A stretch of 64,000 nt of DNA, taken from Teredinibacter turnerae T7901 (GTDB taxonomy: Bacteria; Pseudomonadota; Gammaproteobacteria; Pseudomonadales; Cellvibrionaceae). The stretch lies in assembly GCF_000023025.1 (NCBI RefSeq), contig NC_012997.1, positions 4,461,125 through 4,525,124 of the forward strand, given 5' to 3'. This document shows positions 1-64,000 of the stretch, piece after piece; position 1 is the first letter of the stretch, and each line of letters opens with the position of its first letter. Position numbers and translations under genes: made by a program. Under the pieces are notes generated by a model that saw only the letters and a program-made list of their open reading frames with translations, was not told the DNA's origin and made no database searches.

Positions 1-106
1 TCGCTAATATAAAGGTCATGCCCAGCGTGAGCGGGACAAAAATAAAGTGATACATCGCGGTAATGGCAAATTGCCAACGCGATAGTTCAACCAGCGTTTC
101 GTTCAT
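1..106 (-). CDS. cydA: Cytochrome bd ubiquinol oxidase subunit I, N-terminal fragment (runs off the left edge)
   Basis: Reading the minus strand from the ATG at 106-104 gives 35 residues with the CydA N-terminal signature: [14 protein letters not shown] followed by FVPLTLGM. CydA is the haem-bearing subunit of the quinol-oxidising, oxygen-reducing cytochrome bd complex of the inner membrane. His20 in the AMYHF motif aligns with the conserved haem-ligand histidine (His19 in Escherichia coli). A GGAG ribosome site lies about 8 bases upstream of the ATG. The remainder of the gene, and presumably cydB, lies outside the window. The motif agrees better with E. coli-type CydA than with the cyanide-insensitive CioA branch. 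Only the first exported helix is visible, so nothing can be said about the Q loop. Confidence 0.88.
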
Positions 107-236
107 GCACTAGGCTCCAGGAAAGAGAATCAGGCTTCGCGGATGCGAGACTCTTTATTAGAATATACTTATATTCATGTGGCAACTAGCGCGCCAATGG
201 GATATAGGGGGTGCAACCGTCAAATTAGCGGCTTGG

Positions 237-250
237 GTGACATAGATCAA
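237..250. promoter_or_regulatory. Degenerate FNR/Anr-like half-matched site upstream of cydA
   Basis: GTGAC-ATAG-ATCAA resembles the FNR/Anr consensus TTGAT-N4-ATCAA: the right half is exact and the left half matches three of five. It lies about 130 bases upstream of cydA, a gene commonly controlled by oxygen regulators. One exact half-site can occur by chance, so this is only a candidate. Confidence 0.25.
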
Positions 251-318
251 AAAGATGAGACAAGGACAGAAGGGATAATCTCGATCGCGACTTATGCGCG
301 CCAAACCCTTGTGACAAA

Positions 319-356
319 CCCTAGTACCAATCCCTAGTACTATCTATCCCTCGTAC
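319..356. repeat. Three short direct repeats, CCCTAGTAC / CCCTAGTAC / CCCTCGTAC
   Basis: Nine-base units start at 319, 332 and 348; the first two are identical and the third differs at one base. They fill the space between the 3' end of the histidine kinase gene and the cydA upstream region, some 210-250 bases before the cydA start. Regular direct repeats of this size are typical of operators for response regulators, but no known consensus is claimed. Confidence 0.5.
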
Positions 357-373
357 TGCACCAAAAAAAGCGG

Positions 374-2647
374 TTAGAGCGGTAGCCAGCAGGTGAAGCA
401 GGAGCCTTCACCATATTCACTGAAAACGGATAGTCGGCCGCCATGCAGATTGACCAGTTCCTCCGCCAGAGCCAGGCCCAAACCCGTTCCCACTTCGCTG
501 GAATGTGAGGGCTCGTCCAGCTGTTCGTAGCGACGGAAGACCCGATCAATATCCTCTGGCTTAATACCCACACCAGTATCAACAACGTCAATCGCAACGC
601 CTTCGTGCCCCTCGCGGGATTCGCGCCTGGAGCTTATGGAGATACCGCCGGTAGACGTGTATTTAATTCCATTGGATACCAGGTTCAAAAGGACCTGCGC
701 CAACCGCTTTTGATCAGCGAAAACATTGGCAACCTCAACCATTTTCAATTCAAGCGTAAGACCTTTACTTTCAGCCAAAGGTGTCAGTGAGGTCACCGTC
801 TCATCGAGCAGAGTTTTCAGGCTGACCCATTCACGATCTATTGACATCTTGCCCGCTTCTACCTTGGACAGATCGAGAATATCGTTTATCAGATTTAACA
901 GATGCCGACCATTGCGTTCAATCACCTCAAGTGAACGATACGATTTCGGATCTTTGCTTTGATTAAGATTTTTAAGCAATCGAACACTAAAGCCGATAAT
1001 AGAATTGAGTGGCGTTCTTAGCTCATGTGACATACTCGCTAAAAACAAAGACTTTGCAGAGTTGGCATGCCGCGCGTCGTCCAGCGCCTGCGTTAACTCT
1101 TGCGTCTTTTTTCTCACCTCTTTTTCGACGATCAAATTCCTGTTCATGATGAACACCATAAACAGACCTATCAATATAACGACTACTGAACCGCTAATAA
1201 GCTCAAGCCACAATACCAGTGTTTCGTAGCTATAAATAAACTGGTTAGTAGGAGAAAAATCCAACTGCCAGGCTCGCTCTCCGAGACGAAAAGTTTCACG
1301 ATTGGTGAAGCGCGCACTCGGTTCGCTGCGCTGGTAAAACGTGATTTTATCGCGCCCGCTCACGTCACTAAGGGCAAACACAATTTGCTCGGTCACGACG
1401 TCGTGCAGTGCGGCCCCGACCAACGCGTCAGCATAGTAAAAAGTTGCGATAATCCCGGTAAATTTATTATTTTTGTCCTGCACTGGTACAGCTATGAAGA
1501 AGGTATAACCTTTACGGTCATCTAAACCTTGCGCAAGCGGGCTACTCATAGAAAAATCGCCTGCACGCCAGGCGAAATCAATTGTATCTTTGCTTTTTTT
1601 ATCACGGTACAAATCGTAGCCGAGCGCACTTGCATGATATTCGAGTGGAAAGATGTAGGTTACCGGAAAATAAAAATCCCTTTCTTTTGAAGGCATCTGA
1701 TCATCCGGCGAAAGTTGGTCGCGAATCAGAAAATCTTCACCTAACATCTTAGTTATCGCCGCCTCAAAATCGTTTCGGCCCGCAGTTTCCACAACAGGTA
1801 CCCAGGCCATGGCCGCAGAGTGCTGCATACCGCGCATTGCATCTGCTGCAAAACGCTGAAATTTTGCGTTATCGATCATTTCAATATTGCGGAACAAAGC
1901 TGCCAGGGTACGCGAAGCCTGCATAACACTCTGAAATTGTTTTTGCAGCAACGCTTGCAGACTAGCGGATTTTTCCTGGAGCAAGCGGTCAACTTTGTCC
2001 TCCTGGGCATTACGAGCTGCGACAAACAGTAGTGATTCAGTGACCAACAAAATTGCGTATGTGAGAATAAAACTGACAAATTTACGTCGTGAGTGGCCTT
2101 TTTTAAAAGAAGCTTTGGCGAGCATAATCGGCAAAAAAATCAAAACACCTACAGCATCTGCTATCCACCAATGAAACCAGGATATGCCCACCGATCCCAA
2201 ATCGAGCAGTCCACCGGCCATCAACACGCAGACTCCCAACGTAGGTGCCACCAAACTAGCTAATGGCCCGGCAACCAAACCCAGTAAAATTGTATCTTCC
2301 ACTCGATCAGACTCAAGTGCAGAAGGTAACAGTCGCCGTACCAGCGCACGAGCAACCAGCACTTGCGAGACGACCACTGCCCCCATGCCGATTGCGACAA
2401 ACAGTACAGTAAGAACATCCTTTTCAAGGGCGATAAAGCGAACAGCGCTGAGAAGAGCGGCGCCAATAAGAATACCCAAGATTGCATCGACGGAAAAAAA
2501 CAGTGCGCAGAAAATTGCAAAGCCAGCCGCAGGCCAAATCGGTGTTACCAGGCCAGGGGGAATAGCAAAGAACATCGCTCCCCAACCAAGCGCATAATAG
2601 CCAACACTGCCAATCACAAAGCCTTGAATTTTCCTGGAGAGATTCAC
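374..2647 (-). CDS. Membrane hybrid-less sensor histidine kinase, MASE1-CHASE-HisKA-HATPase
   Basis: A 757-aa inner-membrane sensor kinase. The N-terminal ~200 residues form a MASE1-like multi-TM region. Residues ~225-450 resemble a CHASE ligand-binding domain, with a further TM at ~475-500 and a short coiled coil. The kinase core has the H-box SMSHELRTPLNS (His541), the N-box LVSNGIKYTS, and the G boxes DTGVGI and GTGLGLALAEE. There is no receiver or Hpt domain, so it should phosphorylate a separate response regulator; none is encoded next to it. The start is the GTG at 2647, preceded by AGGTGG about 7 bases upstream; the ATG four bases earlier is out of frame. MASE1-CHASE combinations often respond to small extracellular molecules, but the ligand cannot be inferred. 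It is monocistronic in this window. Confidence 0.9.
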   Translation of the reverse strand: MNLSRKIQGFVIGSVGYYALGWGAMFFAIPPGLVTPIWPAAGFAIFCALFFSVDAILGILIGAALLSAVRFIALEKDVLTVLFVAIGMGAVVVSQVLVARALVRRLLPSALESDRVEDTILLGLVAGPLASLVAPTLGVCVLMAGGLLDLGSVGISWFHWWIADAVGVLIFLPIMLAKASFKKGHSRRKFVSFILTYAILLVTESLLFVAARNAQEDKVDRLLQEKSASLQALLQKQFQSVMQASRTLAALFRNIEMIDNAKFQRFAADAMRGMQHSAAMAWVPVVETAGRNDFEAAITKMLGEDFLIRDQLSPDDQMPSKERDFYFPVTYIFPLEYHASALGYDLYRDKKSKDTIDFAWRAGDFSMSSPLAQGLDDRKGYTFFIAVPVQDKNNKFTGIIATFYYADALVGAALHDVVTEQIVFALSDVSGRDKITFYQRSEPSARFTNRETFRLGERAWQLDFSPTNQFIYSYETLVLWLELISGSVVVILIGLFMVFIMNRNLIVEKEVRKKTQELTQALDDARHANSAKSLFLASMSHELRTPLNSIIGFSVRLLKNLNQSKDPKSYRSLEVIERNGRHLLNLINDILDLSKVEAGKMSIDREWVSLKTLLDETVTSLTPLAESKGLTLELKMVEVANVFADQKRLAQVLLNLVSNGIKYTSTGGISISSRRESREGHEGVAIDVVDTGVGIKPEDIDRVFRRYEQLDEPSHSSEVGTGLGLALAEELVNLHGGRLSVFSEYGEGSCFTCWLPL

Positions 2648-2846
2648 TCATACCACCTGTGGGTTACGTTCTACAAAGCATAGACCGCATGGCGTGGGGC
2701 AGACCAAATAACTTAATGATATAAGCGCCAAGAAGATTTGCTGAAACTTAAAGCTTAGGAACTAATAGCCTAGGTAAGGAAATTAAAATCGGATGGAGGG
2801 GAAGATTAGAAAGAGAGGGTTTTTAAGCACGACAAGAAAAGGAATT

Positions 2847-2873
2847 AGCCCCCAAGCTGTTCACTTGAGGGCT
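2847..2873 (-). terminator. Probable rho-independent terminator of the FabH-like/7TM-HTH operon
   Basis: On the minus strand AGCCCTCAAG pairs with CTTGGGGGCT (9 of 10 plus a wobble) around a 7-base loop, 13 bases downstream of the operon's last stop codon. The run that follows is T-rich but interrupted. Confidence 0.55.
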
Positions 2874-2885
2874 GAGACGAACACA

Positions 2886-3779
2886 TTATTCTTCTTTTTC
2901 CGAAGAAGGCAGATAACGGTAAACCGTCGACCGGGATGTGCCCAGTAATTTAGCTGCCTTTACCTGGCTACCTTCTGCACGTCTCATAGCATCCTGCACG
3001 TAGAGTTCTGCGAATTGTACCTGGGCTTCTTTAAGTGAGAGGCTGGGGTTATAGAGCATCGATGAAATCGCTTCCCATTGACGGTGCTCCTCGGTGCTCG
3101 GAATCATCGCCAACAATTTGAACAAGCGTTGCTGCGACTCCGTGTAAAACAACACTGCCATCATAAAGCTGGTTTCGATTGAGACGATAATGGTTGCGTT
3201 CAAATGCCAACCGAACTGCATCGCAACAATTACGAAAATGACCGATACGATTATTGGAGCAACGGCCACCAGCAAAATTGTCGATTTTCGACGAGTCATT
3301 ACATCTTTACCACGTCGCGCCAACAACAGAAGAATTAGCGCTCCCAAACTACCCAGTACAATAGTGAGCTGAAGAACCGGATAGAGCGGACCTGCATGAC
3401 GGGTGATGGAATATCCTATGGATTCCACACCATCTATTGCCAACCCTGGAATAGAACAGGATGCAATTGCGAACACTGCGATCAAAGCAATACCGTGATC
3501 GAGATATCTATTAGATAAGACACTGAGTTTTGCTGCGTAATGAAAAAAGAATGCAACAGTTAAAATCGCGCAGTTGTAGTACATCGTCATAAAAAATAAT
3601 GTACCCGCAGGATTTTTAAGTGATATCATCAATGCCAATTCAAAGATATTTACGCCGCAAAGGCCTACAAAAAAACCCAGTAGACTTTTGTCGACTTTTC
3701 GCAACGCCTTCCAGCCCAAAATAAACAACGCAATTTTGGCCGAGATGGCAACGATACTAGGTAAAAGATATAGCTCCAT
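2886..3779 (-). CDS. Seven-TM membrane protein with C-terminal Fis-type HTH (putative membrane-bound one-component regulator)
   Basis: About 297 aa from the ATG at 3779, 5 bases after the stop of the ketosynthase gene; an upstream TTG at 3809 would overlap that gene and is less likely. Roughly seven hydrophobic segments cover residues 1-215, an arrangement like the 7TM sensor modules of some kinases. A cytoplasmic tail follows and ends in a Fis/HTH_8 helix-turn-helix (AAKLLGTSRSTVYRYL). There is no kinase, AAA+ or receiver domain, so if it regulates transcription it must do so from the membrane. Its strict linkage to a FabH-like synthase suggests it senses the product of that enzyme. The HTH call is firm; the ligand-sensing role is inference. 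Confidence 0.75.
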   Translation of the reverse strand: MELYLLPSIVAISAKIALFILGWKALRKVDKSLLGFFVGLCGVNIFELALMISLKNPAGTLFFMTMYYNCAILTVAFFFHYAAKLSVLSNRYLDHGIALIAVFAIASCSIPGLAIDGVESIGYSITRHAGPLYPVLQLTIVLGSLGALILLLLARRGKDVMTRRKSTILLVAVAPIIVSVIFVIVAMQFGWHLNATIIVSIETSFMMAVLFYTESQQRLFKLLAMIPSTEEHRQWEAISSMLYNPSLSLKEAQVQFAELYVQDAMRRAEGSQVKAAKLLGTSRSTVYRYLPSSEKEE

Positions 3780-3784
3780 AATTA

Positions 3785-4789
3785 TTAAAAGACCATGCCT
3801 GCTTGACAAACAGAAAGACCACTACCGGTTCCCATGAGCAACAGCTTGCTTCCGCGCTCGGGCCTGTTGAGATGCATGTTCACAGGAAACGTAGCACTGG
3901 TCAAGTTACCAAACGACGGATAGGTGATTGGCGCGCAATCTATTGATTTATTTGCAATAGACACTAAAGCCTTGTGCGGTTTTTCACCAACCTGATGGCA
4001 GTAAATGCGGTCAATCTCTTCAGGTTTCCAAGCAAGTGTAGCGTAAGTTTTTTCGATCAACTTCTTGTGGAGCTTGGCAATCTGCAGGCTAATCTCCCTC
4101 ATCAACATCTGGCCGTCGTAGCCTTCATGGGTATGGCGGTAGTAACATAAATTAGCGTGTTCACCTTCTGAGTAGCTCTGCATCCAACGCAGCCCCTCAC
4201 CGGTCTCCACATTGCTTCTTTGGATTACCATCGCACCGCCAGCGTCACCCACGGTCAGCGCACCCAGCATTCGCTTGAACGCCTCTTTACTCTTTTCGTC
4301 GCGCAAAATTTTAATGGCTTCGAATAAAACCCGGCTGGGCTTTTCTCCAGTACAAACCAATACATTATTAGCTGTGCCGTTGGTGAGAAACGCATTAGCA
4401 ATAGACAGGCCATCCATAAATCCATGGCAGGCATTTGTCACATCAAAACAACTAGACTTTTTCGCGCCAATCTCCACCTGCACACGGTGCGAGGTGGCCG
4501 GCTCTTGCCAATCCCGATCGATGCCGCAATAGATAATCAGATCGACTTCCATTGGTGTAATACCAGCATCCTTCAGGGCAACTTCTGCTGCCTTTATTGC
4601 CATGTCCGAGGGGAACATATTTGCCTCTGATATGCGCCGCTCGATAATTCCGATCCTTTTGGAGATGTAATCCACGGGAGTGCCAAACCGGGTGCTACCG
4701 ATTTCGTGCATCAAGTCGTCTGACAACACACGTTGTTCTGGAAGATAAGCACCAATGCCCGCGATCTTAGATTTTCCGATGATTTCCAT
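3785..4789 (-). CDS. FabH-like 3-oxoacyl-ACP synthase III (KAS III) family condensing enzyme
   Basis: A 334-aa thiolase-fold enzyme with an intact KAS III triad: Cys121 in NACHGF, His265 in CHQVGEKPH, and Asn295 in SFGNLTSATFP. It also has the glycine-rich GDAGGAMV segment. KAS III enzymes perform decarboxylative Claisen condensation of an acyl-CoA with malonyl-ACP. This copy is not in a fatty-acid (fab/plsX/acpP) cluster; it is followed 5 bases later by a 7TM-HTH regulator gene. The ATG at 4789 was chosen because GAGGG lies about 9 bases upstream; a longer in-frame extension to 4840 has no clear ribosome site. FabH relatives such as PpyS and DarB make signalling pyrones or resorcinols, so a dedicated secondary product is plausible. 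A housekeeping FabH paralogue remains possible. Confidence 0.85.
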   Translation of the reverse strand: MEIIGKSKIAGIGAYLPEQRVLSDDLMHEIGSTRFGTPVDYISKRIGIIERRISEANMFPSDMAIKAAEVALKDAGITPMEVDLIIYCGIDRDWQEPATSHRVQVEIGAKKSSCFDVTNACHGFMDGLSIANAFLTNGTANNVLVCTGEKPSRVLFEAIKILRDEKSKEAFKRMLGALTVGDAGGAMVIQRSNVETGEGLRWMQSYSEGEHANLCYYRHTHEGYDGQMLMREISLQIAKLHKKLIEKTYATLAWKPEEIDRIYCHQVGEKPHKALVSIANKSIDCAPITYPSFGNLTSATFPVNMHLNRPERGSKLLLMGTGSGLSVCQAGMVF

Positions 4790-5037
4790 GATATAGCCCT
4801 CAAAATAGGTTGTTTGTAGGAGTTGGAGAGGGTATCTCAAAAATGGAACGGCACTATCAAAAATGATTATGCTGTTTTAAAAATAGGCAATTGACACGAT
4901 AAATCAGCGGATTTAGCTTTAGGGAAAGGGGCGATTTGTGGCTTTCGCCCGCCTCTGGTGCATGTAGAAATGCGCCTGGGAACAAACAACGAAAATAATC
5001 TAACGAGTTAAATTTAAACGTCAGTAAGGAGCATACT

Positions 5038-5238
5038 ATGCCAACACTTATTTTTAAAGTCGACTGCGGAAAAGCCGATCAACCAATCAAACACGATCTC
5101 CATACCCTGGAGAACAAAGTGCAAGAAGCACTGGCAGAACTCGATTATGACTACCTGGTATTTGACATTGAAGCGACGGATGAGTCTTTACTCGATTTGG
5201 AGTATCCGGAAGAGTACCAACACGCTGTTGGATCCTAA
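5038..5238 (+). CDS. Small acidic conserved-looking protein of unknown function
   Basis: A 66-aa acidic, probably cytoplasmic protein with no TM or signal peptide. It is rich in Asp/Glu, especially in its C-terminal third (VFDIEATDESLLDLEYPEE), and has a short amphipathic helix region in the middle. A strong ribosome site, AAGGAG, stands 8 bases before the ATG. It is transcribed alone, divergently from the FabH-like operon. I do not recognise the family. The ribosome site and the sensible composition make it a real gene rather than a chance frame. Confidence 0.65.
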   Translation: MPTLIFKVDCGKADQPIKHDLHTLENKVQEALAELDYDYLVFDIEATDESLLDLEYPEEYQHAVGS

Positions 5239-5263
5239 TTTCGCTTGGCGTGATGGCTTGCTC

Positions 5264-5306
5264 TGGCCGGGATGGTGATTTGTGCGCCACCCTTCATCCC
5301 GGTCCA
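5264..5306 (+). terminator. Hairpin after the 66-aa gene, possible terminator
   Basis: TGG-CCGGGATG pairs with CATCCCGG-TCCA with one bulged base around a 20-base loop. The T-run (TTAATTTTTT) only comes about 20 bases later, so termination is uncertain. Confidence 0.4.
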
Positions 5307-6132
5307 ATTCTGGTTGAAGTTGTTAATTTTTTCGACGCACATTGACAGCCATTAGTTACTTTCCCCCCGGGGCAAAATAACTTGTTACAGCAATTACCCT
5401 GCTAAAGTGACTCACTTTCTCCAGAAGCTAACTTGCTCACTTAACTTCCCCTGATGAATAATTTTCAGCAGGAGCAAACAGCACTTGTAATAAATAGAAA
5501 GCCTTGCCGTCACCAAACCCTACCAATATGCTGAAAATGATTTTAACGTCAGCGACGTCCTTCCTTTATAAGGCATTTACCCTTTCTTTAATAGTGAGAG
5601 CGAAATACGATCTCGCACAACTTGTGTCGCTTTATACTTCTATATATATAGACGCCACATCCAACTGAAGCGCTCTAGGCACAGTGCATACCTGGCCCTT
5701 TCAAAACCTTCTTGCGACGAATATCCGCCTAACCCCACACGAACGCATCCCATTAATGAATTCGTAACCACCTTTTACCGGCATCGCTTTGTGATTTCTG
5801 GTTAACACGGAACTGTTACCTCATTTGTCCTCGCAGAAACATGCTCACGTGAGTGCATACATATACCGACTTTGTCCATCGCCGAATACGAGAATATCCA
5901 CTGACACTATAGGTATTTAACTCAACCCGAAGTAATATTCGCTTCAAATAACGTACATATCTCACTGCAGTAACTAGCGTGCGTTTTTAATATCATTTAG
6001 CGTGTAATTCATTGCGTTGCCTCACTTGACACTCAACACGCCATACGACCGAATCTAACCATCAGAACCCGTGCTTCCATTAATGCGCGCCGCCCGCGCA
6101 ACCCCTATGCCGAGCACGTCGAAGGTGCAACC
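5307..6132. other. 826-base stretch without a recognisable gene; contains a small perfect dyad
   Basis: No frame with a ribosome site and sensible composition was seen on either strand. The only structure noticed is AAAGTGA-C-TCACTTT at 5404-5418, a 7-base perfect dyad suited to a small operator. There is also a TA-rich step near 5640. The stretch probably holds the promoter and leader of the large membrane-protein gene that follows. Confidence 0.5.
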
Positions 6133-9100
6133 ATGGAAGAAACCAAGACCCCCAAATACGGTTTGAGCCTGCGGGTAGTGATACCAGCGATTATCGCAAT
6201 TATTGGCTTGCTAAGTTATTTCTACTACGCAACCAACAACAGCCAGTATCAGACGTTAAACCGACATTACCTTCGCGAACTGGGCGACGCCACCAAAACC
6301 TTCAATACGCGTTTGAACCAATACTATGCTACCCGCTGGTATACCCAAGCAAGCGCGGCTGAACTCGATAATAATGCGCCGGTTTGTGTTGTCCACGACA
6401 ACCCGCAAGCCGATAAAGCAACAGGTAAAATTTTTTATTTCGAAAGCGGAAAGTTTGTTTACCGAGATTTAGCAACGCAAGAATGCTGGCAGCAACCGAT
6501 AACAAACTTTCTGCCTGCACCAAGCGGGGAGTTTTCGCAGTATTTATTGGTAACACCTAACAACAAGGTGCTTGCCACCAAAGGTGATCTGCGAGCCTTA
6601 TCCGTTATAGATACTCGCCAGATCGCCCGTCAGATCGCATTGGAACTCAATCGTGACTGGGTGAAGCTGGCGGCGAATTTCGAAAAAAGCAGTAGTGTTG
6701 AACAGCAAGCAGAGAACAAGCTGCCAGGATTTAGCTACTATCTGGACTTAAAACTAAATCCCGGCGAATATCGTATTTACCTGTTCCCGTTTAGTGTTGA
6801 CTTGGATTTCCCGGTTACGCCAAGGGAAAATGCGCACCAACTCTACCTACTGGGAATAGTGCCAAAATCTGCCCTGAGTTCCACCGACAGCAAGCGCTGG
6901 ACGCTAAGCAATTACGTACTTTCGCTGCTTGCGGTCGTATTCTTTTTGGTAATTACTCGACTGTTTTTGCTCTCGCAGCATCAACCGGTAGACAATCTGT
7001 TTTATCACACCACACTGTATAGCAGTTTTATTTTCTTTGCCGCAATTACTGCCGCCTATTTTGCCTTTTTCGAAACCAGCCTGGAAAAAGCCGATAAGGC
7101 GCGTAAAGCGTTTGCGATTGCCCAGAGCACCAGTCGCCAAATGTTCGAGGAATTAAAGCAAACATTACCCGAGCTTGATCGCATTGCGCAATTTTATATG
7201 CGAGATACATTCAGTTGTGACACCGGCGTGTGTAAGCGCGACCCAGAGACCAATCCCGCCGCATTTGCTCTGTCAAACTGGGATACCAACTCACTGATTT
7301 GCGATAGCGATAAAACAAAAATAGGCTCAGATCCAGTAAAGCCAGACCCCGTTTGTGTTTATTTCAGCAAGGAAATCCGACAAAAGGCAGAATGTAGCAA
7401 AGGCCATGTTACAGGTGATGAAACCCGGAGTCCCTTAGTCAACTGCCAATGGCGAGAGGCTATGGGATCGATGGACTGGCACATACTCCATGCGTTCACG
7501 CTAAAAGACGATGGAATGCAGGCGGGCAACCAGTTCTACAATAAAGAATTTCAGCGGCGACCACAAAATCTCGACCTTTCACACCGGGAATACTTTAAAA
7601 CAATTTTAAATCAAGAAGGCTGGTACCACGCAGAATTAACCAAAGGGCTGACTTTCCAGCAGTTCTATATTCAGCGACTGCGCAGTCTTACCAACGGCAG
7701 CCTTGCAACAACATTATCAGTACCTTTGCTTGTGCCGGGTGCCAACTACAAGGTGCTCGCCGCAGACATAGAATTGCGCAGCGTGAGCCAGTTTTCTACA
7801 GAGCGATTGAGAGACCTTCAGGATATATCCCTATTTGTACTTGATCGAGCATCGGGGGAAATTCTTTTCCATACCGATCGCTCGCGTATCTTAAATGAAA
7901 ATCTTTTTTCCAATGGGCGTGAAACCGACGCCGTTAGGCACGCTATTCAAGCACGTCGCGATAGCCGTGAAGGACGGGTGTTAGCGATTTCCGGTAACTA
8001 TCAGGGTTTACCCGGTTGGTTTGTCGTACATGAAGCCCCTCTCGACCAATGGGCTGTGGTTACGTTTTTTCCGAGAGAGTCCCTCAACAATTACTTCTCC
8101 AATATCTTTTTTATCAATATCGTCTACTTTCTCGCATTCCTACTTCTTGGGCAGTCCATCGCCTGGAGCATGTCTGCAGTTAATCGCCGCAGCCCTGTCA
8201 GGCGTGTTTTTGGCATTCCGAAATTCATCGAATCACGAAAATTAATGCTGTTTCTATCAGTATTAATTTTTGCACAGATCGGTTCGACTTGGATCGGGTT
8301 CGGGCTTACCCAGCACTTTTCCGCGCCTGAAATGGTGTCTATCGCGCTGGTTATTATTGCCAATCTAATCGTCATAACCTGGGGTATTAGCAGCTATGCC
8401 ATTATGGCAGAGCAGCAAATGAATAAACCACGCGACATAAAACATCGTATGCAAGACCTACCCCGGCTGGTAGCACAACATTTCGACTGGGGATGCGCAT
8501 GGCTTTTAGTAGGGTTCGTGGTCGGTGCGGTATTCTTGAACTGGAATCTGCATTACTCGGCTAAGCAACCTGCTAGAGCACTCAACTGGTACTACAAAAA
8601 TACAACGACTCCACGCATCAATGCGGAAGTACAAAATCTCGTCGCCAAGGCCAGACAGCTCTATCCAAGTTCAATTAGAGGACATGGGCAGGACCCATTC
8701 AAGCTAATGGAAGCCAATCGCTCCTCCGCGATCGATAGCGCGCTGGATCGGCTGCAAAACAATAGTATTGGTTTGGACGACGTCGGCTCTTTTAGTGAGT
8801 TTACGCAACTAACTAACACCCAGGAGTGGCTGGATCGCTATATCTTTCGTTCGCATAGCAGAAATAGAAATTCAACAGATAGCCTAGCCTCTGCGCAAAC
8901 AGCGGACGACACGAGTGAACGCGGCCTTCAATCAGTTAACAGCGATACCGAATCCGGTAGCCACAGCACTTTCTATTTCTTTTTATTCGTTGTTCCCTTT
9001 GGCGCATTCATGTTAGCGTGGCTATGGATTAGCTTTAACAAACGCATCCTCTACGGCCGCTTGTTTGGTACCGAGAACATGTTGCGGTTTATTAACCGAC

Positions 9101-10236
9101 TCTACCGACACAACATTCACAATCATGGATTATCTCCCGATTCAAACCTGCAGATTTGCTTACCGCGGACGACAGAATCCGGCGTCCCACTAACCTACCT
9201 GTTGACTAGTGAAACCCCACAACGGCGACTACTAAAAACACTGTTTTGCGACAACGCCGCACTCTCATCGCTGTTTAACGATCCTTCACCCTGCCCAAAT
9301 ATTGAATTGCGCCTAACAACAACTCGGCAGGGGGTCGAAATCGCAATTTTCAACATTACCGCCAATCTGAATATGCGTGCTCAGCGAGATAAACTACTAT
9401 GGTTTTTTCAACGTATGAAGGAGTTAAAACGTGTTGAAAAAATAAATAAACTCACTTTGTTTTGCAGTTATGAAAGTATTGTGATGCTGCTATCTATCAA
9501 TAACCTGCGCAAAGGCAGTGACATTTCGACAAATCTGATATCAACAGAAGAATACAATGACTGGGCCTACTGCTTGCGCGATTTTACCGTAACCACTGAA
9601 ATCGAACGCAGCTATCTCGATCGCGACTTTATCGCGAAAGAAACGGACGCTATGCCCGCCCTAAAAAACTTTATTTCTTTCGCAGACACAAACCTCAGCG
9701 AAGTCAAAAGCGGGGCGCAATTGCAATACAATGATTACCGCTGGACAAACCTGCCTGACCGCTTTAAAACATCTACAGAGTGGTATTCCATCAGGTACAT
9801 TCAACTTAAGGTCGGCGCTTTCTATCGAACCCTGTGGAATAGCTGTGCCCCATCTGAGAAGCTGGCGCTTTTTTACCTGGCTAAACACAAGCGGATTAAC
9901 CCTAATAACGAAAAAGTCCTGGAGAACCTCGCAACGCGCGGCCTGGTTCAGGTGTATCGTGGGCAGGTCAGGATTGTGAATCAGTCCTTTGCATCCTACA
10001 TACTGCACGCAGAAAGCACAGACACCTTGCACTTATTAATCCGGCAGGGCGATATGGGCAATTGGAACGATTATCGAATGGCGGTTTATTTGGTCGTCGC
10101 CGCAGTGCTTTTCGCTCTCACGCTCTGGTCCGGCAACTCGTTGTACGTGATTATCTCTTCTGCACTTGGGTTTATGGCCTTGGTAAGCAATATCGTCAGT
10201 GGAGTGAGCTTTTTGCGTGGCCGTCTACTGGGTTAG
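6133..10236 (+). CDS. 1367-aa multi-TM protein with a dCache-like sensor domain and a C-terminal winged-helix-like segment
   Basis: The protein has an N-terminal TM (aa ~12-32), a periplasmic domain, a TM pair (~258-315), and a second large periplasmic domain. That second domain has the dCache hallmark SHREYF at ~483-488 followed by a TTLSVPL strand. Next come four or so TMs (~655-820), another periplasmic loop, a TM (~940-965), a cytoplasmic region of ~330 aa and two final TMs (~1313-1360). The region at ~1240-1290 (EKLALFYLAKH ... NPNNEKVLENL ... GLV) looks like a winged helix of the kind found beside STAND/KAP-type NTPase modules. No Walker A, kinase, GGDEF or MCP output domain is visible. 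The start has GAAGGT upstream of the ATG. The function is unknown; a sensory or membrane-stress role is inference. Numbers are estimates by eye. Confidence 0.7.
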   Translation: MEETKTPKYGLSLRVVIPAIIAIIGLLSYFYYATNNSQYQTLNRHYLRELGDATKTFNTRLNQYYATRWYTQASAAELDNNAPVCVVHDNPQADKATGKIFYFESGKFVYRDLATQECWQQPITNFLPAPSGEFSQYLLVTPNNKVLATKGDLRALSVIDTRQIARQIALELNRDWVKLAANFEKSSSVEQQAENKLPGFSYYLDLKLNPGEYRIYLFPFSVDLDFPVTPRENAHQLYLLGIVPKSALSSTDSKRWTLSNYVLSLLAVVFFLVITRLFLLSQHQPVDNLFYHTTLYSSFIFFAAITAAYFAFFETSLEKADKARKAFAIAQSTSRQMFEELKQTLPELDRIAQFYMRDTFSCDTGVCKRDPETNPAAFALSNWDTNSLICDSDKTKIGSDPVKPDPVCVYFSKEIRQKAECSKGHVTGDETRSPLVNCQWREAMGSMDWHILHAFTLKDDGMQAGNQFYNKEFQRRPQNLDLSHREYFKTILNQEGWYHAELTKGLTFQQFYIQRLRSLTNGSLATTLSVPLLVPGANYKVLAADIELRSVSQFSTERLRDLQDISLFVLDRASGEILFHTDRSRILNENLFSNGRETDAVRHAIQARRDSREGRVLAISGNYQGLPGWFVVHEAPLDQWAVVTFFPRESLNNYFSNIFFINIVYFLAFLLLGQSIAWSMSAVNRRSPVRRVFGIPKFIESRKLMLFLSVLIFAQIGSTWIGFGLTQHFSAPEMVSIALVIIANLIVITWGISSYAIMAEQQMNKPRDIKHRMQDLPRLVAQHFDWGCAWLLVGFVVGAVFLNWNLHYSAKQPARALNWYYKNTTTPRINAEVQNLVAKARQLYPSSIRGHGQDPFKLMEANRSSAIDSALDRLQNNSIGLDDVGSFSEFTQLTNTQEWLDRYIFRSHSRNRNSTDSLASAQTADDTSERGLQSVNSDTESGSHSTFYFFLFVVPFGAFMLAWLWISFNKRILYGRLFGTENMLRFINRLYRHNIHNHGLSPDSNLQICLPRTTESGVPLTYLLTSETPQRRLLKTLFCDNAALSSLFNDPSPCPNIELRLTTTRQGVEIAIFNITANLNMRAQRDKLLWFFQRMKELKRVEKINKLTLFCSYESIVMLLSINNLRKGSDISTNLISTEEYNDWAYCLRDFTVTTEIERSYLDRDFIAKETDAMPALKNFISFADTNLSEVKSGAQLQYNDYRWTNLPDRFKTSTEWYSIRYIQLKVGAFYRTLWNSCAPSEKLALFYLAKHKRINPNNEKVLENLATRGLVQVYRGQVRIVNQSFASYILHAESTDTLHLLIRQGDMGNWNDYRMAVYLVVAAVLFALTLWSGNSLYVIISSALGFMALVSNIVSGVSFLRGRLLG

Positions 10237-10339
10237 GTCACTTCTCGCTATCACAATCCTCACGCGGCCGAACTGCATGCGGTTCGGTGCGTGCAAGCGC
10301 TCACACACCCTCCTTTTTATAAATAATTCTCTTTTTTTG

Positions 10340-10416
10340 TGATCTTCTTGAACTCTGTGCGAACAATAGGGCAAATCTCAACAACAAAGCTGTTCGCACA
10401 GGGTTCAAGAAGATCA
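10340..10416. repeat. Long near-perfect inverted repeat (26-base arms, one mismatch)
   Basis: Arms at 10340-10365 and 10391-10416 are complementary at 25 of 26 positions, with a 25-base loop. A T-run lies outside the left arm and an A-run outside the right arm, so these extend the stem; a terminator has the opposite polarity (A before, T after). It abuts repeat copy A. It may be a miniature mobile element or a folded RNA. Confidence 0.75.
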
Positions 10417-10418
10417 AA

Positions 10419-10500
10419 AAAATTCACACATTTTCGTCAGTATTTGAAGGGTGCGCGATCAAATAGCTAGGATCACCTATTTGATTGCCGGGTTAATAGT
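10419..10500 (-). repeat. Dispersed multi-hairpin repeat, copy A (truncated)
   Basis: The reverse complement aligns without gaps to 54296-54377, about 69 of 82 bases identical by manual count. It keeps the first hairpin (GCAATCAAATAG pairing with CTATTTGATCGC) and the conserved tail AAAATGTGTGAATTTT. The second half of the element is missing and is replaced by the long inverted repeat next to it. It ends only 40 bases before the sigma-like gene's ATG. Confidence 0.8.
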
Positions 10501-10539
10501 ACGGTGGTGAATATAGAACCTGAACATCAGGCAGGACCT

Positions 10540-10740
10540 ATGACATCAAGTGCCAGCGAGCCTCAGCTGGAACTTTATCGAATATTGAACAGTCTGGACA
10601 AATATGAGCGGGCGTTGATGATCCTTCATTTGAAAGGCTTCAAGTACGATGAAATCGCCAGCATTTTGGCGATCTCCGAATCCAACGTCGGCACCAAAAT
10701 CAATCGCATCAGACAGCGCCTGATTGCAGAACACCGCTAA
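10540..10740 (+). CDS. Sigma-70 region-4-only protein (possibly a truncated ECF sigma factor)
   Basis: 66 aa from the ATG at 10540, which has AGGA 5 bases upstream; a GTG at 10504 would add 12 residues that run close to repeat copy A. The whole protein is a sigma region 4 HTH: ERALMILHLKGFKYDEIASIL, then SNVGTKINRIRQRL, the -35 recognition helices. Region 2, needed for core binding and -10 melting, is absent, and no trace of it is seen between 10237 and 10540. It could be a real region-4 adaptor or the remnant of an ECF sigma gene cut by the repeat insertion upstream. A membrane protein gene follows after 12 bases and may encode its partner. Confidence 0.75.
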   Translation: MTSSASEPQLELYRILNSLDKYERALMILHLKGFKYDEIASILAISESNVGTKINRIRQRLIAEHR

Positions 10741-10752
10741 GGAAATCGACCT

Positions 10753-11418
10753 ATGGATTCTTACGCAAAACTGGAACGACTATGGCAAGATCAAAATTCT
10801 GCCATACAGCAACAGTTTCATCTGAACCTTGAGACATTGCGCGGGCTGAAAATTATGAAAGCCCAAAGTCACCTCAACAATTATCTGAGCCTGAATATAT
10901 TTTCATTGCTGGTTGGCTGCCTGTTTAGCAGCTTCGCACTTTTCTTTGCATTTAACCACACAGAGCAGACCCATCTGCTCAGCGCCGGCCTTGTACTCAG
11001 TATCTGGGGAGTTTTTATATGTGCAGGCGCGGTAATGCAGATTAGGCGCATTTTAATGTTGGATTACAGTGCGCCGGTGCTAAAACTTCAGCAACAATTG
11101 CAGCATATTCGTTTATCAGCGTTGGTACATACGCGGACGGCATTATTGATTGTACCTTTTTATCCCGCTTTTCTATTGGTGATGGCACAAGCGCTTCTGG
11201 GGTTCGACCTGCTGCAGAATGCCTCGCAAGGCTGGCTGCTACTGCACGCCGCCCTCTCGCTGCTTTTACTACCCGCCACACTTTGGCTCTACCGGGCTTT
11301 GGCACCAGAAAATATTGATAAACCGGGAATACGCTGGTTGATGCAAGGAAACGGCAGCCAGGCACTTGCGGCCATCTACGAACTTAACCGCATACGCCGG
11401 TTCAACACAGCGGTGTAG
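10753..11418 (+). CDS. Four-TM membrane protein, putative partner/anti-sigma of the region-4 protein
   Basis: 221 aa with a soluble N-terminus (LERLWQDQN, then LETLRGLK) and about four TM helices at ~45-70, ~75-97, ~125-150 and ~155-180, then a short basic tail. AAGGA lies 9 bases before the ATG and the preceding sigma-like gene ends 12 bases away, so the two are almost certainly co-transcribed. Small membrane proteins with this LW..QN N-terminus commonly follow ECF sigma genes and are candidate anti-sigma factors. No classical ZAS zinc motif is visible. The anti-sigma role is inference from position. Confidence 0.65.
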   Translation: MDSYAKLERLWQDQNSAIQQQFHLNLETLRGLKIMKAQSHLNNYLSLNIFSLLVGCLFSSFALFFAFNHTEQTHLLSAGLVLSIWGVFICAGAVMQIRRILMLDYSAPVLKLQQQLQHIRLSALVHTRTALLIVPFYPAFLLVMAQALLGFDLLQNASQGWLLLHAALSLLLLPATLWLYRALAPENIDKPGIRWLMQGNGSQALAAIYELNRIRRFNTAV

Positions 11419-11489
11419 CAGGTTGCTGGGAGCGTTGTTGCAGAAACTTCGCAAACACCTGCAAGAAACCGATGGGAGTTAGCGCAGTG

Positions 11490-11693
11490 TTAACTGAGTG
11501 CAACACCGAGGGTGCCGTCCTCGCGTGGAGAAAACTGAACAACCATCTGTGGGTCGCCTTTAAGTAGCTCCATCGCACGGACATATTTGCGATAGGCCGC
11601 GTCAATTTCTTCGGCTTTGGCCGGCGGCAAGGCATAACTCTGCTTTGCTGCAAGATAAAGTTGTTCAAATTTTTGTACGGTCATGCACTGCAT
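11490..11693 (-). CDS. Small hypothetical protein (67 aa)
   Basis: Reading from the ATG at 11693 (or a second ATG 3 codons on) gives a soluble helical protein with natural composition: EQLYLAAKQSY, then AEEIDAAYRKYVRAMELL, and a short beta-rich end. It ends at 11490, 71 bases beyond the convergent four-TM gene. The frame stays open further upstream to 11828, so the start is uncertain, and only a weak GAG stands in for a ribosome site. No family was recognised. Confidence 0.45.
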   Translation of the reverse strand: MQCMTVQKFEQLYLAAKQSYALPPAKAEEIDAAYRKYVRAMELLKGDPQMVVQFSPREDGTLGVALS

Positions 11694-11750
11694 CGCAATC
11701 TCATTAACACAAATAAAATTCAGCTGTTTGTCGACCGATCCATTAGTTAG

Positions 11751-11981
11751 ATGGGTTGTCCCAGCGCCAAGCCAGACTTGGGCGACAAAATGGTAACGGT
11801 GCCAAAGCCCCCGCATGACCCAGAGCAACGCCGCGAAAGCCGATCAAGTTTCATCATTGTCAAAGCCGGCATCATCGACAAAGCCGGGTCTGTTTTTGCT
11901 AACTCCACCGGGATGGCGCGCGCCGTACTATTAACCCAGCAGTTTAACCCGGCCATTAAACGGATGATCATTACTGGTTAA
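11751..11981 (+). CDS. Possible small hypothetical protein (76 aa)
   Basis: A plus-strand frame starting 57 bases from the divergent small gene. The composition is credible (RSSFIIVKAGIIDKAGSVFA), but there is no good ribosome site, and the last 13 codons run into repeat copy B. It could be a real short gene truncated by the repeat or a chance frame. Confidence 0.3.
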   Translation: MGCPSAKPDLGDKMVTVPKPPHDPEQRRESRSSFIIVKAGIIDKAGSVFANSTGMARAVLLTQQFNPAIKRMIITG

Positions 11982-12046
11982 TCACGCGCCCGTGAAGTAC
12001 TAGCGAAAATGTATGAATTTTCCAGTATTTCAGGGGCTTAGATTGC
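11942..12046 (+). repeat. Dispersed multi-hairpin repeat, copy B
   Basis: It matches copies A and C through TTAACCCGGC, then CGCGCCC-TGAAGTACT, GCGAAAATGTATGAATTTT and AGTATTTCAGGGGCTTA-ATTGCC. The second hairpin is present: GCCC-TGAAGTACT pairs with AGTATTTCA-GGGC, using a G-U pair. It is more diverged in hairpin 1, where ATTAAAC faces GGTTAAT. Confidence 0.7.
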
Positions 12047-12472
12047 CAAGCTCATAATGCTACCAACGCCGAGGTGTAACCAAGTCGCAATGTATCAACC
12101 ATACGCAAACCATTTATTTCAGCCCCGCGACATAAAAGGCATATTAACTGCTTAGCAAAGCAGACACATTTCAATGTAGGCCAAGCGCAGATCGGCTTGC
12201 GCTGTTGATTTAGTGATTCGAGTAGAAGTATAGAAAAGCCCGGGTCTTGGACAACATTATTATTAAGTTGAAGCGACGATTTAAATAATGGTAAGTTATA
12301 GCGCTTCCAGTATTTAGTCCGCAAAATACTCTTTATTTATAGAACCAATTGACTTACAGAACCAATTGGTACGTGGCACCCATTCGTACACCGTATCCAT
12401 CACGGTTAAACCGCTTATAGGTTTAGATTGAACCAATCCTATAGGTTGCATCAAGTAACGCAGGGACGAGCG
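12047..12472. other. Non-coding stretch with an 11-base direct repeat before the 175-aa gene
   Basis: No convincing gene was seen on either strand. AGAACCAATTG occurs at 12341-12351 and again at 12359-12369, an 18-base period, about 110-130 bases before the next start codon. This is compatible with a tandem operator or a promoter-proximal activator site. Confidence 0.45.
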
Positions 12473-13000
12473 ATGACAAAAGTTTCATACGCAGTGACAC
12501 CGCGCAATACACTTTTCTACGACGCAGTGAAGCAACTCAGCTCAAAAGAGAAATGTAACGCGTTTTACCTCTTAGACAGCGCCGGGAAAAACCCGGTTGC
12601 GGCGGTTATTTCAACCACACTCTACGACACACTTACTCGAGAATCACACGTTAATCCGCTGCAAGTGAACCTGCGCCTTAAATCTGTGCCGCAACCGATT
12701 AAGCGTGTCCAATTTTCCGACAATGATCAGGACCTTATCACCCTGGTGCGAGAGGATGGCAAAGCTGTGCCCTTGAGTCTCGATGACCAACGGAGTTTTC
12801 CAATGGCCTACGCGTTACCGGTGTCGCAATTCAAACTGTTGTGGGCAGCGCAGTCCTATTATTGCCGCGAGGGTGTTCTCGATCGGCTGCAAACCGCTGT
12901 CAGTAAAATCGACAAAGACGCCGGATCTCTGGTCGATTCGGAGTTTCTCGCCAGCACCCGCAAGCCCTCGGTCCCCAGAGTGCACGAGCTGCAGTCCTAG
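12473..13000 (+). CDS. Hypothetical protein, 175 aa
   Basis: Soluble alpha/beta-looking protein starting at the ATG at 12473, which has AGGGA upstream; the frame opens earlier at a TTG (12428) without a ribosome site. There is no signal peptide, TM or known motif. The middle (VPQPIKRVQFSDNDQDLITL) is polar, and the C-terminus is Ser/Pro-rich. Two small genes follow on the same strand after 126 bases. No family was recognised. Confidence 0.65.
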   Translation: MTKVSYAVTPRNTLFYDAVKQLSSKEKCNAFYLLDSAGKNPVAAVISTTLYDTLTRESHVNPLQVNLRLKSVPQPIKRVQFSDNDQDLITLVREDGKAVPLSLDDQRSFPMAYALPVSQFKLLWAAQSYYCREGVLDRLQTAVSKIDKDAGSLVDSEFLASTRKPSVPRVHELQS

Positions 13001-13126
13001 CCCGACCACTGCACGCCCAAGAAAAATCAAGAGGGGTATTGCGTATCATCCAATAACCCCCGTTTGCCTGGCTCACTCGCCGCACCGCGGCGTAGTCGAA
13101 CAGGGACAGGTTAACAGGAATGTCGA

Positions 13127-13411
13127 ATGCTACAGGTTGGCCCATACCAAAAAGTTACGCTTACCGCAGAGTTTGTGGACACATCTTATCGTTTAAGCAC
13201 CGCTCAACATGCACAGCTAGCTGCCTTTGTTAGCCGTATAAAAAGTGGAACTGTACCCACCCTGGGCACCACCTACCCCCGTGGCGACATGTATCTGTTA
13301 TTGGCGAATGGCCAGCTTGGCTTAACCTGCCGCGAAAAGCCCGACCCCAGCGGGCCAATACTGATTCTTATCGATATCGACACAACGCCAGCCAGCCCTG
13401 ACCGCTCATAA
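13127..13411 (+). CDS. Hypothetical protein, 94 aa
   Basis: AGGA lies 7 bases before the ATG. A compact soluble protein with a beta-hairpin-like C-terminal half (MYLLLANGQLGLTCRE, then PILILIDID). Its stop overlaps the start of the next gene in a TAATG arrangement, which points to translational coupling. The family is unknown. Confidence 0.6.
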   Translation: MLQVGPYQKVTLTAEFVDTSYRLSTAQHAQLAAFVSRIKSGTVPTLGTTYPRGDMYLLLANGQLGLTCREKPDPSGPILILIDIDTTPASPDRS

Positions 13412-13722
13412 TGCCGGTTTGTACGCTCGCAACCTTTCTCGAATTTCAACCGATCATCAGCGCGAGCCTGGAGATGATTGGCGTGATCCTGATGGCCAAT
13501 GCCTATTTTTACGATTCCGCAGAGAGCCCATTCCGTCGCGGTACGCTGTTCATGAAGATCCTGCTGGTTGCACTGGTTAGAGGCGCACTTGCTAAACGCT
13601 CTGCTAAAGCCGCACTGGCGTTCGGTGAAGAGAACGGGCTGTCGGCGCTCCAAGGACTCAGCTTTATTGCCCTCGGTTTCTTCCTCCAGCTGATCGCGGC
13701 CGTGTTGAACCTCACGCAGTAA
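13411..13722 (+). CDS. Hypothetical small membrane protein, 103 aa
   Basis: It overlaps the preceding gene by one base (TAATG). Two or three hydrophobic segments are visible: ~12-30, ~45-60 and ~80-100 (GLSFIALGFFLQLIAAVLN). The central part is basic and Ala-rich. It probably resides in the inner membrane and is co-translated with the upstream 94-aa protein. No family was recognised. Confidence 0.6.
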   Translation: MPVCTLATFLEFQPIISASLEMIGVILMANAYFYDSAESPFRRGTLFMKILLVALVRGALAKRSAKAALAFGEENGLSALQGLSFIALGFFLQLIAAVLNLTQ

Positions 13723-13791
13723 ACCCGCCGCCACATCGCCCTCATCAGCTAATCGTGTTTTCACGCCGAGCTGACGCTTCAGCCTATATAG

Positions 13792-13809
13792 TGAATGAAC
13801 GTTCATTCA
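13792..13809. promoter_or_regulatory. Perfect 18-base TetR/AcrR-type palindrome
   Basis: TGAATGAACGTTCATTCA, a perfect palindrome 16 bases before the tetR-family start codon. The half-site and length are typical of AcrR/NalC-class operators, so autoregulation, and control of the RND operon downstream, is likely. Confidence 0.85.
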
Positions 13810-13825
13810 TTTATACCCTACCCCC

Positions 13826-14422
13826 ATGGCCATAACGTCACTCGAAGATCGTCAGCAACACAAGCGCGTACAAATTCTGAAAGCGACTCGCAAGCTCCTC
13901 GCCGAGCGCGGGTTTCACGGCTTTTCGATCAAACAGGTGGCAGCGCAGGCCGGAGTCGCCACAGGCACCGTGTATTTGTATTTTCGCGATAGACAGGACT
14001 TGATCGAACAGCTCCACATGGCGGTGATCGAGGATATCGCGGCAGCGGCCTTCACCCACTGGGACCCAAACGCGAGCAGCGCCAGGCGTTATTTCAGTGT
14101 GTGCGAGCAAATGTGGCAATACTGTATGGATCACCCCGACACCTTGCTGTGCAAAGGCCAGTTCGACCAGTTGCCACCAGCCGTGTTGCGCACCCAGTAC
14201 GAAGAGGCCCAGAGCCTGTTCCTGCCACTGGCCGATTTGTTCACCGAAGGCCGGCGTAGTGGTGAGTTAATCAACCTGCCAGACCACGCATTGTTTTCTC
14301 TCTCGATAGACACCTTATGGCAGCTTGCTCGACGGCACATGCTCGATATCGTTCACGTAGACGAGGTCATGCTCAAACAGGTGATCGAGGCATCCTGGCG
14401 CAGTATTCAGAACCCCGGTTAA
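13826..14422 (+). CDS. TetR/AcrR-family repressor of the adjacent RND pump
   Basis: 198 aa. The N-terminal TetR DNA-binding domain includes ILKATRKLLAERGFHGFSIKQVA and the HTH VAAQAGVATGTVYLYF. The C-terminal ligand-binding domain is alpha-helical and divergent. The gene sits 81 bases upstream of the adaptor of an AcrAB-type pump, in the same direction, under a perfect palindromic operator. The classical role is derepression of the pump when a toxic amphiphile binds; the ligand is unknown. The ATG at 13826 is the only start compatible with the operator position. Confidence 0.92.
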   Translation: MAITSLEDRQQHKRVQILKATRKLLAERGFHGFSIKQVAAQAGVATGTVYLYFRDRQDLIEQLHMAVIEDIAAAAFTHWDPNASSARRYFSVCEQMWQYCMDHPDTLLCKGQFDQLPPAVLRTQYEEAQSLFLPLADLFTEGRRSGELINLPDHALFSLSIDTLWQLARRHMLDIVHVDEVMLKQVIEASWRSIQNPG

Positions 14423-14503
14423 GGCCGGTACAAACACCATGTCAGCTTTTTATTTTTCAGCTTTACGCCCGATTTGTGGCACCCATTTTTCAGGAGTCAG
14501 GTG

Positions 14504-15700
14504 ATGTTAGTTAAACACTCCCCCATTTTTCGCACATTGAGTCTCGGCCTGTTGGCCGCAATGGCGCTCAGTGCATGTCAGAAGGACGCCGGCGCCGGTG
14601 CGGCAGCAGGCGGTGAACGCCCACCCACACAGGTCGCCGTCGTCACCCTCAAGCCACAAACGGTAAAACTGACATCAGAGCTTCCAGGGCGCACGGTAGC
14701 GACCCGCCAGGCTGAAGTGCGTCCGCAAATAACCGGGCTCATCCAGCGGCGATTGTTTGAAGAAGGCTCTCACGTTGAAGCCGGTCAACAGCTTTACCAA
14801 ATCGACCCCGCACGTTACGACGCGGCGCTGAGTACCGCCCGCGCGAACCTGGCCCGAGCCAAAGCCAATTTGAACAGTAGTGACACCCAGTACAAACGCT
14901 ACCAGGAATTGCTGAAAGACAAAGCTGTGAGTCAGCGGGATTTCGACAACGCAGAGGCGTCCTACTTGCAGGGTAAAGCCGAGTTGGCGGTGGCAGAAGC
15001 TGCAGTCAAAACCGCCCAGATCGACCTGGCGTACACTAAGGTACTGGCGCCTATTAGCGGCAGAATCGGTAAATCAAATGTGACAGAAGGCGCGCTGGTA
15101 ACTGCCGGTCAGGCGGCGGCATTGGCCACCATTCACCAGCTGGACCCAATTTATGTGGATGTAGCTCAGCCTGCCAAAGCGCTGCTCAAATTGCGCCGCC
15201 AGGCGATGGCCGGCACCCTGCAGCGCGATGATTTGGGCAAAGTGCAGATATTGATGGAAGACGGTTCTCTGTACGAACACGCAGGCACGATGCAGTTCTC
15301 AGAAATGAGCGTGAATGAGAGCACGGGCAGTGTAACTGTACGGGCACTGGTACCCAACCCGGATCATCTGTTGTTACCAGGCCTGTTTGTGCGCGCTGTG
15401 CTGGAAGAAGGCGCGCGCAACAACGCGTTGCTCGTACCTCAACGGGGCGTCACCCGCAATCGTCAGGGCGAAGCCACTGCACTGCTGGTGGCAGCAAACA
15501 ACACTGTTGAATCTCGAACATTGCAATTGGGCCAGACCATTAATAACCATTGGCTGGTGGAATCCGGCCTGCAAGCCGGCGACCGCGTGATCGTCGAAGG
15601 TCTGCAAAAAACCGCGCCAGGTGCGCCTGTGCAAGCGGTGGAGTTAAACGCGGAGACAGCCTCAACTACGCCGGCAGCAAAGCCAGCGCAGGAGAGTTAA
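14504..15700 (+). CDS. RND efflux periplasmic adaptor (AcrA/MexA family lipoprotein)
   Basis: 398 aa from the ATG at 14504 with AGGAG upstream. It has a lipoprotein signal ending MALSAC (Cys lipidated). The membrane-fusion order is visible: beta-barrel start, lipoyl half (EEGSHVEAGQQLYQIDP), an alpha hairpin (~100-170), second lipoyl half (AYTKVLAPISGRIG), then beta-barrel and membrane-proximal domains. It bridges the inner-membrane pump encoded 3 bases downstream and an outer-membrane TolC channel, which is not in the window. It is about 30 residues longer at the N-terminus if read from an upstream ATG, but that start lacks a signal. Confidence 0.93.
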   Translation: MLVKHSPIFRTLSLGLLAAMALSACQKDAGAGAAAGGERPPTQVAVVTLKPQTVKLTSELPGRTVATRQAEVRPQITGLIQRRLFEEGSHVEAGQQLYQIDPARYDAALSTARANLARAKANLNSSDTQYKRYQELLKDKAVSQRDFDNAEASYLQGKAELAVAEAAVKTAQIDLAYTKVLAPISGRIGKSNVTEGALVTAGQAAALATIHQLDPIYVDVAQPAKALLKLRRQAMAGTLQRDDLGKVQILMEDGSLYEHAGTMQFSEMSVNESTGSVTVRALVPNPDHLLLPGLFVRAVLEEGARNNALLVPQRGVTRNRQGEATALLVAANNTVESRTLQLGQTINNHWLVESGLQAGDRVIVEGLQKTAPGAPVQAVELNAETASTTPAAKPAQES

Positions 15701-15703
15701 TCC

Positions 15704-18700
15704 ATGGCGCGTTTTTTTATTGATCGCCCTGTTTTCGCATGGGTGATCGCAATCGTCATTATGTTGGCTGGGGTGCTGGCCATTGTCCAGTTGCCTGTCG
15801 CCCAGTACCCGGAAGTTGCACCACCGTCGGTGTCTATTCGCGCGAGTTACCCGGGCGCCTCCGCCAAGGTGGTAGAAGACTCTGTGGTGCAGATCATCGA
15901 GCAAAACCTCACCGGCGTGGACAACATGCAATATATGTCTTCCACCAGCGATTCCAGCGGTACTGCCGAGGTAACCCTCACCTTCGTCGCCGGAACCGAC
16001 CCGGATATCGCCCAGGTACAGGTGCAAAACAAATTGCAGGCCGCGATGCCATTGCTGCCGAACGAAGTGCAACAGCAAGGTATTCGGGTTACCAAATCCA
16101 CCGCCGGGTTTTTAATGGTACTGGGTTTTGTGTCGGAAGACGGCAGCCTGGACAAGTACGATATTTCCGACTTTATTGCAGCCAACGTGCGCGAACCGCT
16201 GAGCCGGGTTAATGGTGTGGGCACAATCCAGCTGTTCGGCTCGCAATACGCCATGCGCATCTGGCTGGACGCCCACAAGATGGCCGCCTACGACTTCACC
16301 ACTGTCGATGTGGTCAACGCCATCCGCGCACAAAATGCTCAAATCGCCGCCGGCGAATTGGGTGGCGCACCTGCCTTACCCGGGCAGGACATCAACGCCA
16401 GTATTGTGGTGCAAACCCGGCTGAACAACGCCCAGCAGTTCAGCAACATTTTACTGCGGGTCAATCCAGACGGTTCGCAAATTACACTCGGCGACGTCGC
16501 ACGCGTGGAAATGGGCGCAGAAAACTACCAATTTGAAACCGAATACAACAACCAAGCCGCCACCGGGCTTGCGGTCACTCTCGCCTCTGGTGCCAATGCA
16601 CTGGAAACAGCGGATGCGGTCATGGCGCGTATTGAAGACCTCAAACCCTTCTTCCCCCACGGACTCACAGTGGTGAAGGCGTTTGATACCACGCCCTTCG
16701 TCAAGCTATCGATTGAAGGCGTCGTACACACCCTGATCGAAGCCATCGTGCTGGTATTTCTGGTGATGTACCTGTTTCTACAAAACTTCCGTGCCACGCT
16801 CATCCCAACCATTGCGGTACCGGTGGTGCTGATGGGCACTTTTGCCACACTGCTGGCATTTGGCTTTTCGGTAAACACCCTGACCATGTTCGCCATGGTG
16901 CTGGCTATCGGCCTGTTGGTGGACGATGCGATTGTAGTGGTGGAGAACGTCGAGCGTGTCATGCACGAAGATAATCTCGGGCCGCGCGAAGCAACACGCA
17001 AATCCATGTCGCAGATTACCGGTGCCCTTATTGGTATCGCCCTGGTACTGTCGGCCGTCTTTATTCCGATGGCGTTCTTTGGCGGTTCCACCGGGATTAT
17101 CTACCGCCAGTTTTCGATCACCATTGTGTCTGCCATGCTGCTCTCGGTAGTGGTCGCCCTAACCCTGACCCCGGCACTGTGTGCCAGTATGTTGCGTAAG
17201 AGCGATGTCGACCACTACGCACGGCGCGGTTTCTTCGGCTGGTTTAACCGTAAATTCGACAGCAGCAGCGACGGCTATCAACGCGGCGTTGGTTATATGT
17301 TGGCGCGTAAAGGCCGTTTTATGGTGGTTTATCTGGTAATCGTCGGCGCCCTGGCACTGCTGTTTGGCCGCCTGCCAGGCTCCTTCCTGCCCGACGAGGA
17401 TCAGGGCATTATGTTCACTCAGATGTCGTTGCCCGTGGGCTCCACCAAAGAGCGCTCGATGGCGGTCATGGATAAAGTGGAAAGCTATTTCCTCGAGCAG
17501 GAGAAAGCCAACGTGGAATCGGTATTCTCGGTAATCGGTTTCAGTTTCAGCGGACGTGGTCAGAATAACGGGATTGCCTTCGTGAAGATGCGCGACTGGA
17601 GCGAACGAACCGGTGCAGGCCAGGACGTACAGTCCATAGCCGGGCGCGCCATGGGGTACTTCATGCAAATGCGTGAAGCCATGGTATTCCCGTTTGTCCC
17701 GCCAGCAATTACCCAGCTCGGCACATCGTCCGGCTTTAACCTGCAGTTAAAAGACCTGAGCGCGCAGGGCCACGATGCACTGATGGCCGCGCGCAATCAG
17801 CTATTGGGGATGGCAGCACAGGACAGTCGCCTCGCTCGCGTGCGCCCCAACGGCCAGGAAGATATGCCGCAGTTCAAGCTGGATGTGGATACCGCCCGCG
17901 CAGCGGCCCTGGGCGTGTCGGTCGACCAGATCAACGCTGTTTTCTCCACCGCCTGGGCGGCCAGCTATGTTAACGACTTCATCGACAACGGCCGCGTAAA
18001 ACGGGTGTACGTGCAGGGCGACACCCCCTACCGCATGAATCCCGACGATGTCGGCGACTGGTACGTACGCAACGACAAAGGCGAAATGGTGTCATTCTCC
18101 GCGTTTGCCAGTGGCCGCTGGATCTATGGCTCGCCGCGCCTTGAGCGCTACAACGGTATATCCAGTGTGAATATTCAGGGTCAGGGCGCACCGGGCGTCA
18201 GCTCCGGGGAGGCTATGGCAATTATGGAAGAGTTGGCGGCGAAATTACCTCCTGGCTTTGGCTATGAATGGACGGGTATGTCACTGCAGGAGCGCCAATC
18301 CGGCGATCAGGCACCGATGCTGTATGCGCTATCGATTCTGGTCGTGTTTTTGTGTTTGGCCGCGCTCTATGAAAGCTGGTCAGTGCCAATCGCGGTGATG
18401 ATGGTGGTACCTCTCGGGGTAATCGGCGCACTGCTGTTCGCCATGCTGCGCGGTATGTCTAACGACGTCTACTTCCAAGTGGGGCTGCTCACCACTATAG
18501 GGTTGTCGGCGAAAAACGCGATTCTTATCGTCGAATTCGCTCGAGCAATTTACGAGGAAGAGAAAAAATCACTGATTGAGGCCACAATGGAAGCGGTACG
18601 CATGCGTTTACGGCCGATCATCATGACCTCCCTGGCGTTTGGTCTTGGTGTGTTACCGCTGGTGATCGCCTCGGGTGCCGGTTCCGGCAGCCAGAACGCG

Positions 18701-18856
18701 ATCGGAACCGGGGTGTTCGGCGGTGTCTTGAGTGCTACCGCACTGGCGATTTTTTTCGTCCCTGTATTCTTTGTGGTGGTGTTTCAATTGAGCCATCGCT
18801 TTGGCAACAAAACCGCGGAAAGCAGCGACAAACCAGCGGAAACTCAATCGACCTAA
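15704..18856 (+). CDS. RND multidrug efflux pump, AcrB/MexB type (HAE1)
   Basis: 1050 aa, the standard HAE1 length, with twelve TMs and two large periplasmic loops. The proton-relay residues are all present: Asp407-Asp408 in [10 protein letters not shown] and Lys937 in [12 protein letters not shown]. The N-terminus [17 protein letters not shown] and the pore-domain start [12 protein letters not shown] are typical. It is co-transcribed with the adaptor gene (3-base gap) and presumably repressed by the TetR protein upstream. Substrates are likely amphiphilic drugs or host compounds, as for AcrB; there is no direct evidence for specificity. Confidence 0.96.
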
Positions 18857-18925
18857 CGCAGCATCAATACGATTCATACCTAGATCCATATCCACACTCG
18901 AACCCAAAACTCACAGGGTTCTCGG

Positions 18926-18957
18926 CAATTAAACTGGGCAGCCGCCCGGTTTAATTG
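18926..18957 (+). terminator. Strong hairpin between the RND pump and the LpxR-like gene
   Basis: CAATTAAACTGGGC pairs with GCCCGGTTTAATTG (13 of 14) around a 4-base loop, about 70 bases after the pump stop. No T-run follows, so it may be a processing or attenuation stem rather than a terminator. Confidence 0.5.
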
Positions 18958-18987
18958 TCGCTTCAAATAAACACACGATGGACTTCC

Positions 18988-19977
18988 ATGAACAAAGCAC
19001 TCGCCAGCCTGTTGTTTTTTGCCCTGCCAGCCTACGCCGAAACCAATATCCGTTTTTTTAACGTCATTTACGAAAATGATATTTTTTTTCAGGAAGACGG
19101 TGGCTACACCAACGGATTTGCGCTGAATTACGCCCGCGGATTCGATGCGCCTTTCAGCGAAAAAAATGCCCCTGCGTTTTTACTACCGCTCGTGGAGCGC
19201 GCAGGTTTCAACCGCGCCAGCGACCGTATGCGCGGCATCAGCTATCAGTTTGGCCAGATCATGAGTACCCCGGAAGACATCACCACACCGGAGCTGATTG
19301 CGGACCAACAGCCTTACGCCGGCCTGTTGATGGGGCGCATCAATTTTTACGGACTCACCGAGCAGAGCAGTCGTCGGTTGGGTTTTATTGCCGGTGTCGT
19401 GGGCCCCGCCAGTGGCGCGGAACAATCGCAAAAACTGGTGCACCATCTGACCGGTTCCGAACAACCGCAGGGCTGGGACAACCAGCTCAAAACTGAACCC
19501 GTGTTTCGCCTGGAGTCATCTCGTACCCGACGTCTATGGACCACTCAGTTTGGCCGTACTCTGGGCGGCGACGTTTCAGCCATTGCAGAGGGTGGTATCG
19601 GCAACCTTTCCAGTGATCTTGGCTTTGGTATGCGCCTGCGTTTCGGCGCGCGTTTGAACGAGAGTTTCCCTATCGCTATGGATCTACCTGGGCGCGAAAT
19701 CAATCCAACCGCAGGAATGCACAACACCCACTGGCATTTTTTTATTAACCTGGAGGGACGCTACGTGTTTAACGATATTCTGATTGAAGGTAACAGCTAC
19801 CAGGACAGTCACGGCGTTGAACTCACCCACGAACAGGCACGCCTGGGGTTCGGGGCGTCGATTAATCTGGGTAACTGGGCATTTACCTACGAAGGCGCAT
19901 TTACCAGCAAGGAATACGCGACTCAACCCGGTACCGGAAAATTCGGTTCCATCAGCTTCACTTATCGCCTGCGCTAA
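18988..19977 (+). CDS. LpxR-family outer-membrane lipid A 3'-O-deacylase (DUF2219)
   Basis: 329 aa with a short signal peptide (MNKALASLLFFALPAYA). It has the family hallmark NVIYENDIFFQEDGGYTNGF: the Asn-Asp pair and the YTNG segment correspond to the catalytic and calcium-binding face of LpxR. Aromatic-terminated beta strands end in ISFTYRLR, fitting a 12-strand barrel. LpxR removes the 3'-acyloxyacyl chain of lipid A at the outer surface. The ATG at 18988 follows the signal peptide logic; an upstream frame to 18955 adds only 11 implausible residues. It lies behind a hairpin and may be transcribed separately from the pump. Confidence 0.82.
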   Translation: MNKALASLLFFALPAYAETNIRFFNVIYENDIFFQEDGGYTNGFALNYARGFDAPFSEKNAPAFLLPLVERAGFNRASDRMRGISYQFGQIMSTPEDITTPELIADQQPYAGLLMGRINFYGLTEQSSRRLGFIAGVVGPASGAEQSQKLVHHLTGSEQPQGWDNQLKTEPVFRLESSRTRRLWTTQFGRTLGGDVSAIAEGGIGNLSSDLGFGMRLRFGARLNESFPIAMDLPGREINPTAGMHNTHWHFFINLEGRYVFNDILIEGNSYQDSHGVELTHEQARLGFGASINLGNWAFTYEGAFTSKEYATQPGTGKFGSISFTYRLR

Positions 19978-20410
19978 ACCTCGACGCTAGAACCCATGCC
20001 AGCCGATAAGGCCAATGCAAAAAGCCATACGTAGCAGGCCCAGCGGCTTTATCAATTTCAAACATACACGTCAAAATAATTTATTTGGCGAAGTCGACAA
20101 ACCAGAAGATAAACTTTTCGTTTTTTTAAACCTTTAACGCGACGAAATTCTAAGTTTTTTTGCAAAAACTCCAAGGCGCTGCCGTTGTATTCAGCAGCGC
20201 CGCCAACCACACTGTGCGAGCGCCGACGCGAAGATTTCAACCGCGATTAGCGCGCCTATAACAATAACAATCGTTACACGTCGCACGTATACCGCTCGCA
20301 ACTATCCAGTCATACATTTGCTTTTAACAGCTCCTCGCGGGCGCTCTGCGGCTGTGTATTCAATCTATCCACAATTGGAATATCGAATTTCACAACAGGA
20401 GCTCTCCACC
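19978..20410. other. 433-base gap before the GH44 gene
   Basis: I see no gene, repeat or clear operator in it. It is presumably the promoter and leader of the glucanase gene; an AGGAG ribosome site closes it at 20397-20401. Confidence 0.5.
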
Positions 20411-22024
20411 ATGAGAATACGTTTAGCGACGCTCGCGCTCTGCGCAGCGCTGAGCCCAGTCACCTTTGCAGATAATGTAACCGTACAAATCGACGCCGAC
20501 GGCGGTAAAAAACTCATCAGCCGAGCCCTTTACGGCATGAATAACTCCAACGCAGAAAGCCTTACCGATACTGACTGGCAGCGTTTTCGCGATGCAGGTG
20601 TGCGCATGCTGCGGGAAAATGGCGGCAACAACAGCACCAAATATAACTGGCAACTGCACCTGAGCAGTCATCCGGATTGGTACAACAATGTCTACGCCGG
20701 CAACAACAACTGGGACAACCGGGTAGCCCTGATTCAGGAAAACCTGCCCGGCGCCGACACCATGTGGGCATTCCAGCTCATCGGTAAGGTCGCGGCGACT
20801 TCTGCCTACAACTTTAACGATTGGGAATTCAACCAGTCGCAATGGTGGACCGGCGTCGCTCAGAATCTCGCTGGCGGCGGTGAACCCAATCTGGACGGCG
20901 GCGGCGAAGCGCTGGTTGAAGGAGACCCCAATCTCTACCTCATGGATTGGTCGCCAGCCGACACTGTGGGTATTCTCGACCACTGGTTTGGCGTAAACGG
21001 GCTGGGCGTGCGGCGTGGCAAAGCCAAATACTGGAGTATGGATAACGAGCCCGGCATCTGGGTTGGCACCCACGACGATGTAGTGAAAGAACAAACGCCG
21101 GTAGAAGATTTCCTGCACACCTATTTCGAAACCGCCAAAAAAGCCCGCGCCAAATTTCCCGGTATTAAAATCACCGGTCCGGTGCCCGCTAATGAGTGGC
21201 AGTGGTATGCCTGGGGCGGTTTCTCGGTACCCCAGGAACAAGGGTTTATGAGCTGGATGGAGTATTTCATCAAGCGGGTGTCTGAAGAGCAACGCGCAAG
21301 TGGTGTTCGCCTCCTCGATGTACTCGATCTGCACTACTACCCCGGCGCTTACAATGCGGAAGATATCGTGCAATTACATCGCACGTTCTTCGACCGCGAC
21401 TTTGTTTCACTGGATGCCAACGGGGTGAAAATGGTAGAAGGTGGCTGGGATGACAGCATCAACAAGGAATATATTTTCGGGCGAGTGAACGATTGGCTCG
21501 AGGAATATATGGGGCCAGACCATGGTGTAACCCTGGGCTTAACCGAAATGTGCGTGCGCAATGTGAATCCGATGACTACCGCCATCTGGTATGCCTCCAT
21601 GCTCGGCACCTTCGCGGATAACGGCGTCGAAATATTCACCCCATGGTGCTGGAACACCGGAATGTGGGAAACACTCCACCTCTTCAGCCGCTACAACAAA
21701 CCTTATCGGGTCGCCTCCAGCTCCAGTCTTGAAGAGTTTGTCAGCGCCTACAGCTCCATTAACGAAGCAGAAGACGCCATGACGGTACTTCTGGTGAATC
21801 GTTCCACTAGCGAGACCCACACCGCCACTGTCGCTATCGACGATTTCCCACTGGATGGCCCCTACCGCACCCTGCGCTTACACAACCTGCCGGGGGAGGA
21901 AACCTTCGTATCTCACCGAGACAACGCCCTGGAAAAAGGTACAGTGCGCGCCAGCGACAATACGGTAACACTGGAGTTGCCCCCTCTGTCCGTTACTGCA
22001 ATATTGCTCAAGGCCCGGCCCTAA
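20411..22024 (+). CDS. Secreted GH44-family endo-beta-glucanase/xyloglucanase-like enzyme
   Basis: 537 aa from the ATG at 20411 with AGGAG upstream and a signal peptide ending PVTFA. The fold-specific motifs are RENGGNNSTKYNW and SSHPDWYNN near the N-terminus, the acid/base Glu213 in SMDNEPGIW, and the nucleophile Glu379 in LGLTEMC. The C-terminal ~90 residues form the beta-sandwich typical of GH44. There is no carbohydrate-binding module or linker, so it is a compact secreted or periplasmic enzyme. GH44 members cleave beta-1,4-glucans including cellulose and xyloglucan. GH39/GH51-like folds were considered but lack the NGGN-ST-YNW block. It stands alone between lpxR and the iron locus. Confidence 0.82.
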   Translation: MRIRLATLALCAALSPVTFADNVTVQIDADGGKKLISRALYGMNNSNAESLTDTDWQRFRDAGVRMLRENGGNNSTKYNWQLHLSSHPDWYNNVYAGNNNWDNRVALIQENLPGADTMWAFQLIGKVAATSAYNFNDWEFNQSQWWTGVAQNLAGGGEPNLDGGGEALVEGDPNLYLMDWSPADTVGILDHWFGVNGLGVRRGKAKYWSMDNEPGIWVGTHDDVVKEQTPVEDFLHTYFETAKKARAKFPGIKITGPVPANEWQWYAWGGFSVPQEQGFMSWMEYFIKRVSEEQRASGVRLLDVLDLHYYPGAYNAEDIVQLHRTFFDRDFVSLDANGVKMVEGGWDDSINKEYIFGRVNDWLEEYMGPDHGVTLGLTEMCVRNVNPMTTAIWYASMLGTFADNGVEIFTPWCWNTGMWETLHLFSRYNKPYRVASSSSLEEFVSAYSSINEAEDAMTVLLVNRSTSETHTATVAIDDFPLDGPYRTLRLHNLPGEETFVSHRDNALEKGTVRASDNTVTLELPPLSVTAILLKARP

Positions 22025-22181
22025 CGGGGGGCACGTCAACGGGGTTGTTCCTCTTCCACGCCAAGCCATAAACGGTGAGCCCATGCGGCTCATCGCCTGC
22101 CTATTACCGCTGTACAACCCGGCTCAGATCAAAAAATTGTGTGTCCGATAAAACATCGGTCTTGCATTTTATTTTCTATTA

Positions 22182-22204
22182 ATGATAATGCGAATAATTA
22201 TCAT
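22182..22204. promoter_or_regulatory. Fur box upstream of the siderophore receptor
   Basis: ATGATAAT-N7-ATTATCAT is a perfect 8-base inverted repeat matching the GATAAT-ATTATC core of the Fur consensus, 57 bases before the receptor start codon. Iron-replete repression of the receptor operon is predicted. Confidence 0.9.
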
Positions 22205-22261
22205 ATAGATTTAATAGTATAACTTTATCGCTTATCGCAAATTGATTTACCGGGGGTTTAG

Positions 22262-24208
22262 ATGTTTAACAGGAAATTATTATTGGCCACGGCCATCGCG
22301 AGTGCCGCTGCAAGTCTGCCGACATTCGCACAGGACAACGACGAAGCGTCGTCACGACTGGAAACCATGATCGTAACCGCGTCGCTCACGGCCAAGACCA
22401 CACAGACCGCGCCTGCGTTTACCAGCGTTATTACCGGCGACGATATACTCGCGACCCCCATCACTGCGCTCCCCGAAATACTGGGGCAAACCGCCGGTGT
22501 TAACGATTACTCCGACGCCAGCGGCCGCGACAGCCTGCGTTTGCGCGGCCTCGATGGCCAGTACACACTCATTCTGGTTAACGGCAAGCGGGTATCTTCT
22601 TCCAGCGCGCTCTGGCGCGGAGGGGATTTCGACCTGAGCTCAGTGCCTTTATCCAGCATTCAACAGGTTGAAATTGTACGCGGCCCCATGTCCTCCCTCT
22701 ACGGCGCCGATGCCATGGGTGGTGTCATTAACATTATCACTAAAGCACCAGAGGACGAGTGGAGCGGGCAGGTGAACGGCGAGTATCGCTCAGTGTTAAC
22801 TGGCGAGGGCGGTACGCAAGCGCGCCTAGGTGCGGCAGCGCAAGGTCGCCTGAATGAGCAACTGGCACTGTCGGTTGCGCTGGACACCTTAAGTCGCGAT
22901 GCCTGGTATATCGACGGCGAGGAAGAAGGCGTAAATTCGCCCAAACTCGAAGAAAAAGAAGCCACCAACGTGGCAGCAACACTGACCTGGAACCTGGCAG
23001 ACAATCAGAAACTCGATTTTGACCTAGGCGTAAACCAGGACAACCGCCCTTACGATACCTTCTATGCCGCAGGCGACAGCAAAGATTACCGCGAGCAGGA
23101 AATCAGCCGTAACACCCTGGGCGTAAGTTACCTCGGTGAATGGGGCTGGGGTAACACCAGCCTGCAATTACAGCGCGAAGACGCGGCCATCGACGACTTT
23201 AATTCCCGCTACGACGAACCCCAGAACCGCGAACTGACAGAAGAAAATCTGTCTCTCAAAGGCTACACCAACTTTGCTGCAGGAAAATATAACGCGTTAA
23301 CCGTTGGTTTTGACTATCGCCAGCAAACCGTTGGCGACGATGTCAGCTACGCGCAAACCGGTGAAGTGTCGATCACTGACAAAGCACTCTTCCTGCAAGA
23401 CGAAATCAGCCTCGGCGAACGCGTCACCTTAACCCTGGGTGGGCGTATGGACGACAACGAATTTTTCGGCAGTCACTTTACCCCTCGCGCGTATGTGGTA
23501 GTCGAACTGACCGACAGCATCGCGGTAAAAGGTGGCTACGCAGAGGCATTTAAGGCACCCGGCGCTTACCAACTGAGTAGCGAATACAGCATCGTCAGTT
23601 GCGGCGGCAGTTGCTTCCTGAGCGGCGACGAAGATCTCGAACCGGAAACCAGCGCCAACATCGAGGCCGGAATTTCCATCGCTAAGAGCAACTGGGACCT
23701 CAGCCTGGTGTACTTCCAGAACGATGTGGACGATATGATTTCCGCCTTGTACGACGCAGACACGAACAGCCGCTACTGGTCCAACGTCGACAAAGTAAAA
23801 ACCAAAGGTTTCGAAGTTGAGGGCACCTTCGCTATCACCGATGCGCTTTCGCTAAGCGGTAACCTGACCAAATTGGACACCGAAAATGTCGGCACCGGCG
23901 ATAAACTGGAAAACCGCCCTGAAATTCAGGCCAACGTGAGCCTGAACTGGAAAATTCTGGATAAGCTTTCCAGCAGTCTTTCGGCCAACCATATTGGCGA
24001 GCAGGAAATTTACGTATGGCCGGACTACCAGACACTGCCAGCCTATACCCGTTACGACCTGGGATTGAGCAGCCCACTATCCTCGTCATTCACCCTGCGC
24101 GCAGGCATAAAAAACCTGACTGACGTACAAACCCAGGAGGAAGACGCCAATTTCAATACCTTTGAACTTGGACGCAACGTGTATTTGAGTGCGACTTATA
24201 GCTTCTAG
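22262..24208 (+). CDS. TonB-dependent catecholate siderophore receptor (FepA/CirA class)
   Basis: 648 aa. Signal peptide to PTFAQ, a TonB-box-like METMIVTAS, and a plug domain with LRGLDGQYTLILVNGKR and EIVRGPMSSLYGADAMGGVINII. A beta barrel ends in VYLSATYSF. It transports a ferric siderophore across the outer membrane using TonB energy. Its position under a Fur box and next to the DHB-Orn-Ser biosynthesis operon makes the cognate ferric turnerbactin-like siderophore the likely substrate. Two small membrane genes and a PepSY protein follow on the same strand. The start ATG has GGGGG upstream. Confidence 0.93.
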   Translation: MFNRKLLLATAIASAAASLPTFAQDNDEASSRLETMIVTASLTAKTTQTAPAFTSVITGDDILATPITALPEILGQTAGVNDYSDASGRDSLRLRGLDGQYTLILVNGKRVSSSSALWRGGDFDLSSVPLSSIQQVEIVRGPMSSLYGADAMGGVINIITKAPEDEWSGQVNGEYRSVLTGEGGTQARLGAAAQGRLNEQLALSVALDTLSRDAWYIDGEEEGVNSPKLEEKEATNVAATLTWNLADNQKLDFDLGVNQDNRPYDTFYAAGDSKDYREQEISRNTLGVSYLGEWGWGNTSLQLQREDAAIDDFNSRYDEPQNRELTEENLSLKGYTNFAAGKYNALTVGFDYRQQTVGDDVSYAQTGEVSITDKALFLQDEISLGERVTLTLGGRMDDNEFFGSHFTPRAYVVVELTDSIAVKGGYAEAFKAPGAYQLSSEYSIVSCGGSCFLSGDEDLEPETSANIEAGISIAKSNWDLSLVYFQNDVDDMISALYDADTNSRYWSNVDKVKTKGFEVEGTFAITDALSLSGNLTKLDTENVGTGDKLENRPEIQANVSLNWKILDKLSSSLSANHIGEQEIYVWPDYQTLPAYTRYDLGLSSPLSSSFTLRAGIKNLTDVQTQEEDANFNTFELGRNVYLSATYSF

Positions 24209-24371
24209 CCCGGCGTAAGCATGTACCGGAGCTGGGCACCCGGATTTAAATAGCGAGACAGAAACACATACTCACTGGTCGCCGCACAGCAAATACCACC
24301 AATCTGCTGCACGGCGACTTTATCTCAACTGAACGCCACAAATTTTCATACAGTTAAAGGGAGAGATTAAC

Positions 24372-24635
24372 GTGTTTTTCATTTTTTTCATCAGCGTTAC
24401 CGGCGCTTGTACACTGTTTTACCTCACTCATCCCAATCAGAAAATCAAACCAAAATCATTGCATACCCGCTGGCGTTGGGTTGCGTTACTCTGGTGGATT
24501 GCCGGCGTTTACGTCGCAACCGTAACGGTCGCCACCAGCACCGCAATTTTCAGCGCACTCACTATATCCATGGCGGTATGTGGGACTTTGCCCTTTTTTC
24601 AACTCTTTTTTGGAGGGCAACACCATGCCCAATAG
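24372..24635 (+). CDS. Small membrane protein of iron-uptake operons (DUF3325-like)
   Basis: 87 aa with three hydrophobic segments (FFIFFISVTGACTLFYL, then VALLWWIAGVYVATVTV and a last one near 65-80). It lies in the receptor-PepSY operon in the slot where DUF3325 proteins occur. It overlaps the next gene by 11 bases, so the two are translationally coupled. GGGAG stands upstream of the start. Position and size support the family call; the function is not known, and a helper role in siderophore-iron reduction is inferred. Confidence 0.6.
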   Translation: MFFIFFISVTGACTLFYLTHPNQKIKPKSLHTRWRWVALLWWIAGVYVATVTVATSTAIFSALTISMAVCGTLPFFQLFFGGQHHAQ

Positions 24636-24927
24636 CGCTGCGCGAAAACCTAAAATTCAACCGGACTGGTGGCGAAAAACCATTGCAGGTGCGGTCCTGG
24701 GATTTTCCCTGGCACTCTGTTTGAGCGGATTATTTGCGTGGCTGGGCCCAGGTGGACTCAGTGCTGAAAACAAAACACAGTTTGTGATGTGGTCCATCGC
24801 CCCGATATGGATGCTGCTGTTCGCCACTGTTTATTTGTTCCAGACTGGCAATCGCGCGTTGCTCAGTTACGGCACCGCCAACCTGCTGGCATACAGCGCA
24901 TTATTTTTTATTAAGCATAATTTTTAA
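24625..24927 (+). CDS. Small membrane protein of iron-uptake operons (DUF3649-like)
   Basis: 100 aa from the ATG at 24625, with GGAGGG upstream inside the previous gene. Three TM helices are visible: ~17-39 (AGAVLGFSLALCLSGLFAW), ~55-75 and ~80-97. Proteins of this size and topology sit between siderophore receptors and PepSY-TM reductases in many proteobacteria. It probably forms a membrane complex with the neighbouring 87-aa protein and the PepSY protein. No catalytic motif is visible. Confidence 0.65.
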   Translation: MPNSAARKPKIQPDWWRKTIAGAVLGFSLALCLSGLFAWLGPGGLSAENKTQFVMWSIAPIWMLLFATVYLFQTGNRALLSYGTANLLAYSALFFIKHNF

Positions 24928-24971
24928 CAACCGCTTATCAATTCCAAATTTTTAAATAGCAAGTGAAGCGC

Positions 24972-26624
24972 ATGAAATTACGCAGCGATATTCTCAAGGT
25001 TTACCAATCACTCCATACCTGGACAGGCATCGTTGCCGGGCTCCTGCTCTTTATCGCGTTCTACGCTGGCGCACTCACTATGTTCAAGCAACCGATCGAT
25101 CGCTGGTTGAACCCACCCTCACAACGCATGGCGCCGCTGGCAATCGAAGATTACGATTTATTGGTAAATCAGGTGCTAACCGAGCATCCCGAGAGCCACA
25201 AAGGTTTCACGTTAAAACTGGAAACCACTGAAAACGTTGTTGCGCCTATTATGTGGAGCACCGCAGGCCGCGGGCACGAAATTGAGTTATCGTCGCCCAA
25301 CACTTACGCCACTCTCGGGCCCGACAAAGCGTTGGTGGTGCGCGAAACAACCCCATCGGTATTGGCCGAGCTTATCGATATGTTGCACAGAACTGCGGGA
25401 ATTCCGTTTCTCGCGGGGCACGAATATATTGGAATTTATATTCTCGGTATCGCATCCGTACTCTATTTTCTCGCGCTGGCGTCTGGCGTTATCCTGCTGC
25501 TTCCTACCCTGGTAAAAGACTTTTTTGCATTGCGCCCAGGAAAAAACAAAAAACGCTTCTGGCTGGATGCGCACAATATCATCGGCATTACCAGCCTGCC
25601 CTTTCACATTATTATCAGCCTCAGCGCGATTGTATTTGCCTTCCACGATCAATTTTACGACGGCCTGCGACAGGTGGTATACCCTGCGCCGGAGACTATG
25701 TTTAATCTCGGTGAACAGCCGCCAAAACGCGATTTTTCCGTATACGATATACGCCCAGTAAGCGAGATTCTTGCCGATATAAAAGAACGTGCCCCCAACG
25801 TACAAGTCTCAGAATTACTTTATATGAATCTGGACACACCGCGCGCGATGGTGCGCGCCGCCGTAATAGACACAGACTTTATGGTAACCGGCGCACGCGA
25901 AGGCTACCTTGGCATTCACCCGTATACCGGCGACGTACTACGCAGCGGCATGCTGCCTGGGCAGGAAGGTACCTGGGGCAGTATTGTTAACAAATTTTTC
26001 TCGTTGCATTTCGGAAGTTTTGGCGGCAATCCTATCCGTTGGGTCTACTTTATTCTTGGTATAGGCGGCGCTGTGCTTTTTTATACTGGGAATCTCCTCT
26101 GGCTGGAAAAACGGCGTAAAAAATTAAAACGCAATGATGACCTGCCAAGCCAAAGGCGTGCCTGCCATGTGATGGCGCGACTGACTGTGGGCGTGTGTCT
26201 CGGATCTATCGCCGGCGTATTCGCGGCAATGGTCAGCGTAAAATGGTTTCACATCCACCTGGAAAATACCAACGTCGCGGCAACCAGTATCTACTATGCA
26301 GTATTTCTCGGTGCTGTAGCCTGGGCGTTGTTTCGTGGTGCAGCCCGCGCAGGGGTCGAACTGTGCCTCTTATGTGCAATAACAGCACTACTTATTCCCG
26401 CCACCAGTCTGACTGGCGCGCTCTTGCCTGTCCTGGGACCTTGGGCGCACACCAGCATTGGCGTCGTAGCGGTAGACCTGACCGCCCTCATAGGTGCCAT
26501 CTGCTTTTTCACCTTCGCTAACATTGCCTGGCAGCGCGCTAAAAATGGACCGGCAGATAGCGTGTGGTCGCTGGGCGAAGCCGCGCCAAATACATCACTG
26601 GAAACGGCGCCTTTAATCGATTGA
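24972..26624 (+). CDS. PepSY-TM protein, probable siderophore-iron reductase (FoxB/PiuB-like)
   Basis: 550 aa. The N-terminal TM is preceded by the hallmark VYQSLHTWTGIVAGLLLFIAF. Periplasmic PepSY domains lie between TMs (KGFTLKL, then GYLGIHPYTGDVLRSG), with conserved TM histidines (LDAHNIIGITSLPFHIIISL and FFSLHFGSFGG). About three further TMs are added at the C-terminus. Family members are thought to reduce ferric siderophores at the inner membrane. The ATG at 24972 was chosen; a GTG three codons upstream is equally possible, and neither has a strong ribosome site. It is the last gene of the Fur-controlled receptor operon. Confidence 0.85.
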   Translation: MKLRSDILKVYQSLHTWTGIVAGLLLFIAFYAGALTMFKQPIDRWLNPPSQRMAPLAIEDYDLLVNQVLTEHPESHKGFTLKLETTENVVAPIMWSTAGRGHEIELSSPNTYATLGPDKALVVRETTPSVLAELIDMLHRTAGIPFLAGHEYIGIYILGIASVLYFLALASGVILLLPTLVKDFFALRPGKNKKRFWLDAHNIIGITSLPFHIIISLSAIVFAFHDQFYDGLRQVVYPAPETMFNLGEQPPKRDFSVYDIRPVSEILADIKERAPNVQVSELLYMNLDTPRAMVRAAVIDTDFMVTGAREGYLGIHPYTGDVLRSGMLPGQEGTWGSIVNKFFSLHFGSFGGNPIRWVYFILGIGGAVLFYTGNLLWLEKRRKKLKRNDDLPSQRRACHVMARLTVGVCLGSIAGVFAAMVSVKWFHIHLENTNVAATSIYYAVFLGAVAWALFRGAARAGVELCLLCAITALLIPATSLTGALLPVLGPWAHTSIGVVAVDLTALIGAICFFTFANIAWQRAKNGPADSVWSLGEAAPNTSLETAPLID

Positions 26625-26629
26625 TCTCC

Positions 26630-26677
26630 GCGGGCAATGGCAAGATGGCCCGCCAGGCCGGAGTGCAATCACCGGCC
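26630..26677 (+). terminator. Two adjacent GC-rich hairpins after the receptor operon
   Basis: GCGGGC/GCCCGC (26630-26635 with 26648-26653) and GGCCGG/CCGGCC (26656-26661 with 26672-26677) lie directly after the PepSY stop. Only TCTTAAATT follows, so termination is likely but not textbook. Confidence 0.5.
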
Positions 26678-27001
26678 TCTTAAATTAGCGTTAACTGAAA
26701 TTAAATCAAACTGATGGAAATGTATTTGCTTAGGTGCCGCACCAACTTTTTAACTCGGAGATTTAAAAAATATTAATTTTCGAAAAAATAGTTAAATCTA
26801 ACAACTTACACACAATATAAATCAATAAATCTTTATAAGGCTCATCTATCAATTTACTGTAAAACCTTCTTTTGCGTGATAAAAAAATAATTTTTTATAG
26901 AAAAATCACAATTATTTGGCGCGAATTATTTTAGTTGTTTTGTTAACTAGTATTTTTCTCAAAATAACCAAAAGAGCGTTGACAGAAGGCACTTCCGACA
27001 C
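26678..27001. other. AT-rich promoter region of the siderophore biosynthesis operon
   Basis: 324 bases, strikingly AT-rich compared with its flanks and with no credible gene. It leads straight into the Fur box and the entC start, so it should hold the operon promoter. No single -35/-10 pair stands out. Confidence 0.5.
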
Positions 27002-27026
27002 AATAATGCGAATCATTCTCATTATT
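27002..27026. promoter_or_regulatory. Fur box overlapping the entC leader
   Basis: AATAATG-N11-CATTATT, with an inner GAATCATTCTCATTATTGATAA resembling overlapping Fur hexamers. It ends 22 bases before the entC ATG. Together with the first Fur box it places uptake and biosynthesis under the same iron control. Confidence 0.85.
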
Positions 27027-27048
27027 GATAAGTCATCGGAGGTGTCTC

Positions 27049-28233
27049 ATGTCCGTCACATTTGCAGAATCACGTTTATCGGCTCACGCTATTCCCACAG
27101 CTTCCAACTTCACGTTTTGCTCCAGCCACCGCAAGCTGCACACTACCGGTATTGCAGAAAATCTTCACCTCCCGATTTTCGAACACAACACCACACAGCG
27201 GTTTACTAAATCTCTGCGCTCCGCGTTCCAGCGTGCGCATGCAAATGGTATCTCAAACCCGATTGTGGTTGGCGCTATTCCATTTGACCTTACCCAGCCA
27301 TGCAGCCTGTTTATTCCGGTCGAAAGCCACTTTGGAACCACGCCTATTGTTAACCAGTTCAGCAAACGCGACCCGATAGAAATCGTGAACCGGCGCAGTT
27401 TTCCAGAGGAAGCGCGGTATAAACAATCAGTAAAACAAGCCATCGCAAATTTTCAATTAAGCGACATTCGCAAAGCGGTACTCTCCCGTGTGTTAGAACT
27501 GGATTTAAACACTCAACTTCCAGCAAATACCCTTTTTCACAGCCTGCAACACCAAAACCCCACCGGCTATCATTTTAGTGTCCCCCTGGAAGATGGCGGT
27601 CAACTGGTTGGCGTCAGTCCAGAGTTACTGATCCGCAAAGAAGCCGAGTGGATTACCTCTAATCCACTGGCCGGTTCAACACGGCGTTTGCGCAATGCCG
27701 ACGACGATACGGCTGCGGCGCTAGCGCTCCAGTCATCACACAAAGATCTCTACGAACACCGGCTCGTAATTGAAGAAATAAATCGTGTATTGCAACCTTT
27801 TTGCTCTGAACTGGATATCCCCGCTGCACCGTCACTACTGAACACCGAAACCATGTGGCATTTATCGACCTTAATTCGCGGTCGTTTAAGCAATGCCAAT
27901 ATCAGCGCTTTGGACATCGCCAGCGCTTTGCACCCCACACCTGCCGTTTGTGGCTACCCAACACCGTTGGCACACAAACTTATTAACCTGGTGGAATCTT
28001 TCGACCGCGGATTATTCGCAGGCATGGTGGGCTGGCAGGATAGCGACGGCAATGGTGAATGGGCAGTGACGATTCGCTGCGGTATCGTGCGCGGAAACCA
28101 GGTCTCCCTCTTTGCAGGAGCCGGTATCGTGGAAGACTCCTGTCCGGAATCCGAATGGGCGGAAACTCAGGCCAAACTGCAAACCATGCTTAAAGCCCTA
28201 CCTATACAGGCAAACGCGGAGGCAGCACAGTGA
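27049..28233 (+). CDS. entC: Isochorismate synthase (first step of 2,3-DHB synthesis)
   Basis: 394 aa from the ATG at 27049, with CGGAGG 6 bases upstream; the frame is open earlier but runs into the Fur box. It has the chorismate-binding fold motifs: ISNPIVVGAIPFD, the core VGVSPELLIRK and NPLAGSTRRL, ALHPTPAVCGYP, and GMVGWQDSDGNGEWAVTIRCG. It converts chorismate to isochorismate with Mg2+ in the cytoplasm. Length equals E. coli EntC. It is the first gene of a ten-gene overlapping operon; the stop overlaps the next start (GTGA). Confidence 0.95.
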   Translation: MSVTFAESRLSAHAIPTASNFTFCSSHRKLHTTGIAENLHLPIFEHNTTQRFTKSLRSAFQRAHANGISNPIVVGAIPFDLTQPCSLFIPVESHFGTTPIVNQFSKRDPIEIVNRRSFPEEARYKQSVKQAIANFQLSDIRKAVLSRVLELDLNTQLPANTLFHSLQHQNPTGYHFSVPLEDGGQLVGVSPELLIRKEAEWITSNPLAGSTRRLRNADDDTAAALALQSSHKDLYEHRLVIEEINRVLQPFCSELDIPAAPSLLNTETMWHLSTLIRGRLSNANISALDIASALHPTPAVCGYPTPLAHKLINLVESFDRGLFAGMVGWQDSDGNGEWAVTIRCGIVRGNQVSLFAGAGIVEDSCPESEWAETQAKLQTMLKALPIQANAEAAQ

Positions 28234-29846
28234 GTCAACAACACCTGCCGTCCAATACTGTTGAATTCACGCCCTGGCCTAACGATATAGCGCATCAATA
28301 TCGAGACAAAGGCTACTGGTTGGATTTGCCACTCACGGAAATTCTAAGCGAGCACCGCAATTCAGACAGTATCGCGATAGTCTGCGGTGAGCGCACCTAT
28401 ACCTACCGTGAACTGGACTCTGCGAGTTCTCTGCTGGCGCTTCATTTCTGTGAACATGGCCTTGGCCCGGGTGATACGGCACTGGTGCAATTGCCCAATG
28501 TCGCCGAGTTGTATATTACTTTTTTTGCATTGCTCAAAGCGGGTATCGCGCCAGTTAACGCCCTGTTTAATCATCAGCGGTTGGAGTTAACTGAGTATGC
28601 CCGTCAATTAGAGCCAAGCCTGTTAATTGCATCTCGCGACCACGCATTGTTTGCCGACGACGGCTATCTAGAAGAGTTAAAGGCATTAACTAACATTCGC
28701 CTGACGCTGTTTCACCGCGAAAATCTAACACGCGTCTTTGACAAGAACATGGAGAGCAAAACAACCAATAGTTTTCTGCCAACAAATCCGGAACAGGTTG
28801 CTTTCTTTCAACTGTCAGGCGGAAGTACCGGTACACCTAAACTTATTCCACGTACCCACAACGATTATTTTTACAGCGTAAGACGCAGTGTGGAAATCTG
28901 TGGGTTCTCGCCCAGCACCCGATTTTTAGTCGCCTTGCCTGCTGCGCATAATTTCCCACTCAGTTCACCCGGGGCACTCGGCGTATTGTTCGCGGGTGGA
29001 ACCCTGGTTATGGCGAGCAATCCGGAACCTACACGTTGTTTCGAGCTTATCGACCAGCACTCAGTTAATACCACCGCGCTGGTGCCATCGGCTGTTCTCT
29101 TATGGCTCGCCCACGCGGCGACTGCGCGTGAAAAACTGCGCACGCTGACGTTGCTGCAAGTTGGTGGTGCTAATTTTTCAGAGTCCACTGCACGGCGCGT
29201 GCCCGTTGAACTTGGCTGCAAATTGCAGCAGGTATTTGGCATGGCTGAAGGATTAGTGAATTACACACGCTTGGATGACAGCGATGAAGTGATCTTTACC
29301 AGTCAGGGCCGCCCGATGAGTCCGAACGACGAAATTCGCATTATTAACAGCGAGGGCGAGGACGTGGCACCTGGCCACACGGGCCAGCTGATTACCCGAG
29401 GCCCTTACACCATTCGCGGCTACTACAAGACACCGCAACACAATAGCCGTGCCTTTGATAATCAAGGGTTTTACTACTCGGGCGACCTGGTACAGCAAAC
29501 GCCCGACGGAAATATTCGTGTGGTAGGGCGTGTTAAAGACCAGATTAATCGCGGTGGCGAAAAAATTGCCGCTGAAGAAATCGAAAATCTCTTGGTGAAA
29601 CACCCACAAATTATTAACGCCGCATTAGTCGCATTGCCCGACGAGCGACTCGGCGAAAAGAGCTGCGCCTGCCTGGTCACTCAGGACGAAAAAATCAAAC
29701 CCCTTGTGGTACGTAAATTTTTACGTGCGCAAGGCGTCGCTGAATTCAAACTGCCAGATCACATTGCGGTGCTACCGGAATTTCCATTAACCGCGGTTGG
29801 CAAAATCAATAAAAAAGCCTTGCGCGCACACATGCAGAACTTGTGA
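28230..29846 (+). CDS. entE: 2,3-dihydroxybenzoate-AMP ligase
   Basis: 538 aa starting with GTG at 28230 inside the entC stop (GTGA); GCGGAGG stands upstream. An ANL adenylating enzyme with P-loop LSGGSTGTPKLIPRTHNDY, then NVAELYITFFALLKAG, the A5 motif FGMAEGL, the YYSGDL and GRVKDQINRGGEKIAAEEIE core, and the catalytic lysine near the end (TAVGKINKKALR). It activates 2,3-DHB as the adenylate and loads it onto the EntB aryl carrier domain. Length matches E. coli EntE (536). Confidence 0.96.
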   Translation: MSQQHLPSNTVEFTPWPNDIAHQYRDKGYWLDLPLTEILSEHRNSDSIAIVCGERTYTYRELDSASSLLALHFCEHGLGPGDTALVQLPNVAELYITFFALLKAGIAPVNALFNHQRLELTEYARQLEPSLLIASRDHALFADDGYLEELKALTNIRLTLFHRENLTRVFDKNMESKTTNSFLPTNPEQVAFFQLSGGSTGTPKLIPRTHNDYFYSVRRSVEICGFSPSTRFLVALPAAHNFPLSSPGALGVLFAGGTLVMASNPEPTRCFELIDQHSVNTTALVPSAVLLWLAHAATAREKLRTLTLLQVGGANFSESTARRVPVELGCKLQQVFGMAEGLVNYTRLDDSDEVIFTSQGRPMSPNDEIRIINSEGEDVAPGHTGQLITRGPYTIRGYYKTPQHNSRAFDNQGFYYSGDLVQQTPDGNIRVVGRVKDQINRGGEKIAAEEIENLLVKHPQIINAALVALPDERLGEKSCACLVTQDEKIKPLVVRKFLRAQGVAEFKLPDHIAVLPEFPLTAVGKINKKALRAHMQNL

Positions 29847-29871
29847 AAAACTTTACCGAAGGAGACCCATT

Positions 29872-30750
29872 ATGAGTATTCCACAGATTAATTCTTATCC
29901 GCTTCCTGCAGCAAGCCAACTGCCTACAAACCGGGTTAACTGGCCACTGGATACCTCTCGCGCGGCCGTACTGGTGCACGATATGCAAAACTATTTCGCG
30001 CGCTACTACGGCGATAACAATCCACTACTCGAGAAGGTGATCGAAAATATTGCGCTGATTCTGAACTGGGCACGCGCGCAGGGTCTGCCAATTATTTATA
30101 CCGCGCAACCATCGGAGCAACCACCGGCTCAGCGTGCCCTGCTCAACGACATGTGGGGGCCTGGTCTTACCGACGCCACCCCCGAGTTGCAAAATATTAT
30201 TCCTGCTCTGGCCCCACAACCCGGCGACACTACATTAGTAAAGTGGCGCTACAGTGCATTTCAACGCACCCATTTGCAGGATCTATTGCAGGAAGGTAAG
30301 CGCGACCAGCTCATTATCGTCGGCATTTACGCCCACATTGGCTGCCTGACTACAGCGCTCGATGCCTTTATGCGCGATATCAAACCGTTTTTTATTGCAG
30401 ATGCAGTCGCTGATTTCACTGAGGATGATCATCGCATGTCGCTGGACTATGTCGCAGGTCGATGTGGCCAGGTTATGTCTTGTGGCCAGGTCATATCTAC
30501 AGGCACAAGCGATAACCCCTCGCTCACCCGCGAATCTCTGCAACAGCAATTACTCACGTTAATTGACGAAACCGAATTGGATTTTGACCCGGACGAAAAT
30601 CTGGTGGACTACGGCTTGGACTCGGTTCAGGTCATGCAATTAATCGGAGAATGGAAAAAGCACGGGCTCGACTTTCATTTTGAAGAACTGGCTCGCCAGC
30701 CAACCTTTAACAGCTGGTGGCAACTGATAGAAAGTAAACGTGCCGCATGA
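29872..30750 (+). CDS. entB: Isochorismatase with C-terminal aryl carrier protein domain
   Basis: 292 aa from the ATG at 29872 with AAGGAG upstream. The isochorismatase domain (residues 1-~210) has AAVLVHDMQNYF with the catalytic Asp, WRYSAFQRTHL, and GIYAHIGCLTTALDAF. The C-terminal ArCP domain carries the phosphopantetheine Ser251 in DYGLDSVQVM. It hydrolyses isochorismate to 2,3-dihydro-2,3-DHB and holds the activated DHB for the NRPS. The stop overlaps the entA start (ATGA). A phosphopantetheinyl transferase needed to activate it is not in the window. Confidence 0.96.
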   Translation: MSIPQINSYPLPAASQLPTNRVNWPLDTSRAAVLVHDMQNYFARYYGDNNPLLEKVIENIALILNWARAQGLPIIYTAQPSEQPPAQRALLNDMWGPGLTDATPELQNIIPALAPQPGDTTLVKWRYSAFQRTHLQDLLQEGKRDQLIIVGIYAHIGCLTTALDAFMRDIKPFFIADAVADFTEDDHRMSLDYVAGRCGQVMSCGQVISTGTSDNPSLTRESLQQQLLTLIDETELDFDPDENLVDYGLDSVQVMQLIGEWKKHGLDFHFEELARQPTFNSWWQLIESKRAA

Positions 30751-31514
30751 ACAGCCTCGTCGAAGCATTAAATTTTTCCGGTAAACAGGTGTGGATTACC
30801 GGTGCCGGGCGCGGTATTGGCTATGCCATAGCCGAGAGTTTTTACCGTGCCGGCGCACAGGTCACCGGGCTGGATTGCGCATTTCCACAGCACGAATACC
30901 CCTTTGCCACGGTGAAATGTGACCTGTGCAAACCGGAGGAAATTCGCGCGTGTTGCCAGCGTTTATTCGTTGAGAATGGCCAAATCGACGTACTGGTAAA
31001 CGCTGCCGGGATTTTGCGATTTGCGGAAATAACAGAACTGACTGAGGACGACTGGCAAGCCAGCTTGGACGTTAATGTCAGCGCTGTTTTTCACCTAATA
31101 CAACAGTGTATTCCCCGGTTTAAACAGCAAAAATCTGGCGTTATTGTCAATATTGCATCGAATGCAGCACGCGTTCCCCGCATGGGTATGGCCGCCTACT
31201 GCGCGTCAAAGGCCGCACTGGAAAGCTTTAGTCACTGTATCGCATTGGAGCTTGCAGCCTATGGCGTGCGCTGCAATCTGGTATCGCCGGGCTCCACCAA
31301 CACCCCCATGTTGCAAAACATGCTAAGCAACGACGCTGGATTCGAACGCACCATTCAAGGCTCGCTCGCCACATTTAAGAATGGTATTCCCCTGCGCAAA
31401 ATCGCGCACCCCAATGATATAGCCAACAGCGTGCTGTTTCTCGCATCCGATCTCGCCAGCCACATCACACTGCACAACTTAGTGGTTGATGGCGGCGCTA
31501 CACTCTCAGCCTGA
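30747..31514 (+). CDS. entA: 2,3-dihydro-2,3-dihydroxybenzoate dehydrogenase
   Basis: 255-aa short-chain dehydrogenase: NAD-binding ITGAGRGIGYAIAE, NAAGI, catalytic Ser (VNIASNAA), and Tyr-Lys in AAYCASKAALE. It oxidises 2,3-dihydro-DHB to 2,3-DHB with NAD+, completing the aromatic starter. The ATG overlaps the entB stop by four bases. Length agrees with E. coli EntA (248). An RND adaptor gene starts 12 bases after its stop. Confidence 0.95.
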   Translation: MNSLVEALNFSGKQVWITGAGRGIGYAIAESFYRAGAQVTGLDCAFPQHEYPFATVKCDLCKPEEIRACCQRLFVENGQIDVLVNAAGILRFAEITELTEDDWQASLDVNVSAVFHLIQQCIPRFKQQKSGVIVNIASNAARVPRMGMAAYCASKAALESFSHCIALELAAYGVRCNLVSPGSTNTPMLQNMLSNDAGFERTIQGSLATFKNGIPLRKIAHPNDIANSVLFLASDLASHITLHNLVVDGGATLSA

Positions 31515-31526
31515 AGACTTAACACC

Positions 31527-32696
31527 ATGAAAAAAATTTTCTCGACATTTTTGTTATTAGGTGCGCTCTGCGGTTGTCAAAGCGATACCATTCATGACGA
31601 GTCAGTCCATAACGAATTAATTCACAGCAAGGCTGAGTCCACCCTGCGCGTTTCTGCGCTTGATATTCGCTTACAAAATTTGCCGGTACGCAGCGAAGTC
31701 GCCGGTCGTACCCGCGCGTTTCGCAGCGCAGAGATTCGACCGCAAGTTGGCGGGCTGATAGAAAAGCGCTTATTTCGTGAGGGTTCTCGCGTTAACAAAG
31801 GCGAGTTACTTTACGAAATCAATGCGGACAGCTATCGGGCAGAAGTCGCTATAGCAGGTGGTGAACGAAACGTAGCCGCTGCGACCTTGTTCAACGCCAA
31901 AACCCATTTGGCACGGCTTCGCAAACTCGCTGAAAGCCAGGGGATTGCCCCCCATGAAGTCGACCTCGCCGAAGCCAGTTTCCAGCAGGCAAGCGCCCAA
32001 CTCGCCGCCGCCGACGCTGCCCTTGAAAAAGCGGAAATCGATTTAGAGCGCACCCAGATTCGCGCACCCATTGGCGGGGTTATCGGTCGCTCTGCCGTCA
32101 CTGAAGGTGCCCTGGTATCGCCCGCACAAATAGACGCACTCGCCGTTATCCAGCAATTCGATCCAATTTATGTAGACATGGTGCAATCGAGTCAGCAATT
32201 CATTCAGCTGAAACGCCGCTTGCAAGCCGGCACTCTCCATGCCGGCGACGGTCAGGTTCAACTCTTGCTGGCCGACGGTTTGCCCTATGCACACGGCGGC
32301 GATATTCAATTCACCGAAATGCAGGTTGAGCCAAGTTCCGGCGCGGTCACCTTGCGCGCAAAATTTCCCAACCCCGACAATTTATTGCTCCCCGGTATGT
32401 ATGTACGCGCTCAGGTCAACCAAGGTATAGAGCCGAACGTTGCGCTGGTACCACAACAGGCAGTGATCTACAACGCCGCAGGCGACGCATCTGTGTGGCT
32501 TGCCGACTCCGACAATAAAGCTACCCGGCGGCCAGTGACTATCGTGGCACGCGAGGGCCATCACTGGGCAATCGCTGGCGTGCTTGCGTCAGGCGAACGG
32601 GTCATTGTGGAAGGGCTCCAGCGGGTGCAGGAAGGCCAGCAACTCACGGTAACGCCATGGCAGGCGACGAATGCAATGGAGATCAGCTCACGATGA
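31527..32696 (+). CDS. RND periplasmic adaptor within the siderophore operon
   Basis: 389-aa AcrA-family lipoprotein: signal ending LLGALCGC, lipoyl half EGSRVNKGELLYEI, alpha hairpin (~95-165), second lipoyl half TQIRAPIGGVIGRS, and barrel domain. It is clearly a paralogue of the adaptor at 14.5 kb, with many identical blocks such as PQVGGLIEKRLF versus PQITGLIQRRLF. The stop overlaps the next start (ATGA), so adaptor and pump are coupled. Embedded between entA and fes, it most likely takes part in siderophore secretion from the periplasm. No TolC gene is linked. Confidence 0.92.
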   Translation: MKKIFSTFLLLGALCGCQSDTIHDESVHNELIHSKAESTLRVSALDIRLQNLPVRSEVAGRTRAFRSAEIRPQVGGLIEKRLFREGSRVNKGELLYEINADSYRAEVAIAGGERNVAAATLFNAKTHLARLRKLAESQGIAPHEVDLAEASFQQASAQLAAADAALEKAEIDLERTQIRAPIGGVIGRSAVTEGALVSPAQIDALAVIQQFDPIYVDMVQSSQQFIQLKRRLQAGTLHAGDGQVQLLLADGLPYAHGGDIQFTEMQVEPSSGAVTLRAKFPNPDNLLLPGMYVRAQVNQGIEPNVALVPQQAVIYNAAGDASVWLADSDNKATRRPVTIVAREGHHWAIAGVLASGERVIVEGLQRVQEGQQLTVTPWQATNAMEISSR

Positions 32697-35600
32697 TTGC
32701 CAGAATTTTTGTTCAGCGTCCGGTACTGGCTGGTGTTTTTGCGATTGCGCTCATGTTGCTCGGCGGCATCGCACTGCGCTTCTTACCGGTCAGTCAATAC
32801 CCCAATATTTCGCCGCCCATGGTACTCGTGGAAGCTGTGTATCCGGGCGCATCGGCAAAGGTAGTCGAAAACAGCGTAACGCAAATTCTCGAGCAATCTC
32901 TCAAAGGTCTCGATGGTTTATTGTATTTCGATTCGGTCAGCACGTCGGACGGCGTCGTGGAGCTCACCCTGGTGTTTGATTTAAACACCGACGTGGAAGT
33001 CGCGCAGGTGCGCGTTCAAAATAAAGTTAACCAGATAAGTTATCGCCTGCCTGCGCAAGTACAACAACGTGGAATTACTGTTAACAGCCTGCAAAACAGC
33101 TTTTTAATGGTCGCCGTTTTTCACGATGCCAGTGGCCGTTTGAGCGACAGCGATATCGCCAACTGGATTAGCAGTAGTATGGAAGACCCGCTGAGCCGGT
33201 TACCTGGCGTCGGTGCTATCCGCAATTTCGGTGCGCCCTATGCAATGCGTATCTGGTTGGACCCACACCAGCTCGCCGCTCACCAACTGATGCCCAGTGA
33301 CGTGGAAGAGGCGATATACGCACAAAATACCGAAGTCCCGGTCGGTGAACTGGGCGCGCGTCCGCATCGCGAAGGCCAACAGCTAAACGTCACCGTCACG
33401 GCGATGTCGCGATTACAATCGGTAGACGATTTCGCCAGCATCGTACTTAAAACCCGAGCCCAGGGCGACGTCGTGCGCTTGGGCGATGTCGCCCGTATTG
33501 AAATTGGTCGCGAGAGCTACGCCAGCACATCACGCCTCAATGGCAAACCTGCATCAGGTCTCGCGATGATGATGGCGCCCGGCGCAAATGCCATGGCAAC
33601 CGCGTCTGCGGTAAAAAATCGGATTGCCCAGTTGCGCCACACATTTCCCGCGGGCGTCGATGTATTTTATCCGGAAGATGCGTCGCGCTTTGTAAAACGC
33701 TCTATTCGCGATGTGCTGCGCACCCTGGCAGAAGCCCTGGTGTTGGTGGTGCTGGTGATGTATTTATTTTTGCAAAACTGGCGCGTCACTTTAATTCCAA
33801 CGCTCACCATCCCTATCGTATTACTCGGCACCTGTTGTGTTATTGCACTGCTGGGCTATAGCCTGAATACGTTAAACCTGTTTGCCATGGTATTGGCCAT
33901 CGGCTTATTAGTCGACGATGCCATTGTGGTCGTCGAACATGTCGAACGCACCATGATGCAGGAAAAACTCGACGCCCGTAGCGCAACCTTAAAATCCATG
34001 CAGCACATGACGCGCGTGTTAATAGGTATTGCGCTGGTACTCGCGGCGGTGTTTTTGCCCATGGCCGCTTTCCCCGGTTCCGTAGGTGTTATTTATCGCC
34101 AGTTCTCCGTCACCCTGGTAACCGCGATGGCGTTATCAGCCGTCGTTGCCCTCACCCTCACCCCTGCACTCTGCGCCGCCTTGCTCAAACCGGCAGATGG
34201 GCACAAACGCAATCCGGTTACGCGCGCGTTCAATCGTTTATTTTCAGTGATGAAATTGCGTTACCACCACAGAGTGACCGCGCTACTCAAACGCCCCTTG
34301 CGCTTTAGCGCAATTTATCTGGTGTTGCTGGGCAGTACCTGGTGGGCGTATCAGTCGCTGCCGACCGCATTTATTCCAGAAGACGATCAGGGTACGGTCA
34401 TGGTTCGCTATGCGCTGCCCGAAGGCGCCAGCTATACCCGCACACGTGAGCTGGTGCGCACAGTCGAAAACTATTTTATGCAACACGAGGCGAAAAATAT
34501 CGCCGGTATTTATACGGTATCGGGATTCAGCTTTTCCGGCTCCGGGCAAAACGCCGGTATCGGTTTTGTACCACTAAAAGACTGGTCACAGCGCCAAGGC
34601 CAGGAAAATTCAGCGCAGGCGATTGCCGCACGCGCCAATAGAGCGCTGGCGGATCTGGTCGAGGGCAAAGTGTTTGCCATGGTGTTGCCACCCATCGATG
34701 GCCTCGGCGATACCAACGGCTTTGAATTCTGGCTGCAGGATGTGGCGGGACGGGGCCGCGAGGCATTGGTGGCCGACGCCTGGCAATTAGTAAATTCGTT
34801 AACTAACGAGCCAGACATTATGTTCGCCGATGCCGACGGCGGCGAATCCAGTCCCAACCTCAACATCCATATCGACCAGCAAAAAGCCTCAGCCATGGGG
34901 CTAAACCTTCACACCATCAACCAAACCTTGAGCACCGCCTGGGGTGGCCGCTACGTCAACGATTTTGTTTACGACGGCCAGTTGCGCAAAGTCTTTATTC
35001 AGGCGGATGCGCCCTTCCGTTCAGCACCGGAAAATATCAACGATTGGCAGGTTCGCAACAACCTGGGCGAGATGGTGCCATTTTCCGCATTTACCGCGCA
35101 GCAATGGGAATCCGGACCAGGCCAGATTTCCCGATTCAATGGCTTGCCCGCCGTGCGGATTACCGGCGCTGCAGCGCCGGGTGCCAGCTCCGGGCGCATT
35201 ATGGAACGCATCGAAACCCTGGCGGCCACACTGCCGGGCACCAACTACGAGTGGAGCGGCCTGTCCTACCAGGACAAAATTTCCAGTGGCTCTGCCACCT
35301 TGCTTTACACGGTTTCGATACTGTTCGTCTTTTTATGTCTCGCCGCACTTTACGAAAGCTGGAGTATTCCGCTCGCTATTTTATTGGTGATCCCTCTCGG
35401 CGTGTTAGGGGCGGTAGTGCTGGTAATGCTGAGCGGCCAAAGCAACGATATTTTCTTTCAGATCGGAGTGCTTACTTCTATCGGGTTGTCAGCGCGCAAC
35501 GGCATTTTAATCGTGGAGTTTGCTGAACACGCGATTCAGCGGGGCGGCTCCGCTTTCCACGCCACCCGCAAAGCCGCCAGCCTGCGCTTGCGCCCGATTT

Positions 35601-35836
35601 TAATGACCTCACTCAGTTTCGGCGCGGGCGTGGTGCCACTCATTGTGGCCACGGGCCCCGCGGCCAATGCTCAACATGCCATCGGCCTCGCCGTGCTCGG
35701 CGGCGTAATCACCGCAACCCTGCTCACCATTTTTTATGTGCCCCTTGCCTACCTCGCAATTTGCCGGATACGCGGCTGGTTATCGTCTTCCACGCAACCG
35801 ATAAATCCAGTCGCGAGCGAAGGTGTTCCGCTATGA
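32693..35836 (+). CDS. RND pump of the siderophore operon (AcrB-like)
   Basis: 1047 aa from the ATG at 32693, overlapping the adaptor stop. HAE1 architecture with Asp408-Asp409 in [12 protein letters not shown]. The lysine that completes the proton relay in AcrB is replaced by Arg935 in LSARNGILIVEF, whereas the paralogue at 15.7 kb keeps Lys. RND pumps act on periplasmic substrates, so it would complement the EntS-like inner-membrane exporter at the end of the operon. The stop overlaps the fes start. Siderophore transport is inferred from context. Confidence 0.93.
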   Translation: MIARIFVQRPVLAGVFAIALMLLGGIALRFLPVSQYPNISPPMVLVEAVYPGASAKVVENSVTQILEQSLKGLDGLLYFDSVSTSDGVVELTLVFDLNTDVEVAQVRVQNKVNQISYRLPAQVQQRGITVNSLQNSFLMVAVFHDASGRLSDSDIANWISSSMEDPLSRLPGVGAIRNFGAPYAMRIWLDPHQLAAHQLMPSDVEEAIYAQNTEVPVGELGARPHREGQQLNVTVTAMSRLQSVDDFASIVLKTRAQGDVVRLGDVARIEIGRESYASTSRLNGKPASGLAMMMAPGANAMATASAVKNRIAQLRHTFPAGVDVFYPEDASRFVKRSIRDVLRTLAEALVLVVLVMYLFLQNWRVTLIPTLTIPIVLLGTCCVIALLGYSLNTLNLFAMVLAIGLLVDDAIVVVEHVERTMMQEKLDARSATLKSMQHMTRVLIGIALVLAAVFLPMAAFPGSVGVIYRQFSVTLVTAMALSAVVALTLTPALCAALLKPADGHKRNPVTRAFNRLFSVMKLRYHHRVTALLKRPLRFSAIYLVLLGSTWWAYQSLPTAFIPEDDQGTVMVRYALPEGASYTRTRELVRTVENYFMQHEAKNIAGIYTVSGFSFSGSGQNAGIGFVPLKDWSQRQGQENSAQAIAARANRALADLVEGKVFAMVLPPIDGLGDTNGFEFWLQDVAGRGREALVADAWQLVNSLTNEPDIMFADADGGESSPNLNIHIDQQKASAMGLNLHTINQTLSTAWGGRYVNDFVYDGQLRKVFIQADAPFRSAPENINDWQVRNNLGEMVPFSAFTAQQWESGPGQISRFNGLPAVRITGAAAPGASSGRIMERIETLAATLPGTNYEWSGLSYQDKISSGSATLLYTVSILFVFLCLAALYESWSIPLAILLVIPLGVLGAVVLVMLSGQSNDIFFQIGVLTSIGLSARNGILIVEFAEHAIQRGGSAFHATRKAASLRLRPILMTSLSFGAGVVPLIVATGPAANAQHAIGLAVLGGVITATLLTIFYVPLAYLAICRIRGWLSSSTQPINPVASEGVPL

Positions 35837-37170
35837 AACACGCACCTAATTTTCGCATAGCTATTGGCAGTGAGGCCTGGTGGCAACAGATTGCGAGCCG
35901 CGGCACGCCACTGATTAAACGGCTGCACAACGGCTATTGTCGCATCACATTTTATTGGCGCCAACCGCAGGACTGCGCGATTCAAACAGTTTATATCGAC
36001 TGCTGGTCGCTCACGCCTCACCCGGTAGAGGCTCCCACCGCCATGCTGCGTATTCCCGCCAGCGATGTCTGGTACTGGGAGGTGTGTCTGCCGGAGACCT
36101 GGCAGGGTTCCTATTTTTTTATTCCCGTAGTGGACGGCGACGGCTTCCCGGTACACCACGAACAGCGCCGCGCCTGGTGGATCAATGCTATTGCGCTTTT
36201 TGGCGAAGCAGACCCGTTTAATCCGCTGCCGTCGTACACGAGTGGCAGCCACGCGCTCTCGCGTCTGCTGATAAAACCGTCGGTGTGCAGCCTGGCGAGC
36301 GAAACACGGTCCGCCGCTCTGGCTGATGACCGCTTGCATCTCGCACACTGGCACAGCCACTGTCTCGACAACCAGCGCCGCGTCTGGCAATTACGCTGTG
36401 GCGACGCTGACGGCGCACAGGCAGACCTGCCCCTGCTGATATTTCTCGATGGCGCTATCTGGGCGGAACAGCTGCCAGTGGCCAACTGGTTGCGCGAACA
36501 AACCGACGCGGGTCTGCTGCCCGCCGCTCGCTATGTGTTTATCGAAGCTCTGGACAGCCGTACCCGCGCCGACGAACTCACCTGTAATCCGACGTTCTGG
36601 CTTGCGGTGCTACTCGAGCTACTGCCGCAGCTGAACTGGCAAGGCAAGATCACACCACTCACTCTGCTTAATCATCGCAATGCCGAAGCTCTTCGATCAG
36701 TCGCGCAGGCGAACACCCCCTTCCCGGACGAATCGCTGCCCGCAATCACCACCGCGTCCTGTCCCCGTGGGATCACCGTGATCGGCCAGAGTTTTGGCGG
36801 CCTCGCCGCTTGCTACGCCGGGCTGCTATTTCCCGACGCAGTCTCCCGCGTTATCAGCCAGTCCGGCTCATTTTGGTGGCAGAGCCCGCAAGGTGCACGC
36901 CTCGATCAATTTGCCGCAACAGGCCCCGCGCGCACTGGCGAAGTCCAGTTTCTGCTGCAAGCAGGCCGTTTTGAAAGTGATATGCGGTGCGAAAGCCAGC
37001 GCATGTCCGCCGCCCTGAGCGCATCAGGTTACACCACGCATTACCAGGAATTTGAAGGCGGCCACGATTGGCTCTGCTGGCGCGAAGCGCTACTGACCGC
37101 CCTGCCGCAACCTTACCCCGCTGCCACCCGCCACCAGTGCGAAGGAGTTTTCCATGTCGACGTTCAATGA
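35833..37170 (+). CDS. fes: Enterochelin-esterase-like ferric siderophore hydrolase
   Basis: 445 aa from the ATG at 35833 (ATGA overlap with the pump). An N-terminal Fes immunoglobulin-like domain (ITFYWRQP, then VWYWEVCLP) precedes an alpha/beta hydrolase with the nucleophile elbow VIGQSFGGLA, the oxyanion LLIFLDGAIW, and a C-terminal catalytic His in GGHDWLCW. No signal peptide is visible, so it acts in the cytoplasm, cutting the Ser ester bonds of the imported ferric trilactone-type siderophore. It is somewhat longer than E. coli Fes. Its end overlaps mbtH by 17 bases. Confidence 0.92.
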   Translation: MKHAPNFRIAIGSEAWWQQIASRGTPLIKRLHNGYCRITFYWRQPQDCAIQTVYIDCWSLTPHPVEAPTAMLRIPASDVWYWEVCLPETWQGSYFFIPVVDGDGFPVHHEQRRAWWINAIALFGEADPFNPLPSYTSGSHALSRLLIKPSVCSLASETRSAALADDRLHLAHWHSHCLDNQRRVWQLRCGDADGAQADLPLLIFLDGAIWAEQLPVANWLREQTDAGLLPAARYVFIEALDSRTRADELTCNPTFWLAVLLELLPQLNWQGKITPLTLLNHRNAEALRSVAQANTPFPDESLPAITTASCPRGITVIGQSFGGLAACYAGLLFPDAVSRVISQSGSFWWQSPQGARLDQFAATGPARTGEVQFLLQAGRFESDMRCESQRMSAALSASGYTTHYQEFEGGHDWLCWREALLTALPQPYPAATRHQCEGVFHVDVQ

Positions 37171-37411
37171 AGAAACCATCAATCCTTTTGACAACCCCGC
37201 TCATACCTTTCTGGTGCTCACCAACCAGCAGCAGGAATACAGCTTGTGGCCGACCTTTGTGCCCACGCCTAAAGGCTGGGAACCGCAATTCGGCCCCGCC
37301 TCGCGGGATGAATGCAGCGCATACGTAGAAACCCACTGGACTGCCGGGCCCTTATTTCCAAATACCGAGTCTGCGCGCGCCCACAATCCAGAATCGCGGG
37401 AGGGCATCTGA
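37154..37411 (+). CDS. MbtH-like protein (NRPS adenylation chaperone)
   Basis: 85 aa with the family signature NQQQEYSLWP, then PKGWEPQFG, followed by the ECSAYVETHW helix. MbtH proteins bind and activate A domains. It lies directly before the NRPS gene with a TGATG stop-start overlap, so it is made stoichiometrically with it. GAAGG stands upstream of the ATG, inside fes. It corresponds to E. coli YbdZ. Confidence 0.95.
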   Translation: MSTFNEETINPFDNPAHTFLVLTNQQQEYSLWPTFVPTPKGWEPQFGPASRDECSAYVETHWTAGPLFPNTESARAHNPESREGI

Positions 37412-40400
37412 TGACATCGCACACACTCCCTCTGTTGCCGACCCAGGAAGGCATCTGGCTGGCAGAACAGGTCAGCGAAGAAAAAAACACCTTTGTGATT
37501 GCCCATGCAGTGGCGATTACCGGTGCATTGCAGCCCGCCCTGTTTGAACGTGCTGTTGCCCTGGGGTTGCAGGAGGCGGATACCGTTATCGCAGGCTACA
37601 CCGAAGTTGACGGTGTCGGCCGCCAGAGAATTCCTGCCGCTGTGAGCCTGGAATCGCTGCCCGCGTTGCAGCACATCGACTATGCTGCCGACGGTGACGC
37701 CGAGGCGCGTGCCAGGCAGTGGATGCAAGCCGACATCGCGGCCGACCATGTCTGCGACGGCGAGCACCCGGCGCTGGTAAATATACTGTTCAAACTCGCG
37801 CCCGAAACTACACCAGCGGGCAAAGCGCAACCACGCTGGCTGTGGTACCAGCGCTATCACCACATCATGCTGGATGGCTACAGCTTCACCGCGTTGACCA
37901 AGCGTATCGCACAGCACTACACCGCCCTGGTTCGGCAAACCACACCACCTGATGCCCGCCCTTGCCCGGTTGCCGATGTAATCGCGGAGTGCGACCAGTA
38001 TCGGGCTTCGCCCCAGCACGCCCGCGACAAAACTTTCTGGCAAACCTATTGCGCCGAGCTGCCCCCGGTGGCAAGCCTGAGCCGGGTACCCATTACCGAT
38101 GTACTGCCCACGGCCGCGCAGCACACCCACTACCTGACGCTGCCGGAGGCAACCCTCGGCCAGCTGCAACAGCTTGCGCAACACCACGGCCTGAGCGCGC
38201 CCGATCTACTACTCAGTGCGCTCGCCAGCTACATCGCCCGCATCACCGGGGCGAACCAGCAAACCCTGGGAATGCCGTTTATGCGCCGCATGGGTTCGGT
38301 GGCCATTACCGCATCGGCTCCGGTCGTTACCGTACTGCCGGTGGCACTTCGCCTGAACTTGGGCGATAGCTGGCTCGACGCCGCCCGCCAGCTGAAACAG
38401 GAAATTAAACAGGTACGCAAACACAGTCGCTACGACGCCGAAGCCATTCAGCGGGACGCCCATCTCGTCGGCAGCAGTCGCCGCCTTTACGGCCCGCTGC
38501 TCAACTACAAAATGTTCGACTATCACCTGCAATTCGACACCCTCACCGGTACCACCGAGCACCTGGCGGCAGGGCCACTGGACGACTTTGAATTTGGCGT
38601 GCAAATTCACGAGCAGCGTATCCGTTTGGATCTGCGGGCCAACGCCCGTTATTACACTGCCGCCGACGTCGCCCTCCACGGAGAGCGCTTGCAGGGCTTT
38701 ATCACCGCGTTGCTGGGCCAGCCCGAACAATCGCTGCAAACCCTTCCTTTACTCGCCGACAGTGAACGTGCGCAGCTCAACGACTGGTCGCAAGGGCCGG
38801 CGGTTACCCATCAGCTACCCACGCTGTGCACCGCTTTTCGCCAGCGCGTCGCCGAACAACCCGGCGATCTGGCACTGGTGTGCGGCACGCGTAAACTGAC
38901 CTTTGCCCAACTGGGGGCGCGGGTGGACCAGCTCAGCGAATGGCTCCTGCTTTGCGGCGTGCAGCCCGGCCAGAACGTCGCCGTGGCACTGCCTCGCCAG
39001 ACCGACGCTATCGCCGCGATGTTCGCCATTATGCAAACCGGCGCCTGCTGGGTCCCGATCGAACCGGAATATCCGCGTGAGCGCATCGACGCCATTTTTT
39101 CCGTTGCCAACCCGGTGTTGGTCATCAGCTTGAGTTCCATCGAACTGCCTGCCTGTGCACGCATGGACCTGGATGCGCCGTCGGACATGAGCGAGGCTGC
39201 ACCTGTTTCACCAGACGTCATGGCGCGGCGGGCGGATGCCCTTGCGCAACCTTCACCCGAAGACCCGGCGTATATCATCTTCACCTCGGGCAGCACCGGC
39301 ACCCCCAAGGGTGTGCAGGTATCCCACGGCGCGCTGGCCAACCTGCTGAACAGCCACGGCCAGCAATTGTTCGGGCCGTTTATTGCACAGATACAGGCAA
39401 GCCACGGCCGCCGTGTGCGCACCATGCACAGCCACTCCATCGCCTTTGACTCCGCCTGGGATCAAACCCTCTGGCTGGCTCTTGGCCAGGAGTTGCATCT
39501 GTTCGACGAAGAGCTGCGGCGCGACGCGTTCGAGATTGTTCGCTATGTCCAGGAAAACCAGCTGGACGCGCTCGACATGCCGCCCTCGCTGTGCAGCGCG
39601 CTGCTGAACAATGGCTTGCTCACCACAGATCTGCACCGCCCCGGCTTGATTGGCATTGGCGGCGAGGCGGCACCAGCGGCGCTCTGGCACGAACTGCGCG
39701 AACACCCGGAGGTGGTCAGCTACAACCTGTACGGGCCCACAGAGAATACCGTCGATACCCTGGGCGCATCCCTCGCTGTGGCGCCTGAGCCCACTGTCGG
39801 CCGACCGATCGGCAATGTTCACGTCTATGTGCTGGATACCTGTCTGCAACCAGTACCCCTCGGTGCGGTGGGCGAGTTGTATATCGCTGGCGCCAGCCTC
39901 GCCAACGGTTATGTGAATCGCTCCGACCTCACCGCCAGCCGGTTTGTCGCCAACCCGTTTCGCGACGGCGAGCGCATGTACCGCAGCGGTGATCTCGTGC
40001 GCTGGAGCAACGACGGGCTCATTGAGTATCTGGGCCGTGCGGACGACCAGGTGAAAGTACGTGGTTACCGCATCGAGCTGGCCGATGTGGAAAACGCGCT
40101 CTCTCTGTTGCCCGGCGTGGAGACGGCGACGGTGGTAGCCGAAGCCGTCAACAACAGCCACCGCCTGCTGGGTTACTGCGCGGTGCCGGATCTGGAGAGC
40201 CACAACAGCGAAGCTCTCACACGCGAATTTCTCGATATTCTGCACGCGAAACTGCCCGAATACATGGTGCCCGCCGCACTCACCCTGCTCACCCAAATGC
40301 CCTTTACAGTCAACGGCAAAATCGACAAAAAAGCCCTGCCGCGACCGCGACTGCTCAGCCGCAATCACGTTGTGCCCGTGGGGGAGCGCGAGCAACTGTT

Positions 40401-43400
40401 ATGCGCGCTGATGGCGGATATTCTGGCGGTAGACAACCCGGGCGCCGAGGACGATTTTTTCGAACTGGGGGGCGACAGTATTCTCGCCATTGGCCTCACC
40501 ACCGCGTTGCGCGGCAAAGGTTACCAATTGAAACCCAGCGCAGTATTCGTCGCCCGCACGCCACGCGCCATGGCACTCGCCATGACTGCGTTGGCGGTCA
40601 CCGGGCTGGAGCAGAACCCCGGCGCTGACTTTGCGCTGACCGCTGCCGACACTGACAAACTAAAGCAGCGGCACGGCGTTTATCGTGCCCTGGCACCCGT
40701 GCTGCCGCTGCAGCAGGGCATGCTCTACCTGGCACAGACCGCAGCGGACGGCGCGAACTACAGCGCCTGGACCCTGCTGGATCTGGCAGGCTCGCTCAAT
40801 ACCGAGCGCCTGCACCGCGCGCTGAGCGTGGTCCTGAGTGAAAATCCGCAGCTGGCGGGCCTGTTCGATATGGAAACCGCAGCGCAGCCGGTATTTCTGC
40901 TGCCCGCCGCCGGTGTACTGCGCTGGCCCTGGCGCTTTGAGGACATCAGCTATCTACCCCTAAGCGATCGGGCCCAGGCGCTGGCAAACATCACAACCGA
41001 GGTAATCGACGCTCCCCTGCCCTGCGACCGGTTTGGCGGTATGTTGCGGGCGTGCCTGGTGAAAACCGGTGCTGAACAGTTCAGCCTATATCTGGTGATT
41101 CACCACCTGCTGATCGACGGCTGGTCGACGCCGCTGCTGTTGCGCAGATTGCTGGCGGCTTACCGCGACAACGAGCAACCGCGCGCGCGCAGCGAGTCGC
41201 CTTACCCCCGAGTACTGCAGCAGTTAGTGAATCGCGATCACACTGCCAGCCTCGATCTGTGGCGGGACTACCTCGCCGACGCTCGCCCTTGCGTGCTGTT
41301 CGAGCAGGCCACGCCAACCGTTGAGGAAGCGGTGTTCACCCTGGATGAAGCCTCCAGCCTCGCTCTTAAACAAGCGACGCAGGCACACGGGCTCACCCTC
41401 AACCTGGTCATGCAAGGCATCTGGGCGCTGGCACTGGCGGCGATAAGCGGACGCGAAGCCGTCACCTTCGGCATGCCGGTGTCGGGCCGCAGTGCGAATA
41501 TCGATGGTCTCGACCAACAACTCGGACTGTTTTTGAACACCATTCCGGTCGCTTTCCAATTAAGTCCGCATCAGGACCTGTGGCAGCAACTTGGCACCGT
41601 GGCCGCGACCCATATGACATTGCTGGAGCACGATGGGCCGGGGCTTGCGGAAATCCAGCGCCAGGCTGGCGGCCAGCCACTGTTTGACAGCCTGCTGGTG
41701 GTGGAGAACTACCCGGATAGTGACTATCTCGGTTACGACCTGGCAGGTACTCGAATTACCGATATTCACAACCGTGGTTACAGCCACTATCCACTGGCGC
41801 TGCTGGTGGTGCCGGGCGAACGCACCACCTTGTTGGTGGAAAACCGGGGCGCCATTGCCCAACCGGCGCAACTGGCCAAACGCATTGCCGGATTTATCGA
41901 TACGCTACTGAAGGCGCCACAAACACCAGTGTGCCGTTACGAACTGCAAACCCTGGAAGAGCAGGCACAGCTTGCCGCCATCAATGCCACCTACCAAGCC
42001 CTGCCGGTCAGCACCCTGCGCGACCACCTCCGCGAACAGGCCGCACGCAGCCCCGCTGGACTGGCGCTGCAGGATGCGGAGCACAGCCTGACCTACGCGC
42101 AGGTGCGCCATCAGGTGAAATGCTTGGCCGGCGACCTGCAAGCGCAGGGTGTGTGTCCCGGGGATATTGTCGCCGTAGCCCTGCCCCGCTCGGTGCGACT
42201 AAGTATCGCGCTGCTGGCGGTCATCGAAGCCGGTGCCGCCTATCTGCCACTGGACACGAGTTACCCCGACGAACGCCTGGCATTTATGCTCAGTGATGCC
42301 AGGCCGCGGTTATTGATCACCGAAGCAGCCAATGCCGCGCGCTTTAGCGATGTTTCCTGTGTGCACTTCGAGGCCCTGACCCCAGACAACGCCCAGCAGC
42401 AGTTCCGCGAAGTCGCATTGACGGCCAATGCTCCGGCGTACCTGCTGTATACCTCTGGCACCACAGGCCGCCCCAAAGGCGTGTTAGTACCACACAACGC
42501 GATTGTTAACCGCATATTGTGGATGCAGCACCAATACCCTCTGCACAGCGACGACGTGGTACTACAAAAAACCCCGAGTAGCTTTGATGTATCCGTGTGG
42601 GAGTTTTTCTGGAGCTTTATGGTTGGCGCGCGCCTGGTAATGGCTGCACCCGATGCCCATCGCGACCCGGACGCACTGGCCCGAGCAATCGACCACTACC
42701 AGGTCACCACCATGCACTTTGTGCCGTCGATGCTGGCGGTGTTTTGCAACAGCCTGACGGCGAGCGAATACCGCGATTGTCGCAGCCTGCGCCGGGTGTT
42801 TTGCAGTGGTGAGGCACTGAGCAAAGTGCTCGCGAGAACCTTCAGCGAAATGTTCGATGCGCAGCTCCACAATCTTTACGGCCCCACCGAAGCTGCGGTA
42901 GATGTGACCTACGAACCCGCCTGCGGTGACCTCGACGAAGGCGGCAGCGGTGTGCCCATCGGGCTGCCCGTATGGAATACCCAGTTGCGGGTACTGGATG
43001 CCTATCTGCGTCCGGTGCCACTGGGTGCCAGTGGCGAACTGTACTTGTGTGGCGACCAGCTCGCCGCGGGTTATCTGCAACGCGCCGAGTTGAGCGCGTC
43101 GCGATTTGTTGCCGACCCGCAGGGCAACGGTACCCGGATGTACCGCACCGGCGACATCGTGCGCCACCTGGCCAGCGGCAAAGTGGAATACCTGGGGAGG
43201 GTAGACGACCAACTCAAAATTCGCGGCCAGCGTATCGAACTCGGTGAAATCGAAGCGGTTTTACGCGCGCAACCGGAAATTGCCGATGCCGCAGTACACG
43301 CCCAGGTACTCGGCGGTGACCGTCAGGCGCAGGGCGACCAGCGCCAGTTGGTCGCCTACTATGTGCTGAAAGACAGCGCGACCCATAACAGCCCATCGCT

Positions 43401-44610
43401 TACCAGTGACATGTTGCAAACACGCCTGGCCCAACAACTGAGCAGCGCCATGATGCCAGCCGCCCTGGTCGCAATGGACGCACTCCCCCTCAACGCCAAC
43501 GGCAAACTGGACCGCAAGGCATTACCCAAACCTAACACAACACCAGTTCACACACCATCCGGTCGCGCGCCCGCGCGCGGGCTGGAATCCCGTCTCGCCG
43601 CAATTTTTGCCCGTGTTCTCGGCGTGGATTCAGTGAATGCCGACGACGACTTCTTCGCAATAGGCGGCCATTCCTTATTGGCCATGACACTCGCGGTGGA
43701 AATTCGCAAAGAGCTGGAGCGCAGTGTACCTGTGGGCCAGATTATGACCTCGCCCACCGTAGCGTTGCTCGCCGCCCAGTTAAACAGCGATGTCATGCTG
43801 AACGACTTTGGCAGCGACGGTTTCGACCCGGTTATCCAGCTGCGCGCTGGCAGCGATACCCCCCTGTTCTGCGTTTACCCTGGCTCCGGTTTCGCCTGGC
43901 AGTACAGCGTGCTGTCCCGTTACCTGGATAACAACATGCCCATTGTCGGGCTGCAGTCGCCGCGCCCCCACGGGCTTATTGCCAGCAGCCGCAACATGGA
44001 CGAGCTGATCGAGCGACAACTGCAGATTCTGCGCGACCAACAACCTCACGGGCCCTACTTCCTGCTCGGTTATTCCCTGGGCGGCACCATCGCCTATGGC
44101 ATGGCCGCACGCTTGCGCGCTGCGGGTGAACGCGTGGATTTTCTCGGCCTGTTGGATACCTATCCGGCAGAGGTGCACGACTGGACCGACCCGGACGATG
44201 CCGAAGCAACCTTGGGCGCGGAGCGGGAGCAACAACAGGTATTAAACGAGGCGATGGACAACGCCGACGGTGAGTTGCAACAGGAAAGGCAGGCAATGCT
44301 GGCGCAGATTTTTGCCAACTATAAGGATGCGGTCACCCTGCTCGCGGCGACCAAAACACCGAGTTACGACGGCCCGGTAAATGTTTTCGTGGCAGACAAA
44401 GACCGACCGGACTATATCGAGCCCGCCACCTGCTGGCAGCCTTACGTCAGCGACCTCACGCTACACCCGCTGGCGCACTGCGAACACCAGGACATCATGT
44501 CGCCAGCATCGCTGCAGATTCTTGGCCCCCAGATTAACCAGGCCTTAAAACAGCGACAGACTGAGCGCCACCCGGAACCCGACACCCGCGTGCAGCTCGC
44601 CAACGTGTGA
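37411..44610 (+). CDS. Two-module siderophore NRPS, C-A-T-C-A-T-TE, predicted Orn-Ser (EntF-like)
   Basis: 2399 aa from the ATG at 37411. Domain order: C1 with HHIMLDG (~149-155); A1 with IIFTSGSTGTPKG (~620); T1 Ser1023 in LGGDSILAI; C2 with HHLLIDG (1231-1237); A2 with YTSGTTGRPKG (1680-1690); T2 Ser2088 in IGGHSLLAM; TE nucleophile Ser2222 in GYSLGG. By manual alignment to GrsA, the A2 pocket reads DVWHFSLVDK, the EntF serine code. The A1 pocket reads D-S-D-D-G-G-L-V-D-K; the extra acidic residues fit a basic substrate such as ornithine. There is no epimerase domain. EntB-DHB would feed C1, and three DHB-Orn-Ser units would be joined by Ser esters on the TE, as in turnerbactin. E. coli EntF has only one module. 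Confidence 0.93.
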   Translation: MTSHTLPLLPTQEGIWLAEQVSEEKNTFVIAHAVAITGALQPALFERAVALGLQEADTVIAGYTEVDGVGRQRIPAAVSLESLPALQHIDYAADGDAEARARQWMQADIAADHVCDGEHPALVNILFKLAPETTPAGKAQPRWLWYQRYHHIMLDGYSFTALTKRIAQHYTALVRQTTPPDARPCPVADVIAECDQYRASPQHARDKTFWQTYCAELPPVASLSRVPITDVLPTAAQHTHYLTLPEATLGQLQQLAQHHGLSAPDLLLSALASYIARITGANQQTLGMPFMRRMGSVAITASAPVVTVLPVALRLNLGDSWLDAARQLKQEIKQVRKHSRYDAEAIQRDAHLVGSSRRLYGPLLNYKMFDYHLQFDTLTGTTEHLAAGPLDDFEFGVQIHEQRIRLDLRANARYYTAADVALHGERLQGFITALLGQPEQSLQTLPLLADSERAQLNDWSQGPAVTHQLPTLCTAFRQRVAEQPGDLALVCGTRKLTFAQLGARVDQLSEWLLLCGVQPGQNVAVALPRQTDAIAAMFAIMQTGACWVPIEPEYPRERIDAIFSVANPVLVISLSSIELPACARMDLDAPSDMSEAAPVSPDVMARRADALAQPSPEDPAYIIFTSGSTGTPKGVQVSHGALANLLNSHGQQLFGPFIAQIQASHGRRVRTMHSHSIAFDSAWDQTLWLALGQELHLFDEELRRDAFEIVRYVQENQLDALDMPPSLCSALLNNGLLTTDLHRPGLIGIGGEAAPAALWHELREHPEVVSYNLYGPTENTVDTLGASLAVAPEPTVGRPIGNVHVYVLDTCLQPVPLGAVGELYIAGASLANGYVNRSDLTASRFVANPFRDGERMYRSGDLVRWSNDGLIEYLGRADDQVKVRGYRIELADVENALSLLPGVETATVVAEAVNNSHRLLGYCAVPDLESHNSEALTREFLDILHAKLPEYMVPAALTLLTQMPFTVNGKIDKKALPRPRLLSRNHVVPVGEREQLLCALMADILAVDNPGAEDDFFELGGDSILAIGLTTALRGKGYQLKPSAVFVARTPRAMALAMTALAVTGLEQNPGADFALTAADTDKLKQRHGVYRALAPVLPLQQGMLYLAQTAADGANYSAWTLLDLAGSLNTERLHRALSVVLSENPQLAGLFDMETAAQPVFLLPAAGVLRWPWRFEDISYLPLSDRAQALANITTEVIDAPLPCDRFGGMLRACLVKTGAEQFSLYLVIHHLLIDGWSTPLLLRRLLAAYRDNEQPRARSESPYPRVLQQLVNRDHTASLDLWRDYLADARPCVLFEQATPTVEEAVFTLDEASSLALKQATQAHGLTLNLVMQGIWALALAAISGREAVTFGMPVSGRSANIDGLDQQLGLFLNTIPVAFQLSPHQDLWQQLGTVAATHMTLLEHDGPGLAEIQRQAGGQPLFDSLLVVENYPDSDYLGYDLAGTRITDIHNRGYSHYPLALLVVPGERTTLLVENRGAIAQPAQLAKRIAGFIDTLLKAPQTPVCRYELQTLEEQAQLAAINATYQALPVSTLRDHLREQAARSPAGLALQDAEHSLTYAQVRHQVKCLAGDLQAQGVCPGDIVAVALPRSVRLSIALLAVIEAGAAYLPLDTSYPDERLAFMLSDARPRLLITEAANAARFSDVSCVHFEALTPDNAQQQFREVALTANAPAYLLYTSGTTGRPKGVLVPHNAIVNRILWMQHQYPLHSDDVVLQKTPSSFDVSVWEFFWSFMVGARLVMAAPDAHRDPDALARAIDHYQVTTMHFVPSMLAVFCNSLTASEYRDCRSLRRVFCSGEALSKVLARTFSEMFDAQLHNLYGPTEAAVDVTYEPACGDLDEGGSGVPIGLPVWNTQLRVLDAYLRPVPLGASGELYLCGDQLAAGYLQRAELSASRFVADPQGNGTRMYRTGDIVRHLASGKVEYLGRVDDQLKIRGQRIELGEIEAVLRAQPEIADAAVHAQVLGGDRQAQGDQRQLVAYYVLKDSATHNSPSLTSDMLQTRLAQQLSSAMMPAALVAMDALPLNANGKLDRKALPKPNTTPVHTPSGRAPARGLESRLAAIFARVLGVDSVNADDDFFAIGGHSLLAMTLAVEIRKELERSVPVGQIMTSPTVALLAAQLNSDVMLNDFGSDGFDPVIQLRAGSDTPLFCVYPGSGFAWQYSVLSRYLDNNMPIVGLQSPRPHGLIASSRNMDELIERQLQILRDQQPHGPYFLLGYSLGGTIAYGMAARLRAAGERVDFLGLLDTYPAEVHDWTDPDDAEATLGAEREQQQVLNEAMDNADGELQQERQAMLAQIFANYKDAVTLLAATKTPSYDGPVNVFVADKDRPDYIEPATCWQPYVSDLTLHPLAHCEHQDIMSPASLQILGPQINQALKQRQTERHPEPDTRVQLANV

Positions 44611-44644
44611 GCCCGCGCCGCCAATTTTTAACAAGAGCTGGACT

Positions 44645-45898
44645 ATGAAAAAGCTATTCGTCAATTTTGATATCTTGCAACACAACGCCAACTTTCGCGC
44701 CGTGTTTATCGCCCGCACCATTTCGTTAATCGGCCTGGGAATGCTCGCAGTGGCGCTGCCGAAACAGGTGTACGACCTCACCGGAGATAGCCTACAAGTG
44801 GGCATCGTGATGGCACTCGACGGCGTTGGCATGTTCGTCGGCCTGTTGTATGGCGGCGTGCTCGCCGACCGACACGATCGCAAAGGCCTGATTTTGCTTG
44901 CCCGCAGCATATGCGGACTCGGCTTTTTCTGGCTTGCGGTGAATGCATTCCTGCCGCAACCGGCACTCTGGGTGATTTATGTGTTTGCGCTCTGGGACGG
45001 CTTTTTTGGCGCCCTGGGCGTCACCGCATTGCTCGCCGCCATGCCGCACATTGTCGGTCGGGAAAACCTGATGCAGGCGCGCGCCGTTAGCATGGTTTCG
45101 ATGCGGCTCGCCGGAGTCGCATCCCCGGCACTCGGCGGCTGGATCATCGCCGTTAGCGATGTCGCCTGGAACTATGTGCTCGCGGCTGTGGGAACTGCGA
45201 TTACCCTGCTGCCGCTACTGCGTTTGCCGCGTATGCAGCCACCGGAATTTGAGCCGCAGCACCCGCTGCGGGAACTGTTCGATGGTGTCAGGTTTCTGTT
45301 TCAAAACCGTATCGTGGGGGCCGTGGTGGTTATAGGCACCTTAGTCACTTTGACCACCGCCATTCGCGTGCTGTTTCCGGAAATGGCCGAATCCCTGTTT
45401 CAGGATAACCCCATGGCACTGGGCTTACTTTATTCCGCCGTCCCCCTCGGCGCGACTCTGGGCGCGTTGCTCAGCGCCTGGGCCGAACGCCTGGAACAAC
45501 CGGGAAAGTGGATGGGATTAATATGTTGCGGTGTGTTTGGCTCGGTGGTGGCGTTTGGTTTGGTAGAAAATTTATGGCTGTCGCTGGCAACGCTTGTGGT
45601 GTTTGGCTACCTCACTTGCATCGCCTCGCTATTGCAATACACCCTGGTGCAGGGGCACACACCCGATGAGTACCTTGGCCGCATTAATGGAATATGGACA
45701 GCGCAGGACGCCTGCGGCGATTCGATAGGAACCGTTGGCATTGGTTTAATTGGCAAAGTGTTTTCTACCGCAGGAAGCATTGTGTTGCTGGGCGCAGGTG
45801 CGCTTACCCTGGGCCTGGTTACTCTGGGGTTGTGCAAACAATTGCGCAGTGCCGGTTTAACGGACACGGGATTGACCGACTCCGCCCGCACCGCCTAA
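44645..45898 (+). CDS. entS: MFS siderophore exporter, EntS-like
   Basis: 417 aa with twelve TMs. It has the EntS-type opening NFRAVFIARTISLIGLGML, the MFS loop motif GGVLADRHDRKGLIL, and the tail LGRINGIWTAQDACGDSIG. EntS moves enterobactin from cytoplasm to periplasm by proton antiport; length equals E. coli EntS. It is the last gene of the operon, 34 bases after the NRPS, with ACAAGAGC upstream of the ATG, and is followed by a terminator. Confidence 0.93.
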   Translation: MKKLFVNFDILQHNANFRAVFIARTISLIGLGMLAVALPKQVYDLTGDSLQVGIVMALDGVGMFVGLLYGGVLADRHDRKGLILLARSICGLGFFWLAVNAFLPQPALWVIYVFALWDGFFGALGVTALLAAMPHIVGRENLMQARAVSMVSMRLAGVASPALGGWIIAVSDVAWNYVLAAVGTAITLLPLLRLPRMQPPEFEPQHPLRELFDGVRFLFQNRIVGAVVVIGTLVTLTTAIRVLFPEMAESLFQDNPMALGLLYSAVPLGATLGALLSAWAERLEQPGKWMGLICCGVFGSVVAFGLVENLWLSLATLVVFGYLTCIASLLQYTLVQGHTPDEYLGRINGIWTAQDACGDSIGTVGIGLIGKVFSTAGSIVLLGAGALTLGLVTLGLCKQLRSAGLTDTGLTDSARTA

Positions 45899-45902
45899 CG
45901 AA

Positions 45903-45967
45903 AAAAGCGCTCGAATATTTTATTAATAGAGGAACCTCTAATTAATAAAGTTGAGTAGAGCGCTTTT
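45903..45967. terminator. Bidirectional terminator between entS and the convergent SRPBCC gene
   Basis: Outer stem AAAAGCGCTC / GAGCGCTTTT (perfect, 10 bases) encloses an inner ATTAATAGAGG / CCTCTAATTAAT stem. The terminal T-run serves the plus strand and the mirrored A-run serves the minus strand. Confidence 0.85.
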
Positions 45968-45987
45968 CAATTGGCCTGGTGGGCCGA

Positions 45988-46452
45988 TTAATTTTTAAGT
46001 TGTTGAACAAAGCTATCCAGTTGTTCGAACACGGTTCCCCAGCCATCGAAAAAACCCATGTCCAGGTGCCGCTGACGGGCTTCCACACTATTGTGTAACA
46101 CCTGTGCGCTATAGGCGGTGCCCTCAGGGTGATCTTCCAGGGTTATAATTGCGGTCATAAATGGCGAGGCATTGGGTCGCCAACCACTACTTAGCGCATC
46201 CGAAAAAATAATTTTCTCGTTTTCCACTACCTGCAAAAAACAACCTTCGCTTGCAAACTCGGAACCGTCTTCCATACGCATCAAGGTTCCGAAACCGCCA
46301 CCCGTGTAAAATTCGTGTTTAATCGATTCGGTAACCACAGGTTTCGGAGCCCACCATTGCACCAGGTTCGCGGGGTCACGCCACGCTTGCCAGACAATGT
46401 CACGAGGCGCTTTAATTACCCGGCTAATTTCGATATCTAATTCTTTATCCAT
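45988..46452 (-). CDS. SRPBCC/AHSA1-family protein
   Basis: 154 aa with the START/AHSA1 opening ISRVIKAPRDIVWQAWRDPANLVQWWAPK and FDGWGTVFEQLDSFVQQL at the end. The fold binds hydrophobic ligands; no catalytic residues are implied. Its start overlaps the end of the ArsR gene by 8 bases, a pairing found very often in bacteria, where the ArsR protein is thought to control the SRPBCC gene. Substrate unknown. Confidence 0.9.
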   Translation of the reverse strand: MDKELDIEISRVIKAPRDIVWQAWRDPANLVQWWAPKPVVTESIKHEFYTGGGFGTLMRMEDGSEFASEGCFLQVVENEKIIFSDALSSGWRPNASPFMTAIITLEDHPEGTAYSAQVLHNSVEARQRHLDMGFFDGWGTVFEQLDSFVQQLKN

Positions 46453-46783
46453 CGCGATTTTTTCCTTTCATCAGTTGGTTTTCAACGAAATCGGCGAGAC
46501 GATCTGTGCGGGATTCCCACAGGTCGCGCTGCGCATCGAACCATTGCTCGGCTAACGCGAAATTCTCCTCGCGCAGGCGACAAGTACGCACACGGCCTTG
46601 CTTTTCAGATGTAATCAGCCCGCTGTTCTCAAGAATCGCGATATGTTTCATAAACGATGGCAATGCCATCGGAAAAGGTTCCGCCAATTCCTTAACAGAG
46701 GCAGGCCCGCCACCCAATCGAGCAATAACCGCACGCCTTGTGTTGTCACCCAGTGCGTGAAATACCGCATCTAATGTGTTCAT
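46445..46783 (-). CDS. ArsR-family transcriptional regulator
   Basis: 112 aa winged helix: MNTLDAVFHALGDNTRRAVIARL, recognition helix LAEPFPMALPSFMKHIAIL, and wing GLITSEKQGRVRTCRL. The metal-binding cysteines of ArsR/SmtB are absent, as in the SRPBCC-linked subfamily. It has a perfect inverted repeat upstream and overlaps the SRPBCC gene, so it likely represses both. The ATG at 46783 fits the standard N-terminus. Confidence 0.93.
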   Translation of the reverse strand: MNTLDAVFHALGDNTRRAVIARLGGGPASVKELAEPFPMALPSFMKHIAILENSGLITSEKQGRVRTCRLREENFALAEQWFDAQRDLWESRTDRLADFVENQLMKGKNRDG

Positions 46784-46809
46784 CGAGCAAATGCGCTAAG
46801 CGCCCCAAT

Positions 46810-46831
46810 TAGTTAGCCTTTTGGCTAACTA
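46810..46831. promoter_or_regulatory. Perfect operator-like inverted repeat upstream of the ArsR gene
   Basis: TAGTTAGCC-TTTT-GGCTAACTA, 9-base perfect arms, 27 bases before the arsR-type start. The size and position are classic for ArsR autoregulation. Confidence 0.8.
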
Positions 46832-47030
46832 TAGAAATACAACCCTAATAAGTCAACAACTGTTTTAACACAGGAAAATGTTTTAGAGCGGGAAAAGAAA
46901 AGCGATTGAATAAAATTACGGGGCAAGCTTTGGCAGACAATTGAAACTGCCCCCGGAAACATGTGCGGGTTCGGGCGCGAAGCCCGAAACTCGAGTACCA
47001 CAGACTGATTTAGCGATTAAAGCGAAACAA

Positions 47031-47945
47031 CTAACGTTGAGCCACACGGTCGTCTACTGCTTTATCATCTTTATTGGCGACCACCAGTTCAACCCGGCGG
47101 TTTTGCTGGCGACCGGCTGCCGTATCGTTAGAGGCGACCGGATACTCCTCACCATAACCTTTCGCACTTAAGCGGTCTTCGGCAAGCCCGTTGTCAACCA
47201 ACTGTTTGACAACCGCCTCGGCCCGGCGCTCGCTCAAATTCTTGTTGTAATCTGCAGCACCGGTACTATCGGTAAAACCTTCAACAAGAATTTCGCGGTC
47301 CGGATACTCCGCCAGTAAATCACTCACTTTTTCGAGCGTGCGCACTGCACCCGGCTTCACTTCGGATTCATCGGTCGCAAATAAAATATCACCCATGGTG
47401 ATAACCAGACCACGCTTGTCGAGTTTAGTCGTCACCGACTCCAACTTGCTTGCCATTTGCGACGCTTTTTCTTCCATCGAGTTTGCTCGCGCCACGGCCA
47501 TCTCCGCGCGTTGTTCTGCCGCTTCTGCACGAGACTTCATAAAGGCGGCTTCACGCTCTGCCTGCGTTAAGTCACGTTCGCGCGCCTGTAGCATCAGATC
47601 TTTGCGGCGAACATCCGCATCGTCAATATATTCCTGACTGCGGTTGTGTTTTGCCAGTTCAATAGCTGTATCCAGCTTGCGCTCTGCGAGGTACTGCTGA
47701 TGCTCCAGCTCGTAATCGTCTGCGCCATCATTCTCGAGCGTTTCCAAACGCGCAATGGATTTACCCGCTTCGTCAAACGCCACTGGCGCGTACTCTTCCA
47801 GATTTTGGCTGGATACCACAGAGTTATAACGGGTTTGCAGTTCGGTTAATTCATTACTAGGTTCATGGGTGGTTGCGCAACCGGCCAAAAGGATCATCGA
47901 TGCACTTGCTGTTGCCAATGTCATTTTCTTCATTGCGTATTTCAT
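47031..47945 (-). CDS. OmpA-family peptidoglycan-binding lipoprotein with DUF4398 region
   Basis: 304 aa. A lipoprotein signal with lipobox ILLAGC is followed by a helical DUF4398-like region and a coiled coil rich in Ala/Glu/Arg (~95-165). The C-terminal OmpA domain has ILVEGFTDSTGAADYNKNLSERRAEAV and GYGEEYPVASNDTAAGRQQNRRVEL. It should anchor the outer membrane to peptidoglycan. A CAGGAG ribosome site precedes the ATG. It is the second gene of a pair with another DUF4398 lipoprotein 19 bases upstream. Confidence 0.92.
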   Translation of the reverse strand: MKYAMKKMTLATASASMILLAGCATTHEPSNELTELQTRYNSVVSSQNLEEYAPVAFDEAGKSIARLETLENDGADDYELEHQQYLAERKLDTAIELAKHNRSQEYIDDADVRRKDLMLQARERDLTQAEREAAFMKSRAEAAEQRAEMAVARANSMEEKASQMASKLESVTTKLDKRGLVITMGDILFATDESEVKPGAVRTLEKVSDLLAEYPDREILVEGFTDSTGAADYNKNLSERRAEAVVKQLVDNGLAEDRLSAKGYGEEYPVASNDTAAGRQQNRRVELVVANKDDKAVDDRVAQR

Positions 47946-47964
47946 AATTCGTCTCCTGTCTCCG

Positions 47965-48321
47965 TTATAGTTCCTGCTCGAGCGTGTTTAAACTTTCCTG
48001 CAACTGCTCCTCAGCTTTGTTTGAACGCGTCGCATTGGTTTTGGCAATGGCGAATTGAGAATCGGCCATTGACTTCTCCAGGTCGTAGCGGGCTTTTGTA
48101 AATTTTTCGTCCGCCATTGCAATCCTTGCGTCTTTCAGGTGTTGTTTTGCGTCTGCTAGCGCTACCGGTGCCAGTTGATCTGCGCCCATTTCTTCAGCCG
48201 TTCGGATATCCGCCTGGGCTTCACTCATCAAGCTGTTGGGGGCTGTGCCCTGCGAGGTACAGCCCGCAACGGCTATAAGACAGCCGGCGAGAAAAAATAA
48301 AACTAACGTCCTCATATTCAT
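47965..48321 (-). CDS. DUF4398 lipoprotein
   Basis: 118 aa from the ATG at 48321, chosen because GGAGGA lies just upstream; an in-frame ATG four codons earlier would disrupt it. Signal MNMRTLVLFFLAG with lipobox VAGC, then an all-helical domain (ADIRTAEEMGADQLAPVALADAKQHL) that also occurs in the next gene's product. The two lipoproteins probably form a coiled-coil envelope complex. Function not established. Confidence 0.88.
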   Translation of the reverse strand: MNMRTLVLFFLAGCLIAVAGCTSQGTAPNSLMSEAQADIRTAEEMGADQLAPVALADAKQHLKDARIAMADEKFTKARYDLEKSMADSQFAIAKTNATRSNKAEEQLQESLNTLEQEL

Positions 48322-48430
48322 AACATCCTCCAATCGTTGTAAATGAGTTCACTCAATTGCGAGTGCTAACCTGATTACGCACAGACTATGCCAGCGCACT
48401 TTTTTAAAGAACCAGACAACTTGATTACCC

Positions 48431-48472
48431 ATTTTTTTCGAAATCTGGTTTCCACCGTATTTCGAAAAAAAT
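48431..48472. repeat. Perfect 14-base inverted repeat in the divergent promoter region
   Basis: ATTTTTTTCGAAAT at 48431-48444 and its exact complement at 48459-48472, spacer 14 bases. It lies between the divergent DUF4398 and DUF1206 genes. The polarity (T before, A after) argues against a terminator, leaving an operator or cruciform. Confidence 0.7.
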
Positions 48473-48624
48473 ACATACTCACATCGAAATAATATAAAAG
48501 GCTCGGTATTTGCAAATCTTTAATTACCATTAGCCTTTACAGCTGAATAACTACAGCTCTCAGGATTCAACGAGAGAACAATTTTTCAAAGCGACATTGC
48601 AAATATTGCGTATAGGAATAGACA

Positions 48625-49404
48625 ATGCATTACACCGAGACAAAGGAAAACTTTAAAGTTTGGGCGCGAACAGGCTACGCATCGCGCGGCCTTATTTACG
48701 TTATTGTCGGAACGCTTGCGGTATTTGCTGCCGTGGGTAGCGGTGGTGAAGTTACCGATAGTAAAGGCGCTCTACAAAAAATCATGGAGCAGCCGTTTGG
48801 CTATTTTCTTATTATTTTGCTGAGTATTGGTTTATGCGGTTATTCCGTATGGCGATTTCTTCAAGCAGTGAAAGATACAGACGATCACGGCACCAACGCG
48901 AAAGGTCTCGCCATACGTGGCGGCCTGCTGGTGAGTTGCCTGGTGCATTTGTTTCTCGCCTACTGGGCGATCTCCGCCGTTTTTGGCTCGCAGAAAAACT
49001 CTGGCGGCGTAGAACAAAGCGGTTGGCTGGACTCGACCATCGGCCAAATTGGGCTGGCAATTGTTGGCGCATGTGTTTTTGGTGCCGGGATAGCACACCT
49101 TATCAAAGGCTGGACCGCAAAATTTGAGCGCTATATGGATATACCCGATACCCGTGCATTAGCAAAAACTCTCTGTCAGTTCGGATTAATCGCACGCGGT
49201 GTGGTGTGGTGCATTCTTGGCTCGCTCCTGCTTCATTCAGCACTTATCGCTCACCAAGGCGAGATTTCCGGCATGGCGGACGCGCTGCACACTATTCAGG
49301 AAAGCGACTACGGCACAGGACTGTTCTCAGTTATCGCCTTCGGACTGGTCGCATTCGGTATTTATGGCTTTCTCGAGGCAGGGTACCGCCGCATTAATGC
49401 GTAG
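48625..49404 (+). CDS. DUF1206 membrane protein
   Basis: 259 aa with six TMs in three repeated pairs, each opening with an Arg-Gly motif: ARTGYASRGLIYVIVGTLA (~13-31), LAIRGGLLVSCLVHLFLAYW (~93-112), and QFGLIARGVVWCILGSLLL (~188-206). This internal triplication is the DUF1206 hallmark. Its function is unknown. It is divergent from the DUF4398 pair and followed by a DedA-like gene on the same strand. Confidence 0.9.
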   Translation: MHYTETKENFKVWARTGYASRGLIYVIVGTLAVFAAVGSGGEVTDSKGALQKIMEQPFGYFLIILLSIGLCGYSVWRFLQAVKDTDDHGTNAKGLAIRGGLLVSCLVHLFLAYWAISAVFGSQKNSGGVEQSGWLDSTIGQIGLAIVGACVFGAGIAHLIKGWTAKFERYMDIPDTRALAKTLCQFGLIARGVVWCILGSLLLHSALIAHQGEISGMADALHTIQESDYGTGLFSVIAFGLVAFGIYGFLEAGYRRINA

Positions 49405-49480
49405 ACCGCACATCAATCTGCGCTTTAACCATCCAAGCGCGGATAATTAATTACAACCTGCAAAGAAAGGAACTCACACC

Positions 49481-50083
49481 TTGGAATTTAAATCCCAAAG
49501 CGCAAAAAAATGGTTCGACAAGATCGCTCAGTCAAAACACGCTCTTTGGCTGTTGTTCGCATTGTCGTTTCTCGAAACCATTATTATCCCGATTCCAATC
49601 GAGCTTATTCTGATTCCCTTGATGGCGGCAAATCGCGACCGAATATGGCGACTGGCAACTGTGACAACGGCTGGGTGCCTGGTTGCCTCCATCGTGGGTT
49701 ACGCCGTCGGTATGGCAGTGTACGAATCTGTCGGTAAGTGGTTTATCGACGCCATGGGCTACCAATCGGCCTACGAATCCTATAAAGCATTTTTCGACAG
49801 CCATGGCTTTTGGGCGGTATTGGCCGTGGGCATATTACCTATACCTTTTCAGGTAGCAATGATTACCGCAGGTGCTGCCGGCTACTCAATTACACTCTTC
49901 GTTCTGGCTGCAGTAATCGCACGCGGCTTGCGCTATTACGGGCTTGCATTCCTGGTAAAACGCTTCGGAGAAAAAGCGCAGTCTCTGTGGCAAAAACATG
50001 CAATTGCCGTCAGCCTCGGTGCTGGCGCACTACTGGCAGCAATGTATTTTGGACTCAAGTGGGTTAGCCAAAGCATTATGTGA
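49481..50083 (+). CDS. DedA/YqaA-family membrane protein
   Basis: 200 aa with the SNARE-associated (DedA-like) features LSFLETIIIPIPIELILIPL, GYAVGMAVYE, and FWAVLAVGILPIPFQVAMITAGAAGYS, plus an Arg-rich turn (ARGLRYYG). DedA proteins flip undecaprenyl phosphate or phospholipids and support envelope homeostasis. It starts with TTG at 49481, preceded by AAAGGAA; no ATG lies near the expected N-terminus. It follows DUF1206 after 76 bases, probably in one operon. Confidence 0.85.
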   Translation: MEFKSQSAKKWFDKIAQSKHALWLLFALSFLETIIIPIPIELILIPLMAANRDRIWRLATVTTAGCLVASIVGYAVGMAVYESVGKWFIDAMGYQSAYESYKAFFDSHGFWAVLAVGILPIPFQVAMITAGAAGYSITLFVLAAVIARGLRYYGLAFLVKRFGEKAQSLWQKHAIAVSLGAGALLAAMYFGLKWVSQSIM

Positions 50084-50702
50084 GTTAGTTTAAAGACATG
50101 GCGCGGATTGGGTAATACAACCTATGCTACTAAACTGGCAACGAAAATTGTGGTATAAAAGTCGGCGCGAAGATTCAGCGCCGTTGCCAGAGGGGCAGTG
50201 TAGGCCCACGAAGTATTAAAACACGCGCGCATTTCGATAGTATTTAACGGGCACACGGTTAAGTGGAGAGCATCATCCATTTAATCTCCGGATTAATGGC
50301 GTTGCAAAATGCACAATTCTATAACGCTCATTATCGTTGCCACCTCAGTTATAGATATCCACACTGTTCGACGATAACTTTACCTATGTGACCTGTGTGA
50401 CCTGTGTGCGTTGGCGGTGCAATCGTTAGCTGCTAATACAGTCAGCCATCCTCTGGCTTAGCGCAGCCGCTACTCTGCTATTCCAATTGTTCCCGTTGTG
50501 AGTTTTTACGAGCACTGAAGTAATGGCTCGGCTTTAACCTGAAAATATTCTGCGCGTCAAATGCAAAACAGTATTTATGAGAAGGATTGGCTGTGGCAAA
50601 TGGAAAGTTTTTGGTCGTGGTTCAAGTTAAATATAGAGTTAGCAAATAGCAATAAAGCGACGATAAACGAACAGTAATCACCAATCGCCGCGATTTTCCC
50701 AA
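50084..50702. other. 619-base gap between the DedA-like gene and the convergent DUF2959 gene
   Basis: No gene seen. It holds a small GC hairpin, CGGCGC/GCGCCG, at 50163-50183, which may end the DedA-like transcript. A 9-base tandem repeat lies at 50382-50408 (ACCTATGTG, ACCTGTGTG, ACCTGTGTG). Confidence 0.5.
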
Positions 50703-51344
50703 CTAGCGTTTCATCTCGGCAACAAACGCGTCTGCCTGTGCGATAGCCTCTTGCATGGCGTTTAACAGACGATCCACATCTGCATCAATTTTTGGCACTT
50801 CGGTTTTTAATGATTGAATTGCCTGGGCGTTGAGGTTGTGTTTTAAAAATAATACCTGATCCAGCATCAAGGCGAGCACCGGCTCCATTCGCGATTCTGT
50901 TTGATGCATTGCCGCTATCAGTTCTTCATAACGCACCTGCGTTTGTTTTAAACGCAATTCACTTTTCTTGCGCAATGAATCACTACTGTATTCACCCAGT
51001 TCTTTCCGCCACTCACGAAACATGGCGTTAGCCACGCTCTCTATCGCGTCTATGCGCTCACTGATGTCCTCAGCAACTTCACGGGAATCTTCGTATTCGT
51101 CATTTAGTGTGTTGTACACTTTTTCCAGCTTGCCGCCATCAAATTCGTGTACCGATTTGAATGCTTCCAGTGCGCTGGTAAACTGATCTTCACCGTCGTC
51201 CTGCGCTCTGCGCGCATCTTGCACCCTGTCTACCATAATATCTCGTTTGTAAACACCGAACTTTTCCATGGTGCCATAGTAAGCGCTGGAACAGGCGCTC
51301 AAAGCGCCGACAAAGCAGAAAGCTTGCAGAGTTTTGTTTTTCAT
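50703..51344 (-). CDS. DUF2959 lipoprotein
   Basis: 213 aa. Lipoprotein signal with lipobox VGALSAC, then a mostly coiled-coil helical protein (SSAYYGTMEKFGVYKRDIMVDRV at the mature N-terminus is the DUF2959 signature). It is periplasmic, membrane-anchored and of unknown function. It is transcribed alone on the minus strand, divergent from the YqaE-PLD genes. Confidence 0.88.
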   Translation of the reverse strand: MKNKTLQAFCFVGALSACSSAYYGTMEKFGVYKRDIMVDRVQDARRAQDDGEDQFTSALEAFKSVHEFDGGKLEKVYNTLNDEYEDSREVAEDISERIDAIESVANAMFREWRKELGEYSSDSLRKKSELRLKQTQVRYEELIAAMHQTESRMEPVLALMLDQVLFLKHNLNAQAIQSLKTEVPKIDADVDRLLNAMQEAIAQADAFVAEMKR

Positions 51345-51664
51345 TGGTTATCCATCCCGAAGGTCCTCACCGCGCGATACAGAGCGCTTTTGCTATACGT
51401 AGCAACTACCGTGCTAGGATGAATTTTTTGGTGAACTGCCCGTTTTTTCTGGGTTATAGGCTGCCTATCCCCGCAAGAGGGCAGCATTCAACTGTAAGTT
51501 TTCCATCGAACGTGTAAAAAAGGGGGTAAACCCGCAGCCTATTTCATTGCAGCCTGCTTAGCCAATAGCATCTCAAGCGCCGCAGTACGAGGGCTTCCGC
51601 GATTTGGCACGGTTCCCGCTTTAGCCCTCGTGAAGATGGTAAATTTCAACAGAGGATAACAATC

Positions 51665-51823
51665 ATGGACCTTATTCGCGTTTTGCTCTCTATTTTACTT
51701 CCCCCAGTCGGTGTGTTTTTGCAGGTGGGTTTCGGTCTGCAGTTCTGGATTAACATTTTGCTGACAATTTTGGGTTATATCCCCGGCATAGTTCACGCAA
51801 TCTGGATCATCGCCCGACGTTAA
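51665..51823 (+). CDS. YqaE/Pmp3-family membrane peptide (UPF0057)
   Basis: 52-aa protein, too short for most gene-length cut-offs. Two TM helices: ILLPPVGVFLQVG, then WINILLTILGYIPGIVHAIWII, the Pmp3 signature with its conserved Pro-Pro and Tyr-Ile-Pro-Gly. AGAGGA stands upstream of the ATG. Pmp3 proteins modulate membrane potential and salt stress. The PLD gene follows after 19 bases. Confidence 0.92.
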   Translation: MDLIRVLLSILLPPVGVFLQVGFGLQFWINILLTILGYIPGIVHAIWIIARR

Positions 51824-51842
51824 TCAGGCCAAGCATTTCAGC

Positions 51843-53138
51843 ATGAAACCTAAAAAACACAGGGAGTCGACCATCGAATTTGAGTCGGGCAATAAAGTTG
51901 TACTGCTCAACAATGGCGACGAGTTTGTACCGGATCTGGTCGAGGAAATTACGCGGGCGTCAAAGGAAGTCCTCATCGAAACCTACGAGTTTGCCGAAGA
52001 CGATGTAGGAAAAAGCGTTTTCGAGGCCTGTAAAAAGGCGGTAGCAAATGGCGCAGAAGTAAAACTCACCATTGATGCCTATGGAAGCAGTGATTTTTGT
52101 AGCGAGAATTTTATATTTGAATTCGTCAAAGCTGGAATAAAAATTTATCTCTATGAACCCAAGCACCGTTTACCATTTAATGCTCAAGCATACGGACGTC
52201 TGCATCGCAAACTTGCGGTCATTGACAATAAAATTGCCTATGTAGGCGGTGTTAATCTCACAGAGAAATACACTTTGCAGTTTGGCGAAGCCGGAATGCG
52301 CGATTTCATGCTCCGTATTGAGGGGCCTGCGACCGATCAAGTACGCACGCATTGCCTTGAGAATATTCCCGATGACGAATCCTACAAGGATGAAGCGACG
52401 TTAAAGCCTGCGACGGCTCGAGGAGATGCCAAGCTCGCACTCACCTGTCGAGACAATCATGTGGGAAGACGGCGTGCTATTGAAACCTGCTACCTTGACG
52501 CGATAAACGAAGCCAAACAGAGTATCACGCTCGCTTGTGCCTACTTCTTCCCGGGGCTGCGTCTTCGCCACGCATTGCGCAAAGCGGCAGATCGGGGTGT
52601 GAAAGTCCGCTTAATTTTCCAGAAAAAGCCGGATCTCCCGCTGGTACTCACTGCAGCCAGGTCACACTACGGCCATTTTCTCCATCATGGAATCGAGATT
52701 TACGAGTACAAAACCCGCCCTCTCCACGCCAAGGTTGCTGCCATCGACGATAACTGGTGCACCATAGGCTCCAGCAACCTCGACCCATGGAGTCTTACGC
52801 TTAATCTGGAGGCCAATATACTGGTCAAGGACAGTACATTAACCCGTGAGCTGTGTGGGGAGCTGGAAACCCTAATCGACGAAAGCGAAGCAATTAACAA
52901 GGCGGACTACGGCCGCTGGGTCTCACTGAAGAGTATCGGCTATCGGGTATCCTGGTGGTTTTTCCGGCTCTTGCTTAAATTCGCCGTGCTTATTAAAGTG
53001 GGCAATCCGCTAGTGCGTCGCTTGTACCGCGATGGGGATGCCATAGACAACACCGCAAAGCGGTTGGACGGCAACAAACAAACGGTGGAGCACGAACGGA
53101 TAGACACTCGTAATAGCGAACGGGCGAAGTGCACGTAA
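51843..53138 (+). CDS. Phospholipase D-superfamily enzyme, cardiolipin synthase B-like
   Basis: 431 aa with both HKD motifs: HRKLAVIDNKIAYVGG (first) and HAKVAAIDDNWCTIGSSNLDPWS (second). The N-terminal region has NKVVLLNNGDEFVPDLVEEI, as in ClsB/YbhO. There is no N-terminal TM pair, unlike ClsA; a hydrophobic patch occurs near residue 370. ClsB-type enzymes make cardiolipin from phosphatidylglycerol and can act on phosphatidylglycerol exchange. It is co-directional with YqaE and DUF4112 genes. Confidence 0.88.
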   Translation: MKPKKHRESTIEFESGNKVVLLNNGDEFVPDLVEEITRASKEVLIETYEFAEDDVGKSVFEACKKAVANGAEVKLTIDAYGSSDFCSENFIFEFVKAGIKIYLYEPKHRLPFNAQAYGRLHRKLAVIDNKIAYVGGVNLTEKYTLQFGEAGMRDFMLRIEGPATDQVRTHCLENIPDDESYKDEATLKPATARGDAKLALTCRDNHVGRRRAIETCYLDAINEAKQSITLACAYFFPGLRLRHALRKAADRGVKVRLIFQKKPDLPLVLTAARSHYGHFLHHGIEIYEYKTRPLHAKVAAIDDNWCTIGSSNLDPWSLTLNLEANILVKDSTLTRELCGELETLIDESEAINKADYGRWVSLKSIGYRVSWWFFRLLLKFAVLIKVGNPLVRRLYRDGDAIDNTAKRLDGNKQTVEHERIDTRNSERAKCT

Positions 53139-53177
53139 AGTAAACGCTATGCGCCGGCTTGCCCGCAGGGACACACC

Positions 53178-53519
53178 ATGATCAAAGACAGTAAATCGGC
53201 ACAAAACCTCGCGTGGTTGCTGGATAAAAGCATTCCGCTACCCGGTGGTTTTAGAATCGGCCTCGATGGCGTTATCGGCTTGATTCCTGGCGTCGGCGAT
53301 TTTGCTACCGGCGCCATATCGCTGTGGATCATCGCTCAAGCAAAGCAACTGGGCGTACCGAAGACTGTGCTTGCTCGCATGATATTCAACACTTTTCTCG
53401 ATTTTACCCTCGGTTCCATTCCGTTAATTGGCGACCTGTTTGACTTTGCATTTAAAGCCAATATGCGCAATTTGGACCTGCTGCAAAAACATCTCGACAA
53501 ACACGAACTCGGCGTATAG
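53178..53519 (+). CDS. DUF4112 membrane protein
   Basis: 113 aa with the DUF4112 pattern LAWLLDKSIPLPGGFRIGLDGVIGLIPGVGD and the later repeat FTLGSIPLIGDLFDFAFKANMRNL. Two hydrophobic segments are visible. The Pro-Gly-x-Gly-Asp turns are the family's diagnostic. AGGGACA precedes the ATG. It follows the PLD gene after 39 bases. Function unknown. Confidence 0.9.
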   Translation: MIKDSKSAQNLAWLLDKSIPLPGGFRIGLDGVIGLIPGVGDFATGAISLWIIAQAKQLGVPKTVLARMIFNTFLDFTLGSIPLIGDLFDFAFKANMRNLDLLQKHLDKHELGV

Positions 53520-53578
53520 CCCGGGTAACGATATAGCGCCTACCCGAACTATGTATGTGCGAGAGCCACCGCACAGGT

Positions 53579-53938
53579 TCACGACCGAATTGGCGTGACC
53601 GCGCGCAACGGCGAGTTTTGTCGTTTTTGATAGCGTTCCAGTTCGCTCGCGCCATCAATCGGCGCAATAGACACCAGATGTTCAACCTTTAAATAAAGGT
53701 CACCACGAAACGCTTCAAGTTTACCCTTACCATATTGATACAGCTTTTCCTCTTCGCTGTTTCCAGAATCATCGTAAACCGTGGAAATCCAATACACCTT
53801 ATTTAATTGGAAATACCCGTCACGTTGTTCATTGGATGTGATTTTTTCGAAGTCACGTTGCCACATAAGGCCTTTGAACGACCACACATCGTCGTTGCCT
53901 TTGGTGGTTTCAATTTTTACCCAAATAGTTTCGCTCAT
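53579..53938 (-). CDS. Hypothetical soluble protein, 119 aa
   Basis: A beta-rich soluble protein (IWVKIETTKGNDDVWSFKG, then YFQLNKVYWISTVYDDSG) with no signal or TM. It ends in a basic stretch. The ribosome site is weak. It lies downstream of the putative promoter and hairpin region at 54.0-54.25 kb in the same direction, so its expression may depend on read-through of the terminator at 54004-54042. No family recognised. Confidence 0.6.
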   Translation of the reverse strand: MSETIWVKIETTKGNDDVWSFKGLMWQRDFEKITSNEQRDGYFQLNKVYWISTVYDDSGNSEEEKLYQYGKGKLEAFRGDLYLKVEHLVSIAPIDGASELERYQKRQNSPLRAVTPIRS

Positions 53939-54003
53939 AACGCTCTGCCAGTTCTGCCGTAATCGGCGTATTTTTATCGGGCAATTTCACCTTTTTGGTG
54001 ACG

Positions 54004-54042
54004 AAAAAAAACCCGAGGGAGTTTCGCCCCTCGGGTTTTTTA
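54004..54042. terminator. Strong bidirectional rho-independent terminator
   Basis: ACCCGAGGG pairs perfectly with CCCTCGGGT around an 8-base loop, flanked by an A-run on one side and a T-run on the other. On the minus strand it ends the putative RNA from 54214. Confidence 0.9.
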
Positions 54043-54214
54043 ATTAAATGATTAACTAAAAATCTGAAAGGCGACGTGCCTACCAGATTTTTGCACTAGC
54101 AGACACCAGATAAACGCACAGCCCCAGGCTGAAGTCGATCAAGACTCCAGGGAACAGCGCAAACAGTATTGTTGTGTTTTATGCCAGGCAAGGTAGTTAC
54201 CTCCAGTTAAAGTT
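54004..54214 (-). ncRNA. Putative ~210-nt structured RNA or attenuated leader
   Basis: A consensus promoter, a region without coding signs and a strong terminator define a transcript unit of about 210 nt. Inside it, AAAAATCTG / CAGATTTTT with an inner AGGC/GCCT forms a first hairpin, and CTGGAGTC / GACTTCAG a second. Either this is a free small RNA, or it is the leader of the 119-aa gene, whose start lies 65 bases past the terminator; the latter would make it an attenuator or riboswitch. It does not match 5S, 6S, tmRNA or SRP RNA as far as I can tell. Confidence 0.55.
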
Positions 54215-54220
54215 GGGCGA

Positions 54221-54248
54221 ATTATAAGCGCCTGAATATGAAAAGCAA
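54221..54248 (-). promoter_or_regulatory. Sigma-70 promoter of the putative RNA
   Basis: On the minus strand TTGCTT (54248-54243), 16 bases, then TATAAT (54226-54221). The -10 is perfect and the -35 matches four of six. Confidence 0.7.
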
Positions 54249-54264
54249 GTTACAAAAGTCATAA

Positions 54265-54298
54265 AGGAACCTCTTGGTTAACCTAACCAGCGGTTCCT
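54265..54298. repeat. Composite palindrome just before repeat copy C
   Basis: AGGAACC-TCT-TGGTTA-ACC-TAACCA-GC-GGTTCCT: two nested perfect stems. It lies upstream of the -35 box of the putative RNA promoter, a position suitable for a regulator. Confidence 0.6.
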
Positions 54299-54436
54299 AT
54301 TACCCCGGCGATCAAACAGATGGTCCTATCTATTTGATCGCGCGCCCTTGAAGTACAGGCGTAAATGTGTGAATTTTCTAGTACTTCAAGGGCTTACATT
54401 GCCCTTCGGGCAATGGCGGTTCGTGCCTGTACCGCC
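54296..54436 (+). repeat. Dispersed multi-hairpin repeat, copy C (most complete)
   Basis: Four consecutive hairpins. 1: GCGATCAAACAGAT / ATCTATTTGATCGC. 2: CCCTTGAAGTAC / GTACTTCAAGGG, perfect, enclosing the conserved AAATGTGTGAATTTT. 3: ATTGCCC / GGGCAAT. 4: GGCGGT / ACCGCC. Aligns to copy A over 82 bases without gaps. Confidence 0.85.
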
Positions 54437-54441
54437 TAAAT

Positions 54442-54464
54442 AAAAAAAGGCGCCCGAAGGCGCC
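54442..54464 (-). terminator. Rho-independent terminator of the GH16-GH128 gene
   Basis: Minus-strand stem GGCGCC-TTCG-GGCGCC followed by seven T. The UUCG tetraloop makes it very stable. It lies about 210 bases beyond the stop codon, after copy D. Confidence 0.92.
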
Positions 54465-54497
54465 TGACAAAGGTCGAGAGTTGGCAATCTCTCAAGG

Positions 54498-54620
54498 CTA
54501 TTAAGATGGTTCCGTCCAGTTAATAATGCGCCCTTACCGTCCCGGCGAAATGAATAAATTTTCCGGTCTTTCAGGGGCTTATCTTACATTTCGGATAATA
54601 GCGGTGCCTCCCTGCACCAG
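54498..54620 (+). repeat. Dispersed multi-hairpin repeat, copy D
   Basis: It shares CAGTTAATAATGCGCCCTT, GCGAAATGAATAAATTTTCC and TTTCAGGGGCTTA with copies B and C. The later hairpins have different bases but still pair: TTATC / GGATAA and GGTGC / GCACC. It sits in tandem with copy C. Confidence 0.7.
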
Positions 54621-54672
54621 CGACTCATATCGCAATAGTCATAGCCAGGTTAGTCGTACAGTGACTAGCAAA

Positions 54673-57600
54673 TTAGTAGTAAACCTCGAAGCTAAACAAC
54701 GAATAGCCGTAGGGTGTTGCGCGAGTAACGCCTCGCATTTGTACGTAACGCGCTTGTGTCGCGGAAAATTCAATTTCGTCGCGGCCGCCATCGGCATTGC
54801 GAATTTCACTTAGCGTATTCCACTGGGTACCATCTGTGGAAACACGAATGTCGTAACCGCTGGCGAAAGCCGCCTCCCATTCCAACGCCACTCGTGAAAT
54901 CGTGTAGCTACTACCTAAATCAACGGTAATCCACTCGCTGTCAGTCCATGCGCTGGACCAGCGTGTTCCGGCATCCCCATCCACCGCGTATGTCGCCAGC
55001 CAATAACCATCCTGCTCGCTGGATGCCGCTACCGATTTGCCTTCAGCCAAATCTCCTTGCGCGACACCGGTTTCGCCGTACACATCAAACGACCATAGCG
55101 AGTAGCCCCATGGGGTTCCACGCTCGGAGCCGAGCATACGAACATAACGACCGCTTGCGGAAACCGTAAAGCTATCGGTACCACCATTACCTTGGATTTC
55201 CGAGGCGACGGTCTGCCAGTTGTTTCCATCGTTGGAAACCTGTAGCTCGTAGGCTTTACCAAATGCCGCTTCCCAGACTAAATCGATTTTATTGATCGCG
55301 GTTTCGGCTCCCAGGTCGACAACAATCCATTCTGCATCACCAAAAGCGCTGCCCCAGCGGGTTTGTCCGTTGCCATCGCACACAGCATCGGCGCTGTAGC
55401 CCGCCTCTACAGAGGAGGCGTAGGCACTGCAAGGCAACGCATCACCTGGTGGAGGAGTAGGTGTGGGTGTGGGGGTCGGCGTAGGTTCAACCAGGTCGTC
55501 TGCCACGGTATTTAACCAGTTAATATTAATAACAGCAGTCGCAACCAGATTTAACATTTGACTGCCGCCGGGCAGCGATACCGTGGTGTCTACCGTTTGC
55601 CAGTTTTGTAAACCGCCGGTAGCAGGTATATCCAGCTCGCCAACCGTCGTACCGCCCACTTGCAACAGCAATCGACCACCTGTGACGCTGGCTACCCGCG
55701 CTTCTATACGGTAGCTGCCCGCGTCGCCATTAATGCGGTATTGCAGGTTATCCCCAGATTCCACAGCAGAAATATTCAGGAATCCCGTAGCGTCTTCCGT
55801 TAATTCCACGCGTACACCAGCAGCGCTGTTATAGGTTTCCGCTTCAATTAATCCGGGAAGCGTATGCACGACTGAATCGTTGTGTACAGGCATTTGCACA
55901 TACACATTACCCAGTTCGCTCAGTACGCCAGACTGGCGCCAGTCGAATAAACCGTTGTACGGATGACCCTGACGGCGCCCAACAAACCAGGCGTAGCGCT
56001 CCAGGTTATCCATGGTTTCCATCGAATCGACGATTTGCGTCAGAAAATGTTTTTGGTCAGCCAGAGTCGTAGTGTCTTCCCAGGCAGAAAACTCAGTAAG
56101 CCAAATGGGCCGACCATATTTGTTGAACCTATCGATATACCACTCGACTGCGCCGGCGTCCGGCATGTAAGCGTGAATCGAAATAGCATCGACCCGACAA
56201 TCTGGACACACCTCGAAAAAGCGGTCGAGATAATCGATTGGGTCATAGAAGGTTACGCCATTTTCTTCGTTACAGTTACCACAGTAATTCATCGCCACAC
56301 TGACAATTTTTAAGTCGTAAGCATCGGCAATGGCTTCCAGTCGCGGCCACTGTGCGGCAGCTTCCGAGGGCGTCATATTGGCCTGATCAATAAAGTTAGG
56401 CTCGTTGAACGCAAGCAGGTACTTCACTTCGGGGTGCGCATCAATGTAATTACGCAACGCCTGATCGTCGAAATTGCCGTTCCAGGTCATCGGCACGAAT
56501 TCCATGCCGTAATCCTGATAAACATCGGCTACCATCACATCCGGTTGGGTCGACCAGTTGTACCACCAGGTAACCCCTTGCGAAATCGCTGCCATATCTT
56601 CTTGCGAGTGGTTGCCATAGCCCAGACCGCGCTTTTCACTGCGCTGCTGGCCAAAATCATTGTCTACCAGAATATAGGCTGCCGTGGTGGCAGATAGCGA
56701 ACCATCGCTCACGGTCAGGCTGACTTTGTAGCTGCCTTCTTCGTCGAAGGTGTGGCTGACCTGTGCACCGCTGGCCGTTTCACCATCGCCGAAATTCCAG
56801 GCGTAGGTTAACGGGTCACCATTTAAATCCAGCGACTTACTGCCGTCGAAATCAATAGTCACGCCTTTTTCACCGCCGAGCACCGAAGGTTTGATGGCCG
56901 CCAGGGGTTCGCGATTAACTTCCGGCACCCCGGGAATAGCACTGCCTGCTTGGCCGCCGGACAAGTAAATATCGTCAATGGCCAGGCTGCTGATTTCTCC
57001 AATACCCAACAACTGAAATACCTGGCGTACGTCGTACAGGTCTAAATCCGCAACAAGATCGCCCATTGGTATAACCAGTTCGTGCCACTGACCATCGCGA
57101 GCAAAACCATAAGGATCAGCACCGGGTTTAAAGTCGATCCAGGTTTGCCCGATCACATCCACATTTCCGCTCTTAATACCAATAGAAAAAGGCGTAGTGT
57201 CTGTGGTTTTTATTTTAAAATGCAGTGCCGCATTGCCATTGTCGAAAGCCGTTAAATTTACGGCTTCACGAGCGGTCAGGCCGAGACCAAACCAGCCCTT
57301 GCCTGTCGAAGAAACATGCAGCGAGCCATTGCCTTCAGCGACATTGCCAGGCTGTATTTCGAGGGTTTCTTCCCAGATAAACAAATCGCCAGTAACGCCA
57401 AAGCCAAAATTGCCCGCACTCTGGTGATCCGGTGTTTCCGTGTACAAACCGTAGTTACCGTACTCCGGCATGTCCAAGGTCACATCAGGCGTTAAATAAA
57501 TATTATCTACCGCAAGCGTCATCAGTGATTGCGGTGCTGGACCAGACATACTGAACAGGGTTTTTACCGTACTCCAATCCACCCCGCCAAATTTACTCAG

Positions 57601-58812
57601 CGGAATGGCCACGTGGTGCCACTCGCCGTCGCGAACCAAACCGTATTCGTCGCCGCCTGCGGTTAAAACTACCGAGCCGCCCGCCGCTGCAGATGATTCC
57701 ATATTGATGGAAATATCTGTATTGGAAGCCGTTTTCATATCGAAATGTAAATAGCCGTGACTAAAATGCGCGAGGTTGTAATCCCGATGCAGCAGGCCCA
57801 TGCCCCACCAATCACCTGGTTGTATTTCGTAGGCGAGCGCGGAACTACCCTCCGAAGGCTGGGTAGCCACCGCCGCCATATTGTTCCACAAATAAATATT
57901 GGCGCGATCACCCCAGTCGTAGTCACAATCAGTGGTGGTCAGTTCGGTCATTACACCGAATACGCCGTTGCACGCTTCCTTTTGGTCGATGACCGTGTAG
58001 CCATTATCGTAAAGGCGCACGTAGTCAACGCGCATTTGCGCAGGAAACGGGGCGGTTATTTGTGCGGGGTCGGTAATATCCACGAAATTGAAACCACCGA
58101 CCGCAAGGTTCAACAGAATATGTTGCGGCAAGTGAAATTCAGACATATTGGGATCGTCGATATCCATATTGAACACGACGGTGTCATCAACACTAAAGGT
58201 TAACGTACTCGGAGTCCAATCCATCTTGTAGAGATGAAAATCCTGCAAAGGCGTGGGGATCTGTACTTCGTTACTGGCATCCGCCTGGAGCCAGTCACTC
58301 CAGTCACCAGATTCGTGCCACCAGTGCGCGGCTGAAGATACACTGCGATTGGTACGACCTTCAGCGCGCGCCGTTGCAAAACCGGCTTCGAGAATATCGA
58401 ACTCACCGGATTTGGGCCAACCGTCAACGCCAATATTGTCGCCAAGTGTCCAAAACGCGGGCCACAGACCTTCGGCTAAATCCGGTAGCTGAATACGCGC
58501 AACCAGCGTTCCGTAAGTAAAACTGAAACGACCGTTGGTATGAATGCGTGAAGAGGTAAACTGCTTACCGTCCTTCTCTTCACGTAATGCCTGAATGACC
58601 AGGTTGCCGTCTTGTTGAAAAATATTTTTTTGGGAGGCCGTATAAAATTGCAACTCACCATTACCGTTACCACTACCGCCGGTAGTGAAAGTCCAGGTAC
58701 TGGTATCCAGAGTATTATTGTCGAATTCGTCCGACCAGACTAACTGCTGAGCGTAAGTTATTGGCGCGGCAAGCGAAAGACTCGCTATTGCCGCGATCAG
58801 GGGTTTTCTCAT
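54673..58812 (-). CDS. Modular beta-1,3-glucanase: GH16 and GH128 domains with PKD, CBM6 and two F5/8 C modules
   Basis: 1379 aa with signal peptide to ITYAQ. Modules in order: GH16 (~22-270) with GEFDILE, Glu137/Asp139/Glu142; two galactose-binding-like modules (~275-430, ~440-610); PKD (~625-710, WNFGDGE); GH128/Glyco_hydro_cc (~715-960) with LAFNEPN (Glu804) and WLTEFSAW (Glu907); CBM6 (~985-1110); PTPTPTPTPTPPPG linker; two F5/8 type C domains (~1130-1379). GH16 laminarinases and GH128 enzymes both cut beta-1,3-glucan internally, so the fusion probably attacks laminarin- or callose-like polymers with two folds. GGAG precedes the ATG. It follows the GH3-GH5 operon after 450 bases. Module limits are by eye. 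Confidence 0.88.
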   Translation of the reverse strand: MRKPLIAAIASLSLAAPITYAQQLVWSDEFDNNTLDTSTWTFTTGGSGNGNGELQFYTASQKNIFQQDGNLVIQALREEKDGKQFTSSRIHTNGRFSFTYGTLVARIQLPDLAEGLWPAFWTLGDNIGVDGWPKSGEFDILEAGFATARAEGRTNRSVSSAAHWWHESGDWSDWLQADASNEVQIPTPLQDFHLYKMDWTPSTLTFSVDDTVVFNMDIDDPNMSEFHLPQHILLNLAVGGFNFVDITDPAQITAPFPAQMRVDYVRLYDNGYTVIDQKEACNGVFGVMTELTTTDCDYDWGDRANIYLWNNMAAVATQPSEGSSALAYEIQPGDWWGMGLLHRDYNLAHFSHGYLHFDMKTASNTDISINMESSAAAGGSVVLTAGGDEYGLVRDGEWHHVAIPLSKFGGVDWSTVKTLFSMSGPAPQSLMTLAVDNIYLTPDVTLDMPEYGNYGLYTETPDHQSAGNFGFGVTGDLFIWEETLEIQPGNVAEGNGSLHVSSTGKGWFGLGLTAREAVNLTAFDNGNAALHFKIKTTDTTPFSIGIKSGNVDVIGQTWIDFKPGADPYGFARDGQWHELVIPMGDLVADLDLYDVRQVFQLLGIGEISSLAIDDIYLSGGQAGSAIPGVPEVNREPLAAIKPSVLGGEKGVTIDFDGSKSLDLNGDPLTYAWNFGDGETASGAQVSHTFDEEGSYKVSLTVSDGSLSATTAAYILVDNDFGQQRSEKRGLGYGNHSQEDMAAISQGVTWWYNWSTQPDVMVADVYQDYGMEFVPMTWNGNFDDQALRNYIDAHPEVKYLLAFNEPNFIDQANMTPSEAAAQWPRLEAIADAYDLKIVSVAMNYCGNCNEENGVTFYDPIDYLDRFFEVCPDCRVDAISIHAYMPDAGAVEWYIDRFNKYGRPIWLTEFSAWEDTTTLADQKHFLTQIVDSMETMDNLERYAWFVGRRQGHPYNGLFDWRQSGVLSELGNVYVQMPVHNDSVVHTLPGLIEAETYNSAAGVRVELTEDATGFLNISAVESGDNLQYRINGDAGSYRIEARVASVTGGRLLLQVGGTTVGELDIPATGGLQNWQTVDTTVSLPGGSQMLNLVATAVININWLNTVADDLVEPTPTPTPTPTPPPGDALPCSAYASSVEAGYSADAVCDGNGQTRWGSAFGDAEWIVVDLGAETAINKIDLVWEAAFGKAYELQVSNDGNNWQTVASEIQGNGGTDSFTVSASGRYVRMLGSERGTPWGYSLWSFDVYGETGVAQGDLAEGKSVAASSEQDGYWLATYAVDGDAGTRWSSAWTDSEWITVDLGSSYTISRVALEWEAAFASGYDIRVSTDGTQWNTLSEIRNADGGRDEIEFSATQARYVQMRGVTRATPYGYSLFSFEVYY

Positions 58813-59264
58813 GGAAGGTCTCCGTAAGAATGATGTGATATTGATTATTCTTTTTTTTGTTCAGTACAACATTCTGAAAACAGAATACTGACGATTACAT
58901 CGCAGAGCCTTCCCGGCCCATATCTAACACAGGTATTCCTTGAGCTCAGGATGGCAGCCCGCGACGGACTAAACAATAAAAAAGCGTTGGGAGGGATTCT
59001 AAGTGCGGCAGAAGGGAGAGCAATGTTTTCGTTCTGTTTTTCTGAACGCCATCATTAATAAGAAAGAAGTTTTTTTATTCCAATTAATTTGCGTTATTGA
59101 TCACATCGTTTTTTACGCCAGCTTATAACGAAAAAAATGCCGTCGATCGCGAGAAATCACAACACGGCTGTGAAGCAGAACACATTTAAAAATCACTAAA
59201 ACTCTAGTGACAAATGAAAAAGCGAGGTTCAAAAAAACACGCAGTTTCATTTTACGCGCAAGTG
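58813..59264. other. 452-base region between the GH16-GH128 and GH5 genes
   Basis: No gene. It should contain the promoter of the fusion gene. ATTCTG-AAAA-CAGAAT at 58872-58887 is a perfect small dyad 60 bases before the start codon and may be an operator. A T-rich tract follows near 59050. Confidence 0.5.
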
Positions 59265-61190
59265 CTATTTTTTACAGAAAATCGGATCAGGCTGAAATTC
59301 AAAATCAAGCCAGTTGATATTCCAGCCACCACTTGCTGCCGATATCGTTAGCTGTTGATCGCCGGTTAGCAGGGGCAAAAAGCTTGATGCGCTACTCCAG
59401 GATTGCCAGCCCCCGGTATCGGGGATGCTAAACATGGTTGCAGCGTCGCCGATTTTTATCTCGATACCGGGCTCACTGCCAGATTCACTGGCAAGTCGCG
59501 CGGTTACCTTGTAACAACCGGATTCCCGAACGCTAATCGCATAGGTTGCCGTATCGCCCTGATCGATCCAGCCCAGATTAAACGCATGTGCGTCACCTGT
59601 GCTCGGAATATCTTCGCTGCGTTGCGCACCCATACCTGTAATGGATAAGTATGCTTCGGCTTCAATTTTACCGGGGATATACTGTGGCTTGCGCACGAGT
59701 GATACAGACTCGCCAGGAAAGCTTTCATCCAGACCCTTTACCGATGTGACACGATAAAAATTATCGCGATCACTGGGAGATGGATCGACGTAGGTCGCAC
59801 GTTCGGAGTCAGCCAGCACTTCATAGCCCACATCCGGATATACACTCCGATAAATGCGGTACTGCGTCACGCCGGACTTTTTCCAGCGCAGTTCAATTCC
59901 GTTTTTTTCCGTGTGTATTGTTACTCCGGTCGGCGCTGGCGGAAGTGTAAAAATTTTAGCGGGTTCAGTGGCCGTAAGTGCATCGTGCAATGCAGTATTA
60001 ACTTGGCGCGGAGCATCGGCGAATTGTGCGAAATACCCATGTATCTGATCGAGACTTGCAGCGGAAAAATCTACCTTCGCCAGACTAGGAGTGGTTGTAA
60101 CCAAGCCCCAACTGTGAATATCGTCCGTACGCGCAACCACTTTGTACGCCCAACTGGTAGCTGCCCAATGCAGCTCGCTATAACGGTCGTAAGTGGCTCT
60201 GGTGATGGGCGCAGCAAGGTCTATGGGAAGATCTTCCCACGGTTGAAATTCTCCCACTAAAAATCCAGCGTTAATCCCACGCAACTGGTTCTGCCAATCG
60301 CACACACCATCTTTACCATTGGCACCACAGGTTAACCAGTCGCGATGCACAGCATACCCAGGCGATTGCCAACCAAAATGACCGGGGTAAAAATGCATTT
60401 CCAAGGCGACATTGGTTAAGCCTTTATCTGCTGGATTTCCGTAGGCGGCAATACCCTGTAAATGCCCCGGCAAAACAATCACATGTTCTTTATCTAATTT
60501 GCGAACTTCACGATAAAGTTCTTCGGCAAACGAGGCCATCACCTCGGGCGAAGCCCCCCAGGGTTCATTTAACAGCCCATAACCTGCCACCGCAGGTTCA
60601 TGCCTGAAATGCCCTGCGATCTGCTGCCAGATCCAGCGCGTGCGCGCGCGATTGTCCGCGCTCGCCCAAAGCGCGTTTTGTCCGCCGCAACCGGTGTGAT
60701 GCTCCCAGCCCTGACCGCCAGGCGCCCCGTGTAAATCCAGCAGAACATAGATGCCACGCTGTTTTGCCTGCGCTACCGCCCAATCGAGATACTTCCAGGC
60801 ATCCGCACGCAAGGTTTGAGGTTTATCCTCGGATTCGATAATGCTCCAATGAAAAGGCAGGCGCACAAGGTTAAATCCGAATGAGGCCAGAATGTCCCAA
60901 TCCGCTTCGGTCAGCCAACTTTGACGGTAGGTTGCTAAAAGCTTTTCTGTTTCTTTGTGGCCAAAGCGTCGGTCCAGTATTTTTTCCAGTGCGCACTGAT
61001 AGGCAATGTCGTCCGCCATTGCCAGCATCCAGAATTCGAGGCTAAGCCAGTTCCCCAGATTGGTACCTGTTAGTGCTACCGGAGAATTACTCGCATCGAC
61101 CCACTGACCATTGCGGATGTGCAGCGGCGACAACGCAGCCTGCGCCGCCAGTGAAAATAATAAACACAACAACGGCAGCAGGCATTTCAC
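59265..61190 (-). CDS. Secreted GH5-family glucanase with Fn3-like and CBM6 modules
   Basis: 641 aa. Signal peptide MKCLLPLLCLLFSLAAQA, GH5 domain (~25-390) with GTNLGNWLSLEFW, LVRLPFHW, acid/base Glu209 in GLLNEPWG, HFYPGHFG, and nucleophile Glu314 in VGEFQPW. This pattern is near the exo-beta-1,3-glucanase-like GH5 members. Then an Fn3-like region (~410-500) and a C-terminal CBM6 (~505-638, IEAEAYLS, then WNINWLDFEF). It starts 4 bases after the GH3 stop, so the two are one operon. Likely substrate: beta-1,3-glucan chains. Confidence 0.87.
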   Translation of the reverse strand: MKCLLPLLCLLFSLAAQAALSPLHIRNGQWVDASNSPVALTGTNLGNWLSLEFWMLAMADDIAYQCALEKILDRRFGHKETEKLLATYRQSWLTEADWDILASFGFNLVRLPFHWSIIESEDKPQTLRADAWKYLDWAVAQAKQRGIYVLLDLHGAPGGQGWEHHTGCGGQNALWASADNRARTRWIWQQIAGHFRHEPAVAGYGLLNEPWGASPEVMASFAEELYREVRKLDKEHVIVLPGHLQGIAAYGNPADKGLTNVALEMHFYPGHFGWQSPGYAVHRDWLTCGANGKDGVCDWQNQLRGINAGFLVGEFQPWEDLPIDLAAPITRATYDRYSELHWAATSWAYKVVARTDDIHSWGLVTTTPSLAKVDFSAASLDQIHGYFAQFADAPRQVNTALHDALTATEPAKIFTLPPAPTGVTIHTEKNGIELRWKKSGVTQYRIYRSVYPDVGYEVLADSERATYVDPSPSDRDNFYRVTSVKGLDESFPGESVSLVRKPQYIPGKIEAEAYLSITGMGAQRSEDIPSTGDAHAFNLGWIDQGDTATYAISVRESGCYKVTARLASESGSEPGIEIKIGDAATMFSIPDTGGWQSWSSASSFLPLLTGDQQLTISAASGGWNINWLDFEFQPDPIFCKK

Positions 61191-61194
61191 AGGA

Positions 61195-63750
61195 TTATTC
61201 TCCCGGACACGTTAAAGGTGTGCCAGATTTGGCACTGATACGGATATTACTTAATTGTAGAGATTTCGCGTCGCCTTGCGAGCTTAATCGGAAAGGGGAG
61301 TCAATGTGATAAAACTCCACGCCCGCCAGATTCAAGCACTGCAAATCGATTTCGACCGTGTGCCACTCGCCAGTACTCAATGGCGCCAACACGGAATCCA
61401 ACAGCAGGTTTCCGCCGCAGGTGCCGCCACAAGTCATTCCCAGCAACAAATTTTTCGGCCCTTCAGTTTGCAATTTAAGATCGAAAAATAGTGAGCTGTT
61501 GTTACTGAGATTCACCGCAAGATCCTGCATTTTTTCAGCGGTCAGTGCGAGACTTGCTGTCGAGCCCCCCTGCCAGCTAAGTTCCCGCGCATCCTCCTGA
61601 ACATCTCTATCGGAGGTACGTACGGTGAGACCGTCTAACGTCACCACGCTGGAATCCATCGGCTTACTCTGCGTGCCGGATAGCAGCGTCATTTGCCAAG
61701 GCGGCAACGCGCGACCCCGGAATAAATCAACACCACGCGCGGCATCCCCTAAATTGGTTTGCCGTTCTTCGGGCAGCGGGTAAACGGTTTTATCCGTAGT
61801 ACGGTAATTTAAGCCATAACCATAAGCGAACAATGGCGTTTGTTTGTCCCCGCGATTAGCCAACTGATACTCGTGGGCAGGCCAGGAATAACTGAGTTTA
61901 CCGGAAAAGTCAGTTTGTACTTTGCCAGCGGAATTACGCAACAACACATCTGCCACTGCACCGCCTTCACTCCCGGGTAACCAGGCAACTACGAATGCAT
62001 CAGATGCATTCAGCTCTGGATTTATCCACAAGGGGCGACCGGTCAGAAATACCGATACCACCGGAATTCCAGCGGCTTTCAATTTTTTAAGCAGTGCTAA
62101 ATCGCTGTGGGAATTAACCTGGTATTCCAACGAGCCAAGATCGCCTTGCCCCTCCGCATAGGGATTTTCGCCGAACACCACGATGGCCACATCGGGCTTT
62201 TGGCCGAAACTTCCATCCGCACTCAGGGTAATTTTACCGCCCGCCTGCTCCACCTGAGCAGCGAGCCCGGCGTAAATAGAACTGCCGTTGGGGAAATCAG
62301 CATTGGTATTGCCGGTACCTTGCCAGGTTATGGTCCAGCCACCACTTTGTTTACCTATGTTGTCAGCACCATCGCCCGCAACCAAAATATTGGCCGTTGG
62401 CGAAATTGGCAATAACGCGCCTTTATTTTTTAATAGCACCAGTGATTCGCGCACAGCTTGGCGGGCGATTTCGCGATGTGCGTCACTGGCCAGCACATCG
62501 GCTTTGCCTGCGTAGGCACGAGTCGACGGCGCGCCGACATCGTCAAACAGGCCTGCACGAAATTTTACACGTAAAATTCTACGTACGGCATCGTCCAGAC
62601 GCGCCATGGAAATTTCACCAGACTTCACTTGCGCGACAGTATTTTCGTACATGCCCTGCCAGTCGTCCGGTACCATAATCATATCCACACCCGCATTGAT
62701 AGACGCCGCGCAACTGATATTGGTACAACCGTCAACCTGGCCGTGTCCATTCCAATCGCCAACCACAAAGCCATCGAAGCCCATACGATTTTTCAACACT
62801 TCGGTTAACAGGTAGTGATTGCCGTGCATTTTCAAACCGTGCCAGCTATTAAAGGAAGCCATAATCGTTTGCACACCGGCTTCAATTGCCGCGACATAAC
62901 CCTGCGCGTGTAAACGGATAAGTGCGTCTTCGCTGGCAAGATTATTTCCCTGATCGTCGCCTTTATCGGTACCGCCATCGCCAAGGAAGTGTTTGGCCGT
63001 ACCAATCACATGACCATCACGCAGAAAATCCTCCGCGTCTACCTCGCCTTGCATACCATTTACGTAGGCTTTGGCATAGGCAGTAACCAGTTGTGGATCT
63101 TCGCTGAAACCTTCGTAGGTGCGGCCCCAGCGGTCATCGCGCACAACCGCGACGGTTGGTGCGAATACCCAATCGATACCGGTTGCGGCAACTTCCTGCG
63201 CAGTCGCCGCTGCGATTTGCTTAATCAATTCAGCATTATGGGTCGCGCCAAGAGCAATATTGTGCGGGAACAGCGTTGCACCGATTACGTTGTTGTGACC
63301 GTGGACGGCATCGGTTCCCCAGATAGCAGGAATAGCGGTCTCGGCATTTGGCGCTGCTTTGGATGCCTCGTAATAGGCATCCGCAAGTGCCACCCAATCG
63401 GCGACGCTCGCGTGTTTATTGTTTTGGGGGAATGCGCCACCGCCATTAAGGATTGAACCAAAACGGTATTCGGCAAATTGCGCGGGCGAAATACTGCGAA
63501 TTTCTGGTTGAATAATTTGCGCAACTTTTTCTTCAATCGACATTTTTGCCAGGTAGCGATCATTGATCGTCGCCTCGAGCGCCGGGTCTGACTTAATCGG
63601 GCTTTTTACCTTGGGCCACAATTGGATATTTTTTGAATGAGAATCTGCATGTTGGCGCTGGCTCTCAGACGTGGATTTAGCGTCGTCGGTACTGCAACCT
63701 ACCAATACACTCAGGCAAAGAACTGCAGCCCACAGATGCGACATCGACAT
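61195..63750 (-). CDS. GH3 beta-glucosidase lipoprotein with ExoP-like C-terminal domain
   Basis: 851 aa from the ATG at 63750, chosen for GGAG 7 bases upstream; the frame is open 15 codons further without a signal. Lipoprotein signal with VLVGC. GH3 N-domain with IWGTDAVHGHNN, KHFLGDGGT and the nucleophile Asp332 in GFVVGDWNGHG; C-domain with LLKNKGALLPIS, GGWTITWQG and PGSEGGAVADVLL. The last ~190 residues form a galactose-binding-like domain as in ExoP-type glucan glucohydrolases. It would release glucose from oligosaccharides made by the GH16-GH128 and GH5 enzymes at the periplasmic or cell-surface face. Confidence 0.93.
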   Translation of the reverse strand: MSMSHLWAAVLCLSVLVGCSTDDAKSTSESQRQHADSHSKNIQLWPKVKSPIKSDPALEATINDRYLAKMSIEEKVAQIIQPEIRSISPAQFAEYRFGSILNGGGAFPQNNKHASVADWVALADAYYEASKAAPNAETAIPAIWGTDAVHGHNNVIGATLFPHNIALGATHNAELIKQIAAATAQEVAATGIDWVFAPTVAVVRDDRWGRTYEGFSEDPQLVTAYAKAYVNGMQGEVDAEDFLRDGHVIGTAKHFLGDGGTDKGDDQGNNLASEDALIRLHAQGYVAAIEAGVQTIMASFNSWHGLKMHGNHYLLTEVLKNRMGFDGFVVGDWNGHGQVDGCTNISCAASINAGVDMIMVPDDWQGMYENTVAQVKSGEISMARLDDAVRRILRVKFRAGLFDDVGAPSTRAYAGKADVLASDAHREIARQAVRESLVLLKNKGALLPISPTANILVAGDGADNIGKQSGGWTITWQGTGNTNADFPNGSSIYAGLAAQVEQAGGKITLSADGSFGQKPDVAIVVFGENPYAEGQGDLGSLEYQVNSHSDLALLKKLKAAGIPVVSVFLTGRPLWINPELNASDAFVVAWLPGSEGGAVADVLLRNSAGKVQTDFSGKLSYSWPAHEYQLANRGDKQTPLFAYGYGLNYRTTDKTVYPLPEERQTNLGDAARGVDLFRGRALPPWQMTLLSGTQSKPMDSSVVTLDGLTVRTSDRDVQEDARELSWQGGSTASLALTAEKMQDLAVNLSNNSSLFFDLKLQTEGPKNLLLGMTCGGTCGGNLLLDSVLAPLSTGEWHTVEIDLQCLNLAGVEFYHIDSPFRLSSQGDAKSLQLSNIRISAKSGTPLTCPGE

Positions 63751-63810
63751 AGTAAACTCCATACGAATACATTCGCTGCAACTACAGCGAGCCATAAATT
63801 AACAAACGAG

Positions 63811-63852
63811 AAAAAACGAGTGGCAGCCGACTAGCTGGCTGGCGTGCCACTC
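63811..63852 (-). terminator. Rho-independent terminator of the upstream TonB receptor gene
   Basis: Minus-strand stem GAGTGGCA / TGCCACTC (perfect) with an inner GCC/GGC, followed by GTTTTTT. It separates the receptor transcript from the GH3 gene. Confidence 0.85.
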
Positions 63853-63864
63853 ATGGAGGAGTGA

Positions 63865-64000
63865 TCAGAAGTTGTAACCCAGTCGAACGCCGTAGTATCT
63901 GGGCATACTTAAACTGCCTACTGGCGCGCCAGTGCTGCTGCCGCCCCAATATTGAACGACTTCGTCCGTTGCGTTATTGACAAAGGCTTCCGCATACCAG
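63865..64000 (-). CDS. TonB-dependent receptor, C-terminal fragment (runs off the right edge)
   Basis: 44 residues in frame to a TGA at 63865: WYAEAFVNNATDEVVQYWGG, then PRYYGVRLGYNF, the aromatic last strand of an outer-membrane TonB-dependent receptor barrel (terminal Phe). Its position upstream of the glucanase operon suggests a carbohydrate-responsive receptor importing beta-glucan oligosaccharides. The rest is outside the window. Confidence 0.85.
   Translation of the reverse strand, partial: WYAEAFVNNATDEVVQYWGGSSTGAPVGSLSMPRYYGVRLGYNF

Follow-up and report, generated by a model that had tools for sequence, protein, structure and literature searches.

Do two adjacent genes of Teredinibacter turnerae T7901, one encoding a ketosynthase and the other a membrane protein which carries its own DNA-binding domain, constitute a complete system of chemical communication? 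The pair lies in a stretch of 64,000 nucleotides, referred to here as the window, of a genome that consists of a single contig of 5.19 Mb. Both genes are on the minus strand, with a gap of 5 bases between the stop of the synthase and the start of the receptor, which confirms the coordinates and close spacing reported in a preliminary description of this DNA. The features of the locus, in window positions, are:

3785..4789, minus strand: OleA-type ketosynthase of 334 aa, proposed signal synthase (ATG at 4789, stop at 3785)
2886..3779, minus strand: 7TM-Fis protein of 297 aa, proposed receptor and transcription factor (ATG at 3779, stop at 2886)
4499..4504, minus strand: Glu96-Pro97 codons, matching the Glu-Pro of OleA and invariant in 43/43 aligned family members
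4427..4429, minus strand: codon of Cys121, the predicted acyl-accepting cysteine (from the alignment)
3995..3997, minus strand: codon of His265, catalytic triad (from the alignment)
3905..3907, minus strand: codon of Asn295, catalytic triad (from the alignment)
3144..3779, minus strand: membrane domain of seven helices, residues 1-212 (matches HisKA_7TM and is modelled as a GPCR-like bundle)
3384..3452, minus strand: TM4-TM5 loop and hairpin, residues 110-132, SIGYSITR region (conservation and model)
2895..3035, minus strand: C-terminal Fis-type HTH of the receptor, residues 249-295 (Pfam and AlphaFold2 model)
2900..5200, no strand: segment probably shared recently with the sister species G136 (identity in 100-base windows)

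The synthase shows the Pfam domains ACP_syn_III (4.1e-13) and ACP_syn_III_C (8.9e-9), and the earlier label of FabH-like is right as regards these KAS III-type domains and too loose otherwise, since the catalytic signature and the tree put the enzyme beside the OleA type. The triad, previously described as intact, is present and invariant wherever it is covered in the family alignment A3: Cys121 in 43/43, His265 in 43/43 and Asn295 in 42/42 sequences. The NCBIfam fabH model gives 130.9 bits, below its cut-off of 292.1, and the best-scoring model, PRK09258, gives 187.8 with a cut-off of 285. The best matches among solved structures are a chain with the name FabH (2ebd) and several entries around 3row; in the printed alignment the E-P of the family is aligned with an E-P of 3row, and 2ebd shows F-P at this place. 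We take 3row and its neighbouring entries to be Xanthomonas OleA. The E-P is also kept in 54 of the 55 frames of 53 OleA-like control loci, and the residue at the Glu96 position differs in all 18 other KAS III examined, which come from the own genome and from family genomes. According to passages of PMC7064751, the OleA Glu is at position 117, has a Pro after it in every aligned OleA protein except two and is essential for condensation; passages of PMC4578411 describe that it reaches across the dimer into the other subunit, and that mutation of the matching Glu of PpyS, E105, abolishes the product. Because Glu96-Pro97 is invariant, the tree position is on the OleA side and the fabH cut-off is failed, the synthase most likely joins two acyl thioesters head to head and does not start fatty-acid synthesis. 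A housekeeping FabH is ruled out by the fabH score, by the differing residue in the other KAS III, by a second KAS III-like gene in the own genome, which lacks the Glu, and by congeners without a close synthase: G135 and G137 (99 and 100% complete, respectively) have no receptor, and the synthase search gives one weak match in G135 (1.6e-4) and none in G137. These last two results also speak against the possibility, raised in the preliminary description, that this gene is the only KAS III of the genome and essential for fatty acids.

The tree contains 99 rows: 54 paired synthases, 27 OleA-like sequences, taken from the even-numbered loci only, and 18 other KAS III, with no PpyS sequence. The set of 54 pairs does not include L189 and L226, which duplicate L190 and share a contig with L074, respectively, nor L192 and L230, which are copies of own-genome loci in sister species, nor L071 (truncated synthase), nor L084 and L087 (synthase frame-broken), and locus L232 was left out of the analysis. 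Fifty-three of the 54 paired synthases form one clade of their own (bootstrap 100, aLRT 99), separate from and outside the OleA clade. The adjoining group comprises 25 of the 27 OleA-like rows, with modest support for the join (90/72), and the 18 other KAS III are placed apart. The single paired synthase outside the clade, L223 of G807, is a long-branch row.

The receptor shows a HisKA_7TM domain (PF16927) just over the Pfam cut-off (6.9e-7, 29.8 versus 28.6 bits) and a Fis-type HTH_8 domain (PF02954; 1.4e-6, 28.4 bits with a cut-off of 22), and no kinase domain was found by Pfam. Among 10 receptor relatives, HisKA_7TM passes in two, is listed below the cut-off in two and is unlisted in six. 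The AlphaFold2 model, a fold prediction which had been suggested as a check, shows a bundle of seven membrane helices followed by the HTH (mean pLDDT 88) and agrees with the Pfam domains, and thus the initial reading of about seven TMs, a C-terminal Fis-type HTH and no kinase is borne out. In the model the membrane part resembles a GPCR, as a bundle of seven helices with a conserved hairpin; Foldseek gives no match for this resemblance at E <= 0.001, and helical bundles easily score high. Conservation in the receptor is highest in the TM4-TM5 hairpin and the TM6-TM7 loop; the hairpin is predicted to be periplasmic, and the conserved residues Lys15, Asn44 and Glu47 are inside predicted helices. 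Long-form receptors of about 830-900 aa are present in L077-L083, L086, L089 and L220, with a 7TM part, a GAF-like part, a coiled coil and a regulator of NtrX-like type whose ATPase motifs are degenerate.

The distribution of the pair was followed in genomes at increasing distance. A receptor profile including the HTH (A1) matched 387 of the 390 genomes of the order sample; among the matches listed, about a dozen rows are full-length and the following ones cover the HTH only, therefore the later searches used the membrane part alone. Within the family (144 genomes), a close synthase is present in 13 genomes, all 13 of which have the receptor, and the receptor is present in 15, the own genome included. 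All 18 full-length synthase copies of these 144 genomes show the receptor adjacent downstream; G037 has two further synthase fragments at contig edges; the contig continues downstream of one of them, and there the receptor is present. The genome_contigs scan gave 527 relatives, of which the best 80 form the named loci. Among these 80, the receptor is downstream in 26 of the 27 nearest loci, whose hosts belong to Exilibacterium, Pseudomaricurvus, Marinomonas, Motiliproteus and MAGs, and in none of the other 53, OleA-like, some of which end soon after the gene. The 27th nearest locus, L087, contains broken remnants of both genes, and L071 and L084 have an interrupted synthase frame, with the receptor present downstream. 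The co-occurrence search that the preliminary description had proposed thus found every full-length family copy adjacent and no OleA-like control so, and the pair is conserved beyond close relatives, across the family, the class sample and the named loci. In the class sample the receptor membrane domain is in 9 of 369 genomes, including the own one, and of the 16 matches to it in this sample, 12 lie next to a synthase and four do not; the phylum sample gives 2 of 398 genomes, the own genome and one weak match. The order, class and phylum searches are samples, and from the class and phylum counts the module looks mostly limited to Gammaproteobacteria. In the curated pairs the gene order is co-directional with the synthase first in 53 of 54 and convergent in one. 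Plasmid carriage was considered with the synthase alone and rejected: 312 plasmid records match it, all below 60% identity, 12 of them listed at 27-31%. No paper on such a synthase-receptor pair was found in searches of open-access literature.

The histidine kinase at 374-2647, which the preliminary description had considered a possible member of the system, is downstream of the pair in the window and likewise in the sister species G136. Its homologues are away from the pair in G134 and are present in the pair-less genome G137, and its third-codon identity to G136 is 0.75, compared with 0.92 for the synthase and 0.97 for the receptor. The kinase was therefore rejected as a partner, and the conserved two-gene module of the original interpretation is supported without it. 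Clustering of neighbours gave no third gene family recurring across pair lineages; surrounding synteny is common to one MAG clade of pair loci. The three commonest neighbour families of the OleA-like loci, found in 21, 20 and 14 of the 53, have no match among the genes of the pair loci, and oleB, oleC and oleD neighbours are absent there, the Ole labels of the control neighbours having been given from sequence starts and not by family search. Upstream of the 54 synthases no common operator-like palindrome was found, the best inverted repeats being mostly near the shuffled level. A palindrome, TGTAGGA...TCCTACA, recurs in one MAG clade (L067, L068, L069, L073 and L227, and in altered form L076); it is possibly a dispersed repeat.

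Eight genomes carry more than one pair: three diverged pairs are present in each of G039, G040 and G657, and two in each of G114, G134, G146, G864 and G769. Tandem and solo receptors also exist. One solo receptor belongs to the own genome (G000:C1:3898413-3899078; L191 8414-9325), with no synthase in the 17 kb around it. Across the 54 pairs, synthase and receptor distances are correlated with r 0.86, a value that includes shared ancestry and was reached in 0 of 2000 shuffles. When receptors are swapped within genomes only, the true pairing ranks within the top 71 of 6912; genome by genome it is the best in six of the eight and is slightly beaten by a swap in two, therefore pair-specific co-evolution is only modest.

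The comparison of the own genome with G136 shows an identity of 0.94-1.00 in the 100-base windows at about 2900-5200, and of 19 windows printed outside this segment, 16 have an identity under 0.92, the values extending from 0.70 to 0.98. The third-codon identity of the genes flanking the pair is far lower than that of the pair (0.76 for a gene of 1367 aa, close to the value of the kinase), and for this reason the similarity is best explained by a recent exchange of the cassette between the two sister species, rather than by constraint on the proteins. A 66-aa open frame on the plus strand (5038-5238), divergent from the synthase, is within this segment.

Two IMG/VR contigs, L189 and L190, contain an intact synthase-receptor pair (L190 5980-7943); they are 99.4% identical across 11,985 bases and thus represent one phage type. 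The genes around the pair encode a repressor-like protein, exonuclease VIII, a RecT-like protein and a polymerase exonuclease, the pair being between the repressor-like gene and the recombination genes, and an internal virion protein (3.8e-127) and tail fibre genes are farther along the contig. In the tree the phage synthase clusters with synthases of the own genus, and it shows 61-63% identity to three of them. With the receptor model as query, viral protein models gave no match at E <= 0.001. The pair remnants of L087 (2128-4701) are downstream of a predicted transcriptional repressor (phrog_4), in a prophage-like context. According to part of a 2026 preprint (PMC13345283), prophage LuxI/LuxR pairs steer lysogeny, so phage communication is already known, through other chemistry.

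The adjacency, the chemistry, the behaviour as a module, the exchange as a unit, the phage copy and the receptor architecture favour a signalling reading, and the pair is probably a compact two-gene module of cell-to-cell communication. For its product, ligand, topology, DNA binding and regulated genes we infer the following course. An acyl group would be loaded onto Cys121, and Glu96, whose equivalent in OleA enters from the other dimer subunit, would deprotonate the loaded chain, which would then be condensed with a second acyl thioester from primary metabolism. The product would be a small diffusible or membrane-soluble lipid of the beta-keto acid, ketone or pyrone type, for which no further dedicated enzyme would be needed. 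The receptor would bind it in a pocket beneath the conserved TM4-TM5 hairpin, approached from the periplasm or the membrane, and binding would change the state of its own cytoplasmic Fis-type HTH; a single chain would therefore be both receptor and transcription factor. The more specific proposal, that a two-chain lipid signal made by an OleA-derived enzyme is read by a GPCR-like receptor-transcription factor, with diverged versions in cells and in at least one phage, is made tentatively, with somewhat less than an even chance. Against signalling count the patchy distribution (15/144 family, 9/369 class and 2/398 phylum genomes), the lack of a shared operator, the four of 16 class matches without a synthase and the modest co-evolution.

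The main rival is a lipid-homeostasis switch within one cell, in which the enzyme makes a membrane lipid, a long-chain ketone or beta-keto acid, and the receptor senses its level, or the state of the bilayer, and adjusts transcription. It agrees with the role of OleA, which opens a pathway to membrane hydrocarbons (described in part of PMC7064751), with a sensor placed in the membrane with Lys15, Asn44 and Glu47 inside its predicted helices, and with the fact that every pair would be a feedback loop without an export step; however, the two or three diverged pairs per genome, the solo receptors, the patchiness within one genus, the interspecies exchange and the phage copy fit a social or selfish signal better, and such a switch is considered the less likely reading. 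Patchy distribution and exchange are also typical of natural-product loci, and PyrS, a relative of PpyS, makes pseudopyronines (as given in part of PMC4578411), so the pair could make an antimicrobial ketone or pyrone, with the membrane protein regulating this pathway or serving as a self-sensing switch; across lineages, the neighbourhood of the pair shows no recurrent family for transport, tailoring or resistance, receptors without a nearby synthase exist, and this origin is improbable. That the enzyme and the membrane protein are functionally unrelated neighbours is hardly credible, given the 18/18 family copies, the 26/27 nearest loci (best 80 of 527) and the 0/53 controls, the differing genomic contexts and the convergent pair in which both genes are still adjacent.

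Returning to the communication module, the known system nearest to it is PpyS/PluR of Photorhabdus, in which PpyS condenses two acyl chains into the photopyrone signal; as described in part of PMC4578411, it has in common with the pair a FabH-derived ketosynthase, an essential Glu (E105) and a dedicated receptor. This analogy, already drawn in the preliminary description, is strengthened by the invariance, in the synthase family, of the Glu on which both PpyS and OleA depend. PluR is LuxR-like, whereas the partner in the window is a membrane protein of seven helices that ends in a Fis-type HTH, and the window enzymes form their own clade beside the OleA-like ones (in a tree without PpyS). OleA, of the ole hydrocarbon and beta-lactone pathways, provides the best solved relatives besides FabH, and the Glu-Pro and the triad are kept; in contrast, the window enzymes are in a separate clade and, instead of the recurrent neighbours of OleA-like genes, show the receptor gene. 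CqsA/CqsS and LuxI/LuxR are two-gene systems of synthase and receptor. They share with the pair this logic, the paralogous and solo receptors and the phage carriage (prophage LuxI/LuxR, in part of PMC13345283), but their enzymes belong to another class and the window receptor is neither a kinase nor a soluble LuxR protein. The HisKA_7TM kinases (PF16927) have the membrane domain whose family cut-off the window protein passes; the latter lacks the kinase, and its output is the Fis-type HTH or, in the long form, the degenerate NtrX-like regulator.

If the reading is true, the pair would represent a class of chemical signalling made of two genes only, a synthase joining fatty acids and a membrane receptor that itself regulates genes without recourse to a kinase or a soluble LuxR protein, and hydrocarbon-type ketosynthases would gain a signalling role. 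It would also offer a seven-helix receptor from nature that is genetically linked to the enzyme making its ligand, and the search for the ligand thereby becomes tractable. Through the phage copy, communication among phages would gain a second chemistry, and a phage could gauge the abundance of infected cells with its own copy of the pair. The module is small enough for full testing in Escherichia coli. Finally, a distant pair in L223 (7375-9562) shows a Glu-Pro ketosynthase beside a 7TM protein with no Fis-type HTH evident by eye.
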